A stretch of 36,802 nt of DNA from a virus, in the IMG/VR virus record IMGVR_UViG_3300010399_000061, positions 1 through 36,802 of that record; one strand, written 5' to 3'. Shown here one piece after another: positions 1 to 36,802 of the stretch. The position numbers were made by a program, and so were the translations under genes. A model generated the notes under the pieces. It was given only the letters and a program-made list of their open reading frames with translations, had not been told where the DNA came from and searched no databases. Position 1 is the stretch's first letter, and every line of letters starts with the position of its first letter.

Positions 1-1
1 T

Positions 2-142
2 GACAAAAATCACGCCAGAAACGCAAAGGCCCGGGCATCCGAGATGGAAAATAAAGGCAAATTGTCAAAATCTGCCGAATCAAAAATTGATGCGAAGGCA
101 AACAAGGTGTTAAAAGCCAGTTCTGGAAGTAAAAAGAAGTAA
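2..142 (+). CDS. DUF6582-like small phage protein, C-terminal part (continues from 36715)
   Basis: This is the 3' portion of a gene whose start lies at the right end of the window (36715). Reading frame 2 gives DKNHARNAKARASEM and then a Lys/Ser/Ala-rich tail ending KKK. Joined across the ends it makes a protein of about 73 residues starting MAKLTTKARNSLPKSDFAGP and containing DRSYPVNDKNHARNA. That pattern is recognised from a widespread phage and bacterial family (DUF6582-like). No biochemical function is known to me. The protein is very basic and may bind nucleic acid, which is inference only. Its continuity over the ends is the best evidence that the genome is circular or circularly permuted. 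Confidence 0.75.
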   Translation, partial: DKNHARNAKARASEMENKGKLSKSAESKIDAKANKVLKASSGSKKK

Positions 143-177
143 TCGTATAGAATTATTCCAATAAGGAGGGTATAGTT

Positions 178-246
178 ATGAAGAAAGCATTGCCTAAAAA
201 AGAAACGAAGAAAATGGGCAGTAAACGTAAAAAAGAATCTTATTAA
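178..246 (+). CDS. 22-residue Lys-rich microprotein
   Basis: A 22-codon ORF starting MKKALPKKETKKMGSKRKK and ending ESY. It is preceded by a near-perfect Shine-Dalgarno AAGGAGGG ten bases upstream and lies 35 bases after the DUF6582-like stop. The next gene (265) begins 18 bases after its stop. About half the residues are Lys or Arg, so it could bind DNA, RNA or an acidic protein, but I recognise no family. The strong ribosome site and operon position support translation. The small size leaves real doubt. Confidence 0.5.
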   Translation: MKKALPKKETKKMGSKRKKESY

Positions 247-264
247 TCACAGGGAGTGATTGAG

Positions 265-471
265 ATGACTGAAAGGGATTTCAGGGATACGAAAAACCCT
301 GATCGCAACAACAAAATCACGACTGATTATGATAACGATATCATGATGGCAGGTCGCGCCCGTAACAATCAATATAACGATACAAATCCCATGATTGAAA
401 AGGAAGGATTCCTTGGTATAGACGATCTGGACAGGATTCGACGTAAAAATCTTGCCCACAAAACCAGATAA
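265..471 (+). CDS. hypothetical 68-residue protein
   Basis: The start is set at ATG 265, eight bases after a GGGAG site, rather than at an in-frame GTG at 256 that lies inside that site. The 68-residue product (MTERDFRDTKNPD...) is hydrophilic, rich in Asn, Asp and Arg, and has no membrane segment or known motif. It lies between a basic microprotein and a fibre-like protein in the late rightward operon, so a minor virion role is possible but unproven. Confidence 0.6.
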   Translation: MTERDFRDTKNPDRNNKITTDYDNDIMMAGRARNNQYNDTNPMIEKEGFLGIDDLDRIRRKNLAHKTR

Positions 472-496
472 TTATTATTTATAAGGAGATAAATAA

Positions 497-1321
497 ATGC
501 CTATTACCGCTATTGCCCGGAATTTTGACGGCGATCCGAATATCGTTACCATTGTTACCAGTGATGATCTGGCAACGATTACAACTGCCGACTATGTCAC
601 AAGCCAGCAAACAGAAATTGAAGCACTGCAAAATGGTGAATTTCAATGGGCTGATACTGACATCGTACTAATCAGTTACGCGCCTGACTTTCTGGTTAAC
701 TTCTTCAAATACGACGCCGCAACAGCTTCATTCGTCGCCAATCCGGCAGCCGGTGGCTTAAGTGATACTCTGGCCAGTGGACGTATATTCGTAGGCAGTG
801 CGGGCAACGTAGCGACAGGCGTGGCAATGTCAGGTGACACAACCATATCCAATACAGGAGCCGTTGCAATTGGTGCAAACAAAGTATTGAGTTCAATGGT
901 TTCTCCATTGCTGCTTAAGTATATCGCTGTCCCCATTACCGCTGCTGAATTCAATGGCATGTATGATGCGCCCAAATTGCTGATTGCTGCCGGTGGTGCG
1001 GACACACTTATAGTGGTCGAACAAATGGTATTGGCCATGACTTTCGTATCAGCCCAATATGCGGCAGGTGGCGTAGTTGCCGCTCAATATGACTCCACTG
1101 TACATGGTGCAGGCGTGCTGATTACAGCAGCAGAAGCCGCGGCCGATTTCACAGGAGCAGCAGCAAGTACTACCTTCCGCTCCCTGACAAGCACTGCCGT
1201 AGCTCCCTTTGCTACTTCTGTTAATAAGGGCGTTTATCTCAGCAACCAGACAGCAGCCTTTACTACCGGTGATAGTACCTTCGTGGCTCATCTCTGGTAT
1301 CGCACAGTACCAACAGTGTAA
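497..1321 (+). CDS. fibre-like or decoration structural protein
   Basis: 274 residues after a clear AAGGAG site. Residues 1-80 form an acidic N-terminal module (MPITAIARNFDGDPN...). Residues about 90-130 contain the Gly/Thr/Ala motif IFVGSAGNVATGVAMSGD followed by TTISNTGAVAIGANKV, which is common in repeats of phage tail fibres and is echoed in style by the fibre at 34071. The last 130 residues are Ala/Gly/Val-rich, beta-prone, and end in HLWYRTVPTV. No membrane segment is visible. It probably forms a head or tail appendage. It lies upstream of the lysis gene and downstream of the tail fibre across the circle junction, so it belongs to the late operon. Exact assignment is uncertain. Confidence 0.65.
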   Translation: MPITAIARNFDGDPNIVTIVTSDDLATITTADYVTSQQTEIEALQNGEFQWADTDIVLISYAPDFLVNFFKYDAATASFVANPAAGGLSDTLASGRIFVGSAGNVATGVAMSGDTTISNTGAVAIGANKVLSSMVSPLLLKYIAVPITAAEFNGMYDAPKLLIAAGGADTLIVVEQMVLAMTFVSAQYAAGGVVAAQYDSTVHGAGVLITAAEAAADFTGAAASTTFRSLTSTAVAPFATSVNKGVYLSNQTAAFTTGDSTFVAHLWYRTVPTV

Positions 1322-1330
1322 CAATATACC

Positions 1331-1360
1331 TAATTGCGCTATTTAATTATGGCGCAATTA
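1331..1360 (+). other. inverted repeat between structural gene and endolysin
   Basis: TAATTGCGC (1331-1339) pairs perfectly with GCGCAATTA (1352-1360) around a 12-base loop. It fills the gap between the fibre-like gene and the lysozyme. No clean U-run follows, so it is a weak terminator at best; it could be an RNA-stability hairpin or a processing site that adjusts endolysin expression. Confidence 0.4.
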
Positions 1361-1377
1361 ATTTAAGGTGGGCGTAT

Positions 1378-1785
1378 ATGATCACTTTAAAAGACTGGAT
1401 CAAAAAGTGTGAAGGCTATAATTCTCATCCCTATCTTGATACGGCTGCAAAGCTCACTATTGGATGGGGACGCAATCTTGATATCACTGGCATAAGCCTT
1501 GATGAAGCTGAATTAATGCTGGATAACGATATTTCAACAGCCATTAAGGACCTGAACCCCTTGTCCTGGTATTCCATTCAACCACCAAATACCAAAGAAG
1601 CGCTAGTCAATATGTGTTTCAATCTGGGCATTGCACGCCTCTTGCAATTCAAGGATTTAATCACAGCCCTTGAACAAAGAAACTATGCGGCAGCCGCCCG
1701 TGAAGTACTTGACAGCAAATGGTCCGAACAGGTGGGACAACGCGCAAAAGACGTGGCCCTCATGATTCGCGAATCAAAATCATGA
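1378..1785 (+). CDS. endolysin, T4-type lysozyme (glycoside hydrolase 24)
   Basis: 135 residues, shorter than T4 lysozyme (164). It cleaves the beta-1,4 bonds of peptidoglycan to release progeny. The family triad is intact: Glu12, Asp21 and Thr27 in the E-x8-D-x5-T arrangement (T4 uses E11, D20, T26), followed by IGWGRN. The C-terminal helical part has the usual NMCFNLG segment. There is no signal peptide or membrane anchor, so it is a cytoplasmic enzyme that would need a holin, and no holin is adjacent. Start ATG 1378 follows AAGGTGG. Its stop overlaps the start of the nuclease gene in ATGA (1782-1785), so the two are translationally coupled. Confidence 0.93.
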   Translation: MITLKDWIKKCEGYNSHPYLDTAAKLTIGWGRNLDITGISLDEAELMLDNDISTAIKDLNPLSWYSIQPPNTKEALVNMCFNLGIARLLQFKDLITALEQRNYAAAAREVLDSKWSEQVGQRAKDVALMIRESKS

Positions 1786-2174
1786 ATCCAGAACAAATAG
1801 ACCACATTAATCTGGTCAACTGGTTTCACCACGAATACCCCGAACTAGCCGATGACTTTCACCATTTTGCCAATGAACGCCGATGTTCAATCCAGCAAGG
1901 TAGACTTTTAAAACGCATGGGCGTCAAAAAAGGGGTGGCCGATTTCTTTCTGGCAATACCAATGACTTATCAGGCAGGACTATGGCTTGAATTAAAAGTT
2001 GGAAAGAATAAACTATCCAAAGAACAATCCGCATTTCTGCACCGAAAATCCGAACGCGGCTACAAGGCATTATGTGTTTATGGCTTTGAACAGGCAAAAG
2101 ATGCAATCCTAAGCTATTTAACTGAATATAATGCAATTAGGCACGTGGATGCACTAAAAACCAGTATAATTTAA
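1782..2174 (+). CDS. VRR-NUC family nuclease
   Basis: 130 residues. The PD-(D/E)XK-type core is visible: GVADFFL with Asp54, then LELKVGK with Glu70 and Lys72, then KLSKEQSAFL with Gln82, the normal VRR-NUC order. Stand-alone VRR-NUC proteins in phages are thought to cut branched or structured DNA, as Holliday-junction or flap nucleases. Its location at the end of the late operon after the endolysin, rather than with the replication genes, suggests a role in resolving concatemers during packaging or in late DNA processing (inference). The start at 1782 is chosen over longer in-frame starts because it forms an ATGA overlap with the lysozyme stop. Confidence 0.88.
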   Translation: MNPEQIDHINLVNWFHHEYPELADDFHHFANERRCSIQQGRLLKRMGVKKGVADFFLAIPMTYQAGLWLELKVGKNKLSKEQSAFLHRKSERGYKALCVYGFEQAKDAILSYLTEYNAIRHVDALKTSII

Positions 2175-2247
2175 ATACAATTTGTGGGTCCTATTTTTCT
2201 TGCGATACATGGTTAAAAAAATCGTTATAAATCATATGCATTGACTA

Positions 2248-2279
2248 CTAAGTCTGATTATCGCGGTTATCAGACTTAG
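2248..2279. terminator. 11-bp inverted repeat between convergent operons
   Basis: CTAAGTCTGAT (2248-2258) pairs perfectly with ATCAGACTTAG (2269-2279) around a 10-base loop. It overlaps the stop codon of the last leftward gene and sits 73 bases past the stop of the rightward nuclease gene. On the minus strand a run of seven T occurs about 30 bases further on, which is not the canonical spacing. It probably marks where the two convergent transcripts end, but it could be a 3' stability hairpin. Confidence 0.45.
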
Positions 2280-2457
2280 CGGGATCAGATAATGACTTTT
2301 TTCTTTCATCAAAATATTGCCACATATGTTCAAGAGAACAAAAATGTATGACATGGGTTAAGTCGTCATAAAATGGGGTCCAAGCGACTATTGCTTTTGA
2401 GTCTTTTGTGATATCAGTGTCGCACAAGGCGCATGTTATTGTTGTTATCTTAGTCAT
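2248..2457 (-). CDS. small zinc-binding (treble-clef-like) protein
   Basis: 69 residues, last gene of the leftward early operon. A CALC pair near residue 9 and HFCSLEH near residue 38 give the CxxC...HxCSxxH spacing of small treble-clef or TRASH-like zinc folds. The C terminus is polar (SLSDPAKSDNRDNQT). It starts at 2457 in an ATGA overlap with the upstream gene. Function is unknown; small phage zinc proteins of this kind often modify host enzymes, which is inference here. Confidence 0.65.
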   Translation of the reverse strand: MTKITTITCALCDTDITKDSKAIVAWTPFYDDLTHVIHFCSLEHMWQYFDERKKSLSDPAKSDNRDNQT

Positions 2458-2921
2458 TCGGTCACCATTAAGGGATTCTTCTTTATCAATTGATCAATTA
2501 TCGATTGGCATTCATTTTCCATAAAATTATATGTTCGATGAATAGTAAAAGGTTCAACACAATCAAAAAATGAATCACTTAATTTTGTTTCACCAAAATA
2601 TTTTAATACTGTATTTTTAGATCGGCCATCATAGGCGTGTGCAGCATCAAAACCGATCCAAATATCGTCACAGGCAATATCAAGTAATTTTTTGGCGCTA
2701 TGAGACTGTGAAAAAAAGGTTAACCCGCCATGACAGTCGATATCATCGTAGTCAAATGGTTCAGAGATAGCTACATAACCACACCGCGTACCCATTTCCG
2801 TAAATGTGATAAGATATTCAATTCCTTTATAGCTGCCACCACCTTCGATTACAATTCTGGAATTTACTGGTAAAAACTCTTTATCTCCTTTTAATTCCAG
2901 TATTTTTGTTATACAAGTCAT
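2454..2921 (-). CDS. conserved phage protein with HGG and WIGFDAAH motifs
   Basis: 155 residues. It contains CGYVAISEPFDYDD, then CHGGLTFF near residue 63, and later DDIWIGFDAAHAYDG near residue 85. I recognise this HGGLT...WIGFDxAH signature from a family of unknown function found in many phages and prophages of diverse hosts. The conserved His, Asp and Gly residues look like a metal site or a catalytic site, but no activity is known to me. It is coupled by ATGA to genes on both sides in the leftward operon. Confidence 0.7.
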   Translation of the reverse strand: MTCITKILELKGDKEFLPVNSRIVIEGGGSYKGIEYLITFTEMGTRCGYVAISEPFDYDDIDCHGGLTFFSQSHSAKKLLDIACDDIWIGFDAAHAYDGRSKNTVLKYFGETKLSDSFFDCVEPFTIHRTYNFMENECQSIIDQLIKKNPLMVTE

Positions 2922-3109
2922 TCAATCACCTTTAATTCTTCAGATTGTTGGTTTTTAATATCTTCCAATAAGGTTTTAATGTCTTTTGTCATTATGTCAA
3001 TTTCAAAATCACTTTTACCTGAATGTAAATTTTTGAGATATAGCAAAACCTGGCGATACCCATCTGCCAATCCGATTAATTCTATTATTTGTTTTTCACT
3101 GATTATCAT
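2918..3109 (-). CDS. hypothetical 63-residue helical protein
   Basis: A short acidic and Lys-rich protein (MIISEKQIIELIGLADG...), predicted helical throughout, with no Cys pairs or membrane segment. It overlaps the upstream gene by 14 bases and the downstream gene by an ATGA junction, which argues for real translation in the early operon. No family is recognised. Confidence 0.55.
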   Translation of the reverse strand: MIISEKQIIELIGLADGYRQVLLYLKNLHSGKSDFEIDIMTKDIKTLLEDIKNQQSEELKVIE

Positions 3110-3281
3110 TTAAAAACCTTATTTGGTATTCAGGATTTAATCTATCCAGTATGGATTTGGATTGTTCGCATGTTCTTATTGCATGCAAAATAATAGGACT
3201 TGTGATTTTCATTTCCTGAAAAACTCTTAATTTCAGGCAAAGATCTTTATATTCCTGATATTTTGTTTCAGTTGGTTTCAT
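3096..3281 (-). CDS. hypothetical 61-residue protein
   Basis: The start is placed at 3281 (MKPTETKYQEYKDLCLKLR) because GGGAG lies just upstream of that ATG. A longer reading from 3311 would put this site inside the coding region. The protein is basic and helical with no recognised domain. It overlaps the stop of the upstream gene and the start of the downstream gene, in keeping with the tight packing of this operon. Confidence 0.55.
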   Translation of the reverse strand: MKPTETKYQEYKDLCLKLRVFQEMKITSPIILHAIRTCEQSKSILDRLNPEYQIRFLNDNQ

Positions 3282-3483
3282 CTTCTCCCTTCCTCTTTTT
3301 TTTATCTTCATATTGCCATTTTCTGATATCGAACATTAATCCTGATGTTAATGTCGAAGCTCTGGAAGCCAGCAATGCCGCCGGGCCATTATTAGGGCAA
3401 ATCCTGTAGGCTGCGTATATAAAATCATGTATTTTGACTAATTCTGTGTATATGTCATCCAGATAGTCTTCATTGATGGTCAT
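3268..3483 (-). CDS. hypothetical 71-residue protein
   Basis: Begins MTINEDYLDDIYTELVKIHD and has a small hydrophobic centre (GPAALLASRASTL) too short to be a confident membrane segment. It ends in a charged KKKRKGEDETN tail. It is coupled to the upstream gene by an ATGA junction at 3480-3483. No family is recognised. Confidence 0.55.
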   Translation of the reverse strand: MTINEDYLDDIYTELVKIHDFIYAAYRICPNNGPAALLASRASTLTSGLMFDIRKWQYEDKKKRKGEDETN

Positions 3484-3842
3484 TTAAAATTATCCTTGCA
3501 GTCCTGAAACCCTTTTTTATACATTTCAATAAAGACTTCATCTATTTCCGGATATGAACATAATATTTTTTCAAGATCTTTTCGATTTAGATATTCTTCT
3601 ATTAAATATCCTGCATGCTGACTTATATGCTTGTCAGTAAGAAGGCTGTAATCAATGGATTCATGCTTGCATTTATCTTTAGAATTTACTCTGAGCCATG
3701 CTGCAGATATTTGTGCGGCTTCCTGGAAACCCAGAATATAAGTTTCCATCTGGATGCGATCAATCTCGGATGCTCTTTTCAATTTGAGCTGCTGAAGCAT
3801 ATTGCGAAGTTCAATTAACTTTTGTTCCAGTTCACCAATCAT
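3480..3842 (-). CDS. hypothetical 120-residue coiled-coil protein
   Basis: The N terminus (MIGELEQKLIELRNMLQQLK) has leucine-rich heptads, suggesting a coiled-coil dimer. The middle contains CKHE near residue 57, a possible remnant of the zinc-knuckle motif of the neighbouring paralogues, but no second CxxC is present. The start codon follows the upstream stop directly (TAAATG). Function is unknown. Confidence 0.6.
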   Translation of the reverse strand: MIGELEQKLIELRNMLQQLKLKRASEIDRIQMETYILGFQEAAQISAAWLRVNSKDKCKHESIDYSLLTDKHISQHAGYLIEEYLNRKDLEKILCSYPEIDEVFIEMYKKGFQDCKDNFK

Positions 3843-4058
3843 TTAACAGCCCCATCTAACTTTATTGCATTTTGTACATTCTTCTACAGCACATGAGTAA
3901 CATTGACCTTCAAATTTATGCTCGCAATAGCTATCAATCATCCCGGTAATCTTCATTCGCAACATTGACAAAGCATCGCTACAATTTGTAGTTTTGGATT
4001 TGGTGTAATTTATAGACCAAAGCAGATATTCAAGTTCAGGCAGGGTAAAGTCATTCAT
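3843..4058 (-). CDS. MNDFT-family zinc-knuckle protein, copy 1
   Basis: 71 residues starting MNDFTLPELEYLLWSINYTK. The N-terminal helix MNDFTxxELExL is shared with the next two genes. It is followed by MIDSYCEH and a C-terminal CYSC...CTKC pair, giving a likely zinc knuckle (C-x-H plus CxxC). The start at 4058 makes an ATGA overlap with the upstream stop; a longer start at 4085 would run deep into the neighbour. It belongs to a tandem family produced by local duplication. Its role is unknown; DNA or protein binding is inference. Confidence 0.68.
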   Translation of the reverse strand: MNDFTLPELEYLLWSINYTKSKTTNCSDALSMLRMKITGMIDSYCEHKFEGQCYSCAVEECTKCNKVRWGC

Positions 4059-4252
4059 TCCCAATATGCTCCGCATTTCATGCATTTTTCCGCTGCATAA
4101 TCTTTGCCAATCTCACCATCATGTTCACAGTAGTTATCAATCAGGGACTGGATTTTATGCACTATTTCGTCAAAATCACCCTTCCAAACCCATGAAAACG
4201 GTTTGACGCATCTTTTTATAAACTCAAGCTCTTCTTTGGTGAAGTCATTCAT
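4055..4252 (-). CDS. MNDFT-family zinc-knuckle protein, copy 2
   Basis: 65 residues: MNDFTKEELEFIKRCV, then IQSLIDNYCEHDG, then CMKCGAYWE. Same plan as its neighbours: an N-terminal helix, a LIDNYCEH linker and a C-terminal CxxC. It overlaps the upstream copy by eight bases. Related short proteins with ELExI...MIDNYCEH...CxxC are familiar from other proteobacterial phages, always without known function. Confidence 0.7.
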   Translation of the reverse strand: MNDFTKEELEFIKRCVKPFSWVWKGDFDEIVHKIQSLIDNYCEHDGEIGKDYAAEKCMKCGAYWE

Positions 4253-4433
4253 TATGATGCCTCTTGCAATCAGGACACGGCTTAATCATATTGGCAGGCC
4301 AATGTTTTTCGCATGACTCCTGATAATTGTCTATCATGTCAGATATTTTCTTTCTCAATACAGAATTACCCAGATAGACAGTTATAAGAGCAAATTCTAT
4401 GTCCTCAAGTTCAGTTTTGGTGAAGTCATTCAT
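4245..4433 (-). CDS. MNDFT-family zinc-knuckle protein, copy 3
   Basis: 62 residues: MNDFTKTELEDIEFALITVY, then ISDMIDNYQESCEKHW, then CPDCKRHHNE. The C-x-x-H and CxxC ligands are kept, although the YCEH box is altered to YQESCEKH, so this copy has diverged. It is coupled to the upstream gene by ATGA at 4430-4433. Confidence 0.7.
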   Translation of the reverse strand: MNDFTKTELEDIEFALITVYLGNSVLRKKISDMIDNYQESCEKHWPANMIKPCPDCKRHHNE

Positions 4434-4615
4434 TTATAAACCCTTCCACATTTTTTACATTGAACATTTCCTTTTGAATCTTGTCCAAACCTTGTATCAG
4501 GTTCGTGGTCACACTCGTTCAGTTTAATCAATGCCAGCTTAACCAGATCAATAGCGGTGATAATTTGTGAGATAGCTTCATACAAATGATTTATCGCAAT
4601 ATCTTTATTTTTCAT
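4430..4615 (-). CDS. zinc-knuckle protein of the same set, diverged N terminus
   Basis: 61 residues from the ATG at 4615, which overlaps the upstream stop as ATGA. The N-terminal helix (MKNKDIAINHLYEAISQ) differs from the MNDFT copies. The C terminus keeps CDHEP...CKKCGRVYK, the same C-x-H / CxxC ligand pattern and the same aromatic-plus-Lys end as the next gene (CVSCGKFYR). Function is unknown. Confidence 0.66.
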   Translation of the reverse strand: MKNKDIAINHLYEAISQIITAIDLVKLALIKLNECDHEPDTRFGQDSKGNVQCKKCGRVYK

Positions 4616-5184
4616 CGGTAAAACTTCCCGCATGACACGCATTTAAAGGTCGGTGCACCTCCCCATTCGATCGCGCCGTATTGTTTGCCGTCGCTTTCAT
4701 GCTGGCAAACATCATCCTCTAGCTTATGATGCTTTCTGATGGATTCGGAACATAATGACGACATCGACATATCATCAGAACGTGTCGATATTTCCTCATT
4801 TTTTAAACATGTCCAGTAACTGATTTGGGCTTCGATAAGGGATTCACGCGTCGGAAATATTTTTGATTCGATTTCATATCCTTTCCATATAGTATCTTTC
4901 ACCTCAATCAATCCATACTGCCCCTCAATATATGAATCAATCCAAAATTCTTCAGGCCCTTCATTATCGACCCATACTTTTTGACCCACTTGATATTTTG
5001 GCTTTGGTTCGTTATCCAGATAGTTATCAAGCCAAAATAATTCATTTTCCAGTTCGTCACGTAATTTCTTGAGTTCCAAATGTTTTATTTCAGTAGCAGA
5101 AATCAGTCGTTTATCTCGCCATATTTTCAGTATATGAATATTATCTGCTGGTACTTCACGCTGAAAAACTTCGATTTCAATCAT
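4612..5184 (-). CDS. hypothetical protein with SH3-like segment and C-terminal zinc knuckle
   Basis: 190 residues. Residues 1-60 are helical and charged. Residues 63-110 (YQVGQKVWV...FWIDSYIEGQYGLIEVKDTIWKGY) look like a small beta-barrel of the kind found in SH3/KOW-like phage proteins. The tail (CQHESDG...FKCVSCGKFYR) repeats the zinc knuckle of the four smaller genes downstream. It therefore looks like a fusion of that knuckle to another domain. It overlaps the upstream gene by eight bases. No activity can be assigned. Confidence 0.65.
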   Translation of the reverse strand: MIEIEVFQREVPADNIHILKIWRDKRLISATEIKHLELKKLRDELENELFWLDNYLDNEPKPKYQVGQKVWVDNEGPEEFWIDSYIEGQYGLIEVKDTIWKGYEIESKIFPTRESLIEAQISYWTCLKNEEISTRSDDMSMSSLCSESIRKHHKLEDDVCQHESDGKQYGAIEWGGAPTFKCVSCGKFYR

Positions 5185-5413
5185 TCTTCATCCTCATGTA
5201 CTCCTGATTCAATAGCTCCTGTTTTAATTCTATGCTTAATGGCGTCAAATCACCTTCCGACATATGGTAAGCCAGGTTAGTCAAATAAATGTAAGCAGGG
5301 AATATTTTTGATGGCAGTCTTGTCTTAACGCCCCTTTCCATGTCCTGAAAGAAATGTATGATCTCTTTTAATTCACGTAAAACGCCCAGGCGCATTTTAT
5401 TCAGGTCATTCAT
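5177..5413 (-). CDS. hypothetical protein with MND-type N terminus, no zinc motif
   Basis: 78 residues starting MNDLNKMRLGVLRELKEIIHF. The start resembles the MNDFTxxEL opening of the zinc-knuckle family further down the operon, but Cys ligands are absent. It is helical and lacks membrane segments. It may be an outlying member of that family or an unrelated protein; the similarity covers only a few residues. It overlaps the helicase stop by eight bases. Confidence 0.6.
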   Translation of the reverse strand: MNDLNKMRLGVLRELKEIIHFFQDMERGVKTRLPSKIFPAYIYLTNLAYHMSEGDLTPLSIELKQELLNQEYMRMKND

Positions 5414-7115
5414 TAAAATATTTTCTCTTTATCTTCGTGCCACTGCTATCAGGCACAATGGATAGTCTGTAGGGTGAATCTATTGTTTGCAACATTTGTT
5501 CCACCATATGCTTATTGCTCAAGTGCATATACCATCGACTGGATTCGGAGCAATGCTTTCTGACAAACTGGCCATAAAATACATTTTTTGCCCGTTCATT
5601 TATTGGCGAATAGTTTTCATATATATTGCCGACCCGTCCTGCCGAATCCTGACATTTATAAACACACTGCACCCGGAATCTGTCTTGTGTCCCCGATACC
5701 CTGTATTTGGCTTCAAGCACCAGCACATCTATCACGGGCTTTTTAATTACCTCCAGTGACAACTTTTCATTTGGATCGATCAACTCTTGTTCGCAAAGCC
5801 TGCATTGCCGGGATGCAATATCATTTTTAACCTTGCATAGTTCGTTTGGGCATTCCTTGAATTCGAAATAATAATCACATCTTTTGTTATTAACAACACC
5901 AATGCAGCGCCTTGCATATTCTGTATTCATTTTCTGACATTTGGGACACAGAATGACAAGCGGTTTGTCACGGTCAATCGTTTGTTTGAGCGCCTCCAGC
6001 AATATGGGGTTATCCCAATCGCTGTGACGTTCAATGTTTCCTGCAAAATCCATGATCAGGGCGTCTTGCTTTCCGGTGGCTTCTGAAAGTCGCAGGGCAC
6101 GCCCCATAGTTTGTACAAGTAACACCAGACTTTCGGTGGGCCGTAGATAGGCGATGGTGTCATAAGCAGGTACATCCACGCCAACAGATATAATAGCAAT
6201 GTTAACAAGATACCGAACATCACCCTGTCTGGCCATTTCGAGTATTTTGGTCCGCTCATCTTGTGGTGTCTCCCCTAAAATGATTGCTGATTCTTCCGGT
6301 GGTAAATGACTTAATATTTCGTGGGCATGTTTTTTTGTGGTTGCGAAAAGAAACACGCCAAACCTGTTTTCTATTTCCATGACATGGACTATTTGCTTGC
6401 AAATCAATTCTGTCAAACGGGCGCTTTGTTCAATTACCTCCGCCAATTGTTTTTGGTCGAACTGGCCATTTGATTTTACTTTAACACGGGAAAAGTCGAT
6501 TACCAGATCGGGATCAATTGTAAAAGAAGGGTTGATCAAATACTCATCCCTTATCAATTGTTCAGTCGTTATATTGCCAACCTGAGATTTGAATAGACAC
6601 CCTTCACCAACTATTGCGCTTCCCTTGTATCTAAAATTTGTGCCAGTTGCGCCAAGCAATCGCATCTCTGGATACTCGTGTTTAAAATGGCGTAAAATCC
6701 GCATAAAGCAAGTACGTTGATCAAGATAGTTAATATTATGGGCCTCATCAACCACAATGACGTTGAATTTGACGCGTCCGATATCTTCATTTTTATTTAT
6801 TCCGTTAAGTATTGATTGGGGCGTCCCGAAAACGACAGGAGCTGATGATATTTTAGAATCCAAAGCCGCACAAAATATAGATGAATGACCGCCCTGAGCA
6901 TTGAAGGTTTCACTGTTATTTCGCACGAGCTCCGCATTGTTTACCAGACACAATGCTCGCTTGCCATGCTTTTCAAATGTCAGAAGTATATCTGCCAGCA
7001 TTAATGATTTACCCGCACCAACAGACGCCATAAGCAATACTGGCTCATCACTTTTTTTCAAGGCTTGCCAGCATTCGTTTACAGCTTGTCGTTGATAGAG
7101 GCGCAATTGCTTCAT
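5406..7115 (-). CDS. superfamily 2 DEAH helicase with C-terminal zinc ribbons
   Basis: 569 residues. An N-terminal RLYQRQAV Q-motif-like segment is followed by Walker A (ASVGAGKS, 30-37), the DEAH box (123-126), motif III GATGT (155-159) and motif VI QTMGRALR (335-342), so both RecA-like lobes are complete. After residue 389 come eight cysteines in pairs or near-pairs (C390, C393, C404, C413, C422, C427, C438, C441), probably two zinc ribbons. It resembles restriction-enzyme-type (ResIII) phage helicases. Likely roles are DNA unwinding in replication, recombination or fork restart; the substrate is not shown by sequence. It is coupled to the upstream AP2 gene by ATGA. Confidence 0.9.
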   Translation of the reverse strand: MKQLRLYQRQAVNECWQALKKSDEPVLLMASVGAGKSLMLADILLTFEKHGKRALCLVNNAELVRNNSETFNAQGGHSSIFCAALDSKISSAPVVFGTPQSILNGINKNEDIGRVKFNVIVVDEAHNINYLDQRTCFMRILRHFKHEYPEMRLLGATGTNFRYKGSAIVGEGCLFKSQVGNITTEQLIRDEYLINPSFTIDPDLVIDFSRVKVKSNGQFDQKQLAEVIEQSARLTELICKQIVHVMEIENRFGVFLFATTKKHAHEILSHLPPEESAIILGETPQDERTKILEMARQGDVRYLVNIAIISVGVDVPAYDTIAYLRPTESLVLLVQTMGRALRLSEATGKQDALIMDFAGNIERHSDWDNPILLEALKQTIDRDKPLVILCPKCQKMNTEYARRCIGVVNNKRCDYYFEFKECPNELCKVKNDIASRQCRLCEQELIDPNEKLSLEVIKKPVIDVLVLEAKYRVSGTQDRFRVQCVYKCQDSAGRVGNIYENYSPINERAKNVFYGQFVRKHCSESSRWYMHLSNKHMVEQMLQTIDSPYRLSIVPDSSGTKIKRKYFNE

Positions 7116-7843
7116 TTAAGTTCACTTTTGGCTTTAACGCAGGCTTTCAATGCCTCATCCACTGATTTAAAACATAACTTCCTATGAAAAACGCCATTTA
7201 CCATAAAACTGTAACCAAATCGTTTTCCGCATCGACTTTTAATAATATTTTTAAATCCTGTTTGAGACTTAATCCGATACTTGTCTTTTATGATTTTTCT
7301 CAATTCCTCTGGAGTTAAATTTTCATTAAAATAAAGTTCTCTTATGTATTGAACTGCTTCAATTGCTTTTTCTTCATCAGAAAAGTGACCAATAAATAAA
7401 CTTTTCCCGCCTAATCCTGTTTTAGCTCTAAACTTGTTTTTGTCTTTAATAAAAGTGATCCCTTTATTACATCCATTGATGCGGGGATTTAATATGCGTG
7501 TTTTATATAACTCTTTTTTATCTCGAACCACCATGTTTTCAATATTAGTATTTAATGGATTATCATCGAGCATTTTCAAGTTAGAAGGATAATTTTTATG
7601 GTGAAATATCCAGACTAAAAGTGACAGATTTTTATTATATACTTTTCCGTCAATTTTTATCTTGGCCATTATTTTTGCCGCCCTTTCTTTTCCATTCCTA
7701 TGTTTTTGTGACAAAATAACAATACCTATTTTTCGACCTACCGGCTGACCATAAGAGGATATTTTACGTATTAATTCTCCGTGATCATAAATACAATGAT
7801 GGTGCAAATAATCATAAATCAAATTAACCTCATCCTGCGTCAT
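7112..7843 (-). CDS. AP2-domain protein with degenerate HNH (homing-endonuclease-like)
   Basis: 243 residues. Residues 76-104 (LVWIFHH...LDDNPLNTNIENM) match the HNH_3 pattern, but the first catalytic His of the HIDGN box is replaced (KMLDDN), so cutting activity is doubtful. Two AP2-like DNA-binding units follow: about 127-172 (GITFIKDKNKFRA...IGHFSDEEKAIEA) and about 196-243 (GFKNIIKSRCGKRFGYSF...FKSVDEALKA). This layout is typical of free-standing phage homing endonucleases. It is unusually well joined to its neighbours by an ATGA junction, which suggests it has been kept as an operon member. It may now act as a DNA-binding protein (inference). Confidence 0.75.
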   Translation of the reverse strand: MTQDEVNLIYDYLHHHCIYDHGELIRKISSYGQPVGRKIGIVILSQKHRNGKERAAKIMAKIKIDGKVYNKNLSLLVWIFHHKNYPSNLKMLDDNPLNTNIENMVVRDKKELYKTRILNPRINGCNKGITFIKDKNKFRAKTGLGGKSLFIGHFSDEEKAIEAVQYIRELYFNENLTPEELRKIIKDKYRIKSQTGFKNIIKSRCGKRFGYSFMVNGVFHRKLCFKSVDEALKACVKAKSELK

Positions 7844-7844
7844 T

Positions 7845-8144
7845 TCAATTCATCCCAACCTGTTTAATTTTATCGAGCCTGTATTTCAAATCATCCAGTA
7901 CTTTCTGAAACGCATCAACCGTAATGACCATCAATTCCCGACCATCAATATTTATATGACCATGCGACAAATAGTCTTCCATTCTTTTGATGGATTCATT
8001 AATCATATTCGATATGCTTAATTCCATAAAGTCATGGATACCGCCCCTTTTTGCCTTGTCAAACAAGGTTATAAACTGCTTTAAAAACTCATGGGCCTTG
8101 ATTATCTTGTCTTCGTCAAACGGGTTGTCTCTCAAGTCTTTCAT
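7845..8144 (-). CDS. hypothetical 99-residue protein
   Basis: Begins MKDLRDNPFDEDKIIKAHEF at ATG 8144, seven bases after AAAGGA. The protein is helical and evenly charged, with no Cys pair, membrane segment or recognised motif. It lies between the nuclease-associated gene at 8156 and the AP2 gene, with one base between its stop and the next start. Confidence 0.58.
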   Translation of the reverse strand: MKDLRDNPFDEDKIIKAHEFLKQFITLFDKAKRGGIHDFMELSISNMINESIKRMEDYLSHGHINIDGRELMVITVDAFQKVLDDLKYRLDKIKQVGMN

Positions 8145-8155
8145 CAAAAATCCTT

Positions 8156-8587
8156 TTAATGTTTAAGTGGCTCTTCTTTTTTTCCCTCAGCCTCCAGTAT
8201 CAATTCTTTTACCTTTTCTTTCAGCTCACCGGTGATGTGGCTAATTTCTATTTCGATCCCTTTTTGTCTTTCAATAGTCTGGTCATCGGTAAAGAAATTA
8301 TTGCTTTCGAGATTTACCACATCCCAGCCGGTTTCCTTGCATTTCGGGGTTTGAAGCATCGGATCGTGCATATCATGTCCCATTTGCAACGTACTTAAAA
8401 CAAGCTTTTGCAGGTAACGACTATAGTGAACAATGGCCTTAAGCCTGCAATATCCCATATACCTTATAAACAAATCCTCGTCTTTATCACCCAACTCATT
8501 TCTCACTTTTATAAGCATCTCAATAAAGGAGTTCGCATTTTTGATAAGACCATCGATTTCGCGTTGATCAATTTTTATTTCTGACAT
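8156..8587 (-). CDS. hypothetical 143-residue protein following the Cas4-like nuclease
   Basis: Begins MSEIKIDQREIDGLIKNANS. The long helical N-terminal half contains YMGYCRLKAIVHYSRYLQ and the C terminus is a charged helix ending KKEEPLKH. No catalytic motif is visible. Its start abuts the nuclease stop (TAAATG), suggesting linked expression and perhaps a partner role. No family is recognised. Confidence 0.6.
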   Translation of the reverse strand: MSEIKIDQREIDGLIKNANSFIEMLIKVRNELGDKDEDLFIRYMGYCRLKAIVHYSRYLQKLVLSTLQMGHDMHDPMLQTPKCKETGWDVVNLESNNFFTDDQTIERQKGIEIEISHITGELKEKVKELILEAEGKKEEPLKH

Positions 8588-9256
8588 TTAATTATCATCC
8601 TTATTATTATGACATATTGTTCTATAACTACACATTTTGCATTGAAACCACATAGGGTTATTGTTTATCCGTGGTGGTTCAAAACCTGATTCATAAATCA
8701 TTTTGGCCTTTAACTTTAATTGCTCATATACATCCGGGTTAAACTCCACCATTTCGTCGTGGAACTCGCTTGTATCTTTATTAAAGACAATAATAAAAGC
8801 TTTGGTTATCCCTGACATTCCCATATAGGATTGAACCTGAGCGTAATAGGTTGCTGACCAGCGCTTCAGTCCATGTTTAACCAATTGACGGAAACTTGAA
8901 TCCTTCGCGGTTTTAACCTCTAACAGGACGTTAACGCCCTTGATTAACATCAAGCCGTCAAAATGTCCCTTAAAATATGGCAAATCCGGATCGCACAATT
9001 CAACCTGATAGTCTTCGAACTGAATTCCTGCAAGCTTAAGTAGCTCGATAACAAACTTTTCCAGAAGCTTACCGATATCCCATGTTCGCTGAATTTTGTT
9101 TGCGGGAACATCACGTTTTGCTCCTTTGGATTCGTACCAGATTTGTCGCCAGCAATCAGAACCTATGGAACTTGCGCCTATATAATCCCGTGGCTCAGAC
9201 TCAGGATAAATGATAGATTCAATGGCTTTGGTTAAATATCCTGATTTCATTCTCAT
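8588..9256 (-). CDS. Cas4/RecB-like PD-(D/E)XK nuclease with probable Fe-S cluster
   Basis: 222 residues from ATG 9256, chosen because it forms ATGA with the upstream stop; an ATG at 9265 is possible. Numbered from 9256, the core is GHFDGLM (Asp100), LLEVKTA (Glu113, Lys115) and the QxxxY-type segment AQVQSYMG. Four cysteines, C35 and C206-x2-C209-x5-C215, have the spacing of the iron-sulphur nucleases Cas4 and AddB. Such proteins are 5'-3' exonucleases that make 3' single-stranded ends. Together with the SSB-like and Sak4-like genes upstream this forms a phage recombination module. No CRISPR array or Cas1/2 is present, so a role in spacer acquisition is not indicated. Confidence 0.88.
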   Translation of the reverse strand: MRMKSGYLTKAIESIIYPESEPRDYIGASSIGSDCWRQIWYESKGAKRDVPANKIQRTWDIGKLLEKFVIELLKLAGIQFEDYQVELCDPDLPYFKGHFDGLMLIKGVNVLLEVKTAKDSSFRQLVKHGLKRWSATYYAQVQSYMGMSGITKAFIIVFNKDTSEFHDEMVEFNPDVYEQLKLKAKMIYESGFEPPRINNNPMWFQCKMCSYRTICHNNKDDN

Positions 9257-9489
9257 CAAAACCATTTGAAACCGTGAGCCATAAATCCTAACAGGGTCAT
9301 AAAGCCTAAGCCGTATAATCCTAATAGCCAGAAAAAGTTTGCTTTCATTTCGCTTTCCAAATGGTCCAGTTTTCTCTCAATACCATCCATCCTTTTATCC
9401 ATGCCAAATATGGATTGGCTTATATTTCCCTGCTCTTGCTTCAAGAGCGCTATATCCATTTGCTCTTGTGTGTACATAGCTGCTGACAT
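9256..9489 (-). CDS. small coiled-coil protein with C-terminal membrane segment
   Basis: 77 residues from ATG 9489, which follows AGGAG; a longer reading from 9540 lacks such a site. Residues 8-50 are amphipathic with heptads (MDKRMDGIERKLDHLESEM). Residues 52-72 (FFWLLGLYGLGFMTLLGFMA) form a membrane segment ending HGFKWF. The plan, and the end xxWLLG...GLMAKGFHWI, is shared with the gene at 30344. Such XhlA/Bdr-like tail-anchored proteins are common in phages and may act in lysis or membrane organisation. Its place between SSB and nuclease genes is odd for a lysis protein. Confidence 0.65.
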   Translation of the reverse strand: MSAAMYTQEQMDIALLKQEQGNISQSIFGMDKRMDGIERKLDHLESEMKANFFWLLGLYGLGFMTLLGFMAHGFKWF

Positions 9490-9543
9490 TATTGTTATTC
9501 TCCTGGTTGGATAAAGATTGCTTACGGCAATCACTCGCATGTC

Positions 9544-10131
9544 TTAAAATGGTATTTCATCGTCCATATCGTCACCAACTTTTTTATTTCTGGCAAATGC
9601 ATTGTCATGCAGGTCACCAGACACAAGCTGCCCCATAACATGGTGAACCTCTTGTTTCACGCCGGTTACACACTTGAATCCTGCAGGTGCATGAACTTCA
9701 GAAACCCAGTTATAGGTTTTGCCTTCCTTACTAACATCGGGCCTTGTTTCCATAATGCGAAGCCCTGCATGTTTGCCAATAAATACCCTTAAATCTTCAT
9801 CAGTCGGGTCGTTGGCATGCGTGGGCTTAAGATTAAACAATTGATATAGAAGTTTGAACATATTAAGTGCGCGATGGCGCAGTTTGGCAGGATCACCACT
9901 CCTGTTATCGCCCCACACTTTTAATTTTTGATTAACCTTTACGCCCTTGAACTCACCATCAGTCAATAGCCAGTCAATACTTAAATACCGGTTTCCCTCA
10001 TGTTCAGCCACAATAAAGGCCGCAATACGCGCCAATGCGGTCGTATTATCAGGAACAGTAGTAAAGGATTTTGCAAATGCATCCTCTGCACTTCCAGTCA
10101 CCTCACCTAACTCACTTTGCCAAAAACTCAT
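9544..10131 (-). CDS. SSB-like single-stranded DNA-binding protein
   Basis: 195 residues from ATG 10131 (MSFWQSELGEVTGSAEDAF), which has AAGGATTAATAAC just upstream. A beta-rich middle (GNRYLSIDWLLTDGEFKGVKV) fits an OB-type or DUF669-like fold. The C terminus DDMDDEIPF is the acidic, aromatic-ended tip characteristic of SSBs, which recruits partner proteins. It sits immediately after the Sak4-like ATPase, a pairing known from other phages in which Sak4 recombinase works with an SSB. It should coat single strands during replication and annealing. Confidence 0.8.
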   Translation of the reverse strand: MSFWQSELGEVTGSAEDAFAKSFTTVPDNTTALARIAAFIVAEHEGNRYLSIDWLLTDGEFKGVKVNQKLKVWGDNRSGDPAKLRHRALNMFKLLYQLFNLKPTHANDPTDEDLRVFIGKHAGLRIMETRPDVSKEGKTYNWVSEVHAPAGFKCVTGVKQEVHHVMGQLVSGDLHDNAFARNKKVGDDMDDEIPF

Positions 10132-10135
10132 GTTA

Positions 10136-10786
10136 TTAATCCTTATCATTATAGTAGTTATCTATTGTTTCACGAATAGCCGCCAAATCATTGTCAATGT
10201 ATAGATCCCCAAACATCCCCAACGGACTTTTGGCAACGCATACCCCATCATTTTGTGTCAAAAACCTGTACTGCATATCAATTATCTGGGTGTGCAATAC
10301 GATTGACACGCGCTCAGCTATGCCCACATAATCCCCGGTCATCTTGCCAACCGTTTTAGGCTTAATAGTTCCTGTGTGGTCCTTTTCCGTATGACACATA
10401 ATATAACAGTACAAGTCCTGCCTGAAGTTTTTGCATACTTCCAGTATTTCGAATACGTTAACCCCCATCTCTGTGAATTTATCGAAACCCCGCTCACGGC
10501 AGCGTCGCATAAATTCGTTATTCATAAGGAAGCTAAAGTCATCAATAATAATAGTTTTTATATCCGGACGATCATTATTTATAGTCGATAACGCCTTAAG
10601 AATAGTCTGATAGTTATCAGATTCCATGTAATTTTTGTTTTCAGAATTGTAAAGTTTTTTGTATCCCCGGAATGGCAATGGCTTTGATAGCACATTTATA
10701 ATACAGGTTTCTTGCGGTTTCAGATTCCTGAGAGAAGTGGACTTTCCAGTCCCGCTCTCTCCCAGAATCACAATTAAATTGCTCAA
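10136..10786 (-). CDS. P-loop ATPase, Sak4-like recombinase
   Basis: 216 residues. Walker A is GESGTGKST (9-17) and Walker B TIIIDDF (78-84). Later segments (YCYIMCHTEKDHTG, then KTVGKMTGDYVGIAERV) fit the short RecA-core ATPases annotated as AAA_24 or Sak4. Members promote single-strand annealing during phage recombination with help from SSB, and the SSB-like gene follows after four bases. An alternative is a general AAA NTPase of replication. It is coupled to the first gene of the operon by ATGA. Confidence 0.82.
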   Translation of the reverse strand: MSNLIVILGESGTGKSTSLRNLKPQETCIINVLSKPLPFRGYKKLYNSENKNYMESDNYQTILKALSTINNDRPDIKTIIIDDFSFLMNNEFMRRCRERGFDKFTEMGVNVFEILEVCKNFRQDLYCYIMCHTEKDHTGTIKPKTVGKMTGDYVGIAERVSIVLHTQIIDMQYRFLTQNDGVCVAKSPLGMFGDLYIDNDLAAIRETIDNYYNDKD

Positions 10787-11205
10787 TTGATTCTCTCCTT
10801 GATTGTTACGCTTGCCTTTCCTGGCTTCTTGTCGATAAGCTCTATCAAGGCATATCGTACATCATCAGGCGCAATATGCATCAATTCATCGCACTTGCGC
10901 TTGTCAACAGTATAAGAAACAGACTGTTTGACAGGATTGTATTCAGGCGGGATATTAAATTCCCCGGACTCATAAGCACGCTTATTCAGCGAATAAACAC
11001 AAGGCGTTTTCACTTCTATCTTCCACATATTAAAATCATATGACTTCTGACCCTCATGCTCATGTCCCAACGCGCTGATAATCAAATTGGTTAATTCTTC
11101 GCGTCTTACATTATATATAGCCATGCGTTTGTTAATGCGCTCAAGCTCTTTTATGCTCTCTTCAAGCACTTGTTGCCTTTCATTTGTATCTGTATAGTTT
11201 TGCAT
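10783..11205 (-). CDS. first gene of leftward early operon, unknown function
   Basis: 140 residues. The N-terminal 55 residues form a charged helix (ESIKELERINKRMAIYNVRR). The rest is a compact domain (FNMWKIEVKTPCVYSLNKRAY...PVKQSVSYTVDKRKCDEL...) of a type I associate with small early phage proteins near recombination genes, sometimes called nuclease inhibitors on position alone. I cannot confirm that. The ATG at 11205 follows GAGGTATCAGA. Transcription should start in the divergent region just upstream, under operator control. Confidence 0.65.
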   Translation of the reverse strand: MQNYTDTNERQQVLEESIKELERINKRMAIYNVRREELTNLIISALGHEHEGQKSYDFNMWKIEVKTPCVYSLNKRAYESGEFNIPPEYNPVKQSVSYTVDKRKCDELMHIAPDDVRYALIELIDKKPGKASVTIKERIN

Positions 11206-11234
11206 TCTGATACCTCTTCACTTAGTTTTAAGTC

Positions 11235-11252
11235 TACGTCGGTATTGACGTA
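11235..11252. promoter_or_regulatory. TACGTC-N6-GACGTA inverted repeat
   Basis: A perfect 6-bp inverted repeat with a 6-base spacer lies between the leftward -10 box and the first leftward gene. It could be an operator for a second regulator or a leader hairpin in the leftward transcript. No other copy was seen. Confidence 0.35.
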
Positions 11253-11257
11253 CAGGT

Positions 11258-11286
11258 ATCTTATGGTATTTGTTGCCATATGGCAA
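11258..11286 (-). promoter_or_regulatory. leftward early promoter
   Basis: On the minus strand TTGCCA (11286-11281), a 17-base spacer, then TAAGAT (11263-11258). It faces the early operon that begins at 11205. Its -35 box is one arm of the palindrome TTGCCATATGGCAA; the other arm is the -35 box of the rightward promoter. Both operator copies overlap it. Confidence 0.6.
11262..11280. promoter_or_regulatory. operator copy 1
   Basis: TATGGTA-TTTGT-TGCCATA, an interrupted palindrome with one mismatch. It shares the pattern TATGGYA-N5-TRYCRTA with sites at 11279, 16825 and 16844. It covers the leftward spacer and the rightward -35 box. It is the likely binding site of the Cro-like protein encoded at 11332. 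Confidence 0.6.
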
Positions 11287-11301
11287 GTGTTATCGTATAA
11301 T
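11273..11301 (+). promoter_or_regulatory. rightward promoter for the Cro-like gene
   Basis: TTGCCA (11273-11278), 17-base spacer, TATAAT (11296-11301): a near-consensus sigma70 promoter ending 30 bases before the ATG at 11332. Operator copies 1 and 2 cover its -35 box and spacer, so a bound repressor would block it, consistent with autoregulation. Confidence 0.72.
11279..11297. promoter_or_regulatory. operator copy 2
   Basis: TATGGCA-AGTGT-TATCGTA. It overlaps copy 1 by two bases, so the two centres are 17 bp apart, under two helical turns, and on similar faces of the helix. The left half is identical to the sites at 16825 and 16844. Confidence 0.58.
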
Positions 11302-11331
11302 TATTTCAATTATTTTTAAGGCTCAATAAAT

Positions 11332-11529
11332 ATGACTCCAGATGATGTTTACAAATATTACAAATCAACCTATAGGTTTAACAAACAGACAGGGATGTCA
11401 CACAGAAGTCTTATTAACTGGCTTAGATGGGGATTTGTTCCGGAAGCCTCGCAATACAAGATAGAGCGATTGACAAACGGCGAATTGAAAACAGAGTGGA
11501 GTATAAAGAGTGAAGCTATTCAGGGATAA
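11332..11529 (+). CDS. P22-Cro-like transcription regulator
   Basis: 65 residues. The segment DVYKYYKSTYRFNKQTGMSH followed by SLINWLRWG and FVPEASQYKIERLTNG matches the P22 Cro family (PF14549 type): a short helix-turn-helix protein ending in PxxxQxKIExLTNG. Cro dimers bind palindromic operators and turn down early transcription. It is the first gene after the operator-controlled rightward promoter, as expected for an autoregulated Cro. No CI-like partner is found next to it or elsewhere in the window, which points to a lytic phage or one that has lost its lysogeny module. Confidence 0.85.
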   Translation: MTPDDVYKYYKSTYRFNKQTGMSHRSLINWLRWGFVPEASQYKIERLTNGELKTEWSIKSEAIQG

Positions 11530-11809
11530 ATTTTATTATTGTTTGCGCTGTAACAAATTTAATAGTTCTGTTTGCAAGGGTGCATCATGTACCCCTCAGG
11601 ATTCTGTTTATATTCCGGTTATAAAATTGAGCAGGAGAGAGAAATTTTACATATGGATGCTTGATCATGATTTATTTTATTATTTGCAATTGGCGTCCGG
11701 TTGTATCATTAACGCCATTGTAATTCAAAGACTGGATTTAAGCGCCTGGGAACGCATTGTTGAGCCAATTTGTGCAGGATTTTTTCTGGTTGGAATAATA
11801 AAAAAATGA
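11510..11809 (+). CDS. small Cys-rich protein with C-terminal membrane segment
   Basis: 99 residues from a GTG start at 11510, eight bases after GGAG, overlapping the end of the Cro-like gene by 20 bases. The N terminus has YYCLRCNKFNSSVCKGASC (CxxC...C-x4-C), a possible zinc site. Two hydrophobic stretches follow, YLQLASGCIINAIVI and IVEPICAGFFLVGII, ending KK, so it probably sits in the inner membrane. It is coupled by ATGA to the TnpA-like gene. No family is recognised. Confidence 0.6.
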   Translation: MKLFRDKFYYCLRCNKFNSSVCKGASCTPQDSVYIPVIKLSRREKFYIWMLDHDLFYYLQLASGCIINAIVIQRLDLSAWERIVEPICAGFFLVGIIKK

Positions 11810-12444
11810 GAACCCCATGGAATAATGAAACATCTTTTGAATGGTATCAGCATATAGAGAAGCAATTAAAAAATAATATGGGAATAAGGCAATATTCACG
11901 AATACATAATATATGTAAAACAACTTATTCCAACTTTTATTGTCGTGTTATTGGTTGCCAATTAAGCAATCCGGAAAAATATAAAATTATGATAGAAACC
12001 ATGGAAAAATTCATGGTTAGTGATTTAACCTATGACAGTTTTTGTTACTCATCAAAAATTACAAGAGCTGATTTGCATACTATATTGGCTCATTTTTCCA
12101 TATGGAAACGCATTGACGAACAAATGATTGTCAATGGCATTGATCCATTGGAATGCCCCTATAATCCATTCAATCATCTCAAAAACCGGGAAATGGGTAT
12201 GAATTTTATTAAATTAAAAAGTGACCGCGCATCCCAAATGTCAGAAAAAATGTCACGGAACCGCACTAATTTGCAACCAACGGAGCCAACGGATCCAAGA
12301 GAGCCAGCAGAGCCAAAGGAGGAATATATCAAGGCAAGGAACGATATTGAGATATCTATCAGTTACGGGATTAAAGTATTTTTACCCTCTGACCTAGAGG
12401 GCGAAAAAATACTGAAAGTTATAAATTTTTTGAAGGAATTATAA
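11806..12444 (+). CDS. IS66 TnpA (OrfA)-like protein
   Basis: 212 residues from ATG 11806, an ATGA overlap with the upstream stop. Residues 11-50 (FEWYQHIEKQ...YSRIHNICKTTYSNFY) and 60-103 are two related helix-turn-helix-type repeats like those of IS66 TnpA. A Pro/Glu-rich linker of GAGCCA-type repeats (PTEPTDPREPAEPKE, 158-172) precedes the C-terminal box ISISYGIKVFLPSDLEGEKI...INFLKEL, which matches the end of IS66 TnpA. In IS66 elements TnpA and TnpB are accessory proteins needed with the transposase TnpC. Here TnpC is absent. The TnpB-like gene follows in a TAATG overlap. I read this as a domesticated or stranded pair. Confidence 0.68.
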   Translation: MRTPWNNETSFEWYQHIEKQLKNNMGIRQYSRIHNICKTTYSNFYCRVIGCQLSNPEKYKIMIETMEKFMVSDLTYDSFCYSSKITRADLHTILAHFSIWKRIDEQMIVNGIDPLECPYNPFNHLKNREMGMNFIKLKSDRASQMSEKMSRNRTNLQPTEPTDPREPAEPKEEYIKARNDIEISISYGIKVFLPSDLEGEKILKVINFLKEL

Positions 12445-12794
12445 TGTTACTAAGCTATGAAAACAGAAACGTATATATCGCATCGCAACCCGTTGATTTC
12501 AGGATGTCTATAGACGGACTATCGCGATTTATTCAACGCCATATGCCCAATCACATTCATGATGGATCTATCTATACCTTTTATAACCAGAAAAAAGATA
12601 AAATCAAATGCCTATACTGGGATAGAAACGGTTTTGTCCTGCACTATAAACGCTTTGACAAATGCACCCTGAAAATACAAAAAATGCTTAAAACCATTGA
12701 ATCCATATCCCCTGAAGAACTGGAAGTGCTTTTTTCCGGAATGGAATCTCATGAAGTCGCAAGACATCCATTTTTAATCGAACACAAAGGATAG
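12444..12794 (+). CDS. IS66 TnpB (Orf2)-like protein, PF05717 type
   Basis: 116 residues. All main IS66 Orf2 features are present: VYIASQPVDFRMSIDGLSRF (5'-side box), then SIYTFYNQKKDKIKCLYWD, then GFVLHYKRFDK, and finally SPEELEVLFSGME. The length is normal for the family, so the gene is intact. Its molecular function is not established; it is required for IS66 transposition. This TnpB is unrelated to the RNA-guided TnpB of IS200/IS605. No IS66 transposase, inverted repeats or target duplication were seen around it. The start overlaps the TnpA-like stop (TAATG) after a GAAGGAATT site, as in native IS66 operons. Confidence 0.85.
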   Translation: MLLSYENRNVYIASQPVDFRMSIDGLSRFIQRHMPNHIHDGSIYTFYNQKKDKIKCLYWDRNGFVLHYKRFDKCTLKIQKMLKTIESISPEELEVLFSGMESHEVARHPFLIEHKG

Positions 12795-12797
12795 ATA

Positions 12798-12962
12798 ATG
12801 TTTACGAAAACGGAACTTGACCATATTTTGTTTGCGCTTAACGACTGGAATTCCCCTGCCTCGCAATTGTCGTGTTACGTGAAGATAAGAAATAAAATCA
12901 TGCAAATAATGGACAAAATAATATCAAATGATGAAGATGACAAGGATTTTAAAAACGACTAA
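12798..12962 (+). CDS. 54-residue acidic protein after the TnpB-like gene
   Basis: A 54-codon ORF starting MFTKTELDHILFALNDWN and ending in an acidic tail (NDEDDKDFKND). Its AAAGGA site overlaps the end of the TnpB-like gene and only three bases separate the two genes. It occupies the position where an IS66 element would carry tnpC but is unrelated to it. The opening TxxELDxIxxAL slightly resembles the MNDFTxxELExI family of the leftward operon. No function is recognised. Confidence 0.58.
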   Translation: MFTKTELDHILFALNDWNSPASQLSCYVKIRNKIMQIMDKIISNDEDDKDFKND

Positions 12963-12967
12963 GATGA

Positions 12968-13066
12968 CTACAGGCAGCAGTTTGCGCTACTGCCTGTAGC
13001 TGGCGAGAGCCGGTGACAGCCCACACTGTGATTCTTGAGGCAACAGCGCGAACTTGCTGCTATTTT
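12968..13066 (+). ncRNA. structured intergenic RNA, possible leader or small RNA
   Basis: Stem 1: CTACAGGCAG (12968-12977) pairs perfectly with CTGCCTGTAG (12990-12999). Stem 2 starts at the next base: CTGGC, a GAGA tetraloop of GNRA type, then GCCGG (13000-13013). Two weaker stems follow: ACAG/CTGT (13016-13029) and CAGC/GCTG (13044-13059), with CTATTTT after the last. The stretch fills the gap between the TnpB operon and the gene at 13100. It may be a leader, a processing site, an antitermination element or a separate RNA. No Rfam-type family is recognised. Confidence 0.5.
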
Positions 13067-13099
13067 ACTCAAAGGATTTTTATATTACAAGGATTAAAC

Positions 13100-13294
13100 A
13101 TGACGATAGACATTCACCAAAAAGCATCATCGTTGCTTGAAAGTCTGGCAAACTCTATTTATGACCGCGAGCAACCACGCAATACAGTACATACGGGCGT
13201 TTTTTTGTTTTCTATTACCGAGGTAGAACTTGTGGAGAAATGGCTTAAGGATATATTGGCAGAACTGGAAAGGCCCCACAGGGATGAGCTATGA
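13100..13294 (+). CDS. hypothetical 64-residue protein
   Basis: The start is placed at ATG 13100, which has ACAAGGATTAAAC upstream. An in-frame start at 13013 would put the folded RNA inside the coding sequence. The product (MTIDIHQKASSLLESLANSI...) is helical, with a small TGVFLFSITEVELVEKWL segment. No motif is recognised. It is part of the rightward region between the IS66-like pair and the replication gene. Confidence 0.55.
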   Translation: MTIDIHQKASSLLESLANSIYDREQPRNTVHTGVFLFSITEVELVEKWLKDILAELERPHRDEL

Positions 13295-13329
13295 GGCCTC
13301 GATTTATCGCTAACAAGGATTTTAACAAC

Positions 13330-13353
13330 ATGGAATTATACCACAAGGAATGA
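13330..13353 (+). CDS. possible 7-codon leader ORF
   Basis: ATG GAA TTA TAC CAC AAG GAA TGA (MELYHKE) follows AACAAGGATTTTAACAAC, the same ribosome-site style used by neighbouring genes. It lies 34 bases before the next start, and a run of seven T overlaps its stop. It may be a leader peptide that affects translation of the gene at 13387, or chance. Confidence 0.25.
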   Translation: MELYHKE

Positions 13354-13386
13354 TTTTTTTAAAACCATCCCAAAGGAGATATTAAC

Positions 13387-14013
13387 ATGGGTTATGTAAT
13401 AAATATAGAAATTAATGGCTATGAATTTAAATTTGGATACCTTGGGTATCCTTATGGTGGACTAGGGGTTTACATAGACTTTGATAATGAAAAGATAAAA
13501 CGCGATATTTCTTTAAAATCTGATGATTTACTCGAGGCAATAAAGGAATTATTTCATTGCAGCGCTGAACTTGATGCGCTTTACACCATAACAAATTTTG
13601 AAATGCATGAATTACAGGGTAGGGGTTGGGAAGCCCTTACACAATATAATTCTTTTAATACTTTGGAAAGATACAAACAAAAGGCATTAATTGTTTTAAA
13701 TAGCAAAATAGCTGATGCTGAACAATTGGCAACAGCAAGCACTATTATATCCATATTGGAAGGGAATTATATTTTTCCACCTCCTGTCGAAAAAACGCCT
13801 GAACAAAAAGCCAAAATAGCATTTGATAAAAATAAAAACAGATTGAAACTTAAATTAACTGTAAAGCTGGGTTATTTTTGCGATAATTGTGCAACTAACA
13901 AAGAAAACAGTTTATGCCTTGTACAGAAAACAAAGGATCCATTTAATTATGATTTGGAAAATCTGACTTTGCGTTGCAGAGGTTGTATAAATAAATTGAA
14001 ACCGAAACAATAG
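13387..14013 (+). CDS. protein with C-terminal degenerate HNH-like zinc domain
   Basis: 208 residues. The N-terminal 70 residues form an unknown beta-rich domain (GYVINIEINGYEFKFGYLGY...VYIDFDNEKIKRDI). The C terminus, about 150-208, has KLGYFCDNCATNKENSLCLV, then DLENLTLRCRGCINK. It has the spacing of an HNH endonuclease (CxxC ... N-L ... CxxC), but the histidine expected in the LxLVQKTKD box is missing, so nuclease activity is unlikely. It may be a decayed or repurposed homing-type protein. Start ATG 13387 follows AAAGGAG. Confidence 0.6.
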   Translation: MGYVINIEINGYEFKFGYLGYPYGGLGVYIDFDNEKIKRDISLKSDDLLEAIKELFHCSAELDALYTITNFEMHELQGRGWEALTQYNSFNTLERYKQKALIVLNSKIADAEQLATASTIISILEGNYIFPPPVEKTPEQKAKIAFDKNKNRLKLKLTVKLGYFCDNCATNKENSLCLVQKTKDPFNYDLENLTLRCRGCINKLKPKQ

Positions 14014-14019
14014 AAGTTT

Positions 14020-14083
14020 AGGGCATCCCGCCCTTAGCCTATTTGTTAGCGCAAATAGGTACATCCCTTGGTCACACCGACCA
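14020..14083 (+). ncRNA. three-hairpin leader of the replication gene
   Basis: Three stems occur in a row: AGGGC/GCCCT (14020-14034), CCTATTTG/CAAATAGG (14038-14059, eight perfect pairs, six-base loop) and TGGTC/GACCA (14069-14083). They fill the gap between the upstream stop and the ribosome site of the O-like gene. No U-run follows, so termination is unlikely. A leader controlling replication-protein synthesis, or an antitermination site, is possible. Confidence 0.42.
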
Positions 14084-14102
14084 TTAACGGAGAAATTATA
14101 TC

Positions 14103-15140
14103 ATGTCTGTTAAACAAATACACATTGAAAAATACGATTTTGCAGAATTTGAAAAAGAAAACAAACCTTATGCAATGATTTTAACGGATGTTATCCAGCG
14201 TATCCCTTCACACAGAATGCGAGAAGCATTCCTCTGGATTTTTCTTGAAAGCCTCCCTCCGACCTGGAAGGTGAACAAACAACACATCATGCACCATTTC
14301 GGAATTTCTGACAGAACCTATGAGCGGTTTATGTCATATCTTAACACCGTCAAGCTAATTGAATATCGACAAAACCGATGCGAATCAGGAGCATTTGGAA
14401 CAGGTACGCTGGTAGTCCTGAACGGAACAAACTTCAGTCCTGATGCGGAATGTAACGGTACCGTCAAAATTGGCGATTCGGTTATGAACAAGAAAAAAAC
14501 AAAAGTTATCCACATTTCTGAAGCTCACCGAGACGCCAAATTTGGCGATTCGGTTAAACCTTCTATAACCCGCGCCAGCAAAGGCCCGCAGACGATTTCA
14601 CCGAACCGCCAAAAAACCGAACCTCGGTTCCATGACGCACATATAAATACAACAATAAAAAACAATAAAGAAAAGAAGAAAACAAACAAGGAGCCTGTTT
14701 CTGTTTTCGCTGACGCTGATTCTGTTAAAACCCATTTAAACCTTGTTATTGCTAACCGGGGTTTGTTTGTTGAAGACGAGATAATTGACGAGATTGTTTT
14801 TTACGTTGGTTCAGAACGGGCTTACGATGCGGTAGTGAAGAAAATTAACATTGCTCTTAAGCTAGTCCGGGAAGGCCGATGGAATACGCCTCAAAATTAC
14901 AAAGGCATATCCAGCCAGTCAATTAGGGAAAAAGACGAAAAGGAACAAATAGCAAAACGGGAGCTTTACAGGCAGGAGGCCAGGGCATATCAGAATATTT
15001 CGAAAGTCGTGAGCAGGGGTGGTTCACCACGAAAGCTATCAGAAATGCTTCAACAATACAGGGATGGATTGAATGCGCAGCAAAAAGGAATGCCAGAAGA
15101 TGCTGTTTCAAATCGGGATCCGGCTCGGCGTATCGCCTAA
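14103..15140 (+). CDS. replication initiator, lambda O-like with winged-helix N terminus
   Basis: 345 residues. Residues 20-95 (PYAMILTDVIQRIPSHRMRE...WKVNKQHIMHHFGISDRTYERFM...LNTVKLIEYRQN) form the helix-turn-helix/winged-helix domain of phage replication O-type proteins. A low-complexity, Lys/Asn/Thr-rich linker (about 115-200) follows, and the C terminus is helical and charged, the part that in lambda O contacts the helicase loader. The linker DNA carries repeated TTGGCGATTCGGTTA boxes and then an A-rich stretch, so the origin is probably inside the gene. No helicase loader (P or DnaC) was recognised downstream. The protein likely recruits the host replisome. Confidence 0.75.
   Translation: MSVKQIHIEKYDFAEFEKENKPYAMILTDVIQRIPSHRMREAFLWIFLESLPPTWKVNKQHIMHHFGISDRTYERFMSYLNTVKLIEYRQNRCESGAFGTGTLVVLNGTNFSPDAECNGTVKIGDSVMNKKKTKVIHISEAHRDAKFGDSVKPSITRASKGPQTISPNRQKTEPRFHDAHINTTIKNNKEKKKTNKEPVSVFADADSVKTHLNLVIANRGLFVEDEIIDEIVFYVGSERAYDAVVKKINIALKLVREGRWNTPQNYKGISSQSIREKDEKEQIAKRELYRQEARAYQNISKVVSRGGSPRKLSEMLQQYRDGLNAQQKGMPEDAVSNRDPARRIA
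14455..14700. other. candidate replication origin (iterons plus A-rich tract)
   Basis: Two identical 15-bp direct repeats TTGGCGATTCGGTTA lie at 14470-14484 and 14542-14556, 72 bp apart. An inverted near-copy ACCGAACCGCCAA lies at 14600-14612 (12 of 13 bases). Palindromes ACGGTACCGT (14455-14464), CGCCAAATTTGGCG (14534-14547) and AACCGA-acc-TCGGTT (14615-14629) occur in the same stretch. From about 14636 to 14700 the top strand is almost pure A with few C or T. Iterons followed by an AT-rich tract inside an initiator gene is the lambda ori layout. Confidence 0.6.
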
Positions 15141-15303
15141 CCTGATTTCCAACAGACTCTTGAGTGCAGACGATAAAAACGATATGTTAAACGGCGTTTT
15201 GAAAGTCGATGAACTGGAAGCTCACGTCAGGGTTTGGCGAGACTCAGGATTGCCGGATTACAAAAACGCAACTGGAACGCTCTACAAGCCTTCCAAGGTA
15301 TAA
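15073..15303 (+). CDS. hypothetical 76-residue protein overlapping the O-like gene
   Basis: Overlaps the last 68 bases of the O-like gene in another frame. A start at 15073 (after GGGATGG) and one at 15100 (after AAAGGA, MLFQIGIRLGVSPNLIS) are both plausible. The segment IGIRLGVSPNLISNRLLSAD could be a helix-turn-helix; the rest (LKVDELEAHVRVWRDSGLPDY) is helical. It holds the position of a helicase loader but is far too short. Function is unknown. Confidence 0.55.
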   Translation: MRSKKECQKMLFQIGIRLGVSPNLISNRLLSADDKNDMLNGVLKVDELEAHVRVWRDSGLPDYKNATGTLYKPSKV

Positions 15304-15389
15304 CCCGCCACAATGGTATTAATTTTTGGAGATCGTGGCATAGGCAGCAAATTTACCCCATAGGATGGGATTTTTAAAAAGGATTTGAG

Positions 15390-15587
15390 ATGCAGCAAGG
15401 GATTGTGAAGTGGTTTGACGACCAGCGTGGTTTTGGATTTATCAAAGCTGAGGACAAGGAATATTTCGTGCACTACAAGGGCATTTCGGGTACGGGATTC
15501 AAGACCCTCAAAGAAGGGGACCAGGTCCGGTTTGAAACCGAAAAATCCCCCAAAGGGTTGACAGCGGTGAACGTTCAGATTCTCTGA
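15390..15587 (+). CDS. cold-shock domain protein (CspA-like)
   Basis: 65 residues, full length for the family. MQQGIVKWFDDQRGFGFIK contains the RNP1-type GFGFI, YFVHY is RNP2, and GDQVRFETE...GLTAVNV closes the five-stranded OB fold. One or two Csp positions differ (VHYKGI in place of VHFSAI). It binds single-stranded nucleic acid and can melt RNA structure, which may matter in a phage with several folded leaders (inference). It follows AAAAAGGA and is the last rightward gene before the opposing cluster. Confidence 0.88.
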   Translation: MQQGIVKWFDDQRGFGFIKAEDKEYFVHYKGISGTGFKTLKEGDQVRFETEKSPKGLTAVNVQIL

Positions 15588-15593
15588 CGACCA

Positions 15594-15782
15594 TCATTCG
15601 TACAGCAAGCGCTCGATTTCATCACGCATATAGATTTCCAAATGCCTGATGTCGGCTATCATTCTTTCGACATCTTTTCCGGACTCGAGAATTAATCTCA
15701 GCCCCATATGAAACTTGCCCAGTAAAAAAGTGCCTTTCAGATGCTGCGCACGGTTATATTCTTTCAGTTCCTCATCATCCAT
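15594..15782 (-). CDS. hypothetical 62-residue protein
   Basis: The start is set at ATG 15782 (MDDEELKEYNRAQHLKGTFL), six bases after GAGAGG; an ATG two codons earlier has no spacing to that site. The protein is helical, with FLLGKFHMGLRLILESGKD in the centre, and shows no recognised motif. It is the last gene of the second leftward cluster and ends seven bases from the cold-shock gene stop. Confidence 0.55.
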   Translation of the reverse strand: MDDEELKEYNRAQHLKGTFLLGKFHMGLRLILESGKDVERMIADIRHLEIYMRDEIERLLYE

Positions 15783-15784
15783 TT

Positions 15785-15910
15785 TCATCCTCTCTTTTGA
15801 CCACAACACACACACGTGTCATGCGGCCCGGGAGTATACAATTGTTTGTGGAAACTGTATTGCATCATGAACTTATGCCCCTTAATTAAACATTTTACGC
15901 GCTTCAACAT
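15785..15910 (-). CDS. 41-residue zinc-ribbon-like protein
   Basis: A 41-codon ORF with GGAG eight bases before its ATG. It starts MLKRVKCLIKGHKFMMQYSF and ends PHDTCVCCGQKRG. The plan, C-L-x2-GHK near the start and CxxCG at the end, is the one seen in short phage proteins of the DUF1660/zinc-ribbon kind: one Cys/His pair and one Cys pair bind zinc. It overlaps the next gene's start region (TGA then ATG at 15782), supporting coupled translation. Function is unknown. Confidence 0.6.
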   Translation of the reverse strand: MLKRVKCLIKGHKFMMQYSFHKQLYTPGPHDTCVCCGQKRG

Positions 15911-15921
15911 GTCCTTGTCTC

Positions 15922-16140
15922 CTATCTGCAGTCTAAGAATTCCGGATCATCCGGCCCGTTCATCAATTGTTGTATGTGTGTAATGGCAGCATAGCGGGCC
16001 TCTTGCTCCGTTTCAAACCATTCGGCAGCCTCTATATAGTCGCCGTAATATTCCTTGTGCCACTCCGAAAATATGGTGTATACCCATCCTTCCGGTTGCT
16101 TTTTTACCTCAAAATCGTTGCTGTCATAATTTTCTTTCAT
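15922..16140 (-). CDS. hypothetical 72-residue protein
   Basis: Starts MKENYDSNDFEVKKQPEGWV and is rich in aromatic and acidic residues (YTIFSEWHKEYYGDYIEAAEWF). The plan EGWVYTIFSxW...FxTEQEARxAAI resembles small phage beta-alpha proteins of unknown function. The start overlaps the upstream stop by ATGA at 16137-16140. Confidence 0.6.
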   Translation of the reverse strand: MKENYDSNDFEVKKQPEGWVYTIFSEWHKEYYGDYIEAAEWFETEQEARYAAITHIQQLMNGPDDPEFLDCR

Positions 16141-16367
16141 CCCAATTTTTCCTTGTTGTTAATCCGTTCATATGTTCTGAGATACCGCTTGCAAAAGTCT
16201 GCCAAACCCTCTGCCGCGCATTTATTCAAACCTGTTTCCTCGAACACTTCGCCCTCTTCGTTCTCAATTTCAAGATTCAATCCTGTTGTACTGTTTTCCG
16301 ATAGCCATACGTCATGGTCACATCCTGCCAAATCGTAAAGCGTTATTTCCTGTAATGACTTTTTCAT
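16137..16367 (-). CDS. hypothetical 76-residue acidic protein
   Basis: Starts MKKSLQEITLYDLAGCDHDV. It has two Cys residues, a central acidic stretch (EIENEEGEVFEETG) and a C-terminal helix GLADFCKRYLRTYERI. No motif is recognised. It is coupled to the 58-residue gene upstream by ATGA at 16364-16367. Confidence 0.58.
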   Translation of the reverse strand: MKKSLQEITLYDLAGCDHDVWLSENSTTGLNLEIENEEGEVFEETGLNKCAAEGLADFCKRYLRTYERINNKEKLG

Positions 16368-16540
16368 TTTGAAAATCCTTTTTCATACGACTTCAATGTC
16401 TTTTGTATTTCTATCACAATTTGCCTGCTGAATGGCAGCCCGTTAATTCGGCAATAGTCCTCAATCAGCAACGCCTCATGTTCCAGCTTTCTTATGCTTA
16501 TCAGCATTTGTATCAGTTTAGAATTTTCTATTTCGTTCAT
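16364..16540 (-). CDS. 58-residue helical protein
   Basis: A 58-codon ORF running from ATG 16540 (MNEIENSKLIQMLISIRKLE) to a TGA that overlaps the next start. GAGG lies eight bases upstream of the ATG. It is helical, with one Cys and no membrane segment. Without it there would be an otherwise empty 198-base gap in a tightly packed cluster, which supports the call. No family is recognised. Confidence 0.6.
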   Translation of the reverse strand: MNEIENSKLIQMLISIRKLEHEALLIEDYCRINGLPFSRQIVIEIQKTLKSYEKGFSK

Positions 16541-16565
16541 GACTCATCCTCATGTTGTTTAAATA

Positions 16566-16790
16566 TTATTTAAGCCAGTTTTTGTCTATAAAAACGCTGA
16601 TAAGAGCAGTTTCAAAAGAATCTTTTTCTTCCTGACACATATCATTAACCCGTTTTATTGATGTTTTTATCCAGTTCAATGTTTTGCAATACATTTGATT
16701 TGCATCAAAATTGTCAGCGCCTTTGATTGCTTCTTTTACTTTTGGAAACAAATTGATCGCATGGTCATTAAAACTTTGTTGTATGCTCAT
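16566..16790 (-). CDS. first gene of second leftward cluster, unknown function
   Basis: 74 residues starting MSIQQSFNDHAINLFPKVKE, helical, with two Cys residues and a C-terminal VFIDKNWLK. A GAGGATGAGAAA site precedes the ATG. The promoter at 16823-16851 and two operators lie just upstream, so this cluster should be expressed early and repressed with the main leftward operon. Confidence 0.6.
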   Translation of the reverse strand: MSIQQSFNDHAINLFPKVKEAIKGADNFDANQMYCKTLNWIKTSIKRVNDMCQEEKDSFETALISVFIDKNWLK

Positions 16791-16822
16791 TTTCTCATCC
16801 TCGCTAGTTAGTTGATGAAAGT

Positions 16823-16851
16823 ATTATGGCATGACTTATCATATATGGCAA
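16823..16851 (-). promoter_or_regulatory. promoter of second leftward cluster
   Basis: On the minus strand TTGCCA (16851-16846), 17-base spacer, CATAAT (16828-16823). The geometry copies the leftward promoter at 11258-11286, with the -35 box formed by the TATGGCAA half of an operator. Confidence 0.65.
16825..16843. promoter_or_regulatory. operator copy 4
   Basis: TATGGCA-TGACT-TATCATA, covering the spacer and part of the -10 box of the promoter at 16823-16851. It matches TATGGYA-N5-TRYCRTA at every defined position and directly abuts copy 3, with centres 19 bp apart. Confidence 0.62.
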
Positions 16852-16862
16852 GTATTACCATA
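16844..16862. promoter_or_regulatory. operator copy 3
   Basis: TATGGCA-AGTAT-TACCATA, the best interrupted palindrome of the set with a single unpaired position between arms. It covers the -35 box of the leftward promoter. Together with copy 4 it forms a tandem site matching the pair at 11262-11297. Confidence 0.65.
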
Positions 16863-16942
16863 AAATAATTATCAACTTATTTTGCTGGTAACAAATACTG
16901 TGTTATTGTTTAACCAATTAGATTAAACAGGGAGTGTTTAAA

Positions 16943-17131
16943 ATGGCTGATATGCAAGGTGGTGTAAAGGACTACACGGAAGAAAAGGAATACACGCATT
17001 ACAACGGTGTGCCTTCTATGTATGGTCGTTTGGTTGACGAACAATGTCGTGAGCAGTCCAAATATTGCTGGCCAGGTGAAGCTGGTGGTGGCATGAAAGG
17101 TGAGAAAAGAAATGAGCAAACTGGTCCATAA
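16943..17131 (+). CDS. hypothetical 62-residue protein upstream of terminase
   Basis: Starts MADMQGGVKDYTEEKEYTHY at ATG 16943, eleven bases after GGGAG; a start three codons earlier is also possible. It is polar with Gly-rich and charged segments (GEAGGGMKGEKRN) and two Cys. It is the first rightward gene of the packaging block. No family is recognised. Confidence 0.58.
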   Translation: MADMQGGVKDYTEEKEYTHYNGVPSMYGRLVDEQCREQSKYCWPGEAGGGMKGEKRNEQTGP

Positions 17132-17155
17132 AGTCAGACACTAAAAGGATTTGCG

Positions 17156-17515
17156 ATGGGTACGCCCAATAAATACCGTCCTGAAATGTGCAAAATTGCA
17201 ACAGAGGTTCTTGCCAATGGTGAGAGCCTCGCAGCAGTTTGTGCTGAACTGGAAGTAACCAGATCCACTCTATACGAATGGCGCGATAACCATCCTGAAT
17301 TTGCTGAGGCTTTGTCTATCGGATTATTGAAAGCTCAAAGAGACTGGGAAAAAATCGGCAAAGACGGTGTCATGGGTGAAATAGAGAAATTTGGTGGAAC
17401 TGCATGGATCTTCACCATGAAAAACCGCTTTCGTGATGACTATGCAGAGGACAAAGACAAGAACGCAGGAGCTGCAAGTATTGTCGAGCAAATTATTAAC
17501 AAGCTCGTAGAATAG
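17156..17515 (+). CDS. terminase small subunit
   Basis: 119 residues. The N-terminal segment NKYRPEMCKIATEVLANGES, followed by LAAVCAELEVTRSTLYEWRDNHPEF, is the helix-turn-helix used by many phage small terminases to recognise the packaging site. The middle (GTAWIFTMKNRFRDDYAEDK) is the usual oligomerisation region, and the C-terminal helix would contact the large subunit. Packaging proteins select viral DNA and start headful filling in P22-like phages. An AAAAGGA site precedes the start. The large subunit follows after 28 bases, confirming the assignment. Confidence 0.88.
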   Translation: MGTPNKYRPEMCKIATEVLANGESLAAVCAELEVTRSTLYEWRDNHPEFAEALSIGLLKAQRDWEKIGKDGVMGEIEKFGGTAWIFTMKNRFRDDYAEDKDKNAGAASIVEQIINKLVE

Positions 17516-17543
17516 TAGTTAAATAGTACGTAACAAGGATGTT

Positions 17544-19073
17544 ATGACTGACGAAAAACTGATACGCGTTATCAATTCCCTTCCCCTATTCGCCAAAAAC
17601 TTTCTCAAAATACGTACAAAATCAGGTCGAATCGAACCTTTCATTCTCAATAGGGCTCAAATCTATCTGCACGAACGCCTTGAAGACCAAAAGAAAGCAA
17701 CCGGAAAGGTTCGCGCATTAATCCTAAAAGGCCGTCAACAGGGATGTTCCACGTACGTACAAGCCCGTGACTTTCATATTGTTGGCACGACGAAGGGCAA
17801 GAAAGCATTCATCTTGACCCATGAAGCAGAAGCCACGAAAAACCTGTTTGACATGACCAAGCGATACAATGACGACTTACCGCCCGGATTGCTGCCAAAG
17901 CCCGATACATCAAGCGCCAAAGAGCTCAATTTCAGAAGTCTCAACTCTGGCTATGCCGTTGGAACTGCCGGTAACAAATCAGTGGGTCGCTCACAAACTA
18001 TCCAGATATTCCATGGCTCGGAGGTGGGTTACTGGCCTAACGCTGAAGAGCATGCCAAAGGGATATTGCAGGCAGTCCCGAATGAAGCGGGTACTGAAAT
18101 CATACTGGAATCCACGGCCAACGGTATCGGTAACTATTTTTACAATATGTGGATGGCGGCAATTACCGGCAAGTCAGAGTTTCAGGCAATTTTTATCCCA
18201 TGGTACTGGCAGGATGAATACGCGCTACCCATTGACGAAGGCAAACCCTTTTCATTAAGTGAAGAAGAGCAGGAATATCTGGCTGAACATGAAGCCGATG
18301 GACTTACAAAAGAAAATCTTGAATGGCGCAGGCGCAAACTCATGGAGTTCAGCAACGACCATGAAAGTGCGCGTGAGTTATTTAACGTCGAATATCCCTT
18401 TACCGCGCTGGATGCTTTCCGAAACCCGGTACAGGACCGCTTCATCAAGGCCACACCTGTTAACCGGGCACGCAAAATTATCGTTGAAAGCAAATCACCT
18501 CTGGTTATTGGCGTTGACCCGGCTATCACAGACCATGACAGGACGGCCATTATAAGGCGCAAGGGACGACTGTCTTATAACCTTGAAACCCATTATAATC
18601 TGAACACAATGGAAATTGTTGGTGCTATAAGACGCATCATTGACCGCGAGCACCCGGCAAAAGTTTGTATAGATTGTATTGGCATAGGGGCCGGGATTGT
18701 TGATAGACTACTCGAAATAGGTTATGAATGCGTAGAAGGTGTAAATGTTGCGCGTACTGCAAATAATCGTGACAAGTTTAGAAACCTGCGTGCGGAATTG
18801 TGGCATGATATGAAAGAATGGCTATCACAGGAAATGCCGGTGCAGATTCCTGATAGCGACGAATTAATGGGGGATTTGACATCTCTTGGATACAAGTTTG
18901 ACAGTAGTGGACGCTTGCTTATCGAGTCAAAGGATGACTTGAGGAAGCGGGGCATGAAGTCTCCTGATACCGCTGATGCGTTGGCATTAACGTTTTATGT
19001 TGGTGATTACCTGTCAGGCGGCGGATATACGCCGAACTATATGCCTGAAGAGGCAGCAGGAATGTTTACCTAG
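17544..19073 (+). CDS. terminase large subunit
   Basis: 509 residues. The ATPase domain has a Walker A-type loop LKGRQQGCST (61-70), a Walker B region QIFHGSEVGYW (154-164, catalytic Glu160) and the coupling motif LESTANG (189-194). The nuclease domain has the three acidic positions of an RNase-H fold: GVDPA (Asp325), CIDCIG (Asp377) and SPDTADAL (Asp475/Asp478). The enzyme pumps DNA into the prohead through the portal and makes the headful cut. Length and motifs are complete. The pac site is often within or near the small-subunit gene, but none can be identified here by eye. Confidence 0.95.
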   Translation: MTDEKLIRVINSLPLFAKNFLKIRTKSGRIEPFILNRAQIYLHERLEDQKKATGKVRALILKGRQQGCSTYVQARDFHIVGTTKGKKAFILTHEAEATKNLFDMTKRYNDDLPPGLLPKPDTSSAKELNFRSLNSGYAVGTAGNKSVGRSQTIQIFHGSEVGYWPNAEEHAKGILQAVPNEAGTEIILESTANGIGNYFYNMWMAAITGKSEFQAIFIPWYWQDEYALPIDEGKPFSLSEEEQEYLAEHEADGLTKENLEWRRRKLMEFSNDHESARELFNVEYPFTALDAFRNPVQDRFIKATPVNRARKIIVESKSPLVIGVDPAITDHDRTAIIRRKGRLSYNLETHYNLNTMEIVGAIRRIIDREHPAKVCIDCIGIGAGIVDRLLEIGYECVEGVNVARTANNRDKFRNLRAELWHDMKEWLSQEMPVQIPDSDELMGDLTSLGYKFDSSGRLLIESKDDLRKRGMKSPDTADALALTFYVGDYLSGGGYTPNYMPEEAAGMFT

Positions 19074-19099
19074 GGATTGGTTTACAAAAAGGACTTGAT

Positions 19100-21325
19100 A
19101 TGGCCAGGAAGGCTCAGAAGATAGCACGGGAAGCGCGTGTCGCTTGTGAAAAGTGGCGCCAGTATTTCAAATACAATATCGATCAATATCACCGAATGCA
19201 CACCTTCGTCATGGGCCGTCAATGGACGGAAGACGAAGAAGACATGCTCAAAACCTACAAGAAAGTACCGCTTCAGTTCAACAAGCTTGCAACCCTGATA
19301 AACAGTTTATTGGGTGAACAACAGCAAAACACCCCGCAACTGGAAGTGGTTCCCCTGTCAAACTGTGATGAAGAAACGGCAAGCCTTCGCGCAATGCTGG
19401 TTAAAGATATCATGCTGAGTACGGATGCAAAGACCGTCTATCAGGTGGCAGCAGGTCAGGCTTTTATTGGTGGCTTTGGCGCATTCCTTGTCGATACAGA
19501 TTACGCAAACAGCATGTCATTTGAACAGGACATTATCTATCGTCACTTTAAGGATTCCACGCGTTGTTACTGGGATGTCGGCGCTGAACACGTTAACAAG
19601 ATAGACGGAATGCGTGGCGGGCATATCATGCGTATGACCCGCAATAAATTCAGAAGCATTTACGGTAAGGATGTTGAAGAGAAAATAGGCAAGGAATCAT
19701 CAATTACCGCGACTCAGGAAGAAATAGCGCTGGCCGTTCAGCCTGATTCCAATGATACCCCGTTTAACTGGGCTGATGATGAAGGCATTACAATCAATCA
19801 TTTTTACAAGCGCCGGTTTACCAATGACGTTTTATACAAATTGTCCAATGGTAGAACGATAGACCAAAAGGAAATGGACGAACTGACGGAAAGGTCCCGT
19901 GAGATAAGCGCCCAGATGATGCAAGAGCAAGCCATGATGGGTGAATATTCCGGTATGGAAGGCATGCCGGAACAAGAGCCCGGGCAGGAAATGGCTGAAT
20001 CGCCTGATAACATGGATATCGTAACGCTTTATGACGACGGTCAGCCGGTCAGGATTGAAGATAGCCGGAAGATTAAACGCTCACGCATTATCCATTACGA
20101 GATAGCGGGTGATTATATTCTGGATGAAACAGAGTGCGCTGCTGATGACATTCCAGTGGTGTTTATGGATCAAAACTCGTTTTACGACAAGAATGGCAAA
20201 CAGATTTGCAGGCCATTTATCATTGACGCCATTGACGCACAGCGTTATATCAATTATCTCGGCACACAATCCGCCTTTATCCTCAAGATATCCAGATACG
20301 ATCAATATCTTGTCAGCAAAAAGAATGTCCAGTCACTGGATACCCAGCGAACATGGAAAGACCCTTATACCGTTCAGGGCGCATTGACTTACGATGAATC
20401 ACCATCAGGGGCAAAGCCTGAGCAGCTTAGGCCGCCTGAGTTATCAATGAGCTTGTCACAGCAGTATGAACGTGCCATTCAGGATTTGTATACGTCAACG
20501 GGGTTGTACCCGACGCAATTGGGACAACAGGGCAATGAAGTTTCAGGAGCTGCTATTGATGCGCGCACCAGACAAGGATCTTATTCTACTTACGTCGCTT
20601 TTAATTCTGTCAATCGTGCAATATCTGCCGGCGGAACACTGGCCAATCAAATGATACCGCGCGTCTATGACTCCGAACGCGTCATTAATCTCATGACACC
20701 TGACGAAGGACGCAAAAACATAACCCTTAACCAGCAAATGGATGATTATGGCGAACATATCAAAAATGACATACGCAAAGGGACTTTTGAAGTACGCCTG
20801 CAGGCAGGCCCGTCTTATGAAGGACAAAAGGCACAGGCTCTTGAGAGCCTTAACATGGTACTGCAAGCGAATCCGCAACTACTTAATCTCTTTGCTGATT
20901 TATACGCAGAGAATCTGCCGCTTGTTAATACAATAGAAATAAAGAACCGTCTCAAAACCATCGTGCCCCCCAATATTATTGAAGCTGGCAAGACAGGCAA
21001 AATGCCGAGCGAAATGGGACAAAACCAGCCATCTCCTGAAGAGCAACAAGCTCAAATGGCACAACAACAATTGCAAATGGAAGCCCAGTTCAAACAGGCC
21101 CAGATTCAAATCAAACAACAAGAGCTGGAGCTTAAAAAACAGCAAATGCAAATAGACCTTGAGATTGAAAAGCAGAAGCTGCAGGCAGAAGAAATGGCTG
21201 TTATGGGTGAAATCGAAGAGTCAAAAATGAGATTTATGGCGGAAACAGGTCGCACGGAAAGCGACAAGGCCATAGCGCATGCGAACAATCTTGTGAAGAT
21301 TTTAACGCATAAGCAGAGTTTATAA
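19100..21325 (+). CDS. portal protein, P22 gp1-like
   Basis: 741 residues, close to P22 gp1 (725). The N-terminal region (FKYNIDQYHRMHTFVMGRQW, then LQFNKLATLINSLLGEQQQN) is the signature of P22-type portals. The dodecameric portal occupies one head vertex, serves as the DNA channel and binds terminase and adaptor. Residues from about 640 form a long Gln-rich coiled coil (QQQLQMEAQFKQAQ...), matching the barrel helix of P22 portals that reaches into the head and senses headful. A Met/Glu/Gly-rich insertion lies near 275-305. The start follows AAAAGGACTTGAT. Confidence 0.95.
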   Translation: MARKAQKIAREARVACEKWRQYFKYNIDQYHRMHTFVMGRQWTEDEEDMLKTYKKVPLQFNKLATLINSLLGEQQQNTPQLEVVPLSNCDEETASLRAMLVKDIMLSTDAKTVYQVAAGQAFIGGFGAFLVDTDYANSMSFEQDIIYRHFKDSTRCYWDVGAEHVNKIDGMRGGHIMRMTRNKFRSIYGKDVEEKIGKESSITATQEEIALAVQPDSNDTPFNWADDEGITINHFYKRRFTNDVLYKLSNGRTIDQKEMDELTERSREISAQMMQEQAMMGEYSGMEGMPEQEPGQEMAESPDNMDIVTLYDDGQPVRIEDSRKIKRSRIIHYEIAGDYILDETECAADDIPVVFMDQNSFYDKNGKQICRPFIIDAIDAQRYINYLGTQSAFILKISRYDQYLVSKKNVQSLDTQRTWKDPYTVQGALTYDESPSGAKPEQLRPPELSMSLSQQYERAIQDLYTSTGLYPTQLGQQGNEVSGAAIDARTRQGSYSTYVAFNSVNRAISAGGTLANQMIPRVYDSERVINLMTPDEGRKNITLNQQMDDYGEHIKNDIRKGTFEVRLQAGPSYEGQKAQALESLNMVLQANPQLLNLFADLYAENLPLVNTIEIKNRLKTIVPPNIIEAGKTGKMPSEMGQNQPSPEEQQAQMAQQQLQMEAQFKQAQIQIKQQELELKKQQMQIDLEIEKQKLQAEEMAVMGEIEESKMRFMAETGRTESDKAIAHANNLVKILTHKQSL

Positions 21326-21342
21326 ACACAAGGAAGTAAGAA

Positions 21343-22242
21343 ATGAGTACACAAACCAGCAATATTGATGATGTTTTATTGGGCGCACATACGCGTTCAC
21401 AACCGGCAACCCCGGAATATCAGGAGCCAATTCATGATGAACCAGAAGCACAAGAGATTGAAACCAGTGAAGAGCCTGTCTCATATGAAGCGGAAGCCCC
21501 TTTGTCAGACCCGGATGATCAAGCACCAGAGACGAAGCAAACTGATTCTGAGATTGACGACTACGGGAATGAAAAAACACGTGATAATGACGTCATACGC
21601 GAAAGACTGGCGAGACAAGCTGAAAGTCTTAAGCGTCAACATCAGGCTGAACTTGATGCATTAAGGGCGCAGTTAACGCCTAACCAGCAACAACAGGTAG
21701 CAGAGAACTTCCAGTACGACGAGAACTCCAGTCAAAGCTGGGACCAGCAATTGCGCCAATTCGTGGAACAAACAGTACGCGGCATGACGGAGCGCCAACA
21801 GCAGGAAGCAGCGCGTGCGCGTGATATGCAAGCCATTCGAGAGTTTGAAACCAAATTCACTGATGACATGTCACGCTTTTCTGACTTCGAGCAGGTTATA
21901 TCAAGTGTGTCAGCACCCATAACTGACCCCATGGTTCATGCAACCCGCGGCATGAAAAATCCCGCAGCATTCCTGTATGCCGCAGCCAAACGCGCACCGC
22001 AAGAGCTTCAGCGCATCTCAAATATTCAAGACCCTTATGTACAAATATCTGAAATGGGACGCCTTGAAGCCACACTCAGGCAAACCAAACCCGGAACCAA
22101 AGCGCCACGCCCCTTAGGCAAAACGCAAGAGGATTCGGCTATCAATGTGCCTGACAAGGCCCGTCAACCATCCATTGAAGAGCTGATATTGCAGTCTGAT
22201 AAAAGGAAACTGGCGCTTGTCAAGCAAAGGCGCGGACGTTAA
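21343..22242 (+). CDS. scaffolding protein
   Basis: 299 residues. The first 90 residues are acidic and disordered, the middle is a Gln/Arg-rich coiled coil (RLARQAESLKRQHQAELDAL), and the C-terminal end is basic (DKRKLALVKQRRGR). This is the layout of P22-type scaffolds, whose basic C terminus binds coat protein. Its position between portal and coat is the P22 order. It directs coat assembly and exits the prohead before packaging. AAGGAAG precedes the start. Confidence 0.85.
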   Translation: MSTQTSNIDDVLLGAHTRSQPATPEYQEPIHDEPEAQEIETSEEPVSYEAEAPLSDPDDQAPETKQTDSEIDDYGNEKTRDNDVIRERLARQAESLKRQHQAELDALRAQLTPNQQQQVAENFQYDENSSQSWDQQLRQFVEQTVRGMTERQQQEAARARDMQAIREFETKFTDDMSRFSDFEQVISSVSAPITDPMVHATRGMKNPAAFLYAAAKRAPQELQRISNIQDPYVQISEMGRLEATLRQTKPGTKAPRPLGKTQEDSAINVPDKARQPSIEELILQSDKRKLALVKQRRGR

Positions 22243-22251
22243 AAGGCATAT

Positions 22252-22281
22252 TTGACATTATTGAAACAAAAAGACTAAAAT
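22252..22281 (+). promoter_or_regulatory. promoter of the coat gene
   Basis: TTGACA (22252-22257), 18-base spacer, TAAAAT (22276-22281). A consensus -35 box lies just ten bases after the scaffold stop, upstream of a 120-base untranslated leader. It would let coat protein be made in excess over portal and scaffold. Confidence 0.6.
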
Positions 22282-22283
22282 CA

Positions 22284-22390
22284 GGGTGATGCGTAAGGGA
22301 ACCCATCACCCAAACTGTACAAAGTGACGTGTAATTGTCTCCGTCAGACGAAGAGAGTAGGCGCTCAATTTTTGAGCTTTTATTTAATTT
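22284..22390 (+). promoter_or_regulatory. structured leader of coat mRNA with terminator-like hairpin
   Basis: Hairpin A: GGGTGATG (22284-22291) pairs perfectly with CATCACCC (22304-22311). A small CGT-cag-ACG stem lies near 22342. Hairpin B: GCTCAA-ttt-TTGAGC (22363-22377) is followed directly by TTTTATTTAATTT, which resembles an intrinsic terminator placed 16-29 bases before the coat ribosome site. Possible roles are attenuation, translational feedback by coat protein, or mRNA protection. Confidence 0.5.
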
Positions 22391-22406
22391 GTTCACGGAG
22401 CGAACA

Positions 22407-23651
22407 ATGTCAAATCTTTTTCAAACAACCCAGTATGTACTGGATGACGTATTTATCAGATTCTGGAATTCCCTTGCATTCGCAAGAACTGCCAACCGTA
22501 ATCTCGAAGCTGACTTCAAAAACCTGAAATTCGCCACTGGCCAAACCATCGATTACCGTTTGGAAGAACGCTATCTGGCAGGTGAAGGCGCAAGCGCTAC
22601 ATCTGAAGCACGCGTACAGGTTATTCGTCCTTTATCGATTACCAAGCAATTCCGTACCATGATTGAATATACAGGCTTCAACCTGACATTCGACAGGGCG
22701 CGCGACGAACCTTACCTTGAAATGGCGAACCAGCCACGAGCCAAACGACTGGCTAACATGGTTGAAAGCTTTATTGCTTCCGAATTCCAGAAGAAAACCT
22801 ATTTTGCGGTTGGTACGCCTGGTGTTCCCGTCGACTTCAATACCATTTTGTCAGCCGATACCCTGATGACAGAACTGGCTATTCCTGAAGATGGCAAGCG
22901 ATATGGTGGTGTAACTCCCAAAGTGTCACAAAGCCTGTCCAACGACTTGTATAATACTTTCAATCTGACCGTTAATACCGGCGCTTTGATTGATGGCTTT
23001 ATTGGTCATTTGTCCGGCTTTGATTTCTTCAAAACCAACTTCCTGACACGACAAGTCGCGGGTGCGGGCGAAGCTGGTGGCTCACCTCCTGCAGGCTTCC
23101 TGTTGGCAGGTACTGTGACTAACGGTCCAATCAACGGTGGTAACACAATCTCTGTAACAGGTTTGGGGCAAGCTCCTGGTACAGTTGTATTTAACGAAGG
23201 TGACATCATTGAGGTTGATGATGCGTCTGGCGTATTTCTGGTTAACCCATTGACCTATGATGCGCTGGATCAAAGAGCCCAGTTCGTTGTAACCGCTCAG
23301 GTTATTTCTGCAAACGGTTCAACTGCTGACATTCCCGTTAATCCTACCATCGTAATCAGTGGTGCTCGCCAAAACATTTCTGCCGCTATCCCCAATGGCG
23401 CTCAAATGTTACTGCGTGCAAGTCATAACGTGTCTCTTGCCTACCATACACAAGCTGTTGTGTTTGCAGCCCCTCCGCTCAAAGAACTGAAAGGTGGTGT
23501 TGAGGCAGTTACCCGTTATTCAGACCTGTACAAACTGGCCATGACCTACTCACTGGGTGCTGATATTCGTAACTACGAACAACTGGACAGAATCGACGTC
23601 ATATGCGGTGTCGCTATCAATCCAGAGTTTGCAGTACGTATCTGCTCTTAA
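22407..23651 (+). CDS. major capsid protein, P22 coat-like
   Basis: 414 residues from ATG 22407 (MSNLFQTTQYVLDDVFIRFW), six bases after ACGGAG; a longer in-frame start at 22335 would cover the leader hairpins. The protein fits the P22 gp5 family (PF11651 type, 430 residues in P22): N-arm, a core resembling HK97, and a beta-rich inserted domain at about 205-310 (GTVTNGPINGGNTISVTGLG, then GDIIEVDDASGVFLVNPLT). The order portal, scaffold, coat, gp4, gp10 is the P22 order, which strengthens the call. It forms the icosahedral shell. Confidence 0.92.
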   Translation: MSNLFQTTQYVLDDVFIRFWNSLAFARTANRNLEADFKNLKFATGQTIDYRLEERYLAGEGASATSEARVQVIRPLSITKQFRTMIEYTGFNLTFDRARDEPYLEMANQPRAKRLANMVESFIASEFQKKTYFAVGTPGVPVDFNTILSADTLMTELAIPEDGKRYGGVTPKVSQSLSNDLYNTFNLTVNTGALIDGFIGHLSGFDFFKTNFLTRQVAGAGEAGGSPPAGFLLAGTVTNGPINGGNTISVTGLGQAPGTVVFNEGDIIEVDDASGVFLVNPLTYDALDQRAQFVVTAQVISANGSTADIPVNPTIVISGARQNISAAIPNGAQMLLRASHNVSLAYHTQAVVFAAPPLKELKGGVEAVTRYSDLYKLAMTYSLGADIRNYEQLDRIDVICGVAINPEFAVRICS

Positions 23652-23659
23652 TCCAAATA

Positions 23660-23677
23660 GGGGTGCGAAAGCGCCCC
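23660..23677 (+). other. GAAA-tetraloop hairpin after the coat gene
   Basis: GGGGTGC pairs with GCGCCCC (one G-U pair) around a GAAA loop, eight bases after the coat stop. No U-run follows (GATTATC), so it is more likely an mRNA-stabilising 3' hairpin or processing barrier than a terminator. Confidence 0.5.
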
Positions 23678-23697
23678 GATTATCAGGGAGGTGATAA

Positions 23698-23916
23698 ATG
23701 GCAGGAATGGTCGAATACATGGGGCGAATGGTACCCATAGCCGGATTCAGGGCATTTGTATATGGCATGGACGGCAAGAAAAAGCTTGTAGATTCGTGGA
23801 AGGAATTTGAAGCGCATGTTTCAACGGGCCTCTGGTTCCCAACCAAAGAAGAATCAAAACCAAAAGAAGAAGCTATCCCCTCATATGACAAGAGGTTGAA
23901 AAAAGGACGTGATTAA
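23698..23916 (+). CDS. hypothetical 72-residue protein between coat and gp4-like adaptor
   Basis: Starts MAGMVEYMGRMVPIAGFRAF after a strong GGGAGGTG site. The first 50 residues are compact and aromatic (YGMDGKKKLVDSWKEFEAH) and the tail is Lys/Glu-rich. It has no P22 counterpart in this position that I recognise. A minor head or completion protein is possible. Its stop overlaps the next start (TAATG). Confidence 0.62.
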   Translation: MAGMVEYMGRMVPIAGFRAFVYGMDGKKKLVDSWKEFEAHVSTGLWFPTKEESKPKEEAIPSYDKRLKKGRD

Positions 23917-24863
23917 TGGCTACTGTCAGGGATTTTGCTTTCCAGTGTTACCGGCTTATCAATGCGTCAAACCCGACGGTGCCATTGCATGGGGACGATG
24001 AAAAGCTGTTGATTCAGGTTTTAAACCAGCAGTTGCAATACTATGCATCAACCGGATTAATGCTGACGATTGCCAAAACCGTGACAGTTCCTATCAATCT
24101 TGGTATGAAGGATATCGTTTTCACTGACAGAAACTTTGAAACCGTTACCACACAAACGGAAGTTGTGCTGCTCACAAATGGATCTCCGCAATTTACCGTG
24201 GAAAACGGTGGCCTGTACAATGTGGGCGATACGGTAACAGGCACGGGCATTCCGGCATTTACTATTATTGATAACATATTTGGTAATGTCATAACGCTTA
24301 ATAACAATGCAGTCCTGCCGACGTCTACAGCTCTTGAAAACCTCACGTTCACGCACGACAACACCGACCCTCAACTGGTATATATCAAAGAGGGCAGGCT
24401 AGCTAATCTCAATAGCTCATGGCTTGAGCTTAATGGGGTTACCTACCCACTGATTGACGAATCCCGCGACGAATTTCTGGCAAGCTGGAAATATGAGCCA
24501 TTGCAGGGATTGCCACGTTTTATCATTGTATTCCCGGATACAGAAATGGTGCGCGCCCAGCTTTATCCGGCGCCCAGCCAGTTCTTTACCTTTTTTGCCC
24601 GCGGCAAGTTTCAGTTAAACGAGCTTACATCCAACGACAGCATGGATTCGTTGCCTTTATACTATCAGCGCTATTTGCTCTTTGCCTGCGCGCGTGATGT
24701 TGCCATGTACAAGGGGCGTGCTGATGCATGGACCGACAAGCTTGAAACCATGTATCGCGAGGCGCTTGATATTATGGTGGCCAGTAGCGAGGTTAATCTT
24801 GCCATAACAGGCGATAGGGAAGACTTGCTAAATGGCGCCTGGCGCGTCAGGGCGGGGATCTGA
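23916..24863 (+). CDS. tail accessory factor, P22 gp4-like head-to-tail adaptor
   Basis: 315 residues against 166 in P22 gp4. The ends match the adaptor family: VRDFAFQCYRLINASNPTVP with LNQQLQYYASTGLMLTI at the start, and LPLYYQRYLLFACARDVAMY with YREALDIMVASSEVN at the end. Between them, about residues 57-150, is a beta-rich insertion (FTVENGGLYNVGDTVTGTGI, VITLNNNAVLPTS) that could be an extra domain on the tail-neck surface. The adaptor binds the portal after packaging. It overlaps the neighbouring gene at both ends (TAATG, TGATG). Confidence 0.85.
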   Translation: MATVRDFAFQCYRLINASNPTVPLHGDDEKLLIQVLNQQLQYYASTGLMLTIAKTVTVPINLGMKDIVFTDRNFETVTTQTEVVLLTNGSPQFTVENGGLYNVGDTVTGTGIPAFTIIDNIFGNVITLNNNAVLPTSTALENLTFTHDNTDPQLVYIKEGRLANLNSSWLELNGVTYPLIDESRDEFLASWKYEPLQGLPRFIIVFPDTEMVRAQLYPAPSQFFTFFARGKFQLNELTSNDSMDSLPLYYQRYLLFACARDVAMYKGRADAWTDKLETMYREALDIMVASSEVNLAITGDREDLLNGAWRVRAGI

Positions 24864-26647
24864 TGGCTATCGAGGAACTGCCGATATTCTGTTATTACAA
24901 TAAACAGCGGTTTTTGCAATTCGGTGCCATGGACTGTGCGAACTGGTATGGCGTGTCAGTCGAAGATACCAAAAAGCAGCAAGCGCTATATCCTGCCATG
25001 GGACGCAAACACATAACATTTCAGGGCGTTAACAGACTCATATTCACGCAGGAACCGCGTCAGGTATTCAAAACACTTAATTATATTTATGTCATTGATG
25101 GCACACGCGTTATCCAGTATGACCGGTTCTATCAGGCTAAAACCCTGGGCAATATCTCATTAACAGGTGAAGTCTGGTTTGACTTTTTACCTGTAGGCAA
25201 TGTGATATATGCGCTTCTTACCGATGAAACAAACGTTTATGTCATAACCGAGAATGGTAGCTCAGTTACCATGGGCGTGGTCACCGATACCAACAAGCCG
25301 GCCAATCCAATCTATGTGGCGGCTTTTGGTAACCGTTTTGTAGTAAGCAGTCGTGATACGCCGGATTTCAAGTTAACGCAAATTAATCTGGGTGGTCCGC
25401 CTCCTGTTGATTTAAGCAAGGTATTTACCATTCCTGATGGAGCCTCAGGCTTCCCGTTATTTGCCCGGGCCAGTGGTATTATTCGCCAGATGGCGGTATT
25501 GCATACCCAGCTTTATATATTTAACGATTATACGACTGATATCTGGAGCAATGTTGCAACCCAGATTACGGTTGCGGGCGTTACGCGTGAATTTCCATGG
25601 AAGCTTAACACGTCATATAACTGGGATTACGGGATAAATGATCCATACAGTCTTGCGGTTGACTTTGGTCGTATGTGTTGGCTGGCGCAGAATACCGACG
25701 GGCTTGTGGCTTTCATGGTATCAACCGGTCAGCAACCAGAGGATTTTTCGACACAAGCCATTAACGTATTGCTTGAGAATTCCACTGACGGGGAAGATTT
25801 AAGCCCCTTCCTTGCTGAAAACTCGCAAGCCTTCCTGTATCAGTACGAAAACACCATATTCTATCGGGTTTCCGCAGGTCCATTCATCCAAAACGATACG
25901 CTGGATGACACCACGCATGCCAATTCGCTTGAATATAACTTTGAAACCAAAACATGGGCGCGTGTCATTGAATTGAATGGCGAACGTAACCGGATTCAGA
26001 AGCACGTGTATTTTAACCAGAAACATTTGGTGACGGTTGAAGATGATGGGGCCATGTATCAGATGGCGGGTAATATTTATTACAATGAATTATTAAATCC
26101 TGTGCAAATGGATCACCAGGCAGCTAATGCGTTTCTCAAATACCCAATGCGCTATGAGCTGACAACAAAACAGATATTTTTGCCTGATTATGCCGAATTT
26201 ATTGATGACTATGTGGAAATTGATTTCGTGTTTGGTGACCAGACCTTTTATCGCACCAACGCCCCGTTTCTGAATACTGTGTATCTGGAAACAGAAGATT
26301 CAACACCAGAGAACCCGATTTATATTGTGACTGAGGATTCAACCCCGGAAAACCCGATATTTGTTATTGCTGAAGACGGCAATACGCCGACGTTTGACGA
26401 CAATCACTATTACGCATTATTCAAGCCTCATATAGAACTTTACTATTCGGATGATGGCGGGGTTACTTTTACGACAGCAGACTTAAGGGAATTTTCACCC
26501 CTTGGCCAGTACCGCTGGCGTATGCGATGGTATGAGTTATCCATTAGCCGCAATCGGTGCTATCGGCTTGTATGTGTCAGTAGTGCGCCTATTGTGATTC
26601 TGGGTGCTGTCAGAAATACGAGACGCGCCAGCGGAGGTGCCAATTGA
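24863..26647 (+). CDS. packaged-DNA stabilisation protein, P22 gp10-like tail hub
   Basis: 594 residues, longer than P22 gp10 (472). Beta-rich throughout (YYNKQRFLQFGAMDCANWYG, LIFTQEPRQVFKTLNYIYVI), in the gp10 position directly after gp4. Such proteins form a six-fold hub that seals the portal and carries the fibres. Near residues 477-502 two 13-residue units TEDSTPENPI(Y/F)(I/V)(V/I) stand in tandem, encoded by a 39-bp duplication (26291-26368), followed by a partial third (AEDGNTP). This looks like a recent surface insertion. The start overlaps the gp4-like stop (TGATG). Confidence 0.83.
   Translation: MAIEELPIFCYYNKQRFLQFGAMDCANWYGVSVEDTKKQQALYPAMGRKHITFQGVNRLIFTQEPRQVFKTLNYIYVIDGTRVIQYDRFYQAKTLGNISLTGEVWFDFLPVGNVIYALLTDETNVYVITENGSSVTMGVVTDTNKPANPIYVAAFGNRFVVSSRDTPDFKLTQINLGGPPPVDLSKVFTIPDGASGFPLFARASGIIRQMAVLHTQLYIFNDYTTDIWSNVATQITVAGVTREFPWKLNTSYNWDYGINDPYSLAVDFGRMCWLAQNTDGLVAFMVSTGQQPEDFSTQAINVLLENSTDGEDLSPFLAENSQAFLYQYENTIFYRVSAGPFIQNDTLDDTTHANSLEYNFETKTWARVIELNGERNRIQKHVYFNQKHLVTVEDDGAMYQMAGNIYYNELLNPVQMDHQAANAFLKYPMRYELTTKQIFLPDYAEFIDDYVEIDFVFGDQTFYRTNAPFLNTVYLETEDSTPENPIYIVTEDSTPENPIFVIAEDGNTPTFDDNHYYALFKPHIELYYSDDGGVTFTTADLREFSPLGQYRWRMRWYELSISRNRCYRLVCVSSAPIVILGAVRNTRRASGGAN
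26291..26368 (+). repeat. 39-bp tandem duplication inside the gp10-like gene
   Basis: Units 26291-26329 and 26330-26368 encode TEDSTPENPIYIV and TEDSTPENPIFVI. They differ at several third codon positions and in two conservative residues, so the duplication is not brand new and the protein sequence appears to be under selection. Confidence 0.7.
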
Positions 26648-26931
26648 CACTATTCTTTGACCGTGTGGACGTAGCTCCAATCCAGTACAGCAATTTTGAC
26701 ATGGAGTTTACCCAATGGCTTGGCGTGCTGGTTGAAACATTAAATGAAGACATTATCAGTATACAAAATGCATTTAATTTGTTGCAGGCACAGTCTTATA
26801 CGTCAACAGAAATAACCAACATGGCGGCATCTTTGCCAGATGGTGTAATATTATATGATTCAACATTAAATTTGTACGTAGGGAAAATATCAGGGTCACT
26901 GGTCAAGTTTACGACCACACCTTATCCATAA
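26644..26931 (+). CDS. small tail protein, TTG start
   Basis: 95 residues beginning at TTG 26644, overlapping the gp10-like stop as TTGA and preceded by a strong GGAGGTG. The start is helical (FDMEFTQWLGVLVETLNEDI) and the C terminus LPDGVILYDSTLNLYVGKIS resembles the closing beta motif seen in phage tail and fibre proteins. In P22 the tail needle follows gp10; a needle-like or hub-associated role is possible, but the sequence is too short for a classical needle. Confidence 0.65.
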   Translation: MTLFFDRVDVAPIQYSNFDMEFTQWLGVLVETLNEDIISIQNAFNLLQAQSYTSTEITNMAASLPDGVILYDSTLNLYVGKISGSLVKFTTTPYP

Positions 26932-26943
26932 GGAGTATGGAGT

Positions 26944-27552
26944 ATGAGTTGGTTCTCAAGTTTTATGCATCCTGAAAGGGGTTATGACAAGGCACAAAAG
27001 CAACTGGAGCAATTTTATAACCAGTCTCTGGGCTTTCAGCAACCTTATAATCAGGCAGGACAGGGGCAAATTGGCAACCTGCAATCCTATATAGACAGGC
27101 TTATGCATCCTGAGCAATTACAGGATGAATGGTCAAAAAACTATAAAGAATCTGATGCGGCAAAAATGAATGAAGCCATGGCACAGCAGCATGGGCTTAA
27201 TGCGGCGAGCAGCATGGGACTTATGGGTAGCGAGCCTGCGTTAAATGCTATTCAGTCGGGAACGGCTGGCATTGTTGCTGAAGACCGCCAGAAATATCTG
27301 GATGATTTGATGCAAAAGTATATGCAGGGTGCCGGAATTTCTCAGGGCATGTTTAATACGGGTGCGGGTGCTGCTGGTCAAATGGGTAATAATGCGATGA
27401 CTATGGGTCAAAACAGTGCGATGAATGCGTTTGGCAAGCAAAATGCTGGTGGGGATATGTTTGGCAAGCTGCTGGGAACTGGTGCCGGGTTGATTGGTAG
27501 TTGGTTTGGTGGCGGTACTGGAAATAATACCTGGCATACAGGAGGTAGATGA
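26944..27552 (+). CDS. DNA ejection protein, P22 gp7-like position
   Basis: 202 residues. An N-terminal helical part (SWFSSFMHPERGYDKAQKQLEQFYNQ) is followed by a Met/Gln/Gly/Ala-rich central region (MQGAGISQGMFNTGAGAAGQ) and a glycine-rich, weakly hydrophobic C terminus (LLGTGAGLIGSWFGGGTG). Composition and position after the tail hub fit the first ejection protein of P22-like phages, which leaves the virion with the DNA and builds a conduit through the cell envelope. The TGA overlaps the next start. Confidence 0.75.
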   Translation: MSWFSSFMHPERGYDKAQKQLEQFYNQSLGFQQPYNQAGQGQIGNLQSYIDRLMHPEQLQDEWSKNYKESDAAKMNEAMAQQHGLNAASSMGLMGSEPALNAIQSGTAGIVAEDRQKYLDDLMQKYMQGAGISQGMFNTGAGAAGQMGNNAMTMGQNSAMNAFGKQNAGGDMFGKLLGTGAGLIGSWFGGGTGNNTWHTGGR

Positions 27553-28694
27553 TGGCTTATAACATTCCTTTGCCCGGATTGCCGGGGGATTCTTTGCTTA
27601 AGGGATTGATGACGGGGTCAAGGCTATATAGTGCTGCTATGGAGCCGCGTTTGAAGCGTGAGCAATTGGCGCAGTTGCATCAGCATCATTTGGATCAATT
27701 GGAATTGCAAAAGGCGGCTGCTGGAAGGGCAGCGGCAAGCGAAGGACGTGCATCGCAGTTGTTTCCTTTGCAATTACAACAATTACAGCAAACTGTTGAA
27801 CAGAACGATCCGGCATACTTGCAAAAAATAATTGATGGCTATTATGGTGACTCAGGACAAGTATCTTCTGGTGCAGGCCAATCGCAAGAACCTACCCAGT
27901 CCGATCAAATTCCATCCTATATGCCCAGCATTGGCGGATTTGCGGAAGATTACAATACATCCGGAATGTTTCCCGTTCCGCAAATGAATAAAGAGGCGAC
28001 TACTGGATTTATGCCAACGGGACCAGCATCCCCCTCAATGCCCACGCAACCCGGTATTGGTGGTCACAACTGGGATGAAATTCGCAAAATTCCTCAAGTA
28101 CGCGGATGGATTAAAAAGCATTTTGGCTATGACCCTGCTGCTGAAACATCTGAAGAAAAACGTATTCATTCTCTAGCTGACAAGATACAACTAGAGCAAG
28201 AAAAAACAAATCAGAAGAAAAAAGCACTCGAGGATAAAGAGAAAGTTGCGGTTGAAAAAGATATCCCAACTATTGAAAACTCTTTACAGGGTGTGAATGA
28301 ATTATTAAAAATAGCCAGAGATAATCCCGATATTTTTGGCCATTCCTTTATGCCAGAACGCTATGCCAAGACATCCAAAAACAAAAACTTTGGTAAATGG
28401 CAGAATCTCATAGCTGACAGAATAGCGGGCCTTGAAGGAAAGTTGTCTTCAAAGGGAAATGTGGTTGCATTAAAAATGGCAGCATCTTTAAAACCAAGTC
28501 ATGCCGAAAACCAAAATGTAGCTATCGGTAAACTTGAGTCTATGAAGGATGAGTTGCAAAAGCAATTACAGCGTGCACGTGATTTGACTGGGAAAAAACC
28601 GCAATACAATGATTCAGATTTGGTTGTGGTTAGGGGCCCTAATGGTGAGCAAACCATGACATATGCCGAGGCCAAACGATTGGGGGCTGAATAA
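27552..28694 (+). CDS. internal virion / ejection protein
   Basis: 380 residues from ATG 27552 (an ATG at 27549 is also in frame; the later one is five bases from GGAGGT). Residues 30-90 are a Gln/Leu-rich coiled coil, 95-170 are Pro/Gly/Ser-rich and disordered, and 195-345 are helical with many Lys. The C-terminal part carries DSDLVVVRGPNGEQTMTYAE. No enzymatic motif is seen. It corresponds by position to P22 gp20 or gp16 ejection proteins. The stop overlaps the next start. Confidence 0.7.
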   Translation: MAYNIPLPGLPGDSLLKGLMTGSRLYSAAMEPRLKREQLAQLHQHHLDQLELQKAAAGRAAASEGRASQLFPLQLQQLQQTVEQNDPAYLQKIIDGYYGDSGQVSSGAGQSQEPTQSDQIPSYMPSIGGFAEDYNTSGMFPVPQMNKEATTGFMPTGPASPSMPTQPGIGGHNWDEIRKIPQVRGWIKKHFGYDPAAETSEEKRIHSLADKIQLEQEKTNQKKKALEDKEKVAVEKDIPTIENSLQGVNELLKIARDNPDIFGHSFMPERYAKTSKNKNFGKWQNLIADRIAGLEGKLSSKGNVVALKMAASLKPSHAENQNVAIGKLESMKDELQKQLQRARDLTGKKPQYNDSDLVVVRGPNGEQTMTYAEAKRLGAE

Positions 28695-29899
28695 TGGCAC
28701 AATATAAAATTCTGGGTCCTGCTGCCAATGGACCAAGCCTTAATGCAGGTTATCGCATAATAGGGTTGGCGCCTCAAAAAACAGAGCCGCAGGAAATTCC
28801 GCAACCAGTTAATCAGGAGGGATTGAGCAGTATTCCCGGAGATATTGCCGATGCCGGAATGAATCTTTTTATGTCAGCTGGTAATAAGGCTATACAATTG
28901 CCTGATGAATTAACTGAAGCAGGGCAACAATTAATAGCACATCCCTTGGCAACTCCGCCCAGAGCTGCGCGCGGGATACTGGGTGGATTGCTTGAAGGTG
29001 GAAAACAGCTTTATAACCTGCCTCTTAATTTGGGTACCTATCTGGGAGAAAAAGGAATTCCTGTTTTCAAGCAAACAGCCCCTTTAGCTGAAAAGCTTAA
29101 AATAGGTGAAACCGGGCTTCAAAAAGCCGTTATGGGCGAAGGAAAGCCGGGCGATGAACTATGGAAAGATATTGGCCTTGCAGGATCCATGCTAGCCGCG
29201 CCAGAGGCTGCAGGTTTGCGTGTTCCTGCTGTTACAAGCAAAGGAATAGTAAAGCAACTGTCTAAACAGAAAGCCAAAGAGCTGTCTGTCGCAAAAAAAG
29301 ATTATTCGTCTTTGTTTACACAAGCAAAGGAAAGCGGCTTGAGTCATGCTCCTGTTCCAAATACTGCCATAAAGAATATGAGCGGGATTATCAAGAATTC
29401 CCAATCGAAGTTTCATAATTCATTCAAAAAATACCTTTCTGATCCAACTATTGAAAATGCCCACTGGGCACAAAGTGAGCTTGGCGCGCTTGAAAGGCAT
29501 TTGGATTCCATATCCAAAAAAACCGGATTGACGCCAAGCCAAATCAAAACCCAAAAAGCTGTGACGGATACCAAAAACGCCATCAAAGAATCGATGTTTT
29601 CCAATAATGCGTTTGGTAAAAATCCTGCATTGGGCTTGAAATATCAGCAACTGGCAAACCGATACCGGGAAAATGTTATACCTTATACCAGACTTGAGGA
29701 ATTATCAGAATCAGAGGCTGGAAGAATGAGGCCTAAAACAGCTGTTAAGGGATTATTGACTGACGACCAATTTATGATTGATCTTGCCAAAAAGAATCCC
29801 GGTATATTTTTACATACACCACTAGCCAAACAAATTGGTTTGGGTGCAGCGGGATTGTTGGGTTATGATGAACTTAAACGATTAATGCGCGGCGGTTAA
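28694..29899 (+). CDS. internal virion / ejection protein
   Basis: 401 residues. The N-terminal half is Ala/Gly/Leu-rich with several short hydrophobic stretches (AARGILGGLLEGGKQ, DIGLAGSMLAAPEAAGL), and the second half is helical and basic (KQLSKQKAKELSVAKKDYSS). The C terminus (TPLAKQIGLGAAGLLGYDEL) could insert in a membrane. No transglycosylase motif is seen. It is the last gene of the ejection group and ends against the opposing small-protein cluster, overlapping a very short minus-strand ORF by three bases. Confidence 0.7.
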   Translation: MAQYKILGPAANGPSLNAGYRIIGLAPQKTEPQEIPQPVNQEGLSSIPGDIADAGMNLFMSAGNKAIQLPDELTEAGQQLIAHPLATPPRAARGILGGLLEGGKQLYNLPLNLGTYLGEKGIPVFKQTAPLAEKLKIGETGLQKAVMGEGKPGDELWKDIGLAGSMLAAPEAAGLRVPAVTSKGIVKQLSKQKAKELSVAKKDYSSLFTQAKESGLSHAPVPNTAIKNMSGIIKNSQSKFHNSFKKYLSDPTIENAHWAQSELGALERHLDSISKKTGLTPSQIKTQKAVTDTKNAIKESMFSNNAFGKNPALGLKYQQLANRYRENVIPYTRLEELSESEAGRMRPKTAVKGLLTDDQFMIDLAKKNPGIFLHTPLAKQIGLGAAGLLGYDELKRLMRGG

Positions 29900-29952
29900 T
29901 GATAAATATAAATAATCAGCGCTATAAATCCAATGCTTAAAATATGTTCCAT
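29896..29952 (-). CDS. possible 18-residue membrane peptide
   Basis: MEHILSIGFIALIIYIYH, entirely hydrophobic after the third residue. The ATG lies two bases after the stop of the 58-residue gene, so it could be translated by reinitiation. No good ribosome site of its own. Weak evidence. Confidence 0.22.
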   Translation of the reverse strand: MEHILSIGFIALIIYIYH

Positions 29953-29954
29953 AA

Positions 29955-30131
29955 TTACACCAGCCTTAAAGAATGAAGGACAACAGGAACCAAAATAACA
30001 GTAAATGTAGCTGCACACGTTGCCATTATGATATCCAGCTTGCGATTTAACTGTTTATATAAATGATCATGGAGCCTTAATTTAACTTCATGCTCAATAT
30101 ATTTCTCAGTTTGTATATCAAAGTTACTCAT
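29955..30131 (-). CDS. 58-residue membrane protein, paralogue of the next gene
   Basis: MSNFDIQTEKYIEHEVKLRL starts the protein and PVVLHSLRLV ends it, closely matching the gene at 30134 (EKYMDHEVRIRI ... PVVLHALKLV). The N-terminal half is a charged helix; residues 34-52 (IIMATCAATFTVILVPVVL) form a membrane segment. The strong paralogy with conserved ends shows the ORF is real. It starts two bases after the upstream stop. Possibly a small inner-membrane protein acting at lysis or entry. Confidence 0.68.
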   Translation of the reverse strand: MSNFDIQTEKYIEHEVKLRLHDHLYKQLNRKLDIIMATCAATFTVILVPVVLHSLRLV

Positions 30132-30133
30132 CT

Positions 30134-30334
30134 TTACACCAATTTTAAAGCATGAAGAACAACAGGAAGAATAATAGAGGTTATTATCAATCCTACAAGT
30201 AACATAAATCTTGAATCAAGCTTATTGTCCAGATTTTGTATGGCATTTTTAAGCTCAATGGCATTTTGTTCTTGTATACGTATCCTGACCTCATGATCCA
30301 TATACTTTTCATTTGTAAATAATTCTGCGCTCAT
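30134..30334 (-). CDS. 66-residue coiled-coil membrane protein
   Basis: MSAELFTNEKYMDHEVRIRI, then a short amphipathic helix (ELKNAIQNLDNKLDSRF) and a membrane segment (MLLVGLIITSIILPVVLHAL). It is a tandem paralogue of the 58-residue gene, longer by eight residues in the coil. GAGG lies eight bases before the ATG. A Bdr/XhlA-like tail-anchored protein is the nearest described type; function is unknown. Confidence 0.68.
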   Translation of the reverse strand: MSAELFTNEKYMDHEVRIRIQEQNAIELKNAIQNLDNKLDSRFMLLVGLIITSIILPVVLHALKLV

Positions 30335-30343
30335 TTTTAAACC

Positions 30344-30628
30344 TCAAATCCAGTGAAAACCTTTCGCCATTAAACCAACAACGCTTAATGCTACAGTAGC
30401 GCCGGTCCCAAGCAACCACAACAACTGAGCATTAATTTTTCCAGATAACATTTCGAACTTTTGATCTATTTTACTGAATTTCTCATCCATCTTGTCAAAT
30501 CTTTCGTCAATTTTATCAAATCTTTTCTCAAATCTGAGAAGAGTATTATTAATATTGTTAATAGATTGCTCAAGTAATGCTATTCTTGTTTCATCACTAT
30601 GGGAAACCTGTAATTTTTCTGCTGTCAT
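30344..30628 (-). CDS. 94-residue coiled-coil membrane protein (XhlA/Bdr-like)
   Basis: Residues 15-62 carry heptad repeats with a striking series of KIDERFDKMDEKFSKIDQKF units, followed by a membrane segment (LLWLLGTGATVALSVVGLMA) and KGFHWI. The end is related to that of the gene at 9256 in the early operon. Such proteins form trimeric or tetrameric coiled coils anchored in the inner membrane and may take the part of the missing holin or antiholin; this is inference. It is the first gene of the leftward mini-operon below the operator at 30665. Confidence 0.7.
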   Translation of the reverse strand: MTAEKLQVSHSDETRIALLEQSINNINNTLLRFEKRFDKIDERFDKMDEKFSKIDQKFEMLSGKINAQLLWLLGTGATVALSVVGLMAKGFHWI

Positions 30629-30664
30629 TTTTGAACCTTTATGTCAAAGTTGTTAATAAAACGT

Positions 30665-30683
30665 TAAGATACTACTTACCATA
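30665..30683. promoter_or_regulatory. operator copy 5 (degenerate)
   Basis: TAAGATA-CTACT-TACCATA; the right half is identical to that of copy 3, the left half matches four of seven bases. It lies in the third divergent intergenic region, just downstream of a minus-strand extended -10 (TGCTATACT, 30692-30684) with TTGTTT 18 bases further up. The degenerate half lowers confidence. Confidence 0.42.
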
Positions 30684-30734
30684 AGTATAGCATGGTAAAT
30701 GAACAAAAAACAAGCATATATAGGGAGATCGAGA

Positions 30735-30881
30735 ATGCCATTAGTCAAAGGATCCAAAGCTAAAACTCGCGCAGGTTTTTCTGAGAACATACGCCGGGAA
30801 GTTGAGGCGGGTAAGCCACAGAAACAGGCTGTAGCGATTGCCTACTCAGAAGCGAGAGAGAAGAAAAAGAAGAAGAAATGA
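30735..30881 (+). CDS. DUF6496-like small basic protein
   Basis: 48 residues from ATG 30735, after GGGAG. MPLVKGSKAKTRAGFSENIR and then the family hallmark GKPQKQAVAIAYSEAR, ending in six Lys. Small proteins with this GKPQKQAVAIA box are very common in phages and some bacteria (DUF6496 type); function is unknown. The basic tail suggests nucleic-acid contact. A strong terminator follows, so it may form a short separate transcript. Confidence 0.78.
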   Translation: MPLVKGSKAKTRAGFSENIRREVEAGKPQKQAVAIAYSEAREKKKKKK

Positions 30882-30893
30882 TTTAGAATGGAT

Positions 30894-30933
30894 AAGCCGG
30901 AAGGGTTGCCACTCTTTAATCCGGCTTTTATTT
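30894..30933 (+). terminator. rho-independent terminator
   Basis: AAGCCGGA (30894-30901) pairs perfectly with TCCGGCTT (30920-30927), followed by TTATTT. It ends the rightward transcript of the DUF6496-like gene and separates it from the antisense HNH gene. Confidence 0.8.
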
Positions 30934-30935
30934 AA

Positions 30936-31433
30936 TCAATCTCTGTTTCCTTTTCTTGAATTACAAGAAGTACATAAAAATCTCAAATTGCTGAGATCGT
31001 CTGAGCCACCATTGGAGATTGATATTATATGATCAATTGATATCTTTTGGTCGGTGTTGCAAATTTCGCATACCTGCTTCTTTATATTTTTTAGTTCTAA
31101 AAATAAACTCTTTTTTATTTTTTGAAACTGCTTTCTTCTATCTTTTATTAGCTTCGTCTTTTCTTTTTTAGCACTTATTTTTGTCTGGATATCCCTTAAT
31201 TTATTATAAAAATATTTCATATCGTCTTTTAATGAATCATTAGCTATAGGGTGGTGATAAATATATGCGCAATTGTTTATTTTTTCTTCAATCTCTGTAA
31301 GAGAATAACACCAAGTCATATAATCATCGCATTCGTTACATCTAAAATGATCAAAATCAGACTGGGTATCATAAATTAATTCCATGTCTAATTTTAATTG
31401 ATCGATAATTTCTTTTGAAAGTTTTGGATACAT
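30936..31433 (-). CDS. HNH endonuclease (free-standing, homing-type)
   Basis: 165 residues from ATG 31433, with GGGAGAGG upstream. The HNH domain at the C terminus is complete: VCEIC (C122, C125), IDHIIS (D134, H135), LSNLRFLCTSCN (N149, C154, C157, N158) and K161. An N-terminal CNEC pair (C32, C35) may bind another zinc. The central helices are Lys-rich. It lies antisense among late genes and is AT-rich compared with them, as expected for a mobile homing endonuclease. No intron is evident. A nicking role in packaging is possible but such HNH genes usually lie next to terminase. Confidence 0.85.
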   Translation of the reverse strand: MYPKLSKEIIDQLKLDMELIYDTQSDFDHFRCNECDDYMTWCYSLTEIEEKINNCAYIYHHPIANDSLKDDMKYFYNKLRDIQTKISAKKEKTKLIKDRRKQFQKIKKSLFLELKNIKKQVCEICNTDQKISIDHIISISNGGSDDLSNLRFLCTSCNSRKGNRD

Positions 31434-31463
31434 ACTCACCTCTCCCGTGTTCTCATGGATGAA

Positions 31464-31514
31464 CAAGGCCAAATTAGTGAGATTCTAATCATTCGGGAGC
31501 TACCCTAGGCCTTG
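31464..31514 (-). other. three-way-junction-like inverted repeat upstream of HNH gene
   Basis: Closing stem CAAGGCC (31464-31470) with GGCCTTG (31508-31514), seven perfect pairs. Inside lie ATTAG/CTAAT (31473-31489, seven-base loop) and GGG/CCC (31495-31505). On the minus strand it forms a 51-nt fold in the leader of the HNH gene, cloverleaf-like but without a T arm or U33, so it is not a normal tRNA. Confidence 0.4.
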
Positions 31515-31561
31515 ATATTGCATTATAGTCAAATAGCGCCTGTATGAAATTTAGCAAAACG

Positions 31562-31570
31562 TGCTATTAT
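31562..31570 (+). promoter_or_regulatory. extended -10 promoter upstream of tail gene
   Basis: TGCTATTAT fits an extended -10 (TGN-TATAAT). No good -35 box is seen 17 bases upstream (TATGAA). It lies about 35 bases before the ATG at 31609 and could restart late transcription after the terminator at 30894. Confidence 0.38.
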
Positions 31571-31608
31571 TGACTTACTAAACAGGATGTTTAAACAGAG
31601 GCTAGGGA

Positions 31609-33681
31609 ATGACATATGTACGTGGCATTAATCCGGTATGGCTATTTGCTGATTTAAGAGGTCATCTTTTTGATGACACGTTTTATATGTTCGTACTGGA
31701 AAATACCATACCGTATATTCCTGCCACTGTTTATCATGCGTCCACTGGAACCCCATGGACCAATCCCATACGTTTCTTTGCCAATGGCACGTTGCCTGTA
31801 GATATATTTTTTGATCCCGGTACTGCTGAAAATCCCATTTTCTATAGACTTGAATTCAGACAGGGGCCTACGCAGGCTGATCCGCTCATTTACCTTATCG
31901 AAAACTATTCGCCTGTTGGTTTTGCTGGCAGTTCACCATTAACCAGTGTTGCGTCCTTTACAGATAATCAGGTAGCCAATCCGCAATTTGCCCTTGTAAA
32001 TTTCCAGTCCCCATTATCGATTACAGCCGCCGGCACGTATGAAATAGCCCCAGGATGGTTTCTTGACTTGACGGGTGCGGGTACTGCAACGCTTGAACAA
32101 ACGCCTTTGAACAGTTCAGTAACTACGATTAACCCGACCAATGCGCCCTATGCGTTGCATATTGTATTAACAGGATGGGGAGCGGCATCTTTACGTCAGC
32201 GGTTTCAGCAAAACGGAATGCTTTGGGCAAGCACGTCTTCTGTGTCAAAATATGTTGCCTCTTCAATAACAGCTAAAATTAATGGTATAGCACAAAACAT
32301 TAATGCCGACCTTGTCGATTCAATGGGGCAGGTATTGGGACCGGTTCTTAATTCAACAGTTGTCTCCACCAACTGGACAGAATATCCCGATCATCTGCTC
32401 ATGCCGGTGACAACCAATACCAACGTCCCGCCAGATGCCTATATAGATTACCGATTGCATTTTGAAACACCCGGGAATGCCGATTTGTTTGTTACAAGTT
32501 TCCAGTTGGTTTCCAGCAATGTGGCCCTGAACTTTTCATATATGCAGGATTCTATAGACAGGCAAATTGATCATCTGTTTCACTATTATAAGGATCCATT
32601 AATATTTAAACAAATTCCCAGTTATTTGGTTGGCTGGGATTTTCCGATGAACCCTACTCAGCCAGGTGTACCCGGTTCCACTAGTCCTGCAAGCACAGTA
32701 CCTGCAACAGCAATTGGGGCCAATAAATCAAAATATGTTTGGGATCAAACCATAATATTTCAGTCAGCAGATAGTGCAATAGGAGCCGCAAGAGGACCGT
32801 CACGAGAATTGCTACTGACCGCAGCAGCAACGACTCAAATGGCCATTATTCAGTATCTGGGTGCCATAGAAGCAAGAAAAATTCTCAATTCACCGTTATG
32901 TGTGAATGTTTATGCAAGAGCGTCAACAGATACCGTGGCAACTGTATCTCTCTGGTATACAAAAGATGTTGCTTTGCCAGTACTGACAGCAGGAACAAAT
33001 AATTCTCTAGTCTTGACTCTGGATGCTAATGGCAAGCCCGCAACATTCAATGGAACATGGCTTGAAGTGCCCAGAGCCAATGGTAACGCGCAAATAACAA
33101 TAGAAACCAATGTAACATCCGGGTTTAATGATTATCCATTGTCAGGCTGGGATATGGCAGGTGTTGCTGATGTTAATCTTGCAAACTTCTTTGCAATAGT
33201 TGTAGGGACGGCCTCTGTAGCATCTACGGGAACAATAGGCTTTGAATCTGTATCATTGCAGGCAGGATCTTTGCCCACACGCCCGGCCCCTTTAACAATC
33301 AATGAAACTCTTTTGCAATGCCAATATTATTGTCAAAAATCATTTTTTTATGACATTTCACCACATAATAATGCAGGACTTGATTCTGGGGAAACCTATG
33401 GTGTCCAGACAAAAGGTAGTGGCGCCACACCTACAGTAGGTCCACTGGTAAGGTTTGATCAATTCATGAGAACAATACCGACCGTTACGCTCTATAACCC
33501 AAGTGGGGGGGCAGCCGGTGAAATATATAATGTATCTACGACACTCTCATGGGTTGGCAGCGGGCCTAATAAAGTTTCTGAAAATGGATTTTCAACGCAA
33601 GGCACGACTGACGTCGGATCTATTGTAGGAAATGAAATCTCGGTACACTGGTTTGCGGATGCCCGATTGGGATTAGTATAA
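31609..33681 (+). CDS. tail fibre or appendage protein
   Basis: 690 residues, beta-rich, with no membrane segment. The N terminus (TYVRGINPVWLFADLRGHLF, then PYIPATVYHASTGTPWTNPI) is a module that occurs at the start of appendage proteins in various phages and probably attaches to the virion. Residues about 130-320 resemble a carbohydrate-binding beta-sandwich (NPQFALVNFQ... APGWFLDLTGAGTATLEQT). The C terminus (LTINETLLQCQYYCQKSFFY) matches a fibre-tip module of the LxxCQxYxxKS type. It likely recognises surface glycans. No glycosidase motif is visible. Confidence 0.75.
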   Translation: MTYVRGINPVWLFADLRGHLFDDTFYMFVLENTIPYIPATVYHASTGTPWTNPIRFFANGTLPVDIFFDPGTAENPIFYRLEFRQGPTQADPLIYLIENYSPVGFAGSSPLTSVASFTDNQVANPQFALVNFQSPLSITAAGTYEIAPGWFLDLTGAGTATLEQTPLNSSVTTINPTNAPYALHIVLTGWGAASLRQRFQQNGMLWASTSSVSKYVASSITAKINGIAQNINADLVDSMGQVLGPVLNSTVVSTNWTEYPDHLLMPVTTNTNVPPDAYIDYRLHFETPGNADLFVTSFQLVSSNVALNFSYMQDSIDRQIDHLFHYYKDPLIFKQIPSYLVGWDFPMNPTQPGVPGSTSPASTVPATAIGANKSKYVWDQTIIFQSADSAIGAARGPSRELLLTAAATTQMAIIQYLGAIEARKILNSPLCVNVYARASTDTVATVSLWYTKDVALPVLTAGTNNSLVLTLDANGKPATFNGTWLEVPRANGNAQITIETNVTSGFNDYPLSGWDMAGVADVNLANFFAIVVGTASVASTGTIGFESVSLQAGSLPTRPAPLTINETLLQCQYYCQKSFFYDISPHNNAGLDSGETYGVQTKGSGATPTVGPLVRFDQFMRTIPTVTLYNPSGGAAGEIYNVSTTLSWVGSGPNKVSENGFSTQGTTDVGSIVGNEISVHWFADARLGLV

Positions 33682-33695
33682 TTTAAGGATAAATT

Positions 33696-34043
33696 ATGGC
33701 CATTTCGTACAATAGTAATTATGATGAAACCGTCCCATTCAGCGACGTCTGCGAACAAATTGGATTGCTTGTTGGCGTTGCCCAGTCTTATACAGTTCCG
33801 GGACCTGCAACCGCCAGATATTCCGTGCGGTTTGGATATAACAGCACATCAAATGTTTTTGTACGTCTTAATACAGCAGGAACTGTCCCGCCTGGCGGAA
33901 CTACAGGAAGCCAGCCTTATAACGAATTCAGACCCGGTTGTGATGGTTCAAAGCGTTATGTATCGGGTGGGGACGTTTTATATTTTATAACACCGGATGC
34001 TTCTGCCTATGTTGGTATATCACTAATGCAGGTTGCCGGTTAA
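33696..34043 (+). CDS. small beta-rich virion protein
   Basis: 115 residues starting MAISYNSNYDETVPFSDVCE, with many Gly, Thr and Tyr and an all-beta prediction (TARYSVRFGYNSTSNVFVRL). I recall similar short proteins beside tail fibres or as head decorations in other phages, without a fixed name. Its location between two fibre genes suggests a fibre-associated or decoration protein. AAGGAT precedes the start. Confidence 0.62.
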   Translation: MAISYNSNYDETVPFSDVCEQIGLLVGVAQSYTVPGPATARYSVRFGYNSTSNVFVRLNTAGTVPPGGTTGSQPYNEFRPGCDGSKRYVSGGDVLYFITPDASAYVGISLMQVAG

Positions 34044-34054
34044 AAAATAACTTT

Positions 34055-34072
34055 ATGACAAGGATATGTCAT
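34055..34072 (+). promoter_or_regulatory. hairpin holding the ribosome site of the fibre gene
   Basis: ATGACA (34055-34060) pairs with TGTCAT (34067-34072) around AGGATA, so the AGGA ribosome site is in the loop and the first two bases of the start codon are in the stem. It may tune fibre translation. Six pairs, A/T-rich, so only moderately stable. Confidence 0.35.
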
Positions 34073-36533
34073 GGTTACTACACGGAAGTTTTCTGAATTT
34101 ATAGACGGCGGTGATATTGATACCAGTGATATCACGGTAGGTTTGCGCGCGCCCGGAAATACCCAGTTTAACAATCCATGGGTATTTCTGCCGCCCGGAA
34201 CGACCGCTGAACGTCCGGTACCGGCTGCCGATAACTATTACAAACTACGTGTTAATACTGATTTGTCGGTGTATGAATATTATGACCCGATATCCATGAC
34301 GTGGGTCGAATTATCTGCAGGCGGCGGGGGAAGTGTTAATCCGGGCTTAATGAATGATATCGCCTTTTATCCTGCCAATGGTACAACGCTGTCTCCAATA
34401 AATAGCGCCATTAATGCAGTTCTTGCTTCCAATGGAAGTGGCGTTCCAGCCATGGTGACGACGTTACCTACAGGTTTAACCATTCCGGGCGCAACCATTA
34501 CAGGATCTACCGCCGCATTATTATCAGGCTCTGTTGTTGCAGCCCCTGTTGCCGGTAACGATTTGGTCAATAAAACCTATGCTGACGGACTATATACCGC
34601 TTCTGTACATTCGATTACCGGAACAACCAATCAGGTAATAGTATCCAGTCCGACAGGAGACGTAACTTTAAGTTTGCCACAAGATATTGCAACGGGCAGC
34701 TCGCCAACCTTTTCAGCTTTGACATTAACCACAAGTACTGACCACGGAATAATGCTGGGTAATGCAGCAAGCCCGTTGATTTCCATCCCGCCAATTTCAT
34801 TATCAGGAATTCCGGTTATTTCTCAGGGATTATCAGCCGACCCAACCTACGGTACAGCCGTAGTTGCAGGAGGGGGAACAGGAAATACCACATTTACGGC
34901 CTACTCGGTGATATGCGCTGGAACCACGGCAACAGGTGCATTTCAGAATGTTTCAGGATTGGGAACGGCCAATCAGGTACTGGTTTCCAACGGTGCTGGC
35001 GCTTTACCCAGTTGGCAATCAGTACCCGGTGTAGTACCTGCGGCTTTAAGCAAAACAGACGATACCAATGTCACCCTGACATTAGGCGGCTCTCCTCTAA
35101 CAGCGTTGCTGCAAGCTACATCATTAACTTTAGGATGGACGGGTACACTTGCTTTTAACAGGGGCGGCACAGGAGTTAGTTCTGTAACCACAACTCCAAC
35201 GGCTACAGCTTTTGCCGGTTGGGATGCGAATTCAAACCTTTCAGCAAATAATTTTCTCGCCGGATTTGCCACTACTCCAACAGCCGCAGCCACAACCGTA
35301 TTAACTGTAGCCAGCAAGGAAATTCAGGAATTTACAGGAGTTACCACACAAACTGTAACGCTTCCTGTGACATCCACTCTGGTTACCGGGCAATCCTTTT
35401 ACATTATCAATAATTCAAGTGGTGCTGTAACGGTCAATTCATCCGGCGGTAATGCTGTTCAGGTAATGGCTGCAAATACATCCTTGATTGTTACCTGTGT
35501 TTTAACAAGTGGTACAACAGCGGCCTCGTGGAATGGTAGTTATATTGTTGATGCCGGTGGCGGCGTATCACCCGGAACTATTAACCAGCTTGCATATTAT
35601 GCGGCAACCGGGAATGTGGTTAGCGGCTTATCCAATTCTCAGGGCGATTTGTTATATGGAAGTGCAGCCAATACAATCTCATTGCTGGCCAAAGATACGA
35701 ATGCCACACGTTATTTATCAAATACAGGAACTACAAATAACCCGGCATGGGCGCAAGTTAATCTTGCCAATGGTGTAACAGGTAACTTGCCTGTAACAAA
35801 CCTGAATTCAGGAACTAGCGCCAGCGCTACTACGTACTGGTCCGGAGCAGGGACATGGACGACTCCAGCGGGTAGCGGATTTACTACGGTTGTTACTCAG
35901 GTATTTACCTCAGGTACGGGAACCTACACCCCAACATCGGGCATGAAATATTGTATTGTAGAATGTGTGGGAAGCGGCGGTGCTGGTGGTGGGTCGACAG
36001 GGGCTGTAGGCAACTTCGGGGCAGGAGGTGGAGGCGGTGGTGGTGCATATGCCAGAAAAACTTTATCAGCGGCGACTGTTGGCGCATCACAAACCTATAC
36101 AGTTGGAGCAGGCGGGACACCGGGGGCAGCAGGCGCAACAAACGGTAATAATGGTAATTCCAGCTCACTGGGATCCCTTGTTGTTGCAACAGGTGGAGGC
36201 GGTGGAGGTGGCGCAGGTTTTAGCACTACCGCGCAACCAAGTGGCGCAGGTGGCGCAGCCGGCACTGGAACGACCGGTGATTTTATATCCGCAGGTGGAA
36301 CAGGTACAGGAAGTTTTAACCTTGGTGGCCCCTTTGGTATTGCAGGTAAGGGAGGCAATAGCGTTTTGGGTGGCGCAGCTCTTGCCAAAACCTCTGCTGA
36401 CGGCGTGGTGGCCGGTAATGCTGGACAAAACTATGGCTCAGGAGGCGGAGGCGGCGTTACATCAAATTCTGGCACAAGTGTAGCAGGCGGCGCAGGTGCA
36501 GGCGGAATAGTAATCATTACGGAATTTATTTAA
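34071..36533 (+). CDS. receptor-binding tail fibre with polyglycine C-terminal domain
   Basis: 820 residues. N-terminal attachment module about 1-85 (FSEFIDGGDIDTSDITVGLR, APGNTQFNNPWVFLPPG). Residues 100-560 form a Ser/Thr/Gly-rich shaft with recurrent motifs (ASNGSGVPAM, NQVLVSNGAGALPSWQ, GGTGNTTFTAYSVICAG). From about 605 a glycine-rich domain begins with YTPTSGMKYCIVECVGSGGA and runs through blocks of six to eight Gly (GGGGGGGAYARK, ATGGGGGGGAGF), closing with GAGAGGIVIITEF. This is the widespread fibre-tip fold in which polyglycine-II helices form a sandwich with exposed loops binding receptor, as in T-even-like adhesins. Probably the main host-range determinant. Confidence 0.85.
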   Translation: MVTTRKFSEFIDGGDIDTSDITVGLRAPGNTQFNNPWVFLPPGTTAERPVPAADNYYKLRVNTDLSVYEYYDPISMTWVELSAGGGGSVNPGLMNDIAFYPANGTTLSPINSAINAVLASNGSGVPAMVTTLPTGLTIPGATITGSTAALLSGSVVAAPVAGNDLVNKTYADGLYTASVHSITGTTNQVIVSSPTGDVTLSLPQDIATGSSPTFSALTLTTSTDHGIMLGNAASPLISIPPISLSGIPVISQGLSADPTYGTAVVAGGGTGNTTFTAYSVICAGTTATGAFQNVSGLGTANQVLVSNGAGALPSWQSVPGVVPAALSKTDDTNVTLTLGGSPLTALLQATSLTLGWTGTLAFNRGGTGVSSVTTTPTATAFAGWDANSNLSANNFLAGFATTPTAAATTVLTVASKEIQEFTGVTTQTVTLPVTSTLVTGQSFYIINNSSGAVTVNSSGGNAVQVMAANTSLIVTCVLTSGTTAASWNGSYIVDAGGGVSPGTINQLAYYAATGNVVSGLSNSQGDLLYGSAANTISLLAKDTNATRYLSNTGTTNNPAWAQVNLANGVTGNLPVTNLNSGTSASATTYWSGAGTWTTPAGSGFTTVVTQVFTSGTGTYTPTSGMKYCIVECVGSGGAGGGSTGAVGNFGAGGGGGGGAYARKTLSAATVGASQTYTVGAGGTPGAAGATNGNNGNSSSLGSLVVATGGGGGGGAGFSTTAQPSGAGGAAGTGTTGDFISAGGTGTGSFNLGGPFGIAGKGGNSVLGGAALAKTSADGVVAGNAGQNYGSGGGGGVTSNSGTSVAGGAGAGGIVIITEFI

Positions 36534-36551
36534 ACAACAAGGAAGCAATAA

Positions 36552-36761
36552 ATGTACGATTTGGGAAAATTAGAGGCTCAATTAACTCAATATGTTTTAC
36601 AGAAATCACAGCATCAGGAAATGTTTCATAAATTATGTGGTGCAATTGAAGCCATACAAGGTTTAATTGCCAGCATTAAAGAGGAATTGGAAGCAAAACA
36701 AAAGGAGCAAGAAGATGGCAAAACTGACAACGAAAGCTCGCAACAGCCTCCCGAAGAGTGA
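36552..36761 (+). CDS. 69-residue coiled-coil protein
   Basis: MYDLGKLEAQLTQYVLQKSQ, helical with heptads to about residue 48, then a disordered Gln/Glu/Ser tail (EQEDGKTDNESSQQPPEE). ACAAGGAAGC precedes the start. It overlaps the DUF6582-like gene by 47 bases in a different frame. It could be a fibre chaperone given its place right after the fibre gene, as in many phages; no family match supports that. Confidence 0.6.
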   Translation: MYDLGKLEAQLTQYVLQKSQHQEMFHKLCGAIEAIQGLIASIKEELEAKQKEQEDGKTDNESSQQPPEE

Positions 36762-36802
36762 TTTTGCAGGTCCTGACAGGAGCTACCCAGTTAATGACAA
36801 AA
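36715..36802 (+). CDS. DUF6582-like small phage protein, N-terminal part (continues at 2)
   Basis: First 29 codons, MAKLTTKARNSLPKSDFAGP then DRSYPVNDK, starting after a strong AAAGGAG. The last eight bases equal the first eight of the window. Collapsing that overlap continues the frame to the stop at 142, giving about 73 residues. Simple end-to-end joining would break the frame. Function is unknown; see the entry at 2-142. Confidence 0.75.
   Translation, partial: MAKLTTKARNSLPKSDFAGPDRSYPVNDK

Follow-up and report, generated by a model that had tools for sequence, protein, structure and literature searches.

A TnpC-less IS66 TnpA-TnpB pair in a group of phages: evidence for a domesticated transposon module

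Genes and features at the locus

The window, i.e. the whole stretch of DNA analysed here (36,802 nt), corresponds to the virus record IMGVR_UViG_3300010399_000061, a 36.8-kb contig with P22-type structural genes (portal family, P22 coat protein). On its plus strand, a candidate early rightward promoter (TTGCCA-17-TATAAT, 11273..11301), proposed solely from its match to the consensus (11 of 12 positions, the top of the region), is followed by cro, orf99, tnpA, tnpB and a 54-aa ORF, in this order. The first gene of the operon (11332..11529) encodes a P22-type Cro repressor (PF14549, P22_Cro, E 4e-7, 30.1 bits against a cut-off of 30.2; phrog_409, 1.9e-10), and Cro proteins of related phages are 48-65% identical. 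It is overlapped by orf99 (11510..11809), for which no match was found in the family libraries and no homologue among the terminase relatives.

The two genes of interest are tnpA (11806..12444; 212 aa), coding for an IS66-type accessory protein with two helix-turn-helix (HTH) units and an IS66-type tail, and tnpB (12444..12794; 116 aa), coding for an IS66 Orf2-type protein (PF05717, 91.7 bits, cut-off 26.6; NF033819, 83.3 bits, cut-off 50). They share a TAATG junction with a 1-nt overlap, common to 22 of 31 family members, and no match to TnpC (PF03050) was found in the whole record. Thus, the description given in an earlier note on this DNA (a start-stop coupled IS66 TnpA-TnpB pair lacking TnpC) was borne out, while the ATGA junction by which it tied the pair into the cro operon is present upstream of tnpA but joins it to the intervening orf99.

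The acidic 54-aa ORF after tnpB (12798..12962, plus strand), described by the same note as sitting where tnpC would be, does exist; nevertheless, its membership of the module is not supported, as it had no match in the family libraries and no homologue among the terminase relatives, and other family members carry unrelated small ORFs in its place. Hence, it was rejected as an obligatory third partner.

The segment directly after this ORF (12965-13066) is strongly structured (RNA fold z-score -4.0), with a local 13-bp hairpin competing with a long-range stem; it had no Rfam match and no similar sequence among the fetched loci. Further downstream, the window encodes a 208-aa protein (13387-14013) without a family match, which shows a CxxC...CxxC pattern at its C-terminus and has homologues in L036 and L003, and a phage-borne cold-shock protein (15390-15587; PF00313, 80.8 bits).

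Architecture of TnpA and TnpB

Taken alone, the window TnpA matches the model NF047593 weakly (17.2 bits, cut-off 28), and its assignment is secured by its relatives, since 18 of 24 family members match this model (E 0.1) and the homologue from locus L053 reaches 39.3 bits. AlphaFold was run on a 24-sequence TnpA alignment with L053 as the first sequence, and the L053 model (mean pLDDT 85.8) has a helical N-terminal part, predicted with confidence, and a short tail made of a hairpin and a helix. The two helical halves of TnpA are homologous (hhalign 96%, P 3e-9). The first HTH unit (residues about 9-50; 11830..11955), placed in the window protein by alignment to the L053 model, is the counterpart of the single canonical unit (NF047593 match at residues 12-45), while the second (residues about 58-105; 11977..12120) is an extra unit of the phage family that is absent from the canonical Legionellales TnpAs, which are shorter and have one HTH unit. 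The best conserved part of the protein is its C-terminal tail (residues 179-212; 12340..12441), with a mean pairwise identity of 0.53 versus 0.22 for the HTH units. The HTH region carries a net positive charge in most members, but one near zero or negative in some. A fold search with TnpA gave nothing significant, a PDB sequence search gave no match, and a search for a TnpA binding site by repeated k-mers gave nothing convincing. In one locus (L164:337-1485) we observed a TnpA that combines the IS66 tail with four HTH units; it is followed by a metallophosphoesterase gene in place of tnpB, and no TnpB is found on this 10.6-kb fragment.

The phage TnpB keeps the IS66-invariant residues (D18, R20, L26, F46, K55, W59, D60, G63, K69, R70 and G99), and we reason that it has thereby probably retained the ancestral activity. 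The best match in the TnpB fold search was a restriction-endonuclease-like protein (E 0.18, not significant), and no effector domain was recognised by Pfam and fold searches. In seven loci (L048, L051, L052, L055, L060, L063 and L065) tnpB is ATGA-coupled to variable small membrane-protein ORFs of 56-70 aa.

A family of TnpC-less pairs in one broad phage group

The terminase led to 25 other records, of which one, L011, carried the pair, on the opposite strand, in a different operon and without TnpC. Used alone as query against viral contigs, the window TnpB yielded no match; the rest of the family was recovered with alignments as queries, the first of the window and L011 TnpBs and the second of 20 sequences. 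The family thus comprises the window, 34 viral contigs and a 41-kb contig from the bin of a Desulfosporosinus MAG (L104), which has the same TnpC-less pair. Wherever a contig extends far enough, tnpA directly precedes tnpB. A portal cluster is common to 18 of the 20 carrier genomes or loci compared, which indicates one broad phage group. In a tree of 53 TnpBs, 33 phage TnpBs fall on one side of a single branch (support 100/99), separate from every IS66 TnpB sampled. The deep branches of this tree are weak, and the systematic search for a cellular source covered the Legionellales only; a portal search for hosts in the same order gave distant matches only (about 25% identity).

The earlier note had suggested a profile search for TnpC-less pairs next to cro: TnpC-less pairs were indeed found in 34 more viral contigs, but the pair comes after cro only in the window and in L102. 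Elsewhere its neighbours are recT, ssb or nuclease/exonuclease genes (G001, G002, G027 and L103) or, in most other members, it stands just upstream of terL, often with tRNAs between; of the 35 loci in one terminase clade whose sequence extends 2 kb or more upstream of terL, 19 have it there. The regions are of early type, and the pair is co-directional with its neighbours. It is also dispensable, being missing from some relatives: in L160 (7479-7993) it was deleted between the c32 gene (a small neighbour) and a small membrane ORF, and the remaining 25 or so last codons of tnpB, flanked by intact neighbours, show that loss occurs by deletion. With at least three early positions and a loss in one relative, a fixed linkage to cro was rejected; the pair is a module accessory to early-type regions and does not belong to the core of a single circuit.

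Other proposals on its surroundings fared no better. Neither c32 nor the small membrane ORFs can be obligatory third partners, as L160, L168 or L179 have them but not the pair. The frequent location before terL raised the idea of a Q-type late regulator, which was not supported, since relatives without the pair show no obvious replacement. Near the pair in L101 (8493-8990), and upstream of terL in L153 and L165, an RNA-ligase-like gene (PF09414) and tRNA clusters with as many as seven genes were seen.

Missing transposase and missing ends

In IS66 elements, TnpC normally starts no more than a few hundred bases from TnpB. No TnpC (PF03050) was found in the 35 viral records with the pair, many of which are fragments. 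As a control, viral contigs were scanned with ordinary IS66 TnpBs, which gave 47 TnpBs outside the phage clade; TnpC was present in all 41 of the ordinary loci with more than 600 nt downstream. Most of the cellular TnpBs that the phage query retrieved also have it next to them.

For the element ends, we used as reference an IS66 of the Legionellales genome G191 (2469 bp, defined from four copies), with 22-bp ends (GTAARCGCTTAATTAACCYCAC) and 8-bp target duplications; ten copies of it (e.g., L233) have identical TnpB scores. Scanning 31 phage pairs with the Legionellales IS66 end (GTAAGCG-type terminal inverted repeats) gave shuffle-level matches only, while the IS66 element, as positive control, scored 22/22. 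The earlier remark that no terminal inverted repeat accompanies the pair therefore holds against a real IS66 end, and the phage locus lacks two features that define an IS66 element, TnpC and, for the end type scanned, terminal repeats.

Divergence and selection

In close pairs of phages the TnpBs are 81-97% identical with a pN/pS of 0.04-0.18 (synonymous sites mostly near-saturated), a pattern that argues for strong purifying selection, whereas the TnpAs of the same pairs are 31-72% identical (pN/pS 0.24-0.58). Among genes of the same phages, the mean identity of TnpB (0.82) is close to that of TerL (0.86) and portal (0.87), so that TnpB changes at about the rate of terminase and portal; the HTH region of TnpA stands at 0.33 versus 0.53 for c32. 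The recognition helices are no more variable than the remainder of the HTH units; as they are not singled out for change, the low HTH identity may partly reflect relaxed constraint. In one comparison (L051 versus L066), TnpBs that are 97% identical accompany TnpA tails of only 47% identity.

An apparent frameshift was seen in one tnpA (L061) among about 33 distinct pairs. The earlier note saw the pair as immobile and recruited for another role, and named a nearby tnpC or IS66 ends, or frequent frameshifts in relatives, as observations that would speak against this. The lack of mobility features, the constraint on TnpB and the family of intact pairs all agree with recruitment, and neither tnpC nor IS66 ends came to light.

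Interpretation

It is well supported that the pair is a domesticated IS66 module, which has lost transposase and ends and is kept under selection by one broad phage group whose structural genes are of P22 type. This stems from the single TnpC-less TnpB clade, the strong purifying selection, the duplicated DNA-reading region of TnpA and the lack of mobility features. A decaying remnant of an ordinary IS66 insertion could account for the tnpB remnant of L160 and the frameshifted tnpA of L061, yet it is contradicted by selection and phylogeny (one clade with about 33 distinct pairs that are intact, conserved coupling, duplicated HTH); a single decaying insertion was rejected on the strength of the 34 relatives and the selection results, and we regard decay as hardly credible.

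Considering that a TnpB under purifying selection is combined with a duplicated, fast-changing DNA-reading part of TnpA, the phages most likely employ the pair for a new purpose that involves DNA targeting. Among the functions first proposed, DNA binding is the likeliest element, judging from the predicted fold and the pattern of divergence. In the model that we favour as the best single guess, TnpA would bind a particular DNA site via its tandem HTH units and may hold TnpB through its conserved tail; TnpB would perform a constant job at the bound site, most likely within an early-expressed nucleoprotein or regulatory complex. We give this domesticated two-protein targeting complex an even chance of being right. 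Also in its favour are the invariant residues kept by TnpB, the four-unit TnpA of L164 and the location in early-type regions. Counting against it are the failure to find a binding site by k-mers, recognition helices that vary no more than the rest of the HTH units, the not always positive HTH charge, the tail divergence between L051 and L066, the dispensability of the pair in relatives, and the L164 TnpA without TnpB on its fragment.

A variable reader paired with a constant partner would also suit two other roles, directed against host IS66 or against competing phages. Phage TnpA and TnpB, lacking TnpC, could occupy IS66 ends or tie up the host TnpC, and so block IS66 transposition into the phage; the invariant residues kept in TnpB are consistent with this, as are the recent-looking identical copies of the Legionellales IS66 (with TnpBs 44-47% identical to those of the phages) and the possibility that variable HTHs track variable IS ends. 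Even so, we deem such interference unlikely. That the pair targets sequences of competing phages, its HTH region varying under mutual selection, would suit a cassette that is accessory, patchy and movable and that joins a constant protein to a variable recognition part, but appears quite improbable: the window proteins matched no PADLOC-DB defence model (the one match, of L053 TnpA to Cas9 at E 0.039, was spurious), no effector domain was recognised in TnpB, and the pair sits among early genes, not in a lysogenic cargo region. An accessory role in phage recombination or replication would agree with the recT, ssb or nuclease neighbours in G001, G002, G027 and L103 and with the DnaD-like replication gene that follows the pair in the window; as most members are located elsewhere, before terL, we hold it to be very unlikely.

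Returning to the targeting complex, we put forward, tentatively and with more doubt than confidence, that the IS66 TnpA and TnpB gave rise to a new two-protein phage system: a variable protein with tandem HTHs would direct a constant TnpB effector to selected DNA, and the system would act as a regulator, an IS blocker or a means of exclusion. To our knowledge, the roles of TnpA and TnpB within IS66 are unsettled; if the proposal is true, the activity of this system would also reveal the part of TnpB in IS66 transposition. In a phage group that has retained just TnpA and a heavily constrained TnpB, but not the transposase, what the two proteins do is uncoupled from transposition and can be tested in a small system. 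The pair is, moreover, a clear further example of domestication by phages in which accessory genes of a transposon, and not a transposase, were taken up, with a modular DNA-reading protein that has two, and once four, repeated units.

Comparison with known systems

Our literature search found no description of TnpC-less IS66 pairs in phages. The window TnpB matches PHROG 623 (phage proteins called transposase) at positions 130-234 of 259 (1.7e-22); the phage TnpAs do not match it, and its category, integration and excision, does not suit a locus that lacks the transposase. Cultured phages with IS66 copies (Marin, Leptospira LE1 type and Streptococcus phiStag1) also carry a TnpB of the same Pfam family, but these TnpBs are 27-32% identical and, unlike the pair described here, adjoin TnpC. 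The Marin protein (Pseudomonas phage; L041:3974-4318) is annotated as a transposon-associated TnpB endonuclease, a confusion with the unrelated IS200/IS605 TnpB.

Among the TnpA models, NF047593 corresponds to the first phage HTH unit (with the window member below its cut-off), and the C-terminal half of NF047595 aligns weakly to the L053 tail (E 0.073); compared with both, the phage TnpA has a second HTH unit and a long linker. The G191 IS66 element resembles the phage pair in its homologous TnpA and TnpB, their order and coupling, and the same invariant TnpB residues, while the phage locus differs from it by lacking TnpC and terminal repeats and by a TnpA with two HTH units instead of one.
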